Source: Heliocidaris erythrogramma (Eukaryota > Echinodermata > Echinoidea > Camarodonta > Echinometridae). From it: DNA of 64,000 nucleotides. The DNA lies in the NCBI GenBank assembly GCA_025617745.1, contig CM046866.1, positions 13,647,725 through 13,711,724 of the forward strand. The letters are read 5' to 3'. Numbering within the stretch: position 1 is the stretch's first letter; each line of letters begins with the position of its first letter. Position numbers and translations under genes: made by a program. Positions 1-64,000 of this stretch are shown in pieces. The notes under the pieces are model-generated. The model made no database searches, was not told the DNA's origin, and saw only the letters and a list, made by a program, of their open reading frames with translations.

Positions 1-191
1 CAATGGTGTCAGCGAGGTGATCAGGAATTTGGTTTGACAAAAGATTCTACAAGTGAACAACCTTGTATACAGTTTAAAGTTTTATTTTACAATGCTTAAT
101 AAAATCATGACACCCCTTTTTTTCCCAAAACATTAAATATGAATTATAGATTGATCTTTAATTAAATCATTAGTAGGTAGGAATCCAACAA

Positions 192-263
192 GGGGGTATA
201 GCTCAGTGGTAGAGCGCTCGCTTTGCATGCGAGAGGCCTCGGGTTCGATCCCCGATACCTCCA
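192..263 (+). tRNA. tRNA-Ala (TGC), array copy 1
   Basis: A 72-nt cloverleaf: a 7-bp acceptor stem with the G3:U70 pair that identifies tRNA-Ala, D arm, anticodon stem CTCGC/GCGAG with loop TTTGCAT (anticodon TGC, reads GCA/GCG), and a T arm with loop TTCGATC. The A box (TAGCTCAGTGG) and B box (GGTTCGATCCC) are intact. CCA is not encoded beyond the discriminator A. No run of four or more T lies close downstream (only TTTG), so Pol III termination here may be weaker than at sister copies. Confidence 0.95.
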
Positions 264-601
264 GTGTCCATTTGTTTAATTGTCTATATCATAGTGTTTT
301 GACAAAAGGAACAATTCAGACACTAATCTTTTTAAAGTCCAAAATGTTCAAATCAGTATATTCGATAATGCCCTCTTGTGTGTTTGATTTCAAATCAGTA
401 TATTCGACAATCCCCTTGTGTGTTTGATTTCAAGTCAGTATATTCGATAATGCCTTTGTGTGTTTAATTTTTTTTAAAAATCACATTGTAAATGATATGC
501 GCTCATAGAAAACTTTTTTCCTTAAAACTACTCATCATTTTGCTATAAATTCTTCGACTTGTAGATAATGAGTTATCCATATTATACAGTGCAGCCAACA
601 T

Positions 602-673
602 GGGGGTATAGCTCAGTGGTAGAGCGCTCGCTTTGCATGCGAGAGGCCTCGGGTTCGATCCCCGATACCTCCA
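602..673 (+). tRNA. tRNA-Ala (TGC), array copy 2
   Basis: Identical in sequence to copy 1, with anticodon TGC, the G3:U70 pair and intact A and B boxes. A T6 run starts 8 nt past the end and is a good Pol III terminator. The 5' flank ends GCAGCCAACAT, as for several other array members. Confidence 0.96.
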
Positions 674-1124
674 GTGTCCATTTTTTATTGTTAATTTCAT
701 AGTGTTGTGAAAAAAAGGAACAATTCAGACACTTTTTAAAGTTCAAAATGTTCAAATCAGTATATTCGATAATGCCCTTGTGTGTTTGATTTCAAATCAG
801 TATATTCGATAATGCCCTTGTGTGTTTGATTTAAAATCAGTATATTCGACAATGCCCTTGTGTGTTTGATTTCAAGTCAGTATATTCGATAATGCCCTCT
901 TGTGTGTTTGATTTCAAATCAGTATATTCGACAATCCCCTTCTGTGTTTGATTTCAAGTCAGTATATTCGATAATGCCTTTGTGTGTTTAATTTTTTTAA
1001 AAATCACATTGTAAATGATATGCGCTCATCGAAAACTTTTTTCCTTAAAACTAATCATCATTTTGCTATAAATTCTTCGAGTTGTAGATAATGAGTTATC
1101 CATATTTTACAGGGCAGCCAACAT

Positions 1125-1196
1125 GGGGGTATAGCTCAGTGGTAGAGCGCTCGCTTTTTATGCGAGAGGCCTCGGGTTCGATCCCCGATACCTCCA
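1125..1196 (+). tRNA. tRNA-Ala body with TTT (Lys) anticodon, copy 3
   Basis: All 72 positions match the array tRNA-Ala except two in the anticodon loop, which reads TTTTTAT instead of TTTGCAT, giving anticodon TTT (reads AAA/AAG, Lys). The acceptor stem with G3:U70, the T arm and both promoter boxes are unchanged, and a T6 terminator follows. Alanyl-tRNA synthetase recognises G3:U70 and does not read the anticodon, so charging with alanine is the expectation. It does not otherwise resemble a tRNA-Lys. Expression is unknown, and it could be a transcribed pseudogene. Confidence 0.85.
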
Positions 1197-1433
1197 GTGT
1201 CCATTTTTTATTGTTTATTTCATAGTGTTTTGAAAAACAAGGAACAATTCAGACACTTTTTAAAGTTCAAAATGTTCAAATCAGTATATTCGATAATGCC
1301 CTCGTGTGTTTGATTTTTTTAAAACCACATGATATGCGCTGATAGAAACTTTTTTTTCTTCAAACCACTCATCATTTTGCTATAAATTCTTCGACTTGTA
1401 GATAATGACTTATCCGGCTAAGGAAGCCAACAA

Positions 1434-1505
1434 GGGTGTATAGCTCAGTGGTAGAGCGCTCGCTTCGCATGCGAGAGGCCTCGGGTTCGATCCCCGATAC
1501 CTCCA
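1434..1505 (+). tRNA. tRNA-Ala (CGC), array copy 4
   Basis: The anticodon loop is TTCGCAT, giving anticodon CGC for alanine codon GCG. The acceptor 5' strand is GGGTGTA rather than GGGGGTA, so position 4 (T) faces C69: one mismatch in the stem, with G3:U70 kept. The A and B boxes are intact. A TTTT run lies 1-2 nt past the discriminator, unlike the T6 further out in the TGC copies. The same variant recurs at 3,355. Confidence 0.88.
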
Positions 1506-1795
1506 GCTTTTAGGCCTTCTTATTTTTACAATGTATGCCGAGATAATTTCTCTTAATGAAAACGAAAAAAGAAAAAAAAAAAAAGGAGAAGAGGAGATTG
1601 ATGGAGCAATGGTGTCAGCGAGGTGATCAGGAATTTGGTTTGACAAAAGATTCTACAAGTGAACAACCTTTTAAACAGTTTAAAGTTTTATTTTACAATG
1701 CTTAATAAAATCATGACGCCCCTTTTTTCCAAAACATTAACTTTGAATTATAGATTGATCTTCAATTAAATCATTAGTATATGAGAAGCCTACAA

Positions 1796-1867
1796 GGGGG
1801 TATAGCTCAGTGGTAGAGCGCTCGCTTTGCATGCGAGAGGCCTCGGGTTCGATCCCCGATACCTCCA
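1796..1867 (+). tRNA. tRNA-Ala (TGC), array copy 5
   Basis: Identical to the canonical array gene, with anticodon TGC, G3:U70, intact A and B boxes and a T6 run 8 nt downstream. The 5' flank (GAGAAGCCTACAA) is shared with the copy at 3,715, its counterpart in the next unit. Confidence 0.96.
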
Positions 1868-2197
1868 GTGTCCATTTTTTAATTGTTTATTTCATAGTGT
1901 TTTGAAAAAAGGAACAATTCAGACACTTTTTAAAGTTCAAAATGTTCAAATCAGTGTATTCGATAATGCCCTTGTGTGTTTGATTTCAAATCAGTATATT
2001 CGACAATGCCCTTGTGTGTTTGATTTCAAGTCAGTATATTCGATAATGCCTTTGTGTGTTTAATTTTTTTTAAAAATCACATTGTAAATGATATGCGCTC
2101 ATAGAAAACTTTTTTCCTTAAAACTACTCATCATTTTGCTATAAATTCTTCGACTTGTAGATAATGAGTTATCCATATTATACAGTGCAGCCAACAT

Positions 2198-2269
2198 GGG
2201 GGTATAGCTCAGTGGTAGAGCGCTCGCTTTGCATGCGAGAGGCCTCGGGTTCGATCCCCGATACCTCCA
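2198..2269 (+). tRNA. tRNA-Ala (TGC), array copy 6
   Basis: Canonical array sequence with anticodon TGC, intact internal promoter and a T6 terminator. It is the unit-2 counterpart of the copy at 602, and the spacers on both sides are nearly identical to those of that copy. Confidence 0.96.
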
Positions 2270-2720
2270 GTGTCCATTTTTTATTGTTAATTTCATAGTG
2301 TTGTGAAAAAAAGGAACAATTCAGACACTTTTTAAAGTTCAAAATGTTCAAATCAGTATATTCGATAATGCCCTTGTGTGTTTGATTTCAAATCAGTATA
2401 TTCGATAATGCCCTTGTGTGTTTGATTTAAAATCAGTATATTCGACAATGCCCTTGTGTGTTTGATTTCAAGTCAGTATATTCGATAATGCCCTCTTGTG
2501 TGTTTGATTTCAAATCAGTATATTCGACAATCCCCTTCTGTGTTTGATTTCAAGTCAGTATATTCGATAATGCCTTTGTGTGTTTAATTTTTTTAAAAAT
2601 CACATTGTAAATGATATGCGCTCATAGAAAACTTTTTTCCTTAAAACTACTCATCATTTTGCTATAAATTCTTCGACTTGTAGATAATGAGTTATCCATA
2701 TTATACAGTGCAGCCAACAT

Positions 2721-2791
2721 GGGGTATAGCTCAGTGGTAGAGCGCTCGCTTTGCATGCGAGAGGCCTCGGTTTCGATCCCCGATACCTCCA
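2721..2791 (+). tRNA. Degenerate tRNA-Ala (TGC), array copy 7
   Basis: One G is missing at the 5' end (GGGGTA instead of GGGGGTA), which shortens the acceptor stem. The T stem carries a G-to-T change (CGGTTTCGATC), which breaks a pair and alters the B box. The anticodon loop is still TTTGCAT. Unit 1 has no counterpart. It is probably a decaying copy with weak or no transcription. Confidence 0.75.
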
Positions 2792-3047
2792 GTGTCCATT
2801 TTTTATTGTTTATTTCATAGTGTTTTGAAAAAAGGAACATTTCACACATTTTTTTTAAATTTAAAATTCAATATGTTGAAATCAGTATATTCGATAATGC
2901 CTTTGTGTGTTTAATTTTTTTAAAAATCACATTGTAAATGATATGCGCTCATCGAAAACTTTTTTCCTTAAAACTAATCATCATTTTGCTATAAATTCTT
3001 CGAGTTGTAGATAATGAGTTATCCATATTTTACAGGGCAGCCAACAT

Positions 3048-3119
3048 GGGGGTATAGCTCAGTGGTAGAGCGCTCGCTTTTTATGCGAGAGGCCTCGGGT
3101 TCGATCCCCGATACCTCCA
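3048..3119 (+). tRNA. tRNA-Ala body with TTT (Lys) anticodon, copy 8
   Basis: Identical to the copy at 1,125, with anticodon loop TTTTTAT, the G3:U70 acceptor, intact A and B boxes and a T6 terminator. The upstream 100 bp, which has its own small differences from other spacers, is also shared with 1,125 and 4,441, so the variant spread together with its flank. Confidence 0.85.
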
Positions 3120-3354
3120 GTGTCCATTTTTTATTGTTTATTTCATAGTGTTTTGAAAAACAAGGAACAATTCAGACACTTTTAAAGTTCAAAATGTTCA
3201 AATCAGTATATTCGATAATGCCCTCGTGTGTTTGATTTTTTTAAAACCACATGATATGCGCTGATAGAAACTTTTTTTTCTTCAAACCACTCATCATTTT
3301 GCTATAAATTCTTCGACTTGTAGATAATGACTTATCGGCTAAGGAAGCCAACAA

Positions 3355-3426
3355 GGGTGTATAGCTCAGTGGTAGAGCGCTCGCTTCGCATGCGAGAGGC
3401 CTCGGGTTCGATCCCCGATACCTCCA
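3355..3426 (+). tRNA. tRNA-Ala (CGC), array copy 9
   Basis: Same as the copy at 1,434, with anticodon CGC, the T4/C69 mismatch in the acceptor stem and a TTTT run just after the gene. Two identical copies show that the mismatch predates the unit duplication. Confidence 0.88.
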
Positions 3427-3714
3427 GCTTTTAGGCCTTCTTATTTTTACAATGTATGCCGAGATAATTTCTCTTAATGAAAACGAAAAAAGAAAAAAAA
3501 AAAAAGGAGAAGAGGAGATTGATGGAGCAATGGTGTCAGCGAGGTGATCAGGAATTTGTTTTGACGAAAGGTTCTACAAGTGAACAATCTTAAACAGTTT
3601 AAAGTTTTATTTTACAATGCTTAATAAAATCATGACGCCCCTTTTTTCCAAAACATTAACTTTGAATTATAGATTGATCTTCAATTAAATCATTAGTATA
3701 TGAGAAGCCTACAA

Positions 3715-3786
3715 GGGGGTATAGCTCAGTGGTAGAGCGCTCGCTTTGCATGCGAGAGGCCTCGGGTTCGATCCCCGATACCTCCA
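3715..3786 (+). tRNA. tRNA-Ala (TGC), array copy 10
   Basis: Canonical array sequence with TGC anticodon, intact promoter boxes and a T6 terminator. It is the unit-3 counterpart of the copy at 1,796, including the flank with three 40-bp minisatellite units. Confidence 0.96.
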
Positions 3787-4116
3787 GTGTCCATTTTTTA
3801 ATTGTTTATTTCATAGTGTTTTGAAAAAAGGAACAATTCAGACACTTTTTAAAGTTCAAAATGTTCAAATCAGTGTATTCGATAATGCCCTTGTGTGTTT
3901 GATTTCAAATCAGTATATTCGACAATGCCCTTGTGTGTTTGATTTCAAGTCAGTATATTCGATAATGCCTTTGTGTGTTTAATTTTTTTTAAAAATCACA
4001 TTGTAAATGATATGCGCTCATAGAAACCTTTTTTCCTTAAAACTACTCATCATTTTGCTATAAATTCTTCGACTTGTAGATAATGAGTTATCCATATTAT
4101 ACAGTGCAGCCATCAT

Positions 4117-4188
4117 GGGGGTATAGCTCAGTGGTAGAGCGCTCGCTTTGCATGCGAGAGGCCTCGGGTTCGATCCCCGATATCTCCA
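4117..4188 (+). tRNA. tRNA-Ala (TGC), array copy 11
   Basis: The anticodon is TGC. The 3' acceptor strand is TATCTCC instead of TACCTCC, so pair 5:68 is G:U rather than G:C, while G3:U70 is kept. The downstream flank is ATTTAAAAAAATTG, so no T4 run is close. The copy at 4,763 shares both traits, so these two are recent duplicates. Confidence 0.92.
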
Positions 4189-4440
4189 GTGTCCATTTAA
4201 AAAAATTGTTTATATCATAGTGTTTTGACAAAAGGAACATTTCAGACATTTTCTTAAAATTCAAAATGTTCAAATCAGTATATTCGATAATGCCTTTGTG
4301 TGTTTAATTTTTTTAAAAATCACATTGTAAATGATATGCGCTCATCGAAAACTTTTTTCCTTAAAACTAATCATCATTTTGCTATAAATTCTTCGAGTTG
4401 TAGATAATGAGTTATCCATATTTTACAGGGCAGCCAACAT

Positions 4441-4512
4441 GGGGGTATAGCTCAGTGGTAGAGCGCTCGCTTTTTATGCGAGAGGCCTCGGGTTCGATCC
4501 CCGATACCTCCA
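4441..4512 (+). tRNA. tRNA-Ala body with TTT (Lys) anticodon, copy 12
   Basis: Third copy of the anticodon-switched gene, identical to those at 1,125 and 3,048 over 72 nt. The loop is TTTTTAT, G3:U70 is kept, the A and B boxes are intact and a T6 terminator follows. It lies between two copies (4,117 and 4,763) that share a G5:U68 variant. Confidence 0.85.
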
Positions 4513-4762
4513 GTGTCCATTTTTTATTGTTTATTTCATAGTGTTTTGAAAAAATGGAACAATTCAAACACTTTTTTAAAGTTCAAAATGTTAAAATCAG
4601 TATATTCGATAATGCCTTTGTGTGTTTGATTTTTTTAAAAATCACATTGTAAATGATATGCGCTCATAGAAAACTTTTTTTCTTAAAACTACTCATCATT
4701 TTGCTATAAATTCTTCGACATGTAGATAATGACTTATCCATATTTTACAGGGCAGCCAACAT

Positions 4763-4834
4763 GGGGGTATAGCTCAGTGGTAGAGCGCTCGCTTTGCATG
4801 CGAGAGGCCTCGGGTTCGATCCCCGATATCTCCA
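4763..4834 (+). tRNA. tRNA-Ala (TGC), array copy 13
   Basis: TGC anticodon, with the same G5:U68 acceptor pair and the same downstream flank lacking T4 as the copy at 4,117. Promoter boxes are intact. Confidence 0.92.
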
Positions 4835-5074
4835 GTGTCCATTTAAAAAAATTGTTTATATCATAGTGTTTTGACAAAAGGAACATTTCAGACATTTTCT
4901 TAAAATTCAAAATGTTCAAATCAGTATATTCGATAATGCCCTTGTGTGTTTGATTTTTTAAAAATCACATTGTAAATGATTTGCGTTTATAGAAACTTTT
5001 TTTTTCTTCAAACTGCTCATCATTTTGCTATAAATTCTTCTACATGTACTTGTAGATAATGACTTAGCCAACAA

Positions 5075-5146
5075 GGGGGTATAGCTCAGTGGTAGAGCGC
5101 TCGCTTTGCATGCGAGAGGCCTCGGGTTCGATCCCCGGTACCTCCA
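5075..5146 (+). tRNA. tRNA-Ala (TGC), array copy 14
   Basis: TGC anticodon. The T stem ends CCCGG rather than CCCGA, making its outer pair T:G, a tolerable wobble. G3:U70 and the promoter boxes are kept. The terminator is T5. The spacers on both sides are more diverged than elsewhere, as expected near an array edge. Confidence 0.92.
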
Positions 5147-5364
5147 GCATTCATTTTTATTGTTTATTTCATAGTGTTTGGAAAAAGGAACAATTCAGAC
5201 ACTTGTTTAAAGTTCAATAATGCCCTTGTGTGTTTGATTTTGTTAAAATCACATTGTAAATGATATGCGCTTATAGAGATTCTTTTTTCTCCAAACTACT
5301 CACCGTTCTGCTATAAATTCTGCGACTCGTAGATAATGCCTTACCCATATAGGGGAGCCAAGAA

Positions 5365-5436
5365 GGGGGTATAGCTCAGTGGTAGAGCGCTCGCTTTGCA
5401 TGCGAGAGGCCTCGGGTTCGATCACCGATACCTGCA
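5365..5436 (+). tRNA. Degenerate tRNA-Ala (TGC), last array copy
   Basis: The anticodon loop is intact (TTTGCAT), but the T stem has C-to-A at the otherwise invariant position 61 (ATCACCGA), which breaks the G53:C61 pair and the B box. The acceptor 3' strand is TACCTGC, losing pair 2:71. It is probably a pseudogene at the end of the array. A T5 run follows. Confidence 0.75.
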
Positions 5437-5705
5437 GTATTCTTTTTACTTCATAATCATGATAATATATTTCATAGTTTTTACATGGTTTTATTCTCTA
5501 AGCAGAATATTGATTTAAAGGGTATACAAGCTAATACGCCCTGCCATTAGCAATGTGGATGTGTGTTGTTTTTTCCTGTTAAAAGATCCCTAACGGGATG
5601 GACGGGAACACCTTACCGGAAATCGATTTATAGGTCGTTTTACGCACGTAGATTTGATCGTTCCAGTATTTCGTCTCCATCTGTAATAACGTAATGATTG
5701 ATCGA

Positions 5706-5762
5706 TAGAGAGAGAGAGAGAGGGAGAGAGGGAGGGAGAGAGAGAGAGAGAGAGAGATAGAG
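5706..5762. repeat. (GA)n microsatellite
   Basis: Almost pure GA/GGA dinucleotide tract just outside the tRNA array. Confidence 0.9.
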
Positions 5763-5989
5763 AAGGTGGTAGTCACAATGGACAATGGACAATAATGAAA
5801 AATAAAACGGTCGCGTAGTAACAGACAACCTCAGAATCATGAACGGAGGATAGTGGAAGCGTAAGATATTTGTTGATCTCCAGTTAATTTTATATGGCTT
5901 GAATTATGAAGGGGACAAGGTCATACTTTCTATAATTAAGAATAATATTTTGGTCTTATTTACCCATGGTAGCCACATCTGTATTAATT

Positions 5990-6145
5990 CTGCTGTTCCT
6001 GCAGTTATCATTATCCCAGAATTGCCAGGTACCCGGGTAGAGAGAGCCAAATACGGGCAAACGCCTTGCCTAAGGATGTAAGCATCGATCATGGATCGAA
6101 CCAGAGACCTCTCGATTGGCATGCAGTTGTATCTTCTTCAATTTA
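5990..6145 (-). mobile_element. tRNA-derived SINE remnant
   Basis: Read on the minus strand, it has a tRNA-like B-box stretch (GGTCTCTGGTTCGATCC) followed by a body containing CTTACATCCTTAGGCAAGGC and TTTGCCCGTATTTGGCTC. That order resembles common deuterostome tRNA-derived SINE copies in which a 'cttgcccaaggac'-like block adjoins the tRNA-like part. It is diverged and has no tail that can be seen. Family assignment rests on pattern memory, not on a search. Confidence 0.5.
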
Positions 6146-7500
6146 CATAAATTATTCTACACGGGTGATTCCATTCTGGAACGCAATGCTTCAATGCCAC
6201 AAAGACAAAGAAAAAAAAAAACAAACTACAAAACGTGTATAATTTTCGTCATTTTATTATAAATTATGATGGAAGATCATTCCATCTAAAAAAAAATATC
6301 ACAAACAAATAAATTTCACAAAAATACGGTATATTTGAAAGAGCAAAACAATAAAACATCATGAAAATTCGAACACAAATGATTTGATTACACAAAAATT
6401 AACAAAACATCATCCAAATGTACTGTTTTTGATAAATAAAGATTGACAAAGCAAAGTAAAACAAAACAAAGATATTTACCTGCAACTAGTTGGGTTAAAA
6501 TTCGTTGGTGAAGATGATCAATTTAATATTTCATCTCATATCAAACACAAGAGTTCTAAATGCCAGGTGTAGGCGAGATTAATTAACTTTGATCACGATC
6601 GCTAAGTAAAATCATCTATAACCAAGTGAACATAATTATATGTGAATACTGTTTACTGCTTTGCAAGAAAAAAAAGTTCGATACCTAATCATGCTAATAC
6701 TACATACAAACACTATCCAATGACTACTACCATTTTTATGATACCCTAAATAAAACATTATGTTCATCTGGGGCCTCTGGCATAAAAAGCTGCGATTGTT
6801 TGCAATTTGAAAACTCAAACGTACTTCTAAAATACGCCATTCTGATTGATGAATGTCCAGTTGCTTTGGATTCTTGGGGTTGCGTCCCAGCGCACTTTTC
6901 AGAAAAAATACGCCTCAGCCTGAGACTTGCTGAAACTTTCGATTAAAAAAAAAAGACACTGTACTTGAAATGCTTTTTACCATAGTCCCAAATTGTCAAA
7001 CCTTAGCATGTCTAAACAATAAGTCAGGAAAATACACAAATCGAGAGAATAACACATAGGCCAATGACCCCCCTCCTCCCATAAAAAAAATCAAAGGTAA
7101 AAAAGAAATGATATCGAGACAAAGACTAATACTGATCCATGTTGACATTAAGTTCCTCGCTTTTGCAGATACATATATATGTACAAGGCACTGTATAAAA
7201 ATTGAGCGGACTGTTAAAAAACAACATTAATTACTTTATGGCTCACATTCCGAACTTTTAAAAGGCCATTTCCTGGAAAAAATTGTTATTGTTTAGACAT
7301 CTATCATGTAATTATGAGATCAAAACAAAACAACTTCACGCTTCTTTAACTGAAATTACCCCCCATTCTTAAAATATTGATAAGTTACTCCATTTGTGTG
7401 TCCTGTCCTACACCTTACTGTATGACACAGAACAAATTACTGAATGTGTAGTCTTAAACTGGACACAATGTTGGACGGATATTGTACAGTACAAGCGATT

Positions 7501-7542
7501 GGGGGGGGGGGGGGGAAGGGGGGGGGGGGGAGGGGGGGGGGG
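7501..7542 (+). repeat. Long interrupted G-tract
   Basis: Three G-runs of 15, 13 and 11 separated by AA and A. The sequence could form G-quadruplexes. Similar pure G or C tracts recur near 11,922, 12,018, 18,366, 38,137, 54,197 and 61,624. Confidence 0.9.
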
Positions 7543-8871
7543 TTAGAGTCCAAGCTAGGAACATAGTAGACTATCAGGTATTCGTTCTAGGGTATATGTT
7601 ATCGTATTATACATAATAATGATCAATATAGAAAAACATTCAATAGTAAATATCATCAAAATAGAATTATTCACAAGCATGATCATTCGTAGTTAAAGCA
7701 GCATCGGAAGACATTTTGGTCAATGAAAGAATTTACATAGATCAAAGGCAAAATACAGTCTTTGTCACATATAATAATTCAAGAGAAATGCATTGTTCTA
7801 CCATACTCTTTTCACAAGAATACAATACAAATCTAAAATTTAGATTATACACAAATATCGTTTAACACACAAGTACACATGACTATCTACATCTCACAGA
7901 TCTCCGTCACTTTGATTGTCTATAAAGAGATAGAAACCTTTAAAAAAATCTGAGGCTTATAAATCATAAAATAAACCCTGTGAGAGTAATCTTAACAGTA
8001 TCAGATTTACAATGAAAGGAGATTTAGAATTAATACTGAAAAGGGAATACTTAGAGTGGTGGATCCAGGAGGGGGTGATAACACATGTTTGCTTTTTGTC
8101 AAGCAGAGATTTCTGCATGGGGCAAAAAAGCACGATACAAGATATATCTATTTTTGTTTACTTTGGTGGTGAGAGATTTTTTTAGTAAAAAGACACGAAA
8201 ATATGTGAAACTTTTTCCGCTCATCAAGGAATTTTCGGAGATGTGCAGCCCTCCACCCTTCCAATCTCCTTAAAAGTACTATTCAAAAGTTGATAGATGC
8301 GGCTACTTTTGCAATGCGTTTCTCGTTTTCCTCTTAGCAAACGAGCCTAGAAAAATGGCAAATCTCCTTTTTAAACACACACTATGTCACTCCTTTTGCT
8401 GTAAGTTTTTCAACATTTTTCACAGCCAAATTAGAAAGGATTTGTGTACAAATGAAATCTCTCTGTTAAATAGCACCTTTATCTTTTAGCTATCATTTAT
8501 TTATCGATCAAGATTACTGAGCTTGCTTCTTCACATACAAAGTCATGTTTTCCCCAAGGCGGCATTTTTTACCCTCAGCTGCTCAGTTTAGACTTGCGCA
8601 CCAGCCTCCACAAAAAAGAGGTTTCCTATGCACAAGATAGGATGAAACCATTTACCGTTCATCAGATTCATTGTGTCATGCTTTGCATCCCCCTCCCCTG
8701 CTAGCAAATATACCGAGGATTCTAGGGATATGTGTGGTGACTGCAAAGACATTAAAAACAATGCGTGAAAAAGGCCAGACATTACCCATCTCATAAATAT
8801 GAAAATTAATAATAATCACAAAATATTATTGCATCGCGTAGAAAATATCAGAATGCGTAGGATAAAATATC

Positions 8872-10437
8872 TCACGTTATTGGGGAAACAAAACTTAAAT
8901 CAGTCCTCCTTAAATCGGCAACCTGCTTGACCTGCGTGTACCCCGCCACCTCCATGACTTCACCGCAATACTTCTGTATCTCCTTAACGACGGGAAATGC
9001 CACGTGATGACGCCAAGCCTGCGCATTGGCCGAAGAGTTTCTATGCGTGGAATAGATGTCATGTGCGTCACTCAAGGTGCTTTCACGCGTATTCTCCTTG
9101 ATCCAGTTATACACATTGGCGGGGACATCACCCATTCCCGCGAATTTGTAGAGAGTCCTTGTCCACCCTGCCGGATCGGTGGCAATGTCCTCATACCTTA
9201 CCCTGAGGTACCTATCCCGGAGGAGTCCCGGGTTCTTTTGTACAAAGTTAAAGTTGTGTCTCATCCTACGGCAGATGTAGGCTGCGTCGTGACTGAGACT
9301 CTTGCCCAGGGACAATGCTTTGGCTTTTCCCGGATGCTCCTTTGATCTAGAGGACAGTGTCCCTCGAGGGTCGCGCAAGAGGTGGATGATCTTCAGGTTG
9401 ATGCCTTTGTCTTGCAGCAACGGTCGCAAGGACTCTACGCTGTATAAACGAATGAGTTTCACCACTTTGTGTGGATATACGTTACAGAGACTGGTCATTG
9501 TTTCGCCTTCAAGAGGCCCGCATCTCTTGACGGCACTTGATTTCATTTTATTGTAGTCCATATTCGTCACACACAGGGGCGGTGAACAAAGCACCTTACT
9601 GGACATTCTGTGCAGCGTCTCGTTGTTGTAAAAGTCGGTGAGGTAAGGAGTTCTGTCGAAACGACATTTCAGTACATTTCCGAGGAGAGAGGAAGCGTTT
9701 GGATAAATATTTTTCTTAATTTCAAGAAGTTTCAAGGGTTCAAAATGGAAGAAGACCCATGGGTTCTGGTTGAAGATTTGGCCCAAGAAACTAGACCCTG
9801 ATCGTCTTTGAGTGACGATCAGGAGATGAACTGGTAGGACCCTGCTCGTCGCCTCCTCTGTCCCAGGGGCTTCTCCACTCTGTGACTTCGCAGACTCATC
9901 ATTGTATTTGAGAGTCTGGAACTGAGACATTTTGTAATCCAGGACGGCCATAGTTCGGTCATTCTCTGCACCTTTTTTTTCCTGGGGCTTCTCGACGGAA
10001 CTTTTACTAGGTTTTGATTTCGCGGTGTCTTTAACAGCCTCAGTCTTGGTCACATTGTTCCCTTCCAGTGAAGCTGGTGCTATCCCATCCTTCACCACTA
10101 CCTCATGCGTCTTGTCTTCGACTTTACGATCACCGCCGTGATCATCCACTTCGTCGTCATCCATGAACTCGCCGTCGTCCCAGAAGATCGGCACACGATA
10201 TTTTTCCTTCTCGCTCTTACTCACTTCCTTGACGGCCTTTGGTACTATCCTGGTATCTGCAACAGGCGCCGACTTCAGGACACTGTTCTGTAGTAGCCGC
10301 CTCGTCTCCCCGTCGTTGCGCGTCAGGTAGTCGGTGAACGCAGCGCGCATGTCACGTGGTGGGAAGACAACGGAGCATGCGCAGATGAACGTGAGAGCCG
10401 CGAAGAAGTAGCAGCATCTCCTTCGTCTAGGCATCAT
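8872..10437 (-). CDS. Golgi carbohydrate (Gal/GlcNAc) 6-O-sulfotransferase, CHST1/3-like
   Basis: Encodes 521 residues and is predicted to move sulfate from PAPS to the 6-OH of galactose or N-acetylhexosamine on glycans in the Golgi lumen. A basic start (MMPRRRR) precedes a signal-anchor segment at residues 8-25, as in type II Golgi enzymes. The 5'-phosphosulfate loop is RRSGSSF near 211-217 and the 3'-phosphate site is LLRDPRGTLSSR near 353-364, both typical of the GlcNAc/Gal/GalNAc 6-O-sulfotransferase family. N-glycosylation sequons (NVT, NASS, NETL, NSSA) are present. Family members are usually near 400-530 residues; here an acidic, Lys-rich stem of about 175 residues separates the anchor from the catalytic domain. 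Start choice: ATG at 10,437 has A at -3. Another in-frame ATG lies at 10,455, just inside a splice acceptor (pyrimidine tract then TAG, exon from 10,457). The frame stays open upstream to 10,614, but that part looks intronic. The catalytic part is uninterrupted. Exact donor and acceptor sugar cannot be told. Confidence 0.9.
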   Translation of the reverse strand: MMPRRRRCCYFFAALTFICACSVVFPPRDMRAAFTDYLTRNDGETRRLLQNSVLKSAPVADTRIVPKAVKEVSKSEKEKYRVPIFWDDGEFMDDDEVDDHGGDRKVEDKTHEVVVKDGIAPASLEGNNVTKTEAVKDTAKSKPSKSSVEKPQEKKGAENDRTMAVLDYKMSQFQTLKYNDESAKSQSGEAPGTEEATSRVLPVHLLIVTQRRSGSSFLGQIFNQNPWVFFHFEPLKLLEIKKNIYPNASSLLGNVLKCRFDRTPYLTDFYNNETLHRMSSKVLCSPPLCVTNMDYNKMKSSAVKRCGPLEGETMTSLCNVYPHKVVKLIRLYSVESLRPLLQDKGINLKIIHLLRDPRGTLSSRSKEHPGKAKALSLGKSLSHDAAYICRRMRHNFNFVQKNPGLLRDRYLRVRYEDIATDPAGWTRTLYKFAGMGDVPANVYNWIKENTRESTLSDAHDIYSTHRNSSANAQAWRHHVAFPVVKEIQKYCGEVMEVAGYTQVKQVADLRRTDLSFVSPIT

Positions 10438-10455
10438 TGTGACACGGTCTAGCAT

Positions 10456-10485
10456 ACCTAGAAAGCATAAAAGATAAAGAACAAT
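10456..10485 (-). promoter_or_regulatory. Splice acceptor before the sulfotransferase coding exon
   Basis: On the minus strand, TTTATCTTTTATGCTTTCTAG is a pyrimidine-rich tract ending in AG at 10,459-10,458. The exon would begin with GT and then ATG at 10,455. This implies at least one upstream, probably 5'-UTR, exon that was not identified. Confidence 0.6.
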
Positions 10486-10559
10486 CATTAAAGTTGACGA
10501 ATGATATTGAAATTCCAGAATTCCCCCTATCAGCATGGTCTGAAGAAATAGTGTCACAA

Positions 10560-11020
10560 ACGGTGTGGTCAAACAGTGGATTTGGAACACTTTCACTGAG
10601 TTCACGATGTACAAATATTTTTGTTCACACTGTTTTCACACTGTGGCCATAGAGCTAATCATATTGCACCACATACCAGTCACAGAGAGGGTAATAAACA
10701 CAAAGTATAGTATTAAAAATGTAAATGCACCTTGTGTGACAGAGTTACACACTGTGAAACCAGTTTCACCACAGAGAGAACCATAATTTGAATGCACAAC
10801 ACTGTTAACACATAATGGATTCTGAACATGTTCATAGTGTAAAAATATGAGAACATAATATGTGACACGCTGTGACATACCGTGACAATGTGACCACAGG
10901 GAGAACCACAAAATGTACGCGGAACAGTGTGAAAACAGAATAGATTTTAACTATCTTCAGTGCAAAAAAAGTGAGCATACTGTGTGACACAGTAATGTGT
11001 CACAGCATCGGTGGTCACAG
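10560..11020. repeat. Degenerate CACTGTG-rich repeat, about three copies
   Basis: Blocks that pair an ATGGATTCTGAACATGTTCA-like part with a TGTGACAC/CACTGTG-rich part recur near 10,573, 10,814 and 10,942. Short inverted forms such as TGTGACACAG/TGTGTCACAG are frequent inside. It lies upstream of, or in the intron of, the sulfotransferase gene on the same stretch. No family is recognised. Confidence 0.55.
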
Positions 11021-12860
11021 ATAAATTAACAGGGGAAGACATTCTTTCCAAATGGGGGTAGGGCCATAGGAGAGAACGAAATGTAACTGATAGTGGGCGG
11101 GGGGAGTCAATTCAATCACTATTATTGCCGTGAACCCACTGAAAGTTGTATACAATTTTTTTTAAATTCTTGGCCATCAAAGGGCACAGACGGGAGGGGT
11201 GTGCGTCTGCACCAATTGCTGGCTACGCCACATCATTACCGATCAATATCACCCAATAATTCGTCTGCTCTCTGATCATGTCACATGTGTAATTAATTAT
11301 AATGACACCGCTAACTGCCAGTGTATGACAAGTTTAATCCCACCCGTTACAATTGACATAAACATTAATATGAAACCTCGTTATAATAACAACTACTGAA
11401 AAACAAAACAAAAGGCGTAGCCAAAAGTCCTAAGGAACTAACAGCTGGTATCAATCCAGCTATTGAGAACTATATCCCTGATTCATCTTTCCTGTCTTAC
11501 TAGGGAACCTTGGGGTGAATATGTGACTCGTTATTATTCCGTTCCATTATTCCACACATCTAAAATTCGGTGAAGGTTGGTCGATTGCTATAATTATGGG
11601 GACAAAATCCTCACAACTCTTACACAATGTGCTTTTATCATTTTCCACTGCCCTTATCAAAACCCACAATCGTGACTGATTAAATGTTAAAAGAGGTCAT
11701 CTTCTTTTTGTGAGAGGGACGAAGGCTTTAATAAAAGTTTTTATCACAAGGAGCGCAATATAATATTATTGTACATTGTAATTTTATTGACTGATGTGTT
11801 GGGCATTCCGGAGAAAGTGTTATACTAGTTGAAAGTAAAAATATAGGCCTTTTCGATATTCTTTCAATGATGGAGACCTCATGTGAAAGAAATTTCCACT
11901 TTGTATTTCTCCATGACACATGGGAGGGGGGGGGGGGGGCAAAGAGAGGAGAAGATCACGCCTCTTTCCCATTTGGTCACGCTGCTACCTCACAATGTCA
12001 TCCACTGCAGTAACACCAATGCCCCCCCCCCCCCCCCCCCCCCCACAGTAATGACTGGACCAAGCTACAAGCTACCCCTCTGGGCGAAGTGATGGAAAGC
12101 CGTGATAACCCCCATTTTTTAACGATTCTTTTCTTCCGATAAATCCTTAAAAATAAATGATGATCTATGTGCAGGTAATATTCAAAGAACTGTTTACATT
12201 AGAGCTCTCGACAATAATGTCGCAACGGGTTTTAAACTACGGAAGTCTGTGACATCTAAATGTGTTTGCCCTGACTGCTTCCCTCCGTGACAGGCTCCTC
12301 CTCATTGATCCGTCATAAGATTTGCCCTACATCATTCAAGCTCATCGTCAAAGCCAAGCTTGACAACCTTTCCCAAACACATCAGGGGTTTTTGTTCGTG
12401 GGATAAACATACTTGACAGTTCTCGACCAGCTGTTACGATGCCGAACCTCACCCGCCCTCAGCTGTGAGGTCCATGTCGGAGACAAGGTTTCACCTTTGC
12501 ATCGCGGTGTCTCGAGCAGAGACCCAGAGACATTCTTGTATTATCAACTTGATCATCCTCATCATTATCTACAAAAATCCTCATCATTTCATCTATCAGT
12601 CATCAACATCGTAATCGTTGCCATCGCCATCGTCATCATGATCACCATCATCATCATGATCATTATCATGCACCACCATCATCATTATCATAATTATCAT
12701 CACCATCATCATTATCGTCATATAACATCGTAATCGTCGCCATCGCCGTCTTCATCATGATCATGCACCACCATCATCATTATCATCATTATTATCATCA
12801 CCACCATGCTAGAGCTCCTGTGAGTTATGTGCTGACAGGGTTGTCCCTTGAATTGTCAGT
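11021..12860. other. Noncoding stretch with microsatellites
   Basis: No credible gene. It contains a G-run at 11,922-11,939, a C-run at 12,018-12,044, and an impure (CAT/ATC)n tract at 12,545-12,805 that opens His/Ile-rich frames with no gene value. Confidence 0.6.
12545..12805. repeat. (CAT)n/(ATC)n microsatellite
   Basis: Imperfect trinucleotide repeat of CATCAT/ATCATC in two blocks that share a segment (AACATCGTAATCGT at 12,605 and 12,724), which suggests a local duplication. Confidence 0.85.
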
Positions 12861-12861
12861 A

Positions 12862-13132
12862 AACGGAGTAGCAAGAGGGCACCAGGGACCAAAAAAAATT
12901 TCGCCAAACCTTCAAAAATCGCTCAGTAAGGGGTTATGGGGGCCCAGTTTCCCTCCATAATTCCCTGACAAGCAAAAAAAAAAAAAAAAAAAGGTCTTCA
13001 CTCTAAAGGGGGGGGGGGGCACAATCGAGAAAATGGCGGATCGTCCATGGTCATAATTCATACTTCTCTTCCAAAGGGGGGGGGGGGGCACGGGCCGGCT
13101 GTGCCCCCGCCCCCTGGATCCGCCAATGGGTC
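12862..13132 (+). repeat. Dispersed G-run repeat, copy A
   Basis: Ordered blocks: a CGCTCAGTAAGGGGTTATGG-like part, CCCTCCATAATTCCCTGACA, an A-run, a G-run then CACAATCGAGAAAATGG, TCTTCCAAA, a second G-run, CACGGGCCGG, and an end at CTGGATCCGCC. Copies with the same order lie at 52,978-53,270 and 54,158-54,388, and an inverted, rearranged one at 30,704-30,981. No protein is coded. It is likely a non-autonomous element of unknown class. Confidence 0.75.
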
Positions 13133-16020
13133 CAATATTCTGACTGAAATTCAACAAGACCTAAATGTATATATATGTCTAGTGCATCATGGCTCTCTTT
13201 CGCTTTCGTTCTCGTGGACCTTCAGTCAATTGAGCGTCTGAGTCTCATGGAACAAAACAACAATGCATGACGTGATGTCATCCACAAAAATGATATAAAT
13301 TCAACCTGCGTGAAATGGCAAATATGATTATTTAAAAACATGAAGACTAAACTAAAAGCACCACCTTCACGTTTTTTTTCCTTCAAATTTCTTCTAATAT
13401 GCCCCTTTCTGAGTACACGCAAGCTGCGCAGCGTGTGAAGGGATGCCAACATTGTGCATCATTTTTGTCTCCTTTACTTGGTGTTTGTTTGTTTAGTGGA
13501 TATTTCTCTCACTATTCTACGAGACAAAGTGAGCTAATAGAGAAAAATGAGAGGTCGTGCCCTTCTTCACGGATATAAGTGGTTTTTGATTACGTGCACA
13601 GTTGTTGTTCAATTTACTGCTGCTGTTCCGATGGTGGTGTTACTAGATATACCATTGTATACGATCCCCATTCCCCAACATCAGTGAAATAGCCTAAGAA
13701 CAATAATATCTGGGCAGTCATTTCACTATTCAGTAAGGTATGATTAAAGAACATGTTGGGGATTTTATTCTACAAAATGGAACTTGTTAGGTTTATTTTC
13801 TAAATATCCGAAGTCCATTTTAGATTTATCCTGTAATGTAAACTAATTTGTAGAAAGAAATTGCAAGATGGGTGCTCATTTTTGATAACAGGTTTGTGGT
13901 ATAGGATTCTTGATTTATGATTTTACTCTAGTTTTCATCTAAAGAAGGTAAACTTATAGCATATACTGACATTAAAACCCGTAAAGATGAGTGCTGATAT
14001 TTCCTTTAGCATTGTACAATATTCTTGGCCATTAACCATCCCCTCATACATTGTACTAGGTGAGGTTTATGAAAAAATACACAAAAGAACACAATATAAG
14101 TCCCAAGCCTTTGCTTAAGAGTTTGGTCTTACATTCTTTCAGATATGGTTGTTAAACCGTCCCTATCCCTGTATGACCACTTTCTTCACAAAATAATAAA
14201 CAACACTGCGTTTTATGAAACCATATATTTTCGCTCTTTTTGCGTTATACAATCCCCCACACTGCCATTACTGTGCCCCCTCATGCCTACATAAATAGAT
14301 GTTATAATACCAATCTTTCATGTCTTATACTCTCCAAGAGAGCGGGTGCCCATACACCTACAACTTTTAACTAATTTAGCAAAGACAAAAACAAAAGGAG
14401 TTACTATTCAACATTTTGAAATATAATTAGTTGAAATGTTTGTCAATAATTTGTGTCAGAATGGCAGAATGACAAGCAAAACAAAAAAAAGGTTCTTATG
14501 AAGTTCAGAGCCATATTTACTGTATCAAAGTTATCTGATTCCCCGAGAAAGAACTTCGAAAATTTGACAAACAGCTTATGCTTTGGGTAGAACTTAGAAG
14601 CGGTAAAACGAATTTTGTGGAGGGGCACATCCCCCCTCCCATCTGCCTTTGTACGTTGAGGTTTAATGTGTGCGAATTGGGTAAACCATTGCTTAGACCG
14701 CTATCCCTACTCCCTACTCACTAAGGAAGAGTGACATTGATGTTGATCATTCCATTTTTATTTTAGAGAAATCGTACAAACCCGGCGAGAGAGGCACCAA
14801 TGTCATTAAACACGCAGTGATGAATGACGGCTCTCCTGAAAAAAAAAACAAGGGGGGGGGGGGGTATTCTACCACCATGAATGTTCGTTTGCAGAACGCG
14901 AATGTTTAAAGCCGAAAAGTCAAACCAAGTTCAATCTAATTTCGAAACACGCCACACCCTTTACATTTCTGAAGGTAATCATGAGGGCTGTACAATGTTA
15001 ATACTAACTTCGTCCAAAATAAAAATATCTGGCACATAATTATTATGTTGATAAAAGTGGAACAATGTGAGGCAAATATGAGACTGGGAAAAAGTAAAGG
15101 AAGAAACTCAATAAAAAGGGAAAAGGGAATTTAAAGGGGGAAAAAAAAACAAATGTGGGTTAAATCTTGGCAGAGTTTCAGCAGGGGAAGGATAAAATTC
15201 AATTCCATCAGTGACGGTGTAATAAGATCCTATATTTTATAACAACACGCTGAATCGGTAGAGAGGTATAAGACCAGGGAATTTCAATCTTTAGTATCAT
15301 GGTATTGGACCGAGTGAAAGCATGGACAACAAAATTGAATCAAATCAAAATAATTTTGCATCAGAAAACAGAAAAAATATCAATTAAAGTCAGAGTTTCT
15401 AATTTCTTAATAGATGATAGAAGAGCAATAATAGAAAAATTCTAAAATACATTCTTTTTTCCAAAGTAGATATTTTTTTTTTATCTGAGTATACAAAGAA
15501 AATTTATTAAGACAACTAATATTTTCGACGGAATTAAACAATTATTTCCTTCCCTTCTTCCCCCAGGTTAACATGTATTTCTCCAAGAAAAATGGACTCG
15601 AAGACAAGCAAAAGTTAAAGAGTAAAACATAATTCATATTCAATACACAGGTCAATATACCTATTTACGAATTAATGCGATAGTCATGATAGAGATTGGA
15701 GGAGAAAATGAACAAAATACTAAAAAGGCAGATAACAAGGGATAGTGCAACGACGCTGTAATTCATCATCTATTCATAACAGGTCATTGTGTATCCTTTG
15801 TCACGCAATCATGTAAATATTCGGAGTTGTAGCCATAGCAACCACGTGAGATAGACGCAGACGGTCAACTAATTTATAATGCTTCAATGCCAATGGATTC
15901 AAATTCAACCTTTCAGTCTTTCACCAGTACAACATATTCAGGACATTCTTTTGTCCTTATAAAGAGTGAATACGAGCAGACGATCGTCCAATTTATTTTC
16001 CCGCCAAACCGCACTGACAC
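13133..16020. other. Noncoding stretch, no feature seen
   Basis: AT-rich and low-complexity sequence. A G-run sits near 14,852. No open frame shows a recognisable domain, and no LINE or MITE boundary was found. Confidence 0.5.
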
Positions 16021-16024
16021 AAAC

Positions 16025-16104
16025 TTTAAGGCCCGAATTCACAAAGGAGGTTTGGTTTTAACCTTACCCATGGTTTAAACCCCCTTTGTGAATTCGGGCC
16101 TAAA
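16025..16104. mobile_element. Short fold-back (palindromic) element
   Basis: The arms TTTAAGGCCCGAATTCACAA and its near-exact complement (ending TTGTGAATTCGGGCCTAAA) face each other around a loop of about 25 nt. The stem is about 28 bp with one mismatch and one bulge. This is typical of a tiny palindromic MITE; no other copy was found in this window. Confidence 0.7.
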
Positions 16105-17350
16105 TCTCCACCCTTATTTTCGATGTATAGTCCTTGAAATGACATATAGGGCATGCACGTATAATAGAACGAACGAATGTTGCGTGACTTGTGTAAATGT
16201 TCGCTGCTGTGTTTTTGTGGCAAAGTGCAATCGTATTGCCAAAGAAAACTAAATATCGGAAGTTGTAATTAGCCCCCCTCCCACCCCGCCCCCTCATTTT
16301 AGAGTTCGAAAAGGTTGATCGGAAACACACATCTACCCTTTTAATGCCGTGCAGGGGCACCTCAGGCTCAGTAACGATAAAAATGACTTGACATCTTTAT
16401 CAATATCACTTTACAGCTAAATTTGGGTTCAGGTAGTGAAACTGCATTTTGAAAGAAACTGGCTAAAGTTACGGGCTTTATCATGAAGCAAATGGGTTAT
16501 ATGGACCAGCAAAATGAATACAAACAAACTAACAAAAACTTGCTGACAAAACTCCCATTAATTTTGCACGCATAAGACGGCGTATCAAACACGTTTGTCG
16601 GGATTTGTAGACGAGCTCAATTTCTTCCCACTTCTTTGCCCATTATAATCTTATTCAGATTTTATTGCTGTTTTCAATCATATTAACATAATTTACATAA
16701 TACTCTAGTGCATAACATAATATGAATACAATAATAACAAAATATAACAATTATTTTTTCCATAGATGTGGCACAATATCAATTTAAAAAAAAAATGATG
16801 CACAAATATTGACCTATTAAGTGGTGTTGAAAACAGTTGGGCATGTTTAAAAGCAAAGCTTGTATATTACATGTCCAGTAACTTATATAACTTAATCACG
16901 AGTGGGTCGTTCAATAATATTAAATATATAAGAATCGTATGGTGGATATCACTTATTTGAATATTTTGTTTGATTTTATGAGAACTTATTTGGCATTGGC
17001 TATCTCACAGAAACGAAATAAATCCTTAAGATTTTTTTTTTCGTTTTATACTCTAAATTATTAGGCACCCCCTACATCGCTCCTTTCTAAGCCCCCCCCC
17101 CCCCCGAATACATACACACATTCTCACACTACGCAGCGCTAGTCTGCATGCACAGATTCTATTTTGACACTAAAAACACAATTCCATAAAGCACTGATCC
17201 GACCATAACTTTGCCAGTCTCTTACATGGCCTATGGACTTCCATTGGACTGCAGTCCCCATAGTCTACAACCATACCCTCTGTTACTCGTTACGACTGAA
17301 AAGGGTTTGTGCCTGTAAACTAGCGCATTGCTAAGAATATCTGGGCAGCC
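16105..17350. other. Noncoding stretch, no feature seen
   Basis: AT-rich, with a C-run near 17,093. No frame has recognisable content. Confidence 0.5.
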
Positions 17351-17472
17351 TTTCATCAACTGTTTTGTCAGTGATTTTTACCGACAAATTTGCTCTCATC
17401 CAATCAGATGCAAGGATTTCAGTAGCTTATAACAGTTGTCAGTAAAAATCACTGACAAAACACTTGATGAAA
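17351..17472. mobile_element. Fold-back MITE with TGTCAGTGATTTTTACTGACA core
   Basis: The left arm starts TTTCATCAACTGTTTTGTCA and runs into a GTGATTTTTACCGACA block. The right arm is its inverse, ending CACTTGATGAAA. Arms are about 36 bp with two to three differences, around a spacer of about 50 bp. Confidence 0.75.
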
Positions 17473-19091
17473 CGCTCCCCCGGACGCCCTTTGTTTTCAG
17501 ACGAGACCAATTCAAGACGATTTATTACTCCGATAGCGGAAGCAGGAGGGAAATGCGAGATAATAAGAACAATAATAAGAACGATACGAAGGTAGACAAG
17601 AAAGAATAAACGCTGACAGGTCCCTGAGCCGCGGCTTCCGCTTCAAATTAACAGCAAAGACTATAAACTATTATATCATTACAGTAGTCACACTTTTGGT
17701 AATAGCCCTAGGCTAGGGCATTTGGGGAAAGAAAAAAAAAGTGTTCAGATTCGCGGACGCTTCTGCAGGAGTAACGGGTGACGAAGATATTCCATTTACT
17801 TGCAATCGTATTTCATATTCAGTATTTCATTTCATTTCCACAATAACAGCAAATAAATTTACAAAGGCCTGTCAGTTTACAAAAATCATTATGAGCATAG
17901 AAAAACCAACCATCAAGAATGATACTAAATCTGGCACAGAAATTCGGTTTTAAAACAAAATGAAATTTACGTTATAAGTGGTAAGTAAATAAATACTAGC
18001 TGTATTGTGGGGGAAGCCTTGGAAAGCAATGCTTGTAATTTAGTATTACAGTATTTCAGGTTGCGTAACAATATGTTGCTATGACGGCCAAACCTTGAGA
18101 TAGCTTCAGCATGTTCGGGGGCATCTTTAGTAATCACGTGGCAAGGACCGACATGGAAGTGGGGTGTGTTCAATAACAGAAAAATTAGCACAGTTCCCAA
18201 GACCCACACTGCGTTATGTTATGCTCCATTCATGTAAAGACTCACCCAATCACATTTTCATTGAAAGGGGTGGCGGGGCGTTTCCCTTAACCACCAGATT
18301 CTAGAACTGCGTCCTTCAGCATGAACTAACATGATGTGTGACAGGGTTGTTTTTGTTGGGAGGCGGCGGGGGGGGGGGGGGGGGGGTTTAGATCGAAATA
18401 CCAGAGTGTCTAAATACCAGATAGAGTCCGGATCCGGAAATATTACACGCCAACTTGTCTTCTTGTTCTATGGGGCGTAATATCGCACAAAGGACACCTT
18501 TAGCGCTATTATGGTTTGAATGAAAGAACAGCAGGGATGTTACCTATGAAGTGTCACTCTGTGTGGTGTGTTTTGAAATGTTTTGTCTAGCTCTCTGATG
18601 GATGTGGTTAATTTGGTCATTTGAATTGAAGTCTCTTATGGTTCATGCCCTTGCACATAATTATAAGGCCACGCTATTTTGTGATGCTTTTTATTTCTTA
18701 ATTCCGGCGTTTAAACGATCCATCCATCAGAATATACACTCTCATTTTCTCTCCCCTCTTTCTCTTTCTCTTCCTCTCTCTCTCTCGCCCTCCCTCTCTC
18801 TCTCTCTTTCTCTATATCTATATATCCCCATCCCTGTCTTGTCGACAGTAATATATTTATTTGTCATCCAGTCTCCTTAAAAACTCACTATCGCCCTTTT
18901 GCCGCAAAGACTGTCTTCACAAAACACCTTAAGAAATGGCAAAAGTTTTAATACTCAAACCCGAATAAAGATTATCACGTACAAGGGAGATAATACCTGA
19001 ATACGGTATGAGTGTAGCCCCTATAGGGGTCTGGGGTCGGCTCAAAGTCCAGTGCTTGCGTTGCGTCATGTAGGAATGATAACTTCTTGGG
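17473..19091. other. Noncoding stretch with CT microsatellite
   Basis: No gene seen. A G-run lies at 18,366-18,387 and a CT-rich microsatellite at 18,748-18,830. The region ends where the LINE at 19.1 kb begins. Confidence 0.5.
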
Positions 19092-20714
19092 ATGACTTGG
19101 TGGTTCAAAGGCTCGTACTGCTTCAGGTACAAGACTTGTACTCATAAAGATGTTGAGAAACTCATCATGCATTTGAGTAAAAAGTCATGCCCTCTTGATC
19201 CAATGCCAACCCATTTACTTATTAAATGTACGGACATATTACTTCCTACACTTACAAAATTGATCAACCTTTCACTTGGTAATGGTCAGTTCCCTTCCAG
19301 TTGGAAGGTAGCCTTGGTTCGACCGCTGTTGAAAAAGCAAGGTCTTGAGCTTAGTCCCAACAACTTGAGGCCAGTTAATAACCTACAGTACATATCTAAA
19401 TTAGTTGAAGGTGCTGCCACACAACAGATCCAGCAACATCTCGGTCACAATTTGCTTTTGCCTTCTTGGCAGTCTGCATACAGGCAATTTCACAGCACCG
19501 AAACAGCTCTACTTAAAATTAAGAATGATCTCTTAATGGCCATGGACAGACAGAAAGTTACATTGTTGATCTTGCTTGACTTAAGTGCAGCATTTGATAC
19601 TATTGTTCATGATGTTTTATTAGACACATTACGTACTTTTTTTGGTATTGATGGAACAGTTCTTGATTGGATCGAATCTTATCTTACTGATAGGCAGCAA
19701 AAAATACGAATTGATGATGTTGATTCAAATATTTTTAAGGTATCCCATGGTGTACCCCAAGGCTCACGCCTGGGCCCTTTACTTTTCACTTTATACACTA
19801 GCAAACTTATCAAAGACATTCAAGAAAATTTTCCTATCGTCTCTTGTCATTGCTACGCAGATGACACTCAGTTATACATTTCTTTCAATCCTAATCACGA
19901 AATGCATGAAAAAATATCAGTTTTTGAGGCATGTATTAAGTATGTACGCTCATGGATGCTTCAAAATAAACTTAAGCTAAACGAAAGTAAGACAGAATTT
20001 ATGATAATTGGAACATCCCGACAAATATCAAAACTTGATGTCACTAGCATAAGAGTCGGTAATTCAGTTGTAAATTCATCCAATACTGTAAGAAATTTGG
20101 GTGTTTGGTTTGATACCACTCTGAACATGGAGACACATATATCCAAAGTGTGTAAAGCAGCTTTCTATATGCTCTACAATCTTCGTCACATTCGAAAATA
20201 TCTAGACCAGAAAAGTGCAGAAACTTTAGTGCATGCTTATGTTATTAGTAAGATTGACTACTGCAATGGATTACTGCTTGGTTTACCAGAGTCACATACA
20301 ATGAAGCTTCAACGTATACAGAATGCCTGCGCTAGACTAGTTTGTAACTCCTCAAAATTTTGCCACATTACTCCTCTTTTAAAAACACTTCATTGGTTGC
20401 CAGTGAGGCAGCGTATTGCTTTTAAAATTCTCTTGATTGTGTTTAAGGCCTTAAATGGTCAATCTCCGAATTACATTTCTGAATTACTTACTTTAAAATC
20501 AAATCCACATTCATATAATCTCAGGAGTACAAATGACACATTGCTTCTAAAAATGCCAACTTACAGGACTAAGGTGACAATGGGAGATCGAGCTTTTTCT
20601 TGCGCAGCACCTAAGATTTGGAATAATCTTCCTTTTAACATTAGGAATTCCCATTCAGTGTGCTCTTTTAAGACTAAGTTAAAAACCCACCTGTTTGTAG
20701 AAGCTTTTCGGTAG
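19092..20714 (+). CDS. LINE reverse transcriptase (L2/CR1-like), C-terminal part
   Basis: The 540-residue uninterrupted frame from an ATG covers the RT domain. SCPLDPMPT near 32-40 is the typical entry to the RT. The first catalytic Asp lies in LLDLSAAFDT near 161-170, GVPQGS is at 220-225 and YADD is at 255-258. The C-terminal LHWLPVRQR block and the PKIWNNLP motif follow, as in L2/CR1 relatives. The endonuclease domain is lost to 5' truncation, so this copy cannot mobilise itself even though the RT is whole. The first ~20 residues may come from flanking DNA rather than the element. Confidence 0.88.
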   Translation: MTWWFKGSYCFRYKTCTHKDVEKLIMHLSKKSCPLDPMPTHLLIKCTDILLPTLTKLINLSLGNGQFPSSWKVALVRPLLKKQGLELSPNNLRPVNNLQYISKLVEGAATQQIQQHLGHNLLLPSWQSAYRQFHSTETALLKIKNDLLMAMDRQKVTLLILLDLSAAFDTIVHDVLLDTLRTFFGIDGTVLDWIESYLTDRQQKIRIDDVDSNIFKVSHGVPQGSRLGPLLFTLYTSKLIKDIQENFPIVSCHCYADDTQLYISFNPNHEMHEKISVFEACIKYVRSWMLQNKLKLNESKTEFMIIGTSRQISKLDVTSIRVGNSVVNSSNTVRNLGVWFDTTLNMETHISKVCKAAFYMLYNLRHIRKYLDQKSAETLVHAYVISKIDYCNGLLLGLPESHTMKLQRIQNACARLVCNSSKFCHITPLLKTLHWLPVRQRIAFKILLIVFKALNGQSPNYISELLTLKSNPHSYNLRSTNDTLLLKMPTYRTKVTMGDRAFSCAAPKIWNNLPFNIRNSHSVCSFKTKLKTHLFVEAFR

Positions 20715-20866
20715 TTTCCTTTTGGTGTATATCACTTGTGTAATGAACTACTATGGAACAATTTGATTATCAAGCAATTGGTCCTTTATGTTAAGCGCAG
20801 TAGAGTATATTGTGTATAGTTATTGCGCTATATAAATGTACGTTATTATTATTATTATTATTATTA
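19092..20866 (+). mobile_element. L2/CR1-like LINE, 5'-truncated
   Basis: Non-LTR retrotransposon 3' portion: RT plus C-terminal region, a short 3' UTR and the tail GCGCTATATAAATGTACG followed by (TTA)n ending near 20,866, the usual form for L2-type 3' ends. The 5' end is cut inside the segment before the RT fingers, near 19,100-19,135. No endonuclease is present, and no target-site duplication could be set with confidence. The unbroken RT frame suggests recent insertion. Confidence 0.88.
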
Positions 20867-22806
20867 AAGTTTTAGAAACTCATAATTTTGCCCAAACTGG
20901 CGCCCTCTCACTAAACTTTAATAAAGGATAGAATCATTACAGCGATTTGTTCCCACAAGCCCTGTGACCCCAGTCTATATGTCCACCTCTATATACATCG
21001 TATTTCTTTCGGGGTGCAATGTCGACCTCTCGGTATATATGCACCCTTTCGAGGTGACCCCAAACGTCAACACCCACATGTATACGAAGGAGAAATTCAA
21101 TACTCATAACGTTATATTTCATCATATACAAGGAAGAAAATAATAATTGGTACGACACACCTATAAATATGAACGTAATCGTAATGCGATCGCTGGACTA
21201 CGCTGTTGGGTTGTTTGGACAGTTGGGGTTCATTTCCACGATCTAATATGCGACATATGCGATGGGGCTTTCCCCCCAAAGGACAAAGTTTCTCGTGTTT
21301 CAGGTCAAAATACAGGGGCGGATTCAGGATTTTGTCATGGGGGGGGGGGGGGGGGCGGGGACTGGGGCAATATAATGACCCAAAGACGGAGGGGAGCAAA
21401 GGTAAAAAGAGAGACACTTACAGAGAGAGAGAGAGGGAAAGAGGAGAGAGAGATATCCTAACCTTTATTTTCTCATCATTATGAGCTTTTAAAATAAAAT
21501 ATTATATTCCGGGGGCGAAGGTGAGTTGTGCATTTTCAGATATCTGGTTACCGACCTCCATCAATTGGTCTAAACGAAGTTCAAACCAGGTCGGTCATTT
21601 CACAAGCTAAAACTTTAAGAAACCAAAATATTCCCATGCATAGAATTGATTGGTTATCCATCCTATAACCCGTGTTTGCAATGTCAAGAATTTGGAGTAC
21701 TCTTGTAAGTATTATTAATACGTTTCGTTTTACTTGCCCGCAATCTTGAGATTTCACTCATAAAACAGATGCCACCGGGTCACCGGGTCACGTTCGAGAT
21801 GACCTTACACTTGCTTGTTCGTCTGTAAATGAGGGTCGGGTGACTGCTTTAAAAATCATTTTCCACTCGTTTTCCCCGTTTTCCTTCCGCTATGTTTTTA
21901 TGACGAAAACTAAAATCCCCAATGAGCCGGATCGCGAACAGAATTTACATCAAACATTCCAAACAGAGCTATATATACATGTAAAGTTGGCAGAAATGAC
22001 ATAATCTGTAGCCTGTCTATATTAATATTATAAGCCCAACTGAAAAAGGAGGTATTATGTTCAGTAATGTAAAATTTCCTTGGTCTGTATTTATGGCGAT
22101 TAAGTTCTACGTTTTTGCCTACGATTAATCAGAGAAATGTTCCATGGTTTAGTCATCGACTTCCAGTCCCGAACCCACGCAAGCTCTTTCGTCTACACGA
22201 CTGCTGAGGTCATAAACTTCTCACTTTAAACATGTTAAAGGTCAGATTTTTAAAGATTGCACAGATGAACTTGGTGATTTTGCGTTGCCAAGTTTTATAC
22301 GTCACAACGATGTACCGTATATCGTCAGATTTGCTTTTCTTGCACAGATTGGGTGCCATATTTATTCCCTACATAATGAAACAAGGCGTTAGAAAAAATG
22401 ATGGCAATTAAGAAATTTCACCTCGAGAAAATACCTGTAAGCGTCCATAATTGTGTAGATTTCGGTTGTAAGATAGAATAGGGCCTACAGGAATGTATGT
22501 AATGCTGTAATTTATATGTCAAATTGCCTTGCATGTACGGATAGGAGAAGTATGAGTGTACTAAAAACGAATTGATATTAAACATTTTAATAGGGATGAT
22601 TACGAATTAATTACATAAAACACAGTGGAATATTGATGTACATAAAAATGTTATATCAGATTTATTTTGACACGGGGATTTTTTTTATCGGTCCCAGCTC
22701 TTCGCTATGTCTTTTTAGTGTCCTGGTATAAGAAGATTTCCATCGGAATTCCCGGGTCCCAATGTCGCTGTACCATCATGACCATAGTGGCTCCCAGTAC
22801 CTACAG
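20867..22806. other. Noncoding stretch
   Basis: No gene recognised. A fragment of the dispersed G-run repeat (AGGGGCGGATTCAGGATTTT then a G-run) lies at 21,314-21,370, followed by a GA microsatellite to 21,455. Confidence 0.5.
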
Positions 22807-22918
22807 CCAGCGAGACCAACATTTCACGAAACCGATAACAATATCGTCGCGATTGGGCCTCCTGACAACTTTTTTTGGATTCATTGTCGGTCTCGTGAAA
22901 TGTCGGTCTCATGGCTGG
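22807..22918. mobile_element. Fold-back element with GAGACC/CATTTCACGA arms
   Basis: Left arm CCAGCGAGACCAACATTTCA plus CGAAACCGATAA; the right arm is the inverse, ending TGTCGGTCTCATGGCTGG. Arms are about 32 bp with a few differences and a 3-nt gap, around a ~45-bp spacer with its own small palindrome. The direct GAGACC.ACATTTC repeats inside each arm are unusual. Confidence 0.65.
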
Positions 22919-25058
22919 GATGTCCTGACCAATGAAAAGGAGAAAGGTGTCTCTCTTTTAGGCTGGGATCACACCGCCTAAATGTATTCAAGAACTGGAC
23001 CCTCCTCTTTACAAAACTCTGGAGCTGCCCCTGAAACCCTTTATGAAGCCTGAACTTTGAAGTGAGCAACAGAAAAAAAGAAACGATGACAGTGACAGTA
23101 ATGAGTGGCCAATTTGATGCATGGATAGTGATCATCCGTGACGATAGATAAATCAGCCACTCAAGTTTATGGTTTTCGTACGAGAAAGGTCACGCAGATT
23201 TGCGGAAATCAAAATAGACATGTTTAATGCCTTGCTCGCAGCTCTTACAACAAAAACACAGAAGATACATAATTCATGCAGTTACATCAGCCAAGTAATG
23301 CATATATGGTGCGCATGGTGTAGACTGAGAGTATATAGACCATGCTGGAAGGAACATCTAAACTTAATAAGAGCCTGATCTTTCTGATAGGCATTTTGTC
23401 CGTCCGTGACAATGACTGTTTTATGGATTATAATTTTAGTAGGTGACCATGGCAACCAAATTTGATCGAATTTCAACTCCTTCAGTGATACCCTTCACAA
23501 TGAAACATACTTACTTTCAAAATTGGTCAAATGTCCCTCCGTGACTGACCGATCAGGCTCATAAAGTAACGTTTGTATCATCTTACTCCACAAATTGTTT
23601 TTCTCCTCGGTAATTACATGTATTGCTAGATAAATGCTTAACGTCTATTAAATACAGTTTAAAGTATATGATGTAATTATTAATAGGTTTCTCTAACACG
23701 CCCACCCCCCTCTCTCTCTTTCTCTCTGTCTTTCTGTCTGTCTGTCTCCGCCCCTCTTCTCGTTAAGAACTCATTTATAACGATTGCCTGTTGGGTATAT
23801 TCATTTCTGTCAAATGTAAGGGAAAATTCGTTTCGCCTGGAAGCGACAGCCTAGAGTAGAGGACACCCTACAAAAAGCAATCGGGAAATATAATGGGGAA
23901 AATGAATTACCAAATTGTAATTTGAAACTGGCATGCCGACGCAAATTACACGTGATCGCTCAAAAAAAAACCCACACAACTCAAATCAGAATATCCCTAT
24001 GGCTATACGCATGTAATTGCCATGAGTCATGCAAAGTTATTTCCTGATAATCTTGCCCAGTGGTCTGGGAGAGCATAGGGAGAGCAACCTATTGACCGAT
24101 TAATTCTCAGACTCAACTTCTAACCTGTCCATTTGCAAACAAACGAACGTATTAATCATGTACCACCATTCAGTTTTAAGCCTTTGATCATTACGCAATG
24201 GTTTGTTTCTTACGCCTTATCAGTAATTATTACCCGTCGCCTGATTTGCTGAAGCGTTTTAAAAATGTTTGTTATGGTGATTAACGCTAGATTTGTTTGA
24301 TTAATGTATTTGATAGACGATAGTTTTGTTACGAACTTAGCGTTTCTTTGTCTGAACAAAATAAGCTATGCATTGAATTGTATCCAAAACAAACGCACTG
24401 CATTAATGACCAACTATATACTCCTTTGTCATTTGTTTATTGATAAGACGATTCCGGATGATAGCCTTACATCAGTTAACCAAATGAATTTGCGACGAGC
24501 CGTAAGTCCTGCCAGAATCCGAAGTCCACACGATTTTATTAGCTACGTCTCAAGTGCAGTAATCATAATATTGTTGTCATGTAAGTAAAGCAACGAGTCT
24601 ATTTGGAGAGTGCGATGGAATAAAGCTGGGTATCGAATTCTTTGTGAAGTGATGAAGGGACTAGTGATAATCTCTTTTTTGTACTAGTGAAGTAATTCTA
24701 GAAACTTCAAAATACGAATGTTGAATGAAGACATGTTCGTAGTATTAGACTATGAGCATTTCGCGTGACAGTGACCGCATACCAGCGCCAAGTCTAGCGT
24801 ATGGGTGACTGTACAAGTCTGGAATGTCCATTAGCATCTGCAGTAGTAATAGAACATTCAACGTCACTCAAAATAATGTGAGCCTGGCACGATTCTGTTT
24901 AGAACAAAAAATGGCGTGAGACATCGACAGGGTAGGGAAATGAGAAGGATAAATTGCGATATCCTCTCAAGGTTCAAATTTGCAAAGAGTCCTTTATGAA
25001 TCCCCCGGCTTTTGTTCGTCCGGGGAAGCATTAAAGAGTACTTCCTTGTTTCGACGTT

Positions 25059-25163
25059 GGTATTTACATAACAAAGTAAAAACGCATCCAATTGTCTGTA
25101 TTTACATAACAAAATAAAAACGCATCCAAATGTCAGCAATTAATAAAAACGCGTCCAAACGTC
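25059..25163 (+). repeat. Short tandem repeat, three units
   Basis: Units of about 47 bp built on TATTTACATAACAAAGTAAA then AACGCATCCAAT and GTC occur three times; the third is shortened. Confidence 0.8.
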
Positions 25164-26599
25164 TTTTGGTCAGGGTCAATGCAGTCTGTTTTCCTCGATC
25201 TGCATCATTTAACCCGTTGACTACTGAATTCTCCAATTCCCCGTAGGCTTTACCCTTTCATGACAGGAATTATTTAAGGGCTAAATTGATCACATTTTGT
25301 TTATCAAATTGGCAACAAAAATATTTTTCTTTTAATGCTACGTGGTTCTAATAAGGTGTAATGTGTTTGAGAGCAATATACATGTTTAGGAATTTTGTCG
25401 AAAAGTTGAACAAATTGCCAATTTTGATGAAAAATAATGATTTTGAACCGCTCAATATGTTGCCAATTTAAGGATTTCGAAGCTTATTCTTGTTTTTAAA
25501 ATTCTTGGCATCAAATGCAATATGGTCCAGCAATAAAACTAGTGTGTGTAGAAATTTTTTGCTATTTCTACTCATGCATCTGGTATATTATTTAGAGCTC
25601 TAAATCAAAAGTTGAGTCAAACCACAAAATGTGGTCAATTGTCTGGAAAGGGTTAATACATGTCAGGGCCTACTCCATTCCCGTAGGTAATGCGTACCAC
25701 CCACATCCCAGACCAAAGTAGGCTTTACAGATACGCAGGAAAGATTCTCTGTTTAGTTTTGGCTCCTTTCAAAAATGCATTTTAAATACATAAAGCTGCC
25801 TCTGAAAATGTGATTTTTCCCCTTCGTCTCGTTCTTTTGTGATGTTTGATATCCCAGCCCCCCCCCCCCCCCCTCGGTAAAATGATAATGGACCCGCCAC
25901 GGTTATTTTTAAATGTTATTTGCTTTTAAATTCAAGCATCAGAGGGCCATAAAAGCTAATTATCCTCTTGGTAACTTGCTTCGACGTAATTGGAAGGAAA
26001 CAAAATTTACATCATTAATCAAATTCATTTAGTTTCAAAGTTGTGTAAGATATAAGGTATAATATATCCTATAATCTGGTATGTAAATCATGATTTTATA
26101 TGTTTATGAAACACTTATTCCAGAGAGAAAAAAAGGATTCACTTCTATCTCATTTCGCACTCTGTCATAACTTTTCGACATCACATATTCTGTGAATATT
26201 TCGCTCTCATTTTTAAACCCCCCAAAATCGATTAATTTCAACGTATAAAGAAGCAGAAGAATCATGATGCACTGCACTATTTGCAGTTCAGTGCTCTTGA
26301 ATGCATACATAGTTTGGAATTAATTAGAAACAGGCCTGAGTAATCGGTCACTCGGGCACCGCATGTTACTGAACTTAATGACCTCGTTAAAGAATTAAGT
26401 ACCGGTTAATTAGTGTCAAACGTTAGTTCCCTATCGGCTAATGTTGCAGCCTTCGTGGAGATGGGAGCTCCTGTATTGCCGTCTTGTGTTTCGTTGAAAC
26501 ATTGAGCAACAGCCCCACGATATGAAGGTTGTGTATGGGTTACTATAGGGCACGTGAACACGGAACGCCAATTTCACTTGATGCAACAACAAATGGAAA

Positions 26600-26806
26600 A
26601 TATGTATCTATTTTCATTTCTTTTCTCTTCTTTTTTTTTCTTCTTCTTTTCTGTTTACATTTTCTTGTCGTGTTTTTTCTTCATCTTCTTTCTTCGCTGC
26701 ACTGTTCTTTTCTTTACTTCTCTTTTCTTTTCTCTTCTATCACTTTATTCTCTTCTCTTCTCTTTTCTTTTCTTTTCTGTCATTTCTTTTCTTTTCTTTT
26801 CTTTTT
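26600..26806. repeat. (TTTTC)n/(TTC)n tract
   Basis: Pyrimidine-rich microsatellite with changing unit length, becoming a regular TTTTC repeat near the right end. Confidence 0.85.
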
Positions 26807-27212
26807 AGGGAATATGTTGGCTTGAATACAACTAAAGTTATAATTTGTCATATAGATGTGCAAGTGTAACTTAATTCAACGAAGGTTTATGAATTTACTG
26901 TACTTGCGTTAGTTACAATGTACCATGAAGACGAGCGGGCATATAAATGACATGATGTTCCAAGCTAAATGGGTATGTGTGGTTGTTGTTGTTCTTGATG
27001 ATGATGATGACGTTAATGATGTTATTGTTGTTGTTGTTGCAAACCACGACTGTCAGGGGCGTCAATTCTGTGTACAGGTAGGAAAGCACCCCTCGGAATT
27101 CACAAATTGTTGACGTAGAACAGGTAGAATATTATAGGATTTGAAGGTTTGCATGGTGAAGTTGTAATTCAGAAAAAAGGTTTGCGGTACAACCATGTGA
27201 GTTGGAATAACT

Positions 27213-27252
27213 CCACGTTCCGGTCAGAATGCTCTGGCCGTCGTCAGGAGAA
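27213..27252 (-). other. Hammerhead-ribozyme-like motif, Penelope-type remnant
   Basis: On the minus strand the order is CTC, CTGACGA, an eight-pair hairpin (CGGCCAGA against TCTGACCG with one mismatch), then GGAACGTG and GAG. CTC and GAG can pair as helix I, CTGACGA is the CUGANGA core box, and the hairpin is helix II. The downstream part resembles the GAAACGUC box of minimal type-I hammerheads of Penelope-like elements. It looks like a fossil. Flanking sequence to about 27,150 (with AACTCACATGGTTGTAC on the minus strand) probably belongs to the same element; no RT is visible. Confidence 0.45.
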
Positions 27253-27531
27253 TGAGAAGAGCGAATAAATCAGCAGAATTTATATATGAAGCAGCAATTC
27301 ACTTAATAAAATGGAAGCAAACAAATAACATAGAAAGAAATAGTAACAGTAACATCAAAGTACCTACATTAAAAGGATAAATAACATCAAGGTACCTGCA
27401 TTGAAAGGATAAGTGACATCAAACGAATCCTGCGTTGAAAAGAAAACAATGAAAGCAAGAGAACAATAGGACTAAGAAATCAATTAACCGTCTGGATAAG
27501 CTGGAAACAAAAGGGGGATTGGGACCGTAGG

Positions 27532-27905
27532 TAATCTGTGGAGAGAAACATGACATCCTGTTGGGGAAAGAAATTAAGGTTAAAACATACATATGGAAAA
27601 GGTGAAATATTGACAACAGAATGAGTATACTAATAATAAATGTTGTGAAAGGCTGTGGAGAGAAAAAAAAACAATGATAATGAACAAATTGAGGAGAGAA
27701 ACATGAAATCCTGTCGGAGATAATCTGAGGAGAGAAACAAGTCATCCTGTTGAGGAAAGAAATTAAATTTAAAACATACCTGTGGAAAAAAGGGTGAAAT
27801 AATGACATCAGAATGAGTATCCTAATGAAGAATATAATGAATGAAACAACAAAAACAAAGGTAATGAACAAGTTGAGGAGAGAAACATGAAATCCTGTTG
27901 AGGGA
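27532..27905. repeat. 189-bp tandem duplication
   Basis: A unit starting TAATCTGTGGAGAGAAACAT at 27,532 recurs at 27,721 with moderate divergence, including AAAGAAATTAA and CAGAATGAGTAT blocks in the same order. A further part-copy (GAGGAGAGAAACATGAAATC) occurs near 27,690 and near 27,875. A long minus-strand frame (about 160 codons) across it is a by-product. Confidence 0.75.
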
Positions 27906-28954
27906 AGCAATTGTGGTTAAAATTGGCAGTAGAATATTCAAAACTGATTTGACAAATGCGCCTCACCACAATAACATTTTGTGTGTGTGTGTGTGATATT
28001 CAGAGTAGTATCGGGGCGTGTAAAAAGTGTGTATTTTGACTACAGCTACGACTTAGTTCTATATCACTTATTTATAAACCATTTCTGAATGCCATTATGA
28101 TAAGCGTAGTGTCCTCTTATAGCGAGTTTATACCCTTCCATTATTATGATATTCATCATGGTTTTATTTCATCACGTTCCTCATAAGGAAATTAAAGAAG
28201 TTAATCTCGTTTCGAAAAGATACTTGTACCTAATACAGGACTTGCCGTTGGTTGCCATCAAGAAGGCCTTAAATCAGCTATGTATTGTCACTGGCAGTAA
28301 CAGCCATTTTCGGGCAGCAGATTGCTCATACGATCTTACTGATACTTGCACTAGGCTGATAAAAAATATGAACAAAGTAGAATATGAAAGTAGAATATGA
28401 AGTTCTTTGAAATCTGTTTTGGAATGATCGAGCCCTACAACTGATCTTTCAAAGATCTGTCTGTCTGTCCTCCCGTCTGTCTTTTCGTACTTCCTTTGCC
28501 AGATGAAAGTACACGAGGAAAGATAAGCTAAAATTCGTCCTCTCTATCTAAATCTGACGCCCTCTCGTCGTTTCCTGAACCAATTTGTCATCAGTTTGGG
28601 GCCGAAATGGAGATTGGCAGGCATGGGCCTTGTTCTAAGGACGACGGTTGATTTCCTCACGTCCTGCACGCTGTTTTTTTTCTCTTCATTTTTCCGTCAT
28701 AAGCTAGATCATTCCAAATTTCCACTTGATTGTAATTTGATCTTTCTCAGCTCTTATTTTTATTTAATAATTGTACCGTTGATGTTGTTTGTTTCCCTTT
28801 TTCAATAAAACATGGTCCTCCCCAATACAGGCAACTGCATTACGTATACATGGTATATTACTTTCAATGCTGACGTATTATTATAATTGCACAGTGCTGT
28901 AACTACATACTGAGAAAGGGCAATGTACCACCCCACCCCTTTTATTAAAGATTA
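27906..28954. other. Noncoding stretch, no feature seen
   Basis: Contains a short (GT)n tract at 27,981-27,994. No recognisable gene or element. Confidence 0.5.
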
Positions 28955-29106
28955 GTGACAGGGGTAGGTGTATTATCTCTGTACTTAGGTAATGCTATTT
29001 GTATGATACTGTTTTCTTTGTTTATCTGTTACATGCGCTTTGTATCTTATGAAAAGGCGCTTTATATAAATGAAATTTATTATTATCATTATTGTTATTA
29101 TTATAA
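28955..29106 (+). mobile_element. L2-type LINE 3'-end fragment
   Basis: The segment ends ...AAAGGCGCTTTATATAAATG followed by AAATTTATTATTATCATTATTG, the same tail design as the LINE at 20.8 kb (GCGCTATATAAATG then TTA repeats). Only about 150 bp of 3' UTR is present; no RT remains. Confidence 0.65.
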
Positions 29107-30105
29107 CAAAATCATATTGCGTAATCACTCAGTACCCTAACGACCCTGTTGTAATATTGTATAATTAATGACTCATCTCTTTAAATTGAATGAAACAGAA
29201 CGGGGTATTAATGACAGTTGGTGAAAGATACGCTACACTATAAGGGGACCATCTTGCGGTTATAGAGACAATAGACGAGATGAAATAGTACACTGTTTAA
29301 TGGAAGGTAATGAATTAGCGGAAGTGACTCCTAAATGATGGGGGTCCGGGCTCCTTTGAAGATGACGGGAAGGCATCAATCAAGCTAGTGACAGGAACTG
29401 TCGGCGTTTAAATGGACTAATCGTTTTCGATTACTGGCAACAATGGCGGACCCGCGAATATACATCTTCCAAGACGTTTGTAACGATACATGAATGCTTT
29501 ATAGGGAGAAGAGCAATGCATGTCTCCAATATGTAAAATGTAAAATGTAAAATGGCAATACGCATATCAAATCGAGATGACAGTCATGTAGCCTACCTAC
29601 TTTTTTCATCCTGCATATTCTTTATTGTAGCACTTTTTTTACAATACATTGGATGATGGATCTGGTCAGAAAAAATGATAAACAATCTCATTGATTCAGA
29701 ACAATTGCAATGCCATTCAGTATTCATCGCAGCATAAAGCCATGATTGCATGGCAGGAGAGTATATGCATGGGCGTGCAAACCATAATATGTCATTTTGA
29801 CCCTAGCTGAAACAGTTTCCAGTGATAAATATCACAATTACTCACTCACCACTTGAATTCAATTGCGTCCGCTCTATTTTTTTGCAGCGGGATGGGTGTT
29901 TCGATGTTCACTTCAACATGTCTGCAGCGACTTGCAACTTTAAATAAGAAGTCTAGAACTTGGAAACCAGCAGAGAGAATCGTAATACATATTTGGATGG
30001 TCACAAATCTTGAATGAAACAGCTTGAAGAAAAAAGCCAAAGTCTTGACGAGTGTGGGGTAAAGGGGGAGGGAGAGGGTGAGTGATAGGGAGACGGAGAA
30101 AGTGA

Positions 30106-30136
<31 letters not shown>

Positions 30137-30703
30137 GGGTAGACGGAAAAAGAGAATCAGGGGGAATATTGAAGTACAATCAGTGGGGAGCTATAAATGA
30201 AGGCTCAGAAAGAGGAATGAATATCAAACGTAGCATTATTTTTATAGAGCATGACTGTTCCGATCTGACAGAAGAATACTTCAGGCATAATATATGGGCT
30301 AAAGTTTCATGAAAAACTGACTAGCTTTAGCGTACAATCACGATGGAAATGAGTTATGTAAAATTTAATAACAAAAGAAGGTCAAAGTACTTTGGACTGG
30401 CGAAGAGATGCCTTTGCATCATTATTACACATTACTAGTTTCCAAACTATTGTGCTCCCTCCGTCGTCAGCATAGCTTATTATTACCGCCGGTAGTGAAA
30501 TAACTCTTTGTTCGTGGTTAGTTTTCATAGTAGTAAAACATCATGTTTCATGTTTAAAACATGATTAAGAAGGGGAATACCTGTGTTAAATCAAACGAAC
30601 AATGGGCTGATCCATGGCGACGACGCTCGCGAGCAAGGTCAAATGACTACCAAAAGAGAGAAAGAGAGAGAGAGAGAGATGTCTATACAAAGGTAACACT
30701 AAC
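29107..30703. other. Noncoding stretch, no feature seen
   Basis: A GA microsatellite lies at 30,113-30,136 and another at 30,658-30,678. No gene is recognised. Confidence 0.5.
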
Positions 30704-30981
30704 CAGTGGTGGATTTAGGAGGGGTAGCATTAGCATTATGAAGGCATCTTCAGTAGAAGAAAGGTAGCATTGTGCCCACCCTTTTTGAAGGAAACCCTTT
30801 TTTATTAATTCATTTTTTTGTGCTTGTCAGAGAATTATGGAGGGAAACTGGAACCCCCATAACCCCCCCCCCCCCCCCCCACTGAGCGAATTTTGGAGGT
30901 CTGGCGAATTTTTGTTTGTCACCCCCACCCCCCCCCCCCCCCCCCCCCCCCCTTATACAAAATCCTGGATCCACCCCTGAC
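30704..30981 (-). repeat. Dispersed G-run repeat, copy B (inverted)
   Basis: Read on the minus strand it starts with a TGGATCCAGGATTTTGTATA-like end, then a G-run, a CGCTCAGT block, a second G-run, GGTTCCAGTTTCCCTCCATAA, TTCTCTGACAAGCA and an end near CTAAATCCACCACTGG. Block order matches the other copies, with a rearranged middle and longer homopolymer tracts. Confidence 0.65.
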
Positions 30982-32408
30982 ACTAAGAGTTGTCCTTTTA
31001 AACCCTGTCGACTCACACCAATTATCAATTCGACTAATAACAATTCCCAGTTGAAACCGGATATATAAGGAATAAACAGTTATTTCAATCATTTAACCGG
31101 ATAAACACAGATGAGGCCACAGTATTATTCTGGGGTCGACTTAAAAAAGCAGGATAAACGGGCGGAAACCGGTCCGACAACCGAACGAGGTCCCGAGCTC
31201 AGAGCCAAAATAAACGCTTTCGGATATGACTAGATGATATTGCTAATACATGACATGCACCCAACCGACATCGGAAAATTATACACGGATCTACTGGGGA
31301 TAGGCTCGTCAGGCATAATACTCCCATGTAAATACGTAAGCAAGGAACTTCAAAAGCGCTTTAACTCGATCCTTAACATCGTAAACTGTGTGTGTGTTTA
31401 CAAGGTTTATAATGGCTATAATATTATGATTGTTACAGGGGATGCACACCATCGGCCTTTCGTATAAGAATACTTGAAATTTGAAATCAAATATTTGAGA
31501 CTTTTAGTGCAGACTACTTACTACTACTACTTACTAAAAACAATCTATACGGACCTGAATATCTGTTATTATTGCCACAATTATTGTTGCAAATACTGTA
31601 CTTCGGGCTCGAAAATCATATACATGTATACTGTAAGTGGGGGTGTCGGCTCGCATTTGCCAACAAAGTTTGGTAAACATTATCAAACAAGCTTTAATAA
31701 AAATGAAAGAAAAGGAAAATGTATCTAAGTTTACACATTTTGCCGACAAGGCCAAGTTACTGAAAATAATTTGTAAACAGCAATTAAGAATTCGCCGACA
31801 GAAATTTTGAATGGAAATGACACCCATCCTCCAAAAACGACACCCTATATAAATGATATACTTCGCCTTTAGCGGTATACTTTTATAAATTGATTTCGAA
31901 TTGGACAGTGCTCAGACAGTTACAGGGGTGGGTGGTTTGAAGGTGGTTTCAAATGACATCGTTCCTTTGCGTCTGACCACGCTGTGTTTCTCTAGCCTAA
32001 GGAGTCTTGTTGGGACAATGTATCCATTCATCAAAGTTTGGACAAACAACAATGCTCGTTTAGGTTTTAAACAAGCGAACACAATCACTTCTAGCAAGTC
32101 CTATATTTAATCACAGAACTTTATTGAGAGCTAAGTGTGTGGGATGAAGAAGAAAATAGACACAACGATTGACTTGACTTGAGAGTGACCCCGAGATGGC
32201 CTTGGTTTGAACAATAAATATTACTCTCTATTAAAAAAAGAATCGAGTGATCAATGACGTCACTCCCGGGTGAGTGAAAATAAGAGTCCAAATTTAATCT
32301 TTTCTTGAGAGAGAGCAATCGATATTCATACGATATTCACTCCTAAACAACACTGACGTGACTCCCGGGGAGTGAAAATATAGTGAAATTCACTCGTTGG
32401 GTGCTATG

Positions 32409-32444
<36 letters not shown>

Positions 32445-32850
32445 GAAAATAGCAGAATCAAGAGATGGTCTTACGAATTTAATGGCTGTTTGATACTATA
32501 GTATTGAAAACTATGCCTCTTGCAATGGGAAAGTCAATCGTTGCGTATACGGAACGTATCCAAGCGCTTTCTCATGACTTCGCTGGATTTATATAGCTCT
32601 GGCAGCCATCATCGTAGCATAGTTTCACAACATACATTCTATCGCTGTCGGGTAGCCCAACAAATTTTCTACACCCGGGTCGAGAGAGAGACAATTATTT
32701 CAAACAAAATCCCTTGTCACTACTGAGTATAAATACTCGAGATGCAATACTTAATTGAAAGTGTCAGCAGCCCGCTAAATAAATCCTCCTCCCCGTACGC
32801 GAAATAAAAAAAATATTTTAAAATAGATTTCTTTCGTTGACTCATAATCC
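30982..32850. other. Noncoding stretch with one short duplicated block
   Basis: The block TGACGTCACTCCCGGGTGAG at 32,258 recurs, slightly changed, about 95 bp later near 32,352. An A-run of 27 lies at 32,414-32,440. No coding gene is recognised. Confidence 0.5.
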
Positions 32851-33069
32851 TACACTCTAAAAACTCAGATGTTAAATTTATATTCAAAAGGTTGGAGGAG
32901 GAGTGACGACATTTTCAAAATGGTAAATTAACACTTTTAACATGCTGGATGTTGAACAGTGCATCCAGCTTGGCAAAAGTGTTAATCTACCATTTTGAAA
33001 ATGTAGTCACTCACTCACTCCTCCAATCTTTTAAGTACAGATCCTTAACATTCAAGTTTTTAGAGTGTA
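32851..33069. mobile_element. Palindromic MITE with TACACTCTAAAAACT ends
   Basis: The terminal inverted repeats TACACTCTAAAAACT and AGTTTTTAGAGTGTA continue into long imperfect arms (GGAGGAGTGA.GACATTTTCAAA against its inverse), so the whole 219 bp folds back on itself. Outer TA on both sides fits a TA target of mariner-like elements. A diverged relative lies at 45,613-45,710. Confidence 0.75.
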
Positions 33070-33914
33070 CACGTAGGCCTGCTATAAATATTCGCCAATA
33101 ACACTAACACTGCAATATTAGTAAATTTGGATTGTCTGCTTGTATACAAGTGCCACAAGGGGCATGGCGGGAAGATCCACTTTGCTATTTCCTTCCGATA
33201 TCGCATAATGAACGATGGCTTAGTGCCTAGATTTCTGTGATACATCATGTGTAGTATTTGTACGTAATCATGGGAACAGCCAGTCTGAGAACATACAGGC
33301 ATGCATGCTTGCCGTCCAAGTACTGCAATACATATTTGAAAGAAGTTGTCTCCTATACTATAGTTCCTCCATTCATGCACAGTCCGGTGGGACAAAACGA
33401 CACGCTGAGGTTTAGAAACTAAACATCAATGCCAACACCCCGACGCTTTTCTGTTTTCTTCTGTTCGGTGTGGGTGTCATTGACTAGAATGAATAGAGAA
33501 CAACCCTCAAATTATACAATCACCATTCAAAGTCATCTTGAGCAAAACAATGAAAATTTGCATCGCGTATGGTTTACAGAATTACAATTTTCAGCGTTTT
33601 CCTCACTAAACATTCCACCAGATGGAGTACTATATGTATCTAGAAATTAACATACCTGTGGTCATCATGACCATTATGATCTGATGTTTACAGACATAAA
33701 TTCGGAAACGAAGATGTGAGTTTGATAGAGAACAACAGAGTGGGAAATCGTTTCAAGACTAAGTTAGAAACTGATTTGTTTTTTACACAATCACATCTTT
33801 TAGAAACACACTCACACACCTATTGATATACCAAACACCATGTATTTTAATGTACGAAACTACGATAAAAGAGCAACGTAGTGAAAAATGCCTTGCTCAA
33901 ACTAAAAGGCATAA
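33070..33914. other. Noncoding stretch, no feature seen
   Basis: No repeat boundary, microsatellite or credible coding frame was found between the MITE and the tRNA-like sequence. Confidence 0.45.
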
Positions 33915-33990
33915 GTGCCGCATCGGGGATCGAACCCATGATCTTCGTATTTCCAGTCAAGCGTTTTTAACCGCTCCACTACGACACCGC
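33915..33990 (-). mobile_element. tRNA-like sequence, probably the head of a SINE
   Basis: On the minus strand, GCGGTGTCGTAGTGGAGCGG (A-box-like, GTAGTGGAGCGG) is followed 40 nt later by ATGGGTTCGATCCCCGATGC (a good B box) and GGCAC. The middle (CTTGACTGGAAATACGAAG) does not form a clean anticodon stem, and the acceptor ends pair only partly. It is therefore more likely a tRNA-derived SINE or pseudogene than a working tRNA gene. Confidence 0.6.
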
Positions 33991-34074
33991 TAAAATCATG
34001 TTCGATATGTTTTATATACATGACTTGTATATATCACGGCTTATATATCTTAAAGAATGATAGTGATCAGGTGG

Positions 34075-34790
34075 TGGATACTGAACAGCTCTAAAAATTA
34101 AACTTGAACACAGAAAATGTTTCAAAGAAGGTGTAAACTCTTATGAGATATTATGTCCAATAATATGCATTGGCCTGTCCTGATACTAGCTAGATACTAG
34201 ACGACTCTAAAAAGGAAACTCACGGAAAATGTTTCAAGATGCTGGTGGAAACTCTTCCGAGACAATTATTCAAGACAAGAGGTACAGGGTATACTGTACA
34301 CAATTGCTTTTGAAGATACTGGACGATTCTAAAAAGGAAATGGACGGAAATAATCTTTCAAGATGTTGGAATCTCTTCTGAGAAATCCATTCAAAAGATA
34401 ACTATATACTCTATAGTTCATGTACAACGTAGGTAAAAGGTCTTGGGCTATCGCGTACACATGGTACATGTACTTTACTGATATAAGTGATACTGATACT
34501 GGCGACTCCAAACAGGAAACTGACGGAAAATCTTTCAAGAAGTTGGAAAAACTCTTCTGTCATGTCTGTAATACTCGTTCAAGCGTTATCGTTTATTTAC
34601 CGATATGCCTAGACTGGATGACTCAGTAAAATGGAAACAAAATTTCGGAAACTGTTTCAAGATGTTGGAATCTCTTATGTGATACTCATTCCAGTGATCA
34701 TATAGTTGTATGTATCTAGTAGGCATTGGCCTTGGACAGTTGGAGCACAGAATTACCTGATTACTCTAAAAGTAAAACGGAAACTTTGAT
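34075..34790 (+). repeat. Degenerate tandem repeat, about six units
   Basis: A composite unit recurs at about 34,085, 34,200, 34,320, 34,500, 34,615 and 34,750. Its parts are a GACT/GATTCTAAAAAGGAAACT block, GACGGAAAATCTTTCAAGA, TGTTGGAATCTCTTCTGAGA and a CTCATTCAAG block. Spacing varies from about 110 to 180 bp and identity is moderate. No coding role is visible. Confidence 0.7.
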
Positions 34791-35699
34791 TTACAACACC
34801 AGACACAAAATGTGTTAGAGATAGGATTTAACGAGCAGGAAACAGGTCATTGGCATAATGGATATTAACCAATCACCGTTGTATCTGGTCAGATCTACAT
34901 GTGCAGGAAAAACAACATTAATAGTGGTACGTTGTATCCCTTCCTAACATTTTACTGGATGCGGTTGGTTTATGTGCTTAAGTTATAGTGCTGTAAATAT
35001 CAATATGTAATAAACATTAAACACATTCCTATATTGATCTAAATTTATCCTGATCTAATATTGATGTAAATAAAAAGATTGATATTTTTATTCGATTATG
35101 ATATGCTCGAAAAAGGACGTTGTTATTATTATAAATATAATGGGTACATTACACATTGAAATGTTGACAAACGAATGAAAAGACTCACCAGTCATTGAAA
35201 ACTTGATAAAAATTCCTCAAGGCTCAGTCAAGGTTGATGCGCAATTTATAGATGAGTAAGTAAAATAAGTCCGCCTTTTTTCTTCTTCTTCATATCACAG
35301 TCCTGAATGAATTAAACAACGAATAATATCATGATCACACAGCTAAATATAAGGCAAGAACTCATGCAAGCCTCCCACCACACGCATTACATAGTCTCCA
35401 TACGTATTTTATTTGAGAAGCGCGAGCGGAATTAGGCCCCTGCTGTTCGTGACCTCTCCCGAACTAGACGTGATGGGTAGTGTTGAATGCAGTCGTACTC
35501 TGATGTTATTTTGGGTGACCTAAGCTCCTGAACGAACGAGCAGACGGACGCAACTAGAATGTGCGCGCGCATCTACAAACTTTCGTCAAAAGTTTTGCAA
35601 AGAAGAAAGTTGCATAATTTCAGAAGCTGTCTATATAATTTTGTTGAAAGGGACCAAATTTCAATATTGATGAATTGTAGTTTCTGTCTTAGAAACGAT

Positions 35700-35960
35700 G
35701 CTGATGATTATGATAATATTGATAATAATGATAATAATAATAACAACAACAACAGTGATAATATTAAACAATAATAATAATAATAATAATGATAATAATA
35801 ATGATAATAATAATTTTGATAATACATATGATATTACTGATAATAATGATTATGATAAAAATAAAAATATTAATAATAATAATAGTAATAATAATAACAA
35901 TAAATTATAATAATGATGATAATAATAATAATGATGATGAATATCATTATCATACTGACG
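35700..35960. repeat. (AAT)n/(GAT)n microsatellite
   Basis: Impure tri-nucleotide tract of AAT, GAT and AAC units. Confidence 0.88.
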
Positions 35961-36804
35961 ATAAACTCAGGTCTGTATGATTTATTCAAAGTAAGATGTA
36001 CTAACATATCATGGGTGTCATTGAAATCTCAACGTCGAGCCTGTACATCATGCACCTTATACATGTACGTGTATATTACCACTACACTTTAATACTCGCA
36101 GAGATTTTGCAGACGAAATGAAAAAAAAAATTGCCACAAAAGGTGGGGTTTCGTGTATCAATTGACTCCCGAACAATTTTCTGTAATATAAACCATTTTG
36201 CTCTTGAACTCTCTATAGGCTGCAAACTCACATGAAACTTCACTTCTTATATACCCTCGGGCGTATTGAATCTTGAACTCTCTGTCTGACCCTGAACGAG
36301 CAAGTCTGCACTGCCAGGCTTTTCCCCTCCGATCCTAAGGAATGAGACTGTTCTTGTGCCTTTCTTGCTGATCTCTTGAGACTAAGGAGTTATTTCAGAG
36401 AGACGGACCCACTGCTACTATGTGCAACTAAAGGGAGAATGGCGTTGCAGCGCTTTTGTTTTTTTGCTTCTTATTATGTTTAATATGTTATGACAATGCG
36501 AACTGCTCGCCAGACGCCGAAACTATCCCCCGACACAAACTTATCGTGCTGTGATCTGGGTTAATTTTTCCCTGTCTCGGATTTTTATCATCAACACATG
36601 GTTGCAGTTCATTATGTTCCTACAAATTAAATAATGTGCTGGCATTTAGTAGGGGAAAACGTAGTCTTACTTGGCATAAACATGGACCATTACAAACGAA
36701 GCCGGGTAGATGTAAGAAAAGGGATGGGGAGGGACGGTGTGATACCAAGGGGTTCTGTGATAACTCCTTGGTAATACTAATAGGAGAAAATCAAAGGGTG
36801 AGTA

Positions 36805-36900
36805 TTACAGAAAGAGAGGGGGAAGAGAGGGTGAGAGAACTTGTGAGAGAGGCAGAGAAGGAGGGAGGAAGGACGAGAAGGGAGGGGAGCTATAGGGAAC

Positions 36901-36935
<35 letters not shown>

Positions 36936-36962
36936 GGAGAGAGGGAAACAGACAGACAGGAA
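36805..36962. repeat. (GA)n/(GAGG)n microsatellite
   Basis: Purine-rich tract mostly of GA units, densest at 36,898-36,948. Confidence 0.85.
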
Positions 36963-37209
36963 TAGGGAGGGAGGTATTATGCGCGTACGGGGAGGGGGTG
37001 TTTTTTAGGTGTTCATCCCTTTTGGTATTTTGGTGTCAAAACACCCCCTTTAACATTGTTTAAGATGTTTAGAAATGAAACAAAAGCTTGTTTTTAACAC
37101 CCAAATGCTGATAACCCCTCCTTTTTTTACTTGTCAGAGAATTTTGGAGTAAAAGACACCCCCTTTAAAACATCCTGGGTACGTACGCTGTTAAAGGGAG
37201 ACATAATGC

Positions 37210-37246
<37 letters not shown>

Positions 37247-37734
37247 TGATGGGACAAGGGTGGGGAGGGAGGAGCCTGATTCTGATAAAAAGCGGGGGAG
37301 GGGTTTAATGTGTGAGGCGGGGATTTTATCGAACCTGCCCAATTTCGTGAATATTGAATTGTGTACATTTCGTTGATTGCCTTTCGAAACTTTCCAACCT
37401 ATTTTTATAACCTCGACCCACATAGTCTGACTCGATAATAAATCAAATTAAGCCTAAACGGATATGGCATGTTATCATAATAATCCGTGTAATTCGTCAA
37501 ACAAAACAACTTGAATGTAACTTACGTTAATATTTCCGAGGAGTATTTATTTTTAGAGTCAGACACAAATTGGGAACCTTTTAGAAGTTTGGAGCTGAGC
37601 ATGGATCATATTCGTCGAGTGAGGGCGACAAAGGGGAAACTGTGAAGGAGCAGACCGGGTCATCGGCCATTGTAAAGAACTAAGCTTGATAAAACGACAA
37701 TTTCCCTCTTAACAGACTCTACCCTGGGATATTG

Positions 37735-38090
37735 TTGATTTTAATAAAAGCAGAAAAATGATAGAAACAGATTGGTGAAAGTTTTAGCCAAATCTCCTCT
37801 CATATACTCTGTACAGAAAAATGCGTACATTTTCATTTCCTTAGTTGTTGACGAAGGAATACATTTGTTTCATACAGGTTTTGTGTAAAAACATATGTGC
37901 AATGGTCCTATGTAGGTTGTATGTAATATTAAACATTTTCTTTAGAAAAAAAATGGAAATTCATGATCTGTTTTAATACAGGGAAAATGGGAGAGAACCT
38001 CACAAGATACAACTCGAAGTTGTGTTTGATTGATTACAACTTCTAAAATTTATATCTAATTTTTCTAGTGATATCATCGTGGACTTCCAC
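37735..38090. mobile_element. Fold-back MITE, copy 1 (GAAGGAATACATTTGTTTCA family)
   Basis: Shares a long internal block (GAAGGAATACATTTGTTTCA, then TACAGGTTTTGTGTAAAAAC) with the element at 49,160-49,605. Its left edge, with AGAAACAGATTGGTGAAAGT, matches the inverse of the other copy's right edge. Ends are diverged and the limits approximate. Confidence 0.6.
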
Positions 38091-38783
38091 TTGAAGTGAA
38101 ATTAAAACATTCATCTGATTATCAGTGACCAGGGCGGGGGGGGGGGGGGGGGGGGGGTACAAGTTTAAAAATTCTTTGAAAAGCAAGAAAATAAATATGC
38201 AACTAGAAGTTTTGTGTCTTTTTTCACACGAACGAGAAAACATGTGGTTATCACATTTTCTGTTTTTTTTACAAATAGTGCTACCGGGGCCATCTTGAGG
38301 GGCATATGCTTTTCTTGCATTTAATGTGTACTTCGGATTGGGTTTTGGAGGGGGAAAATGACTATGACCCCTGGATCCGCCACTATATATCCATCTGTCA
38401 GTATATGCCTACCCCATTTTAACCATTTACCGAACAAAGTTAGAATGATATTGTAGTGTGTCCATGAACTATCAAATAAACACTAATTATTGTTTTAAAA
38501 AAGGTAACTATGATTGAATAACATTAATAATCTAGGATGTAAAAGGCAAAATTCTCTTTCCGTTTCCAACAATAAATATTAAAAATACTGCTTGCTTTCT
38601 ACAGGGGGTAAAGCAACGTATGTTGTATATCCCTAAATAAGAGTACCCTAATAGATTCTAATAATGGTATTCTCCTCGCCCAGGAACGAAGCCAGCAAAC
38701 CATTTTATCTATTAGCTAAAAACACGCCGACACACCACCGTAATTAAATGACTCCTGATCTGTCGCCCTCTGGAAGCAGTCAA
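38091..38783. other. Noncoding stretch
   Basis: Contains a G-run at 38,137-38,158 and a partial end of the dispersed G-run repeat (GACCCCTGGATCCGCCACTA at 38,367). No gene is seen. Confidence 0.5.
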
Positions 38784-38855
38784 GGGGGTATAGCTCAGTG
38801 GTAGAGCGCTCGCTTTGCATGCGAGAGGCCTCGGGTTCGATCCCCGATACCTCCA
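38784..38855 (+). tRNA. Solitary tRNA-Ala (TGC)
   Basis: Identical over 72 nt to the canonical array gene, with anticodon TGC, G3:U70 and intact A and B boxes. It lies 33 kb from the array and shares none of its spacers. Its only flank likeness is a few bases upstream (CAAGGGGG). A T9 run starts 7 nt downstream, a stronger Pol III terminator than at any array copy, so this is a strong candidate for an active gene. Confidence 0.96.
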
Positions 38856-40533
38856 TGTCAATTTTTTTTTTGCAAATGCGACCGTCTCTCTACTTGTCTG
38901 AATATTCCTCTTTCTATCCGTCTTGGCTTTTTTTTTTAAATTTCTGAGCGAAATTTGCCTTTTTTGAACTCAGGCTACTGTATTTGTCCATTTCAACGTT
39001 TCTCTTTCTCTCTTTCCAGTCGTTGTCCGCTCCGTTGCCCTCATCCTATTTGCGATTGTTATACATGTATTTCAATAATTTTTGCTTCTCTGGCTGTCCT
39101 AAACTTCACTGGTATTTTCCATTTAATGTTTGAATTAGATGCCCCTTACATCTTTCTGCACAGCTCTCCACTCGTCTCCCCTCCCTTCTTTTTGTATTTC
39201 GTTTACAAATCATTCACCGCCCTCTATTGTTCAATTACTTCCATCCAATGTCACAAAGTTCACAACCACTGGCGTAAAAAAGTGCAACGATCAAAAAAAA
39301 AAAAAGGAAAAAGAAAGGAAAAGGAAAGAAAGAAAAGGAAGGGGGGAAATGAAAGAAAGAAAGAAAGAAAGAAGAACAAAAAAAAGATGAAAAGAAAAGA
39401 CATCCATTTTATATACCCCCTGGCTAGAAAAAAAAATTGTGATTACAGTAGTCATGGTAGTACGAATTTTAAAAACATATAAATCGCTGAATTTTCTAAA
39501 TACCTCCCCTTCCATGTGCATATATGCATCTCGTTTTCTTACAATTTTCTTATCATACCCAAACCAGCCCCTTTACAATAGGATCACACACTGTCATGAA
39601 ATTTCTTTTGAAACTGAGGGAATTAAATAATGAGTTAATTAAGGCTACAGCACACTACTCATGATCTGAAGTGCTCTATAATGCAAAGTTTCACTATTCA
39701 AAATAGAAAATCCTCTCATTCCGCTCCCTCGTTTAATACACTTAAACTATATTTTAAAGAAAATCTATAAACAGGTATTACATAGCCTAGGCAGAGAGGA
39801 ATCTTCCCCCGAAAATGAAAGTCGCTAAAAATTAACGATGATTTTAAGCTGCCTATCCCCATAAGAGAAAAAAGAAAAGGATTGATATTCAGCTCAGACT
39901 TATTATACTGGCATAAAAGTGGTCTGAAATGCAAAGTATCAACTTACAAAATGTAAAAAAATTATGGATCGGTCGCTATGCGACCTCGCAAAATAGAACA
40001 TTCAATTTAGCAAGATAAGTGCAACATTTTCATGGTACAGCAAAGTGCAAAGACTTCTTATTTGTGGAAGTGACGGGGGTGTACCCTACCCTCTCCCTTG
40101 GTACCCCCTCAAAGGATTTATATACGAATATAGTATGTATTTCGTTCCTGACGCTTTAGAAAATTCTGCAGTTTTTGCTGGCTCAGTAAGGAGTCTGCCC
40201 CCTCAAAATTTTTGGCTCATTACGCCACTGTTCACAACGAACTTAACTCGAATGATTTCCGACTCCACGGAAATATGCACTTGCGGTTAAGCGTTTGTAA
40301 TAATTTCCCTCAGGGTTATGGAAGAAAAGGAAAGAGTTTGTGATAGTACCATCAGTGGAGTATCTATAAATCGCTGAACGAGGGAAGTGGTTTAAAAATA
40401 TTGCCTTATAAGATAATGACTGTTTTGATGCTAATTACAGCCATTTTGAAATGATTGCGCAGCCCAGAGTCCCTTTAGAATTCCACTGGGATCATTGAAG
40501 CTATACTGCTCTTTCATAAGTCTGAACGAGCCG
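38856..40533. other. Noncoding stretch
   Basis: An (AAAG)n-type tract lies at 39,291-39,392. Open frames over it are Lys/Arg/Glu artefacts. No gene is recognised. Confidence 0.5.
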
Positions 40534-40986
40534 TTAAAGACCTCAGCCTGACCCAAAACAACCATATATTGACGTAAAGCTTAGTAAACAAAGAATATAA
40601 TTACCCTGGATATTCATAAATTTTCGTCTCCGTTTATCCATAAAAAATAAAAAAGATATTTTTTTTTGGTCCGCCCCCTCCCTATGGCGTAACAACAGAG
40701 GAAACTGCAGGGGGTCGCTAGACGTGTGACGACATGTCATGTATACAGCTCCGAGTGCGTCTACACGATATGTCGTCATCAAATTTTCACCCCCCGCAAA
40801 GTAGCGTTCATCAGAGACGGGGCCATCGTCAGAAAAACCACCGGGGCTCAACATTCGGGACGCTGTTACTCATTCCACAGGAAACGGAATCTCATGAAGT
40901 TGGTTTCAATTTGTTCAGAAAATATATAGCTCCCCGTGGATGAATAAAGGGTATATTTCAAAATTCGGTCAGGCTGAGGTCTTTAA
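40534..40986. mobile_element. Non-autonomous DNA transposon with TTAA target duplication
   Basis: The left end TTAAAGACCTCAGCCTGACC is repeated in inverse at the right end (GGTCAGGCTGAGGTCTTTAA). The 20 bp match exactly and include a TTAA on each side, as expected for TTAA-targeting superfamilies (piggyBac or Kolobok). The AGACC start after TTAA fits Kolobok better than the CCC start usual in piggyBac. The 450-bp interior has a small palindrome (GACGACATGTC against GATATGTCGTC) and no transposase. Confidence 0.7.
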
Positions 40987-41305
40987 TAATCCTCTCTACA
41001 CCCACACAATGACGTGTTAAGGCATGTACATGTATTATGTACAATTTTTCCTTCAAATATTACAATGTCTTTGGTTGAGATTTGAAGGGAAATCCCCGGA
41101 GAATTGAATATATTTACTGGCGTATGACGATCAGAGATGCAATGACTATAATTTAACTTAATGCTGGTTAAATACGAGGACGTTGATCCTTCACTGGGCG
41201 TCCCAATTGTACCAGGTATACTGAATTGTGGGGCTTTTGTGTATTCTAGTGTGCAAATACAACCCTTATGTTGCAAGGTCAGAACTAATTGGGCGATAGA
41301 CAATA

Positions 41306-41583
41306 GGCTTTTTACACTTGCAAAAGTTTGCTTAGTCCCGTTATAATGGTGGGGTTAAATCCTCGTTTAGCCCCACCGATAATTCGGGACTAAGCTTAGC
41401 CCACTTTCTGTTCATATTGCGTCGATAGTACGGGATTATTTCAGCCCTGGAAAAAGCAGGGTTAGCCCCACTAAAGTTGGGGCTAAGCGCTCTGGCTATA
41501 GGGAGAAAGTACGGGACTAAAACTGCAAATGAGAATAGCAAAAATGAAATAGTCCGGGGTTAAAAAATCAAGTGTAAAAAGAC
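41306..41583. mobile_element. MITE with CTTTTTACACTTG inverted ends
   Basis: The left end GGCTTTTTACACTTG and right end CAAGTGTAAAAAGACC are inverse. The inside is packed with repeated GGGACTAA/TTAGTCCC and GGGGCTAA/TTAGCCCC words in both orientations, so it can fold in several ways. No coding content. Confidence 0.7.
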
Positions 41584-41929
41584 CAGATACTGACAAAGCT
41601 GCTTCTGACATGATTATATGCTTGGATCAAGTTGTGGATTTTTTTATTTTTATTAAAGTGCTAATGAGAGTTTGTGTACGTATAGGCTTGCTTTTGTCCA
41701 TTTTGCCAAACATGCTTCCGGTTTCTATAGCTCAATTGGCACAATTAATGCTTTGACTGTGGTGATGCATGGGAGTTTCCCTTCTCCGAGCTCGCTCCAA
41801 CAAAAACAGCACCACAAAAATATACAAGCGAACATCTTCCTTATGCTCATGTTCCTATCATAACACTTTACACCACAATCCGTATGTTAGTATGATACAG
41901 CGGGAGTCAATAAAAAGGAAATCCAGATT
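41584..41929. other. Noncoding stretch, no feature seen
   Basis: Short gap between the MITE and the nested LINEs. Confidence 0.4.
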
Positions 41930-42536
41930 CAACCATAAATAAGAAGAAGTGCAACTACATCCTATTTCGCAACTCCACCAGAATGCTTGGCTTATCCCAT
42001 TAAGAGATAAAACTTAAAGATGTGGTCCTACCTAGAGTGGATGAAAGTAAGTTTCTCGGAGTCTATATTGATAGTCGTTTGTCATGGAAGTCACATATTC
42101 GTACAGTTGAATCTAAAGTGTCAAAGAGTGTTGGTATATAATCTACAGACTCGCTTCTTATCTCCCGAATAATGTTCTTCAGTATGCTCTATTGCTCACT
42201 TGTTCTTCCTTACTTTACATACTGCACTTTACATACTGTGACATTTACATACTGTAACACTTTTCCTACAAGTCTCACCAAGTTGTGCGTCCTTCAGAAA
42301 AAAATAATTCGAATAATATCAGGCGCTCCTCCATGTATGTATACAAAACCATTGTTTCTCTCATTGAAATTGTTAACTTTAGCAGACATGTAATGCTTTC
42401 CAGTGATGCTGTTTCGTTTACAAATGTGTAAATTCCCAACTTCCATATCATATTTGCAGTATGTTTAATCACAACCGTGATTTTCATGATCATAATACAA
42501 GATCTTCCAGATCCACATACCTAGACATAAAAATCA

Positions 42537-43147
42537 ATGATAACCACAATTGTTACAACAGATTTTAGTAAGGCGTTCGACAGGATAAACCATAACATAG
42601 CCATTCTAAAACTGCTCCAGATGAACGCCCGTCCGAGTGCTGTTGCATGGGTAGCAGACTTTCTCACTAATCGGCAACAGAGCGTGAAGTATCGAACGTC
42701 CTTCTCTGATTGGCTAAAAGTTTCTTCAGGGGCTCCGCAAGGGACAAGACTTGGCCCCATCGTTTTCCTGACAATCATCAATGAAGCGTGCCACGACCCC
42801 AACCCCCTTCTTATTGGAAGTACGTTGATGACCTCACAATGCTAGAGTGTAGAAAATCACCATCTCCAGCCAATATCCAGTCAAGCGTGAGCGAGCTGGA
42901 AGAATGGACTATCACTCATAACATGAAACTGAACCCTAAAAAGTGTTCTGTGATGACTGTAACTTTCATGCGCAATCCTCCACCACCGACTGTTATCTCA
43001 ATTGATGGACATGAAATTAGTCAAACAGATTGTGTAAAATTACTTGGTGTTTACATCCAAAATGATCTGAAATGGACTTTCCATGTGAATGAAATGGTAA
43101 AGAAGGCAAACATGAGGCCTGCATATTATGCTGAGAGTTCTAACTAA
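42537..43147 (+). pseudogene. LINE B reverse transcriptase fragment
   Basis: About 200 codons of RT in two overlapping frames (42,537-42,845 and 42,788-43,147). The catalytic Asp of motif A (TTDFSKAFD) and the YVDD box (a variant of YADD) are visible, but the shift of frame between GAPQGT and YVDD prevents a single product. RT motifs before A are lost to the 5' truncation. Confidence 0.75.
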
Positions 43148-43544
43148 ATTCCGACTGCCCTTAGATGATCTTGTCCTTATTTATAACTGTTCGTACATCA
43201 GACCGGTGCTCGAATATTGTGCACCCGTTTTCATTATGTCTCTTATCAGAATGCTCTCCTGCAGTGTAAAATGCCCTCTCTGAGTCATCGCAGAGAAAGT
43301 TTGTGTCTGAAATTTGCACAAAGACTTCTTGTACCCAGTGCAAAATTCAAACACTGGCTGCCCCATACTCGCAGCGACTCTCACTCTGTAGGACCTTGAG
43401 AAACAATAGTAAGTGTTATGTAAAACGCCAAGGTATAGGAATAGCCCTCTGCCCTACCTAGTCCGATTGTTGAATGCTCATACTGTTTAATTAATTGACC
43501 GTATGTACATTTTAATGTATTTGTAATCTGGGTGCAATTTTCCC

Positions 43545-43745
43545 CTTTTCTTTCTCTCTCTCTCCCTCCGTCTCTCTCATCCTCTCTCTCCTTTTTCTCT
43601 CTCTCTCACTCTCCTCTCTTTCTCTCTCTTCTCTCTCCCTTTCCTTTACTCCTTATCTTGCTCTCTCTCTTTCACCTTTCCTCTTTGTCTTCGTTTCATC
43701 CCTATATTTCTTATGCTCCCTCTTCTTTACCTGTCCCATTTTCTC
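43545..43745. repeat. (CT)n tract in the LINE B 3' UTR
   Basis: Pyrimidine microsatellite of CTCTCT/TTTCTC units. A second, shorter one lies at 44,022-44,075 in the same 3' UTR. Confidence 0.85.
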
Positions 43746-45612
43746 TCCTTTAGTGGGGTGAATTGCTACAATGATCAATTCTTGTAATCTATTTGCGATA
43801 TTTGTCACAATATGATATGTTCTTGTAAACATTGTCACGTTTAGTGCTTGATCACGGCCCGCAGTTTTTGATATTCGATGCTTTCCATGTGCATATACCA
43901 CCTTCAACAATGAGGCTTGTTCACTTTTTTGTATTCAGAGCAGGAAACATATATAATTAATGAATAATGTTATGAGCATCTACTTGGAATTCCCAACCCT
44001 ACTTCAGCTTTCTATTTCGCTCTTTCTCTCTCTCTCTCTCTCTTTCTCCCTTTCCTTCTCTTTCCTTTTTCTTTTCGCTTGACTTCATCTTTCTTTCTCC
44101 GTTCTTCACTCTCCCTTCTCACCTCTCTACATTTCTTTTCTCTTTTGTGGGTGAATTCATCTTGTATGCATTATTAATGAATCCTATTCTCATGATATGC
44201 ATTAGTGACATTTTTATATATATTTTACACAATAATCTTTAATATTATACCTTTCATATATATTTATCACACAACAAATTTTAAATGTTATATTTCTTAT
44301 CATGTTAACGGCCTCAAAACTTCCATATTCATAATATTGCAGTTTCACAAGGAGCTATTGGCATTACAATTTCTCTCTTTCTCCCCCCCCCCTCCCCTTC
44401 CCCCCCCTTACACTACTCCATTCTTACCAGAATTCTTTACAATATGTTGTTATAGGCCTATTTGACATCCTTTTATTTATCATGATGGAGATGCATGTTG
44501 TGAAGCCCTACGTCTTATATACCACATACATCTTTGCCATGATACGCTAAGTATAAACAAAGCATTTATGTGATCTGTAAATAATTTATTGATGTAATTT
44601 TGTTGAATGATGTACCCATTTTGTGTTTCTGTAAAAGAATCTGCAATTCGGCCGTCTGGCCGCAAATGATTTCTTTTTATCAATAAACCGTTTTAAATAA
44701 TTAAATAAATAAATAAAAAATAAGAAACTCCCATTTCAATATAATGTACGCTATAAAGGACCAAAACTATGGAATGAGTTACCAAATAGAATCGTGTGCT
44801 CCTTATCTGAACAAAGTTTTTCCCTTAAACTTAAGCAGAGTTTCATTGCGAGGTATGCACTATATAGAATAAATAGACAACTTATACTTTTTAATCTCTT
44901 ATACTTATATTTTAAAATCTCTTGTACTTATTCTTTTCAATCTCTTAGAAAGCAAGGTCTGTATAAGTTTATTAAAAAATTGTATATTCATTAATTTTAC
45001 CTTGCTTCATCCTAAAATATATACGTTGTCAGTATTCATGTTGAATGTATACTTATCTGCAAGTGATATAAGAATTAACAGTGATCAGTTTAGGAATTTT
45101 CAAACATATCTTCTCTCACATTGTTCATGGTATTATATCCTCCATCTTATCTTATTTTCTTTCTATCCCTATCCCTCTAACTATTATCCCGTTATATATG
45201 TTGTATATATCTACTTGACTTTTTAATGTGTTATTTGTATTTTTGTTGTTGTTGCTGTAAACAGGCATCCCCAACCGCAAGCAGTGTTATGCTTTTCAGG
45301 GACCTCCTTCAATTATTGTAAAAAAAAAATGTTTTTCTTGTGTTTCTATCCCATGTATGTAGCAAATCAGAAGGAAATAAATGTCGTTTTGAATTGAATT
45401 GAATTGAAATATCGTTGCAATCACTCATATATATTTAATCAAATTAAAGATGCTCATATTGTAGCCTAATCATGTTTCCTTTGATTTTGAAACATTGGTC
45501 AATAGAATCCGACTAAGGACAAATGCTGAGAAATAATATTTTCCAGATTCATGTAAAATTTGCCTCTGCCCATGCATGTTTCGAAGGAAATGGCTGGTAG
45601 TAGGTCCTTGGT

Positions 45613-45710
45613 TGGATCCATCCTGCTAAAAATGTTGATCTACCATTTTGGAAAAGTGGTCACTCCTCGACCCTTCTAAATGGTGATTTAACACTTTAGT
45701 TTTCATAGTG
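45613..45710. mobile_element. Diverged partial copy of the 32,851 MITE
   Basis: TTGATCTACCATTTTGGAAA then AGTGGTCACTCCTC corresponds to TTAATCTACCATTTTGAAAA then TGTAGTCACTCACTCC in the element at 32,851. The neighbouring GGATCCATCCTGCTAAAA matches its central GCATCCAGCTTGGCAAAA. The outer inverted ends are not clear. Confidence 0.55.
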
Positions 45711-46223
45711 AAGCAAGAAATGATATGTGCAAAATAATCGCATTCCAGATTGTATCCATATTGTTGGTTTATTTATTTCGCCAACTCTCTACCTTTTAGC
45801 TTTCATAATTTCGGTCTAAACTGAAACTAAAATGTATCATAACTAATGATTTATACGTGAAATGATGAATGGACCTGTCCTAATGCATTAAAGTAAATTA
45901 TGTACTTGTAAGGTCGTCCGGGTGTAAGAGGCGAGACTAGATTATCGAGATTAAAGTCCACTTGGCAAAGATTTTCTTTTGAGAACGATATCACACGAGA
46001 TCAATGCATTCGTCGTAACCAAATACTGATGAATTTGATGATCACTTCAATTTGATGTTTCGAAACTTATTGCCATAATTAGTCGGTGTACGCGTTTAGA
46101 TTCAGTCGAGATTGGAGTAGAAATACAGTCGGTGGATTGCATAAATTCAGTATTGCGAGTAGTATCGTATTAGATGGTGTTTTGTCCTGGAGGGTCTTGG
46201 ATTCGATATCGAGAATTGTGATA
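45711..46223. other. Noncoding stretch, possible 5' region of the next gene
   Basis: No repeat is recognised. If the exon at 46,224 is real, this includes its 5' UTR and promoter; no TATA box or other signal is convincing. Confidence 0.4.
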
Positions 46224-46392
46224 ATGGGACGGGGAAAGTTCTGGGGTACCCTGTTGTTATCCGCTGTGGTAGCTTGCCTGATGGTGCCAGCGGCGAGCCA
46301 AAAAACTACCGGTTGGCGCAAAGCATCGCGGCCAGGAGCGTGGAGGGATTCAATGTTGACTCGTGGGGTGAATGGAGGCACACCATGCGCTG
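46224..46392 (+). CDS. Possible first coding exon of a secreted protein
   Basis: An ATG in strong context (A at -3, G at +4) opens a 56-codon segment. The segment begins with a good signal peptide: MGRGKFWG, then a hydrophobic run (LLLSAVVACLMV), then PAAS with likely cleavage before QKTTGW. The rest (WRKASRPGAWRD, then TRGVNGGTPCAG) is not recognised. The exon would end at CTG|GTAAGT with the donor at 46,393, in phase 1. No downstream exon was found in this window, and the product is unknown. The alternative is a chance frame; the signal peptide, start context and donor together argue against that. Confidence 0.45.
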
Positions 46393-48785
46393 GTAAGTGG
46401 TAGAATGGTTACGTGGTAGAACGATAAGGTGGTAGAACGGTATGGTGGCAGAGTGGTAAAGTGGTAGATTGGTATGGTGGTAGAATAGTATGGTGGTAGA
46501 ATGGTACAGTGGTAGAATGGTATGGTGGTAGAATGGTATGGTGGTAGGATGGTATGGTGGTAGAATGGTAAGGTGGTAGAATGGTAAAGTATCGAAAACA
46601 AGCTGCTGAAAACTGCTTATCCAATAATAGCGAGCCAATGGAGTAAAAATGGAGTCAAAAGGGGCCTGAGCTTTCGATCCTAGCAGAATCTTCGTCAGAG
46701 GCAAAAAGACGAACATAAAGACCAAGACAAGTATATATATAGACTACAGGCACAAAACAGATTACATGTAACAGAAACTGTAAGGGAGGAGCTGTGGACA
46801 CAAAACAATGGGAACAAAAGGGGAGTGTTGGGAGTCAGAACCCATGAGTCAAGAATGGTAAAGTGGTAGAATGGTATGGTGGTAGACTGGTATGGTGGTA
46901 GCCTGGTATGGTGGTAGAATGGTAAGGTGGTAGAATCGTAAAATGATAGAATGGCATGGCGGTTGACTGGTATTGTGGAAGACTGGTATGTTGGTAGAAT
47001 GGTAAGGTGGTAGACTGGTATGGTGGTAGAATGGTAAGGTGGTAGAATGGTAAAGTGGTAGAAAGGTATGGTGGTAGACTGGTATGGTGGTAGACTGGTA
47101 TGGAGGTAGAATGGTATGTGGTAGAATGGTATGTGGTAGAATGGTATGGTGGTAGACTGGTATGGTGGTAGACTGGTATGGAGGTAGAATGGTATGTGGT
47201 AGAATGGTATGTGGTAGAATGGTAGTTGTGGTAGTAGGTAGTGGTGGTAGAATGGTAGTGGTGGTAGAATAATTTAGTGGATATACACTATTGGTCGTAG
47301 AATGGTAGTGGTGGTAGAATGCTATATGCTGGCGCAATTATGTTCGTATAGTGGTAGCATAATACGAATGTGCTACGATGGTTAAATAATTATCATGTGT
47401 TTGATTATACTTATATACCTGTAAACATTGCTATACGAGAATAAATAATGTGCCAAAAGCAATACAAATCTTCCTTGAATACTTTACGGAAAAGGCAAAT
47501 ATGTTTACACTTCAATAGGAATAAGCTTCTCGTTGTCATACGAATGGAGCTAACGGTCGTTGGATATGTTGATAACTAAGGAGCAGTCCAACCAGTCGCC
47601 TGTTTCCATGGTACGTTGGAAGAATGGTAGTGTAGAATGACAAAGTGGTAGAATGGTAGTGGTGGTAGAATGAAAGTGGTGGTAGAATGGTAAAGTGGTA
47701 GAATGGTATGGTGGTAGAATGGTATGGTGGTAGAATGAAAGTGGTGGTAGAAAGGTGAAATGTTAGAATGGCAGTAGTGGTAAATTGGTATGTGGTAGCC
47801 TGATAAGGTGGTAGAATGGTATGGTCGTAAAATGGTAAGGTGGTAGACTGGTATGGTGGTAGAATGGTATGATGGTAGAACGGTATGGTGGTAGAATGGT
47901 AAAGTGGTAGAATGTTAGTGGTGGTAGAATGGCATGGTGATCAATTAGTAAGGCTGTAGAGTTGTGTAGTGGTAGAAAGATAAGGTGGTAGAATGGCAGT
48001 GGTGGTAGAATGGTAAGGCGGTAGAATGGTATGGTGGTAAAGTGGTAAGGTGGTAGAATGGTATGGTGGTAGAATGACAGTTGTGGTAGTAAGGTGCTGG
48101 TGGTAGAATGGTAGTGGTGTTAGTAAGAGTGGTGGTAGAATGGTAAAGTGGTAGAATGTTAGTGGTGGTAGAATGGCATGGTGATCGATTAGTAAGGCTG
48201 TAGATTTGTGTAGTGGTAGAAAGATAAGGTGGTAGAATGGCAGTGGTGGTAGAATGGTAAGGCGGTAGAATGGTATGGTGGTAAAGTGGTAGGGTGGTAG
48301 AATGGTATGGTGGTAGAATGACAGTTGTGGTAGTAAGGTGCTGGTGGTAGAATGGTAGTGGTGTTAGTAAGAGTGGTGGTAGAATGGTAAGGCGGTAGAA
48401 TGGTATGGTGGTAAAGTGGTAAGGTGGTAGAATGACAGTTGTGGTAGTAAGGTAGTGGTGGTAGAATGGTAGTGGTGGTAGTAAGAGTGGTGGTAGAATG
48501 GTGAGGCGGTAGAATTGTATGGTGGTAAAATGGTAAGGTGGTAGAATGGTAAGGCGGTAGAATGGTAAGGTGGTGAATGGTATGGTGGTATAATGGTAAG
48601 GTGGTAGAATGGTATGGCGGTAAAATGGTAAGCTGGTAGAATGATATGGTGGTAAAATGACAGTTGTGGTAGTAAGGTAGTGGTGGTAGAATGGTAGTGG
48701 TGGTAGTAAGGTAGTGGTGGTAGAATGATTTAATTGTAGTATAGTATTGGTGGTAGAATGGTAGCGGTGGTAGAATGCTATGCTG
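46393..48785. repeat. 16-bp minisatellite in three blocks
   Basis: Tandem units near GTAGAATGGTATGGTG (variants with GTAGACTGG, AAGG, GTAGTGG) run at 46,393-46,590, 46,853-47,330 and 47,625-48,785. Blocks 1 and 2 are split by an inserted foreign piece (46,591-46,852), and blocks 2 and 3 by a ~290-bp non-repeat segment. Within block 3 a ~240-bp higher-order period is seen (GATCAATTAGTAAGGCTGTAG at 47,939 and its near-copy at 48,181). The units lack stops on the minus strand, which gives long Tyr/His/Ser/Thr/Pro frames of up to 289 codons. These have no independent sign of being genes. Confidence 0.9.
46591..46852 (-). mobile_element. Insertion inside the minisatellite, Penelope-like remnant with hammerhead-like motif
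   Basis: Non-repeat sequence between two minisatellite blocks. On the minus strand, 46,702-46,663 reads GCCT, CTGACGA, a hairpin (GATTC against GGATC), GAAAGCTC, AGGC. GCCT/AGGC can form helix I, CTGACGA and GAAA are the core boxes, and A-GC-U could be a very short helix III before the cleavage-site C. That matches the minimal type-I hammerheads of Penelope-like elements, except for one extra A after CTGACGA. No RT is present. Confidence 0.5.
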
Positions 48786-49030
48786 GCGCAATGATGATCG
48801 TATAGTGGTGGCATAATATGAATGTTCTACGATGGGTGAAACATTATTATCTGTTTGAATTTACTTATATGTTCACATAAATGTGAAATACAATGTTCCA
48901 AAAGCGACGCAAATCCTGTTTACTTTACGGAAAAGGCAAATATTTTTACACTTCAGTCATGTCAATAGGAATAAGGTTCTCGTTTTCATAACGACCATGT
49001 CGAATGGAACGAACGGTTGTTGGATATAAA
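47321..49030. repeat. Segmental duplication of the minisatellite tail (~1,456 bp period)
   Basis: The non-repeat segment after block 2 (47,321-47,570: TGGCGCAATTATG, TACTTTACGGAAAAGGCAAA, AATAGGAATAAG) recurs after block 3 (48,777-49,030) in the same order with modest divergence. The last array units before each copy also match. So a unit of minisatellite plus its right flank was duplicated in tandem. Confidence 0.8.
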
Positions 49031-49159
49031 TTGATAGCTTGGTGATCTATTGATCAGGAATACTTAACCACAATTTCCTGGAGGAATCACAAAGCGATTT
49101 CTAGGATTGCTAGAGATTAACTAACCTTAAACCTAACTCTAACCCTACCTCCTGACTAT
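49031..49159. other. Short spacer between repeats
   Basis: Contains CTAACCTTAAACCTAACTCT and CCCTACC, a loosely telomere-like stretch too short and irregular to call. Confidence 0.35.
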
Positions 49160-49605
49160 TTAAAGGGAAAGTCCACCCTGATGACAAGTTGGTTTTAAGC
49201 AAAATACGATAAGAAATGAGAAAGTTATGATTTTTTAGAGGTGTAATATAATCAAACACAAATTGGCAACTTCGTGACGTATCTTACGAGCTCCTTTCCC
49301 ATTTGCTCAGTACAGAAAATCTCACAGATTTTATTTTCTTATTTTTTGATGAAGGAATAAATTTGTTTCATACAGGTTTTGTGTAAAAACATATGAGCAG
49401 TGACTATATCTTAGGTGCATGAATGACTGAATATTTTCTTTTTAGAAAATGGAAATTAATTATTTTGGGGGTACAGGGCAAATGGGAGAGGAGCTCGCAA
49501 GATACGTCATGGAGTTGCCAGTTTGTGTTTGATTGATAACCACTTAAAAATCCATAACTTTCTTATTTCTTATCGTATTTTGCACAAACTTTCACTGATC
49601 TGTTT
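49160..49605. mobile_element. Fold-back MITE, copy 2 (GAAGGAATACATTTGTTTCA family)
   Basis: Left arm AAGCAAAATACGATAAGAAA then TGAGAAAGTTATGATTTTT. The right arm is its inverse, AAAATCCATAACTTTCTTAT then TTCTTATCGTATTTTGC. Between them lies the block GAAGGAATAAATTTGTTTCA shared with the copy at 37.7 kb. The far ends (AAAGGGAAAGTCCACCCTGA on the left) are less symmetric. No coding content. Confidence 0.7.
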
Positions 49606-49729
49606 CTTTAATTGTTCTGCCTTTATAAGACAAAAATAAGATGTGCAAGTGCTGAATACGAGGGGATGGGCCCGTGCCCTCGGATAAATCCTAATATGGC
49701 ACCGAATACTAATCCTGATACACAATCGG
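49606..49729. other. Short spacer between two fold-back elements
   Basis: No separate feature is recognised here. Confidence 0.35.
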
Positions 49730-49899
49730 GTACACCAGTGCCGTATATAGATAGAGTCTGGCCAACTCGGCTCCAGTTGGGTTACAACATGGCGCATATT
49801 CCTTTGTTGCAAGCTTACATAACAAAGGAATATACGCCATGTTGCTACCCAACTGAAACCGAGTTGGACAGACTCTCTCTATATACGGCACTGGGGTAC
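49730..49899. mobile_element. 170-bp hairpin element
   Basis: Arms of about 75 bp run from GTACACCAGTGCCGTATATA inward to ATTCCTTTGTT, with the inverse from AACAAAGGAATATACGCCAT to TATATACGGCACTGGGGTAC, around a ~15-nt loop. Mismatches are few, so the fold should be very stable as RNA. Open frames across it on both strands mirror each other and are not genes. Confidence 0.8.
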
Positions 49900-52018
49900 A
49901 CGAAGAGGACGTGCCCTCATTGTGCCCGCTATGCCAATAATTGTAGCCTCCGAAGAGATCTCAAAAAACGTGAAAGGTTATTCTTTTAGCTTGTCAGAGA
50001 ATTTAATAGTGAAAAGGCACCGCCAAAATATTGTGACCACCCCCCTTCCCCCTCTCTGATTTGCTTGTCCAAGAATTTGTGCCCACGGAGACAGAATCCT
50101 GTGTCCGTTCCTACATGTGTGCAACGCTATAAGACCAATTGTATTTTGTAATTTAAGTAAACTTGTATACGTATCTGTGATAGATAAGGGTTGATAAAGA
50201 AGGCCTGTAATAATTTTTAAGGAGTGTCCCCGTAAAAATCATACATGCATTATGCAAATTGCATTTGCTTGTCAAATTCTGTCTTTTTCCCCTTTATTTT
50301 TTGATGAAACTGAAAACTGAAACTCACGTGAGATCCATTTACGTGACAACGAATGAATCGCTTGAACAATTATCATGATAATGAAACTAAGTTGTACAAA
50401 GGATAACGAGAGTTACATTAACAACTGCATTTTTTTCCTTTCACGAAATAAAATAAACTGGATTCCCATAATCTCACCCTTAATTATCGCGTTTTGGAAT
50501 AGTTCGTATTCTTTCACTATAGTATCGTTCGCACGATGGGAGCTAAACTTTAATTTTCACTCGTAGTTTCAAAACCTTAAGTTAACTTGAATTTTTCTTG
50601 TAGTTTAGGACCGTATGACCTTAAGACCTTAACCACGAGCCGCGGGGGTCCTCAGTCGAAGTCTCGGCCTAGTTTGCTGGCACAAACCCTGGTCAGTCGT
50701 AAAAGAGAGTCTGCGTTGTAAGACTACCATCGGCGATGTACTGTAGCTGTTCCTGACACAGGAGCCTATACGACCAGAAGGTAGCTGAATTAGGCTTCTC
50801 TCAAGACACAATGATTTTCTGTCAAATTAGGGTCTGTGCTTGCAGACGAGTCTCGGCCCATGTGAACGTAGTTTCGCAAGCTTGTGGTTAGGAATGGCCT
50901 CGCTGTTCATGTTAAATTTCTGGGTCATACCCTTCGCGCGAATTATTAACACAGGATCTGTATGTGTACTGTACACACAATCGACAGTGTCTACCTCCGG
51001 GGTTAACCACGAAGCTCGCTCGGCTTGTAGTTTGAGCTCGTTGTTTCGGGCTCGTGTGAACCCTCGCTGCGGTTAGGGACTCGTGGTTTCGTATGAACGT
51101 AGCTTACAATAACCGAAACGCCTGACCTTCAACTGCACATAAACGACATTTGCTACTCGTAAAGTGCATTGATAGAGTTCATTAGAAGAGCCAAAACGAA
51201 ATATTATGTCTTTATAGTTATGACAATTTTTTGTAAAGTATGTGAGTAGCAGAAGAAGAAGAAGAAGAAGAAAAGAAAATATTGAACTCATTTGCTCATT
51301 TTGTGTCACGGAGTATAGGCTGTACTATTAATATAATTTGATACATGAATCACGTGCTAATCAATGCCCCATACATGTATACGAATATTGCAGCGTGTGC
51401 TGTTTTACTTTTATTCGAGTGCTGCTTTTTTAATCTAGTATTGCATTATCTGCCTCATCGACACAATTATATAGGCCTAATTAGAACGTATTTGATAATT
51501 ATATAGATGAATAGCGATAGTGATCGAAGTCAAGTGTTCGAAATCAAGAGTAAAGTTTACCAGGACTTCGCCCTATATGAACTTAAAAAACATATCGCGT
51601 GTTTAAATCATTATCTCGACTTTTAAAAAGGGGGTGTATACATGTATGGTTTGATCAAGGAAATGTAATCTCCCTGGTTTGATTTACATCTCCTTTCACT
51701 CCCCTTCTGTATCTCTCTTTTTCTCTCTATCTCTATCTCTATCTCTCTCTCTCCCTATCTCTGTCTCTTTCTGTCTCTCTGTGTCTCTCTGTGCCTCTCT
51801 CTGTCTCAAACAGTTTATGTTATTAATATGTTTCCACAAAAATGTATTATTTTTATATTTTCGGACTATAAAAAGGCCAAAAGTGTAAAAGATACCATAT
51901 AAATAAACACCGGATGGACAGTTACTCTCTCTCCCCCCTCTCTCTCTAAACAAAATAATAAGGCATTTATGTATGGAAAAGTGTTTGGCACTGCAGAATC
52001 GGAGAATGTGGTTTAAAA
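49900..52018. other. Noncoding stretch
   Basis: No gene recognised. A (CTT)n-type tract is at 51,251-51,276 and a CT/CTGT microsatellite at 51,712-51,806. A TTGTCCAAGAATTTG stretch near 50,060 may be a scrap of the dispersed G-run repeat. Confidence 0.5.
51712..51806. repeat. (CT)n/(CTGTCT)n microsatellite
   Basis: Pyrimidine-rich tract with interspersed G. Confidence 0.85.
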
Positions 52019-52500
52019 TTTGGGGGTACTCGTTTTTCCGAGGGTTCGTTATTCCGAAGGTTCGTAATTTCGAAAATGAAATAGGGTTCGTAATTCCGAA
52101 AATGAAAAAGGGTTCATAATTTTGAAGGTTGGTAATAGACCTGTTTACTTAGTGATTCAAATTTTATGGATACTTCTTGACAACCTGAAAGCTGGTAGAG
52201 GCCTGTCAGACATAGCAACAAGTAATGTATGCAAAGTGGATTCCAAGTATTGTAGTTCATTCATTAATAACAGGTTAATGGAATACCTCGTTACTAGGTC
52301 CCCAGGAAAGAAACATCCATAAATTTGAATCACTTAGTAAACAGGTCTATTCCGAAAATGCAATGAGAGCCCTACGTAACTTTACGGAAGTATGAACCCT
52401 TTTTCATTTCGGAGTTATGAACCCGCTTTCATTTTCGGAATTACGAACCGTCAGAGTAACGAACCTTCGGAAAAACGACATGTAAAGTATCCAGACCCCA
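52019..52500. mobile_element. Outer fold-back element with inverted arrays of GGTTCGTAATTCCGAA
   Basis: The left arm holds four to five units of about 25-28 bp (GGTTCGTAATTCCGAAAATG and variants). The right arm holds the same units in inverse (CATTTTCGGAATTACGAACC). Near-terminal parts CGTTTTTCCGAGGGTTCGTT and its inverse mark the ends. It is interrupted at 52,134 by a second element. Confidence 0.7.
52134..52351. mobile_element. Inner MITE nested in the 52,019 element
   Basis: Left arm AATAGACCTGTTTACTTAGT then GATTCAAATTTTATGGAT; the right arm is its inverse, ATCCATAAATTTGAATCACT then TAGTAAACAGGTCTATT. Arms are about 38 bp with two differences. The outer repeat stops at one side and resumes at the other (TTGGTAATAGACC and TCTATTCCGAAAATG), which shows insertion after the outer element formed. 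Confidence 0.78.
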
Positions 52501-52977
52501 ATAGATGGCCGTTTGGCTTCGTCAAACGGAGGGTTCCTCAGTGTGCGCCCCCTTTCTGAAATGTGCACCCCTTTCTGAAAATCCTGTATCCGCCCCTGCT
52601 AACCTTAAGTTAATCTAAACTTAATCATTCATCATACCCTTGGACATAAACTCTCATTATTCAAGTCCTATTCTTCAAGTCCTATTATACCCTTGGACAT
52701 AAACTCTCATTATTCAAGTCCTATTTTTAATTTTTGTTTTCAATATTTTTCCCTCCACAGGGATTTTATTGATATTTAGTCGTAACAAATTAACAAACAT
52801 ATTCAAGGTAAATCACATTTATAATATAAATACATAATACAATAGTTATCCAAAATAATTCAAAAAATACAAATGTTTCTTGAACTGTCGGGTTCACAGA
52901 AGACAAACATATTTTCAATAATGTATTCATGGAATCCATGAAGAAAAAGCGAAACAATACAAATACATACGTGTACA
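52501..52977. other. Noncoding stretch
   Basis: Contains a short direct repeat (CCCTTGGACATAAACTCTCA near 52,640 and 52,690) and a G-run-repeat scrap (ATCCTGTATCCGCCCCTGC near 52,580). No gene. Confidence 0.45.
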
Positions 52978-53270
52978 GGGGCGGATCTAGCTTTTTTCCA
53001 AGGGGGTGGTTTGACCCAACTTTTGGAAAAGGTATACCCGTATTTTGTTGGTCTCGCCAGCTTCTCGAAAAGTCGCTCAGTGGGGGGTTATGGTTGTTCA
53101 ATTTTCCCTCCATAATTCCCTGACAAGCAAAAAAAAAGAAAAAAAGTCTTCATTCTGAAGGGGGGGGGGGGGTACAATCGAGAAAATGGGTCGTCTATGG
53201 TGAAAATGCATACTTTTCTTCCAAAAGGGGGGCACGGGCCGGAAGTGCCCCCCCCCCCTGGATCCGCTAT
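52978..53270 (+). repeat. Dispersed G-run repeat, copy C
   Basis: Starts GGGGCGGATCTAGC and ends CCTGGATCCGC, so both ends carry an inverted GGCGGATC-like word. Inner blocks are in the same order as copy A: CGCTCAGTGGGGGGTTATGG, CCCTCCATAATTCCCTGACA, an A-rich run, a G-run, ACAATCGAGAAAATGG, TTCTTCCAAAA, CACGGGCCGG. Confidence 0.75.
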
Positions 53271-53868
53271 ATCGCTATTTTGAACCCCCGTAAGTAATGT
53301 TTTCCTGGCATCTACTAACGCAATGGAGACCATAAAAAGCAGTCCTGTGCTATAGGAACATACTGTGTGGGCCTGGACATATTATGATGGTGTTTTTCTA
53401 TGCACATTAAATTTTTACTTGGCAGCCCAAGGGCTGACCACTGCTAGTTATTTGGAAAATACGGCACCAGTCGGCACCTCCGATCACCTGTTCGCACCAT
53501 TCAGCTTAGAACAACAAAAAATTGGTCCACCAACCACATTGTTCCGGCCGAACAGTGCGAACTTCTTGATGTTTTATTTATACCAATGATGAACCTGTGT
53601 TCATTACATATGTTCATCCGATTTTCCTTTCTTGTACAAGTGAAAACCCATTGTAATGTTGTTCATACACACTGTATTATATTTGTTGTTTCTATAATCA
53701 ATTATTACAATGTTGGTAGGTTAATACATTCCTCATTATACTGAATTTAGTATTGATGTATAGTCGATGATTTAGCAATTTCGTTCTTTTTTTCTCTTAT
53801 CTAAATTCCTCAAATGTGCACGTTATTCTTTGCTCCAGTGCTGATTGTTTTCTGCCACATGACGTTCC

Positions 53869-55888
53869 GGCGCACAATGGGCCAGAATGGCTCCAAAGTG
53901 CGCCAAAATTTATATTCACTGAGTTTTACTTAAATGGGTATTCAGACCCGTAGAATCCAATGAAAATATTTCCAAATACCTATGACGTCATTAAAATACC
54001 GATTTCTGATTGGCTGCCAAGTTCCAGTGGAAAATAACACATTTCTCGCATAACACTGATTTTCATACTTCAGAAAATTGATAATGTAATCTGTATGCTT
54101 TTATATCAAAAAGTGAAAACGGTGTTAACATAAAGCTCAGGCATATGGTCATGAAGAGTGACTTAAACGGGGTGGGGGAGGCGGGGACGCCGTACTGGGG
54201 GGGGGGGGGGGGTATGGGGGCTTAGTTTCCCTCCATAATTCTCTGACAAACAAAAACAAACAAACCAAAAAGGTTTTCGTCCTAAAAGGGGGAGGGCACA
54301 ATAAAAAAGAAGGTGGGGCAAAATTCATACTTTTATTCCAAAGAAAAGGAGGGGCACGGGCCGGATGTGCCCCCCCAATCCGCCACTGCTGGAAAATATT
54401 TGTAATATTGAGAAATTTGCAATGTATTGTAATGTATGATGTCATTACTTGAAATTAAAATTCATATACTGATAAAATTATGATATTTAGCTAACTGAAA
54501 AAGAGTTATTAAAATGAAGTTTAAAAAAAAAAAAATCGCCCTGCTCATTTGCTAGTTCGAGGTTTTTCAAACGCCCCCCCCCCCTTTCTGATGATACACG
54601 GACTCCAGTGGTTTCTGTGCATGAATCTTCCTGCTATATTTCTTGGAAAAAAGCCATTTTTAACAGTGTGTCCGCTTTCAGCTCATCGTAGAAATCTAAT
54701 TTCCTTGAATGTCATTGTTTCATTTGACTTCCCCTCGAGACACTTTTTATTCTGTATTATGTTTATTAGTAGTGTTCAGTATCGAGGCGCGCAATAAGAT
54801 ATCCATATTATCAGGATGGTATAGGTTTCGTTTTCCTTGGCAGTCTGTGTGTTTTATGTCGTGCCAATCTTGATATTCCTGAAATAATATCAGCCATTGT
54901 CGGATCAAAGGCAAGAAAAAAATCAGAAAAATCTTCGAGAAATTATTAACTTATTAGGTGTGCATTCGGGAAGTGAAAACACATTTATAGTTTTGCGAAA
55001 GAGAAACGTACCTGTATCACTAAGAAGTAATTCTGTAGGTACTTTCTAGGTATCAAAATCATAAGACAAACTGATAAAGTCCATGTATACTTTAAGTCCT
55101 TTTGCCCTATTGTTTATACTGTCAGAAGTGTGAATTATTTCGGAAAGCCTTCGCCTTGAAATATTCACTGAAGCCATTGTGAATTACTCAGAATGATAGG
55201 TCTGTAAACAAAAAGATAGAGAACATTTTAAGAGCTTGGTTTTGGTGTTGGACAAATTATGATACAAATCATAATTTCTCCAAAGAGTTAATCATGTTTG
55301 GCTGCGCGGTCCAAAATAAACATATTTTCGGGGGTAATTAATGTGTCAAGGAAAATCGGCTCTATAATAAAAAGGGGCAGAAGGTGGCAGCCAAATCTGG
55401 TATCAACTTAAAGCTTAGATATCAGGAAATATGGTGGTAATAAAATTGAACTGGAAATCCGTGGAAATCTAAACGTTTCCTATGGATTTATTAAAAAAAA
55501 ACGAATAATCAGCCTATGTTCTAGGATAATGACCCTATTATACTCACGAAGATTGCGTTTCTTTCCATTTTTTAGCCCATTCATATAATGAAATGAACCC
55601 TCAGGAATATGTGGGAGCGATTATAAATCGATAACTTAAAAACTAGATGTGGAAATAACTTATTTATTAAATTGGTCACAATTTGCACTGAAACTCGCTA
55701 TATGTTGAATTTTGCAGCTTGACGTAGGTAATATACACCCTTAATGTACATACTGGAGTTTAATATTATACTGAAATATTCTTCAAAGTATTGCCTTTCA
55801 ACAGGGCATGACAAAAATAAAAAAAACACAAATTGCCTAAAATGACTTTTGGCGCACTTTGGTTTCGCCCTGGCCCACTGTGCGGCGT
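53869..55888. mobile_element. Possible 2-kb non-autonomous DNA transposon
   Basis: The left end CGGCGCACAATGGGCCAG then CCAAAGTGCGCCAAAA is matched in inverse at the right end (TTTTGGCGCACTTTGG, then CTGGCCCACTGTGCGGCG). About 42 bp on each side align with several differences. No transposase is visible between them, and a copy of the G-run repeat lies within (54,158-54,388). The target duplication is not clear. The right end abuts the start of the LINE region. Confidence 0.5.
54158..54388 (+). repeat. Dispersed G-run repeat, copy D
   Basis: A G-run, then TTTCCCTCCATAATTCTCTG, ACAAACAAAAA, CACAATAAAAAAG, ATTCATACTTTTATTCCAAA, GGCACGGGCCGG and an end AATCCGCCACTG. The 5' third differs from copies A and C. 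Confidence 0.7.
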
Positions 55889-56266
55889 TTAGATTGCCTT
55901 AAGTATGTTATGCCAACAGAGATTCACTATGTTTTCTCTTCATTTTCATCCCCATCATATGTTTGTTTTCTCTTCTCGTTTTTGTTGTTGGTCATCACTT
56001 TTCCTCCATTCCTATTTGATTTCCATCGATTTATTTCTTTTCCTACTGCATGTGATCGACACTTCCTTTCCTTACTCTTCTTGAATATAACGCCATTACT
56101 TCTTCTTTACAGTATTTCTCCTTATCGCCAAATATCAACGATGAGGGAGTATTTTTTTATCTCATGATGATGTTTAACTCTGACGATACAGGCAATCGCT
56201 GCCATTTCATATAGGCTTAGTGATGACGATTTCTTTGATTTACATAGACCTATTTAGTCTGATGAT

Positions 56267-57244
56267 GTGTCTGATACTTCTGCTAATTCTTATGATAATC
56301 TTATCATAGATAACATTAACGCTTCAGCTGCAAATCTGGAGTTCGATTTTGATTTAGATGACCCTGTCCAACGTGGAACTACTAACTATATAACCATCAA
56401 TCAATTTTCAAAGGTTTCAAAAGATTTTCAAAATGATACATTTTCCATCCTTCATTTAAATATCAGAAGTTTGAATAAGCATTTTGATGACCTTCTTTCA
56501 CTCGTAGAAAAACCCAGGCCAAGCCCCTTTACGCTGATTGGCCTCACAGAAACTTGGCTTTCAAACTACCCATTCCTTATAAAAGATTATGACTTCATCA
56601 ATAAAAATAGACAAAATCGAGTTGGTGGGGGAGTTGCTCTCTACATCCTTAAATCATTTAACTACACTATCTTGGATGAAATCTGAATTCCTAATACAAT
56701 TGTTGAATCCCTTTTTATTGAAATTGTGATTCCTGGTAATAAGAATATCATTGCCGGTGTTATTTATAGATCTCCTAGCTCAAGTGCTCAAGAATTCTTA
56801 CAATATTTTTCCAATTTGTTAAGAGACGTCAATTTCGACAATAAAGACTTCTTGATGAGAGATTTCAATATAGATTTATTGAACCATGAACATAACAATA
56901 TTTCTCAAGACTTTCTTGAATTAATTTTATCTGCTTCTTGCTTGCCACTCGTTTCTAAGGCAACGCGTGTTGGCAATGCATCTGCTACTTTTATTGATAA
57001 TATTTTTTCGAACGTTATTCCACATCATGATTCTTATATTATTTTATCTGACATAACTGATCATTATCCTATTGCAATGTTTTATCCACTAGGTCAATAT
57101 ATTAACAGAAATAGTTCTTCAATATATAGACGTAAAGTTAATGCCGAGAGCTTAGCACGTCTTGCCATTAATCTTGAAAACTTTGATTGGTCGTGTATTA
57201 TACTAATGAAGACATTAACAGTTCAAATGAAACTTTTTCCTTAA
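56267..57244 (+). pseudogene. LINE apurinic-type endonuclease domain
   Basis: One frame with a single internal stop at 56,684. APE-like motifs in order: SILHLNIRSL (near 56,447-56,476), IGLTETWL (56,537-56,560), AGVIYRSP (56,753-56,776), then MRDFNIDL where relatives have GDFN, and SDITDHYPI (57,048-57,074), matching the SDH-x-P end motif. So the domain is recognisable end to end. The G-to-R change before DFN and the stop make activity unlikely. Confidence 0.8.
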
Positions 57245-57272
57245 TATTAATTGACCAATCAACTGGATTAAT

Positions 57273-59250
57273 ATGCCGAAACAAAAAATAAAAACCAACT
57301 ATAAGAAAACACCTAAGCTCCCATGGATTTCTAAATCCATACTACGCTCAATTAATTGGAGGAAAAATCAAAGGAAAAGTATACATCCTATAGAAACACC
57401 ATTGACTCAAATCATTCGACTTGAAAAAAGAAAATGCTTCGTAAATCGTTTGGAAATGTTCAAACACGATATGCAAAATACCTGGAAAATTATTAAACAA
57501 GCGATCAATTTGACGGATAAAAGATCTGAAATAAACCATGAAATTGTTGAAGATTCCAAAGATATAGCGAATATCTTTAATACTTACTTTTCTTCAATCG
57601 GCAACAATCTCTCTAAATATATTCCCCCATCAAACAGAAATTATAGTGATTTTTGAGGCCCTGCTAATCCAAATTCTATTTTTCTCTTTCCTACGAACTG
57701 GCAAGAAGTCATTAATATTGTTTCCAACTTACAGAATAAAAAAAGTTCCGGTTTTGATGGAATTAATAACGTAATGTTGAAAGCCATTAGTCCTTTTATT
57801 GTAGATCCTTTGGTCCATATTTTTAATTTATCATTGATGCATGGTAAATTCCCCAATTCCATGAAACTAGCAAAAATTATTCCCTTATTCAAAAAAGGTG
57901 ACAAACTTGAAGTAGGTAATTATCGGCAAATCTCGTTTCTATCTTCTTTTTCCAAAATTTTGGAAAAGATAGTGTTTACTCGAATGATTTCTTTCCTTAA
58001 AAAATATGATATCCTCTCTAATTTCCAGTTTGGTTTTAGGGAGAAACATAGTACTGTTCATGCTTTGATGTCTTTTGTTGAGAAAGTTGCCCATTCAATT
58101 GACTCGTCTTCTCACACAGTAGGTATATTCCTGGACTTCTCCAAGGCCTTTGATACGATAAATCATGATATTCTACTTTATAAACTTGCTCATATTGGTG
58201 TCCGTGGAAAGGAGTGGTCCTTGGAGTGGTTCAGGAGCTACCTTTCTAACAGAAAACATTTTGTTTTCTTAAACGAGCAAGCATCAGATTTTAAAGATAT
58301 TTCTTGTGGCGTCCCTCAAGGAAGCCTGTTAGGCCCATTATTGTTTATACTTTATATAAATGATTTTCATAAATCATCCGATTCCCTGTCATTCATCTTA
58401 TTTGCAGATGACACCAATTTATTATTTTCTGACAGTGATCCAAATGTTCTTGTCGATGTAATCAATAGAGAGCTGCGTAACATATTAGAATGGATAAGGG
58501 CTAATAAATTATCATTGAATCATCTGAAGACGAATTATATATTGTTTAGTAACTCCTTAGCATCATTACCTACTGATATTGTTTTTGACAATATCCCTCT
58601 TGAGCAAGTCTCTCAAACCAAATTCTTAGGTGTTTTCGTTGACAGTAAACTTTCCTGGAAAATCCACATCGAAAATATTTGTAAAATTATCTCTCGCAAT
58701 ATCGGCATCATTAACAGACTTAAATCACACCTTCCTCAAGCATCTTTACTTATGCTTTACTCATCTCTTATTTTACCATATTTAAACTATGGTCTTTTGG
58801 TATTTGGGAAACACTCATCAAACACTGCTGGAAAGGGTTTTACTACTACAAAAGAAAGTCATTCGTATAATTTGTAATGCTCCTATACGTGCCCATACGG
58901 ATCCTCTTTTCATTGAACATAACATCTTAAAAATTAAAGATTTGTACTTATTTCATCTTGGTGAATTTATGTATAAATACAATTGTGGTACTCTACCATG
59001 TGCGTTTCACGATATGTTTCTAAAAAATCGTACAATTCACAAATACACCAGACAGTCGGATGAATTTCATTTACCATTTTTTAAAACATTTTCTGCACAA
59101 AACACATTTATTTTTGAAGGTTCTAAACTTTGGAATACTTTGCACCATAATTTGAAAAAATCCTCTTCACTCACAATCTTTAAGAGAAATCTGAAGAAAT
59201 TTTTAATTGGCTCCTTACAAAACCTAACTCCCTTTGTCAGTTGTTTGTAG
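57273..59250 (+). pseudogene. LINE reverse transcriptase with C-terminal region
   Basis: Frame 57,273-58,877 with one stop at 57,656 covers a linker (NTYFSSIGNNL), SSGFDGINN, IIPLFKKGD, then motif A in FLDFSKAFDTINH (58,130-58,170), GVPQGSLLGPLLF (58,309-58,347) and FADDTN (58,402-58,420), then KFLGVFVDSKLSW. Near 58,800 the frame changes, and LLLQKKVIRIICNAP, TRQSDEFHLP and GSKLWNTL continue to 59,250. Catalytic residues are present. It belongs with CR1/Jockey-group RTs; the exact clade needs a tree. Confidence 0.85.
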
Positions 59251-59670
59251 CATTTAGATTACCTCTATATATGCAGCATTTAAATGTGTATGTGTGTCTA
59301 TGTATATATGCATCATTATTATTATTATTGTTATTATTATTATTATTATTATATGATAATTATTTTTTTTTAATTATCCATAGAACTCGTCAGCACTCGT
59401 CATCCAGGAACACCCTCATAACTATTTCCCTTTTCACACGAATCGATGTTGCGCGCTACCTTTGTTTTGATTAGTTACATCTATTCATCTTTCATTCGTC
59501 ATTCCTCAGTCCCACATGCAGTCAATTTCTCTCCTCTTTCTGTCCTTCCTTTTACTTTTCCCTCGTTACGTTCACACATTGTGTATGATGTGTTTATGCT
59601 TTCCCCTCTCTGTTGGCCATTATTCCCTTTTTTTTGTTATGTAAATTACTATTATTGAATATTTTCAGCT

Positions 59671-59714
59671 GAGGGGTCCACAATTTACAAGCTTAGCTTC
59701 ACAGTGGACCTCTC
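59671..59714 (+). other. LINE 3'-UTR hairpin (56-kb element)
   Basis: An 11-bp stem GAGGGGTCCAC / GTGGACCTCTC (one G:U pair) around a 22-nt loop AATTTACAAGCTTAGCTTCACA, which itself holds AAGC-TTA-GCTT. The counterpart in the 63-kb element has a different stem with the same loop length and a similar loop. Confidence 0.75.
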
Positions 59715-59974
59715 CATTTCCAACGAAACATTGATAAAATTATTTTTCATACTGAAATAGCTTGATACATCTTATCTAATCTACAATTCTGTTATATTTA
59801 TGTTTTGTATTGCGTGTATCCTACTTTGTTGATTTAATGATATTTATGTGAATTGTATATTTCTCTTTTGTTGGAAATGAAAGAAATAAAAACTGAAACT
59901 GAAACTGAAACATGCCCACAAAGAAAGCCAACCGGCACTGTATATATCTGAATTAGTCGACACCTTAAAGATGC

Positions 59975-61145
59975 ATCGTCATGAATTGAAACTATCTTCT
60001 TGCAAATTTATCATTTCTACAATTCGAATATGCAATGTATTTTTCACTTTTGAAAGAATTTATAAGCGAAACTTTAATATTATCAAAATCGGGCAGTTGT
60101 TTCTTTATTTTGCAAGTGTATACCATCTGTCGCACCACTATCACTATACAATTAAATGCATAATTATTTGAACCTCTTAAACAGAATAATTTATCTTGTA
60201 GCGAGAATATCATTCTATTTCCGGTTCCAGTGTATATCCAGTGTTCCAACCTATCCCAAATATGTTTAACCTGTGTACATTCACATAACAGATGGATAAC
60301 TGTTTCACTCTGTTCATTACAAAATGTACATTCTTTTCTTGGGACTAAATTCATTTTAAACAGTAAATCATTCGTATATAATATACAGTCATGGAAAAAA
60401 AATATTAGACCAAGAATGGTTACTAAAATCATAAAATCATTGTGGTAAGAAGGAAATAAAAAATAAAATCATAAATGGAATTTGGTATTGATTCAATGAA
60501 ATACAAGGACAAATCATTTTTATAATTTTGTTTGCATATTACAGAACCCTTATTACAAAAGCTCGGTCTAATCATCTTTTCCAGGGCTGTATGTTGCAAT
60601 ATCTTAAACTGGAACCATCGTAAGGCCACATCCATCGTACAATTAAATGCGATAGAACAATATGTTTCCCAAATCTTGTCATTCAAGTCCAAAATACATT
60701 TCCATTTAAGAAAGCCTTTGTATTCTACTGTCCTTTGCTTCAATAAAATTGCATAGATGTGTGGGCATCCTTTTATACGTTTCATAACAGGTGCCATTGT
60801 ATCTGGGGAAAGTGGTTGTTGCACCCTGTTACTACATTTGTATCCTTCTCTAATTGCATCAAATAATTCACGATAAAAAAAGAAAATATATTTGAATATT
60901 ATACTTTTCTACGAGGTCTTTCAGAGAGAGAAAATTACCATTTGACTCTAAAATATCATTGACAAAAAGGACTCCCCTTTTTACACAATGTTTTGTTATA
61001 AATTGAGCTGTGGAGAAATGGTATCATAGTGCATGGATAAGCGTGTACTATAAGCCGTGAACGTTCTTTCCAAAACGGGTTCTCTGTTTTTAATACTTGC
61101 CAGTTCCCGAAAATAATTATTTCCCATATATAATTTCAAGTCTTT
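59975..61145 (-). mobile_element. L1/Tx1-like LINE fragment, split by a MITE
   Basis: On the minus strand, pieces of a late RT/C-terminal region in order are GVLFVNDILESNGNFLSLKD, VEKYNI, FDAIREGYKCS, WFQFKILQH, then after the inserted MITE TNDLLFKMNLVPRKECTFC and SETVIHLLCECTQVKHIW. The C-x2-C...H...C pattern there is the zinc-knuckle found at the end of many L1-type RTs. There are stops and at least one frameshift in the 60,830-61,145 part. Both ends are truncated; no catalytic RT motifs remain. Confidence 0.75.
60387..60588. mobile_element. Mariner/Tc1-type MITE inside the L1-like fragment
   Basis: The left end TACAGTCATGGAAAAAAAAT then ATTAGACCAAGA is inverse to the right end TCGGTCTAATCATCTTTTCC then AGGGCTGTA. 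A TA at each end is the expected target. About 200 bp, no transposase. Removing it joins the two parts of the LINE reading (FQFKILQH and TNDLLF) in the correct order. Confidence 0.75.
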
Positions 61146-62086
61146 TCAAGTAGTCCAGGCAAAAAAGATTGTAAAAGACAGAGGAAAGATTGTAAAAGTC
61201 AGAGGTCCTATTTAGAATTTATCATTAATCTTTATACATGTAGTTGCTAATGTGCTTGAAATCAGACGCCAAGCGAACACAGAGGAAAAAAAGGCGAAAC
61301 CCAATTAAAAAGGGGGAAAAAAAGAAGAAAGAAAAAAATTAGGGTAAAAACCACGCACACACACACACACATACGCACGCAGATATAATTGTGTGTCTTT
61401 CCCTTTGTTCTCTCTATTGTTCAAAATAGCCACACAAGCAGCAAAAAAGCCACACAAGCCTGACGGAATAAAGGCATCTATTGTGTTTGACTGTCCATTT
61501 AGTCACACAAGTATACCTCTGTTGGTACACACCCACACACAGACACTCTCACGCGCAGGCACCCTCACACATATTAAGAGCCCTATGAATGCCGACGTTA
61601 TTCACCTAGGATATTAATTCTGTGGGGGGGGGGGGGGGGGGGGGGGCTTTGGGAGAAGAAATTCGCCCCCTTTCAGACAGTACTGGCTCTGCCCCGGAGA
61701 CCTGATCCGCATCTGTTAGAGAGATTACTTTTGCTCCCCATTATATTTCTTTCGAAGAATGATTTGTCTCACTTTATAGACCGTCGATTTCATTGGCAAT
61801 AGAGATCATCTTATTACAATAGTAGAGACCATCAAAATATCAAGGTAAATAAAAGATATGCGAGGGAGTACTCTCGAATCGGTTCATTAATGTTCATCTA
61901 GAATTAGCAAGAAGAGGGAGAAGAGGAAGAAACATGTGTAATTAGTATTACCATAAATGGTATGAAACGCATCTTGAGTAGCCTACAGCAGCTGCTTGCC
62001 TATTGATTTCAGTTATAAATTATCAATTATAAGTATTTTTATGTCAAACCTAATTCATTAATTGCTTTTAATTTCAGTATGGTAAT
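61146..62086. other. Noncoding stretch
   Basis: A CA tract lies at 61,356-61,371 and a 22-nt G-run at 61,624-61,647. No gene is recognised. Confidence 0.5.
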
Positions 62087-62088
62087 TA

Positions 62089-62896
62089 TACTGACCCACA
62101 ATAAAAAGTACCCACGACTTTATAATGGTATATCATATTTATATTGACAGACACAGAATGACAATGAACCAGGGTGGAAAGATTGACCTTTTATTGAAAC
62201 ATTTCACTAATTTCGGGAAGACAATGATGTCTCTTGTCAGCGCGCATTACAGCGCAGAACACAACAAGTTGAAAAATGAAAGTCACAGATCACCCCTGGT
62301 GTTTGTGGATGGCAACATCACTGCACAGCGCTATGTGGACGATATCCTGAGACCACACCTGGTGCCATTCCTGCAGAACAGCCGAGGACTGCGCATCTTT
62401 CAGCATGATAATGCCCGACCTCATGCTGCACGGCTAACCACTGCATTCCTGAGGGATGAGAACATTAACACCATGGAGTGGCCGGCGATGTCCCCTGACC
62501 TCAATCCCATTGAGCATCTGTGGGATGAGCTTGGGAGGCGCATTGCTGGCAGGGTCAGGACTCGTGCAAAACTGATCCAGACTTTGCAAGATGAATGAAA
62601 CGGGATTCCACAAGATTTCATTCAAAGACTGGTGCGCGTATGCGTCGCAGATGCAATGCCTGTCTGCAAACAAATGGTGGCTACACACACTATTGATCTG
62701 TGACTTTCATTTTTCAACTTGTTGTGTTCTGCGCTGTAATGCGCGCTGACAAGAGACATCATTGTCTTCCGAAATTAGTGAAATGTTTCAATAAAAGGTC
62801 AATCTTTCCACCCTGGTTCATTGTCATTCTGTGTCTGTCAATATAAATATGATATACCATTATAAAGTCGTGGGTACTTTTTATTGTGGGTCAGTA
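62089..62896 (+). mobile_element. Tc1-like DNA transposon with ~202-bp inverted repeats, internally deleted
   Basis: The ends TACTGACCCACAATAAAAAG and its inverse start long terminal inverted repeats, 62,089-62,291 (203 bp) and 62,695-62,896 (202 bp), identical but for one G. Flanking TA on both sides (62,087-62,088 and 62,897-62,898) is the target duplication. The interior encodes only the last part of a Tc1-family transposase. The near-identity of the repeats points to very recent insertion. Confidence 0.92.
62280..62703 (+). pseudogene. Tc1 transposase, C-terminal remnant
   Basis: Reads SPLVFVDGNITAQRY, PHLVPFLQ, FQHDNARPHAA and SPDLNPIEHLWDELGRR. The second catalytic Asp (in HDNARPH) and the Glu (in NPIEHLW) are 34 residues apart, the DD34E spacing of Tc1 elements. 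The N-terminal DNA-binding domain and the region of the first Asp are absent, replaced directly by the left inverted repeat. A TGA at 62,596-62,598 stands where relatives have a Trp (DEWNGIPQ), after which the frame runs open to TGA at 62,701. It cannot encode an active enzyme. Confidence 0.88.
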
Positions 62897-63149
62897 TAGT
62901 TTCCATAACTATTTAAAATTACGTGGATAAGTGAACATAATGCTTCATAGGCACATGAGCTTTGTTAGATAATGTTTTATTAAAAAAATATCATTATCGT
63001 GACAACGGAGAAACTGTGCATACAGTACTTGAGTGATTATCATGATTATTATTAATGTTTTACAGCAACAACAAAAAACTGTAATAAGAAATAACACAGC
63101 GTTGGCTCCGGCGAAGACTTCAAATTGATTTGCATTAATAATTTGGTTA
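62897..63149. other. Short noncoding gap
   Basis: AT-rich, nothing recognised between the Tc1 element and the LINE fragment. Confidence 0.4.
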
Positions 63150-63915
63150 TCTCTCCTTTGCTCTTTGCTCGGTCAGTTTATACTGTACCAATTGAATAAT
63201 AATGCTCTACCCTCAATCTTCAATATAATATTCAATAAAAACAAAACTATACATCAATACCCCACACGACAATCTGACGAATTTCATCTGCCATTAACTA
63301 GAACTATGCTCTCTAAATCCATCTTTACTTTCACAGGCCCGAAGCTCTGGACTATTCTTGATAATAGCATCAAGAATGCCCCTAGTTTAAACTCTTTTAA
63401 ATTTAAATTGAAAAAAATTCTTCTGAGTAACTGTTCTCAAACCTCGGCTGTTTAAAACTCATCATCCCTCAACCTTCTTCAAATTATTTCAAACAACATT
63501 GTACACGATTACGTTCCTATTCAATTTATGCTGCCATCCGTATTCTGGTCGGTCTGTGTTATGTTGTGTGTGTCTATAAGTAAGAGTCCTACCCTCTCTC
63601 GTTCTTTTTCTCCCTTCCTTTTCTGTCTCTTTCACTCCTGTTATGTTTTGTTTATCCGGTTCATGTGCAAATATGTTCCCTTTTCAACGATACACTATTT
63701 TTGCAATTATAAGTAATCGGGGGCTGCAATCTACAAGCCTAGCTTTTTAGCAGTCCCCTCCGCTACCAACCTAGTTTGGTTTTGGTTTTTCTATGTCTAT
63801 ATTGTACGCTGTAACCAATAATTGTAAGTTTAATTGATTTACCATGTACGATGTAAACCTATGTATTTTATATTGTTGGAAGTGGAAATAAATGAAATGA
63901 AATGAAATGAAATGA
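63150..63915 (+). mobile_element. CR1/Jockey-group LINE 3' fragment, relative of the 56-kb element
   Basis: 5'-truncated. The frame at 63,165-63,455 (about 95 codons) reads TRQSDEFHLPLTRT, FTGPKLWTILDNSIKN, SFKFKLKKILL, which parallels the C-terminal end of the 56-59.2 kb element. The 3' UTR has the hairpin at 63,719-63,758 and the tail AAATAAATGAAATGAAATGA ending near 63,915. The coding part present is unbroken. Confidence 0.82.
63719..63758 (+). other. LINE 3'-UTR hairpin (63-kb element)
   Basis: A 9-bp stem GGGGGCTGC / GCAGTCCCC (one G:U) around a 22-nt loop AATCTACAAGCCTAGCTTTTTA with inner AAGC-CTA-GCTT. It sits about 160 nt before the tail, as in the sister element. Confidence 0.75.
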
Positions 63916-64000
63916 CCTTTCCATTTTGTACAGTTTTGTCCATATGATATTGTAACGAAATGATGTTTCATACTTAATTTGATATATTTCTTTTGAGTGG

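Follow-up and report, generated by a model that had tools for sequence, protein, structure and literature searches.

Does a tRNA gene that keeps the body of tRNA-Ala but carries a lysine anticodon place alanine at lysine codons? The question is raised by three genes in a 64,000-nucleotide stretch of the Heliocidaris erythrogramma genome (C14:13647725-13711724, hereafter the window), in which an alanine body is joined to a TTT anticodon (hereafter TTT copies). The 16 tRNA genes that ARAGORN identified in the window share the forward strand; 13 are tRNA-Ala and three were called tRNA-Lys(TTT) (calls at 1124-1197, 3047-3120 and 4440-4513). Aligned with the local tRNA-Ala(TGC) consensus, each of these three differs by two adjacent bases, GC to TT at gene nucleotides 34-35 (tRNA positions 35-36), while all of them retain an unaltered G3:U70, box A and box B. 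The genes are 72 nt long with a short variable region, and a run of six T (T6) starts 8 nt past the gene end in each. Promoter boxes were placed by the general box A and box B consensus sequences. The features are as follows:

1125-1196, forward strand: TTT copy 1, with alanine body and lysine anticodon (no. 111 of the array in a numbering from 0 to 123; ARAGORN, Rfam and consensus comparison)
3048-3119, forward strand: TTT copy 2 (no. 116 of the array; same structure and evidence)
4441-4512, forward strand: TTT copy 3 (no. 120 of the array; same structure and evidence)
1132-1142, forward strand: box A of copy 1, TAGCTCAGTGG, identical in copies 2 and 3 (sequence)
1175-1185, forward strand: box B of copy 1, GGTTCGATCCC, identical in copies 2 and 3 (sequence)
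1204-1209, 3127-3132 and 4520-4525, forward strand: T6 downstream terminators of copies 1, 2 and 3 (sequence)

Against the Rfam tRNA model the TTT copies score 72.9 bits each, the top score among the 16 tRNAs of the window, and with both boxes intact they show neither the degenerate body nor the lost promoter elements of a tRNA pseudogene. The initial annotation, which had described three tRNA-Ala genes altered solely by GC to TT in the anticodon, with G3:U70 and both Pol III boxes intact and a T6 after the gene, was thus borne out on its anatomy. Exact matches to the TTT gene in the 1.06-Gb host assembly number at least three, all within the window; counts of repeats from the genome search are lower bounds, and a separate catalogue of the array likewise gives three TTT genes.

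That array comprises 124 tandem tRNA-Ala copies on one strand over 46 kb (C14:13607125-13653160), catalogued from the window joined to 50 kb fetched to its left, and it ends within the window, with the TTT copies near its right edge:

1-5436, forward strand: right end of the array, with 15 of its copies inside the window

The box A arm has 118 exact matches on the forward strand of the joined stretch and 0 on the reverse strand. Anticodons of the 124 catalogued copies are TGC in 98, CGC in 23 and TTT in three, and in 77 copies the body matches the consensus if the wobble base is disregarded. Across 120 of the 124 copies (those of 72 nt; four of other length were excluded), pairwise differences average 0.016 in the body with the wobble base left aside, compared with 0.25 in the 60 bp upstream and 0.28 in the 40 bp downstream. 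Judged by these differences, the gene body of the array as a whole is constrained or homogenised. This low divergence concerns the entire array and not the TTT copies in particular. A search by title found no paper dealing directly with tandem tRNA-Ala arrays.

The history of the TTT copies themselves is written in their flanks. From 166 bp upstream of the gene to 41 bp downstream of it, the three do not differ at a single base (at least 207 shared flanking bases). Five upstream alleles separate them from units 110, 114 and 115; three of these alleles are exclusive to the TTT copies among the 124, and the other two also occur in seven further copies. In addition, the copies lie in duplicated blocks:

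953-2388, forward strand: block with TTT copy 1; its counterpart at 2876-4310 holds TTT copy 2 (identity 97.9% across 1440 columns)
2467-3427, forward strand: block with TTT copy 2; its counterpart at 3864-4835 holds TTT copy 3 (identity 92.9% across 982 columns)

Shared identical flanks, exclusive flank alleles and duplicated blocks together indicate that the TTT copies have one origin, followed by duplication. Since the near flanks are unchanged too, the unchanged bodies say nothing on function. The initial annotation had left function, tolerance and recent duplication side by side as readings of three unaltered copies; duplication is now favoured, and the case for constraint falls away with flanks that are equally identical. 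In the context of all 124 copies, three that share their flanks exactly speak of duplication rather than selection. A coarse flank comparison, which gave 5 to 19 substitutions in ~195 aligned upstream bases when TTT copies were compared, and 0 in the body, had pointed to constraint on the bodies; it proved misleading, and that candidate was rejected, as finer alignment places the upstream differences more than 166 bp away. These differences adjoin a 40-bp minisatellite.

Among the 124 array copies there is no TTC or TGT single-step anticodon intermediate. A GC-to-AA change, equivalent to GC to TT on the opposite strand, is one of two tandem mutation types that humans show in excess and that have been ascribed to polymerase zeta (PMC5147774). 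Because intermediates are absent from the array and this tandem class is known, a single tandem GC-to-TT event would be the simplest origin, and polymerase zeta may have acted here as well if the human pattern carries over to this species. The change needs no special explanation in terms of rate. Lightly changed array copies hold 25 distinct substitutions at the other 69 sites, i.e. 0.36 per site, from which a crude estimate gives 0.72 expected at the two anticodon sites, where one double substitution is seen; on that estimate, the change is within the mutation load of the array, with no excess over chance.

An assembly or sequencing error behind the two T bases is scarcely credible, for although homogeneous tandem arrays are in general hard to assemble, the same GC to TT appears in three distinct higher-order contexts and is accompanied by the three flank alleles exclusive to the TTT copies, and homopolymer errors are usually indels, not double substitutions.

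Whether such genes can yield a tRNA may depend on a feature absent from the reading in the initial annotation. The alanine body has T at gene nucleotides 31-33, and GC to TT extends this run to five T (T5) at nucleotides 31-35, between the promoter boxes:

1155-1159, forward strand: internal T5 created by GC to TT in copy 1, lying between the two promoter boxes (A and B) and predicted to terminate Pol III prematurely
3078-3082, forward strand: internal T5 of copy 2 (sequence)
4471-4475, forward strand: internal T5 of copy 3 (sequence)

An internal T5 is present in 3/3 TTT copies and in 0/121 other array copies; the longest intragenic run of T reaches five in the three TTT copies, four in a single copy (copy 100, through C30T) and at most three in the remaining 120. 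Five T is also a length at which array genes may end, being the first downstream run of four or more T in 39 of the 124 copies. Pol III of vertebrates terminates at four or more T (PMC8244042), and in yeast T5 is the minimal length, with a nearby hairpin in the nascent RNA strengthening weak T-tracts (PMC9278858). Predicted terminator efficiencies of ~0% for three T, ~75% for four and ~99% for five are given in PMC12675287, the figure for five T being a quoted prediction and the work cited there concerning type 3 promoters. In vitro, human Pol III stops on more than three T, yet reads through at T5 and T7 (PMC8531034). Folding predicts a D-arm hairpin immediately ahead of the T5 and gives the same one for the TGC gene; hairpin-assisted termination was considered and adds little, the hairpin being ordinary (22 of 200 shuffled sequences fold at least as well). 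The T5 is therefore best regarded as a likely strong attenuator of the TTT genes and not as a proven block. For a full-length product, we would expect a gene free of any internal T run of terminator length, a standard set in the present analysis and not drawn from a paper, and the TTT genes depart from it at nucleotides 31-35. Full-length tRNA from these genes is probably scarce, because the anticodon mutation itself makes the internal T5.

Genuine tRNA-Lys genes, which bear the same anticodon, serve as a control. They were located on C12 with a general tRNA-Lys pattern, six were read, and an array was catalogued over 70 kb of C12; genome-wide, the local tRNA-Lys sequence has at least 143 matches at up to three mismatches. 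The array holds 164 copies, 163 with TTT and one degenerate with CTT. C32 is found in 164/164 copies, an internal T4 in 163/164 and a T5 in 0/164. Searched genome-wide, a Lys anticodon arm in its T5 form gives 0 exact matches and at least 140 at up to one mismatch. Lys tRNAs thus reach UUU with only T4 because of C32, whereas an alanine body with T32 reaches T5. This pattern is consistent with terminator avoidance without proving it, and C32 may also be conserved for loop structure.

The same control tempers any simple rule. A T4 is the first downstream run in 125/164 tRNA-Lys copies, 126/164 have no run of five or more T within 60 nt downstream, and in 97 of the 127 copies with an intact 3' arm the first such run lies ~125-175 nt downstream. 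Terminator rules in this species are evidently not simple, since in most Lys genes T4 is the first downstream run, yet they hold an internal T4, and internal T runs appear tolerated to some degree, the 163 tRNA-Lys genes with an internal T4 being presumably expressed.

On balance, we consider it probable that the TTT copies stem from one tandem GC-to-TT mutation, passively amplified, and are mostly silent because they terminate themselves. The mutation would have struck one tRNA-Ala copy near the right edge of the array, and duplication of higher-order repeat blocks would have raised the variant to three copies. With U32-U33 before the anticodon, a TTT anticodon would necessarily build a T5 between the promoter boxes; Pol III would mostly halt in the anticodon loop and free a short transcript (leader plus ~35 nt) that is neither processed nor charged. 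Any read-through RNA would be split between AlaRS, drawn by G3:U70, and LysRS, drawn by UUU, and diluted among genuine tRNA-Lys molecules. Near-silence would then explain why the variant is tolerated. Counting against silencing are the T5 read-through in vitro, the place of T5 as just the shortest effective tract in yeast, the internal T4 of the Lys genes, the lack of nearby downstream T5 runs in most of them and an otherwise perfect tRNA body that scores highest in the window.

What read-through RNA would do turns on charging. AlaRS relies on G3:U70 and not on the anticodon (review PMC11415595 among the sources), and the TTT copies keep G3:U70, as a mistranslating tRNA-Ala must. For human LysRS, UUU moved into human tRNA-Asp or initiator tRNA-Met suffices for lysylation (PMC9976931), so that TTT RNA may be charged with lysine, or with both alanine and lysine. 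The proposal that alanine identity is kept therefore holds as regards the retained G3:U70, but such identity is not assured, because LysRS reads UUU as a competing determinant. An identity switch, in which read-through RNA is charged mainly with lysine and reads lysine codons as lysine, is improbable on present evidence. A shift from Asn to Lys in Drosophila by the anticodon alone has been discussed in similar terms (PMC3923123), but here AlaRS would still be recruited by G3:U70, the discriminator base is A73 whereas genuine tRNA-Lys mostly has G73, and supply would still be limited by the internal T5.

Mistranslation proper, as the initial annotation had predicted, would take a full-length tRNA-Ala(UUU), charged with alanine through G3:U70, that inserts alanine at AAA/AAG codons, perhaps at particular stages. 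The determinant for AlaRS is indeed present, and G3:U70 with both promoter boxes intact, the downstream T6 and the score of 72.9 bits speak for a working gene. Lys-to-Ala mistranslation by the TTT copies is nevertheless unlikely, and as an account of the locus we give it very little weight: the internal T5 would curtail the product, human LysRS accepts UUU-bearing tRNAs, the three alanine-body genes are far outnumbered by the 163 TTT genes of a single tRNA-Lys array, and there is no sign of constraint, with flanks as identical as bodies. The parallel drawn with the nev-tRNAs of nematodes survives only in part. What the two share is that anticodon and acylation identity may disagree. The nev-tRNAs carry a V-arm, accept leucine in vitro, show high conservation among nematodes and occur as mature molecules with CCA, yet gave no detectable mistranslation in the work described in PMC4300185; the TTT copies, unlike them, have a short variable loop in place of a long variable arm, and one recent origin.

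The T5 sits exactly in the anticodon loop, which could suggest a built-in gene for a 5' half of tRNA-Ala that begins with oligo-G, ends in a U tail and has a regulatory role; tRNA-Ala 5' halves bearing a G-run can influence translation. We regard this as highly unlikely, as constraint is undetectable, the truncated RNA would probably retain its leader for want of a full acceptor stem, and just three recent copies were found, in one genome. That self-terminating genes should give either a functional 5' tRNA-Ala half or a leaky trace of an Ala-tRNA(UUU) used at some stage has a slim chance overall.

Among known systems, the TTT copies, by their gene sequences, belong with alloacceptor anticodon shifts: an intact tRNA body carries the anticodon of another amino acid. 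Rogers and Griffiths-Jones (2014) reported two-base anticodon changes in four cases, of which three were alloacceptor (PMC3923123). As in that work, a recognisable tRNA gene has gained a foreign anticodon in a setting where high redundancy favours such shifts; there, ancestry came from synteny with related species, whereas here it is inferred from 121 of the 124 array copies. The shift described here also builds the T5 itself, whereas the main text of PMC3923123 never uses the word stem 'terminat'. Mistranslating tRNA-Ala anticodon variants, both natural and engineered (review PMC11415595; Cozma 2023 and Tennakoon 2025 as cited works), share the tRNA-Ala body, G3:U70 and a foreign anticodon; the TTT copies differ in being known from genes alone, in their internal T5 and in their array-borne copying. 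In the CUG-Ala yeasts, tRNA-Ala(CAG) is likewise a duplicated tRNA-Ala gene with a foreign anticodon, but there the codon is read as alanine by a clade (PMC11415595), while here 163 tRNA-Lys(TTT) array genes persist.

A search of the open-licence literature found no paper on an anticodon shift that builds a terminator. An older subscription literature on yeast suppressor tRNA genes exists and lies outside that search.

Anticodon-shifted tRNA-Ala genes are a simple path to mistranslation, AlaRS ignoring the anticodon. The TTT copies point to a possible built-in brake on that path, in that UUU on a tRNA with U32-U33 makes a T5 of Pol III terminator length, and such a brake is easily overlooked if identity elements alone are checked. 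The pattern also suggests a testable rule, that tRNAs gaining UUU would need C32 for good expression, which fits both the Lys array and the lack of exact matches to the T5 form of its anticodon arm. More broadly, a mutation that changes the anticodon and at the same time plants a Pol III terminator-like run is a candidate mechanism by which such variants may be tolerated.

The tRNA-Ala genes form a 46-kb tandem array of 124 copies, all on one strand (C14:13607125-13653160), in which the gene bodies diverge about 15-fold less than their flanks. Its right end lies in the window, where a 40-bp minisatellite of variable copy number (3 to 6) is found between array genes. Array features in the window are as follows:

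1-5436, right end of the tRNA-Ala array
347-470, 751-994, 1945-2066, 2347-2590 and 3864-3985, 40-bp minisatellite
1434-1505 and 3355-3426, CGC-anticodon copies adjoining the genes with the lysine anticodon TTT, with G4T

A single consensus tRNA-Ala(TGC), followed by a T10 run, was located at 38784-38855, 33 kb from the array, and a further copy was found on sequence C9 of the assembly.

Elsewhere in the window, an uninterrupted open frame of 587 codons with a sulfotransferase domain (PF00685) occupies 8872-10635 on the minus strand, and a satellite of 16-bp units, with a 244-bp period in part of it, spans 46391-48786. Further domain matches comprised:

19083-20714, 42785-43147, 57657-58877 and 62095-62598, plus strand, reverse transcriptase matches and one DDE_3 transposase match (the reverse transcriptase match at 42785-43147 scores under the Pfam cut-off)

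A second tandem array, on sequence C12 (C12:18857084-18917644), contains 164 tRNA-Lys copies, 163 of them with anticodon TTT. Gene nucleotide 38, in the anticodon loop, is changed from A to T in seven copies and the discriminator is T in five; 126 of the 164 carry no run of five or more T (candidate Pol III terminator) within the 60 nt scanned downstream.

Within the tRNA-Ala array, G4T is absent from the other 21 of the 23 CGC copies. Because this substitution places U4 opposite C69 and thereby mispairs the acceptor stem, the two copies bearing it are probably poor tRNAs.
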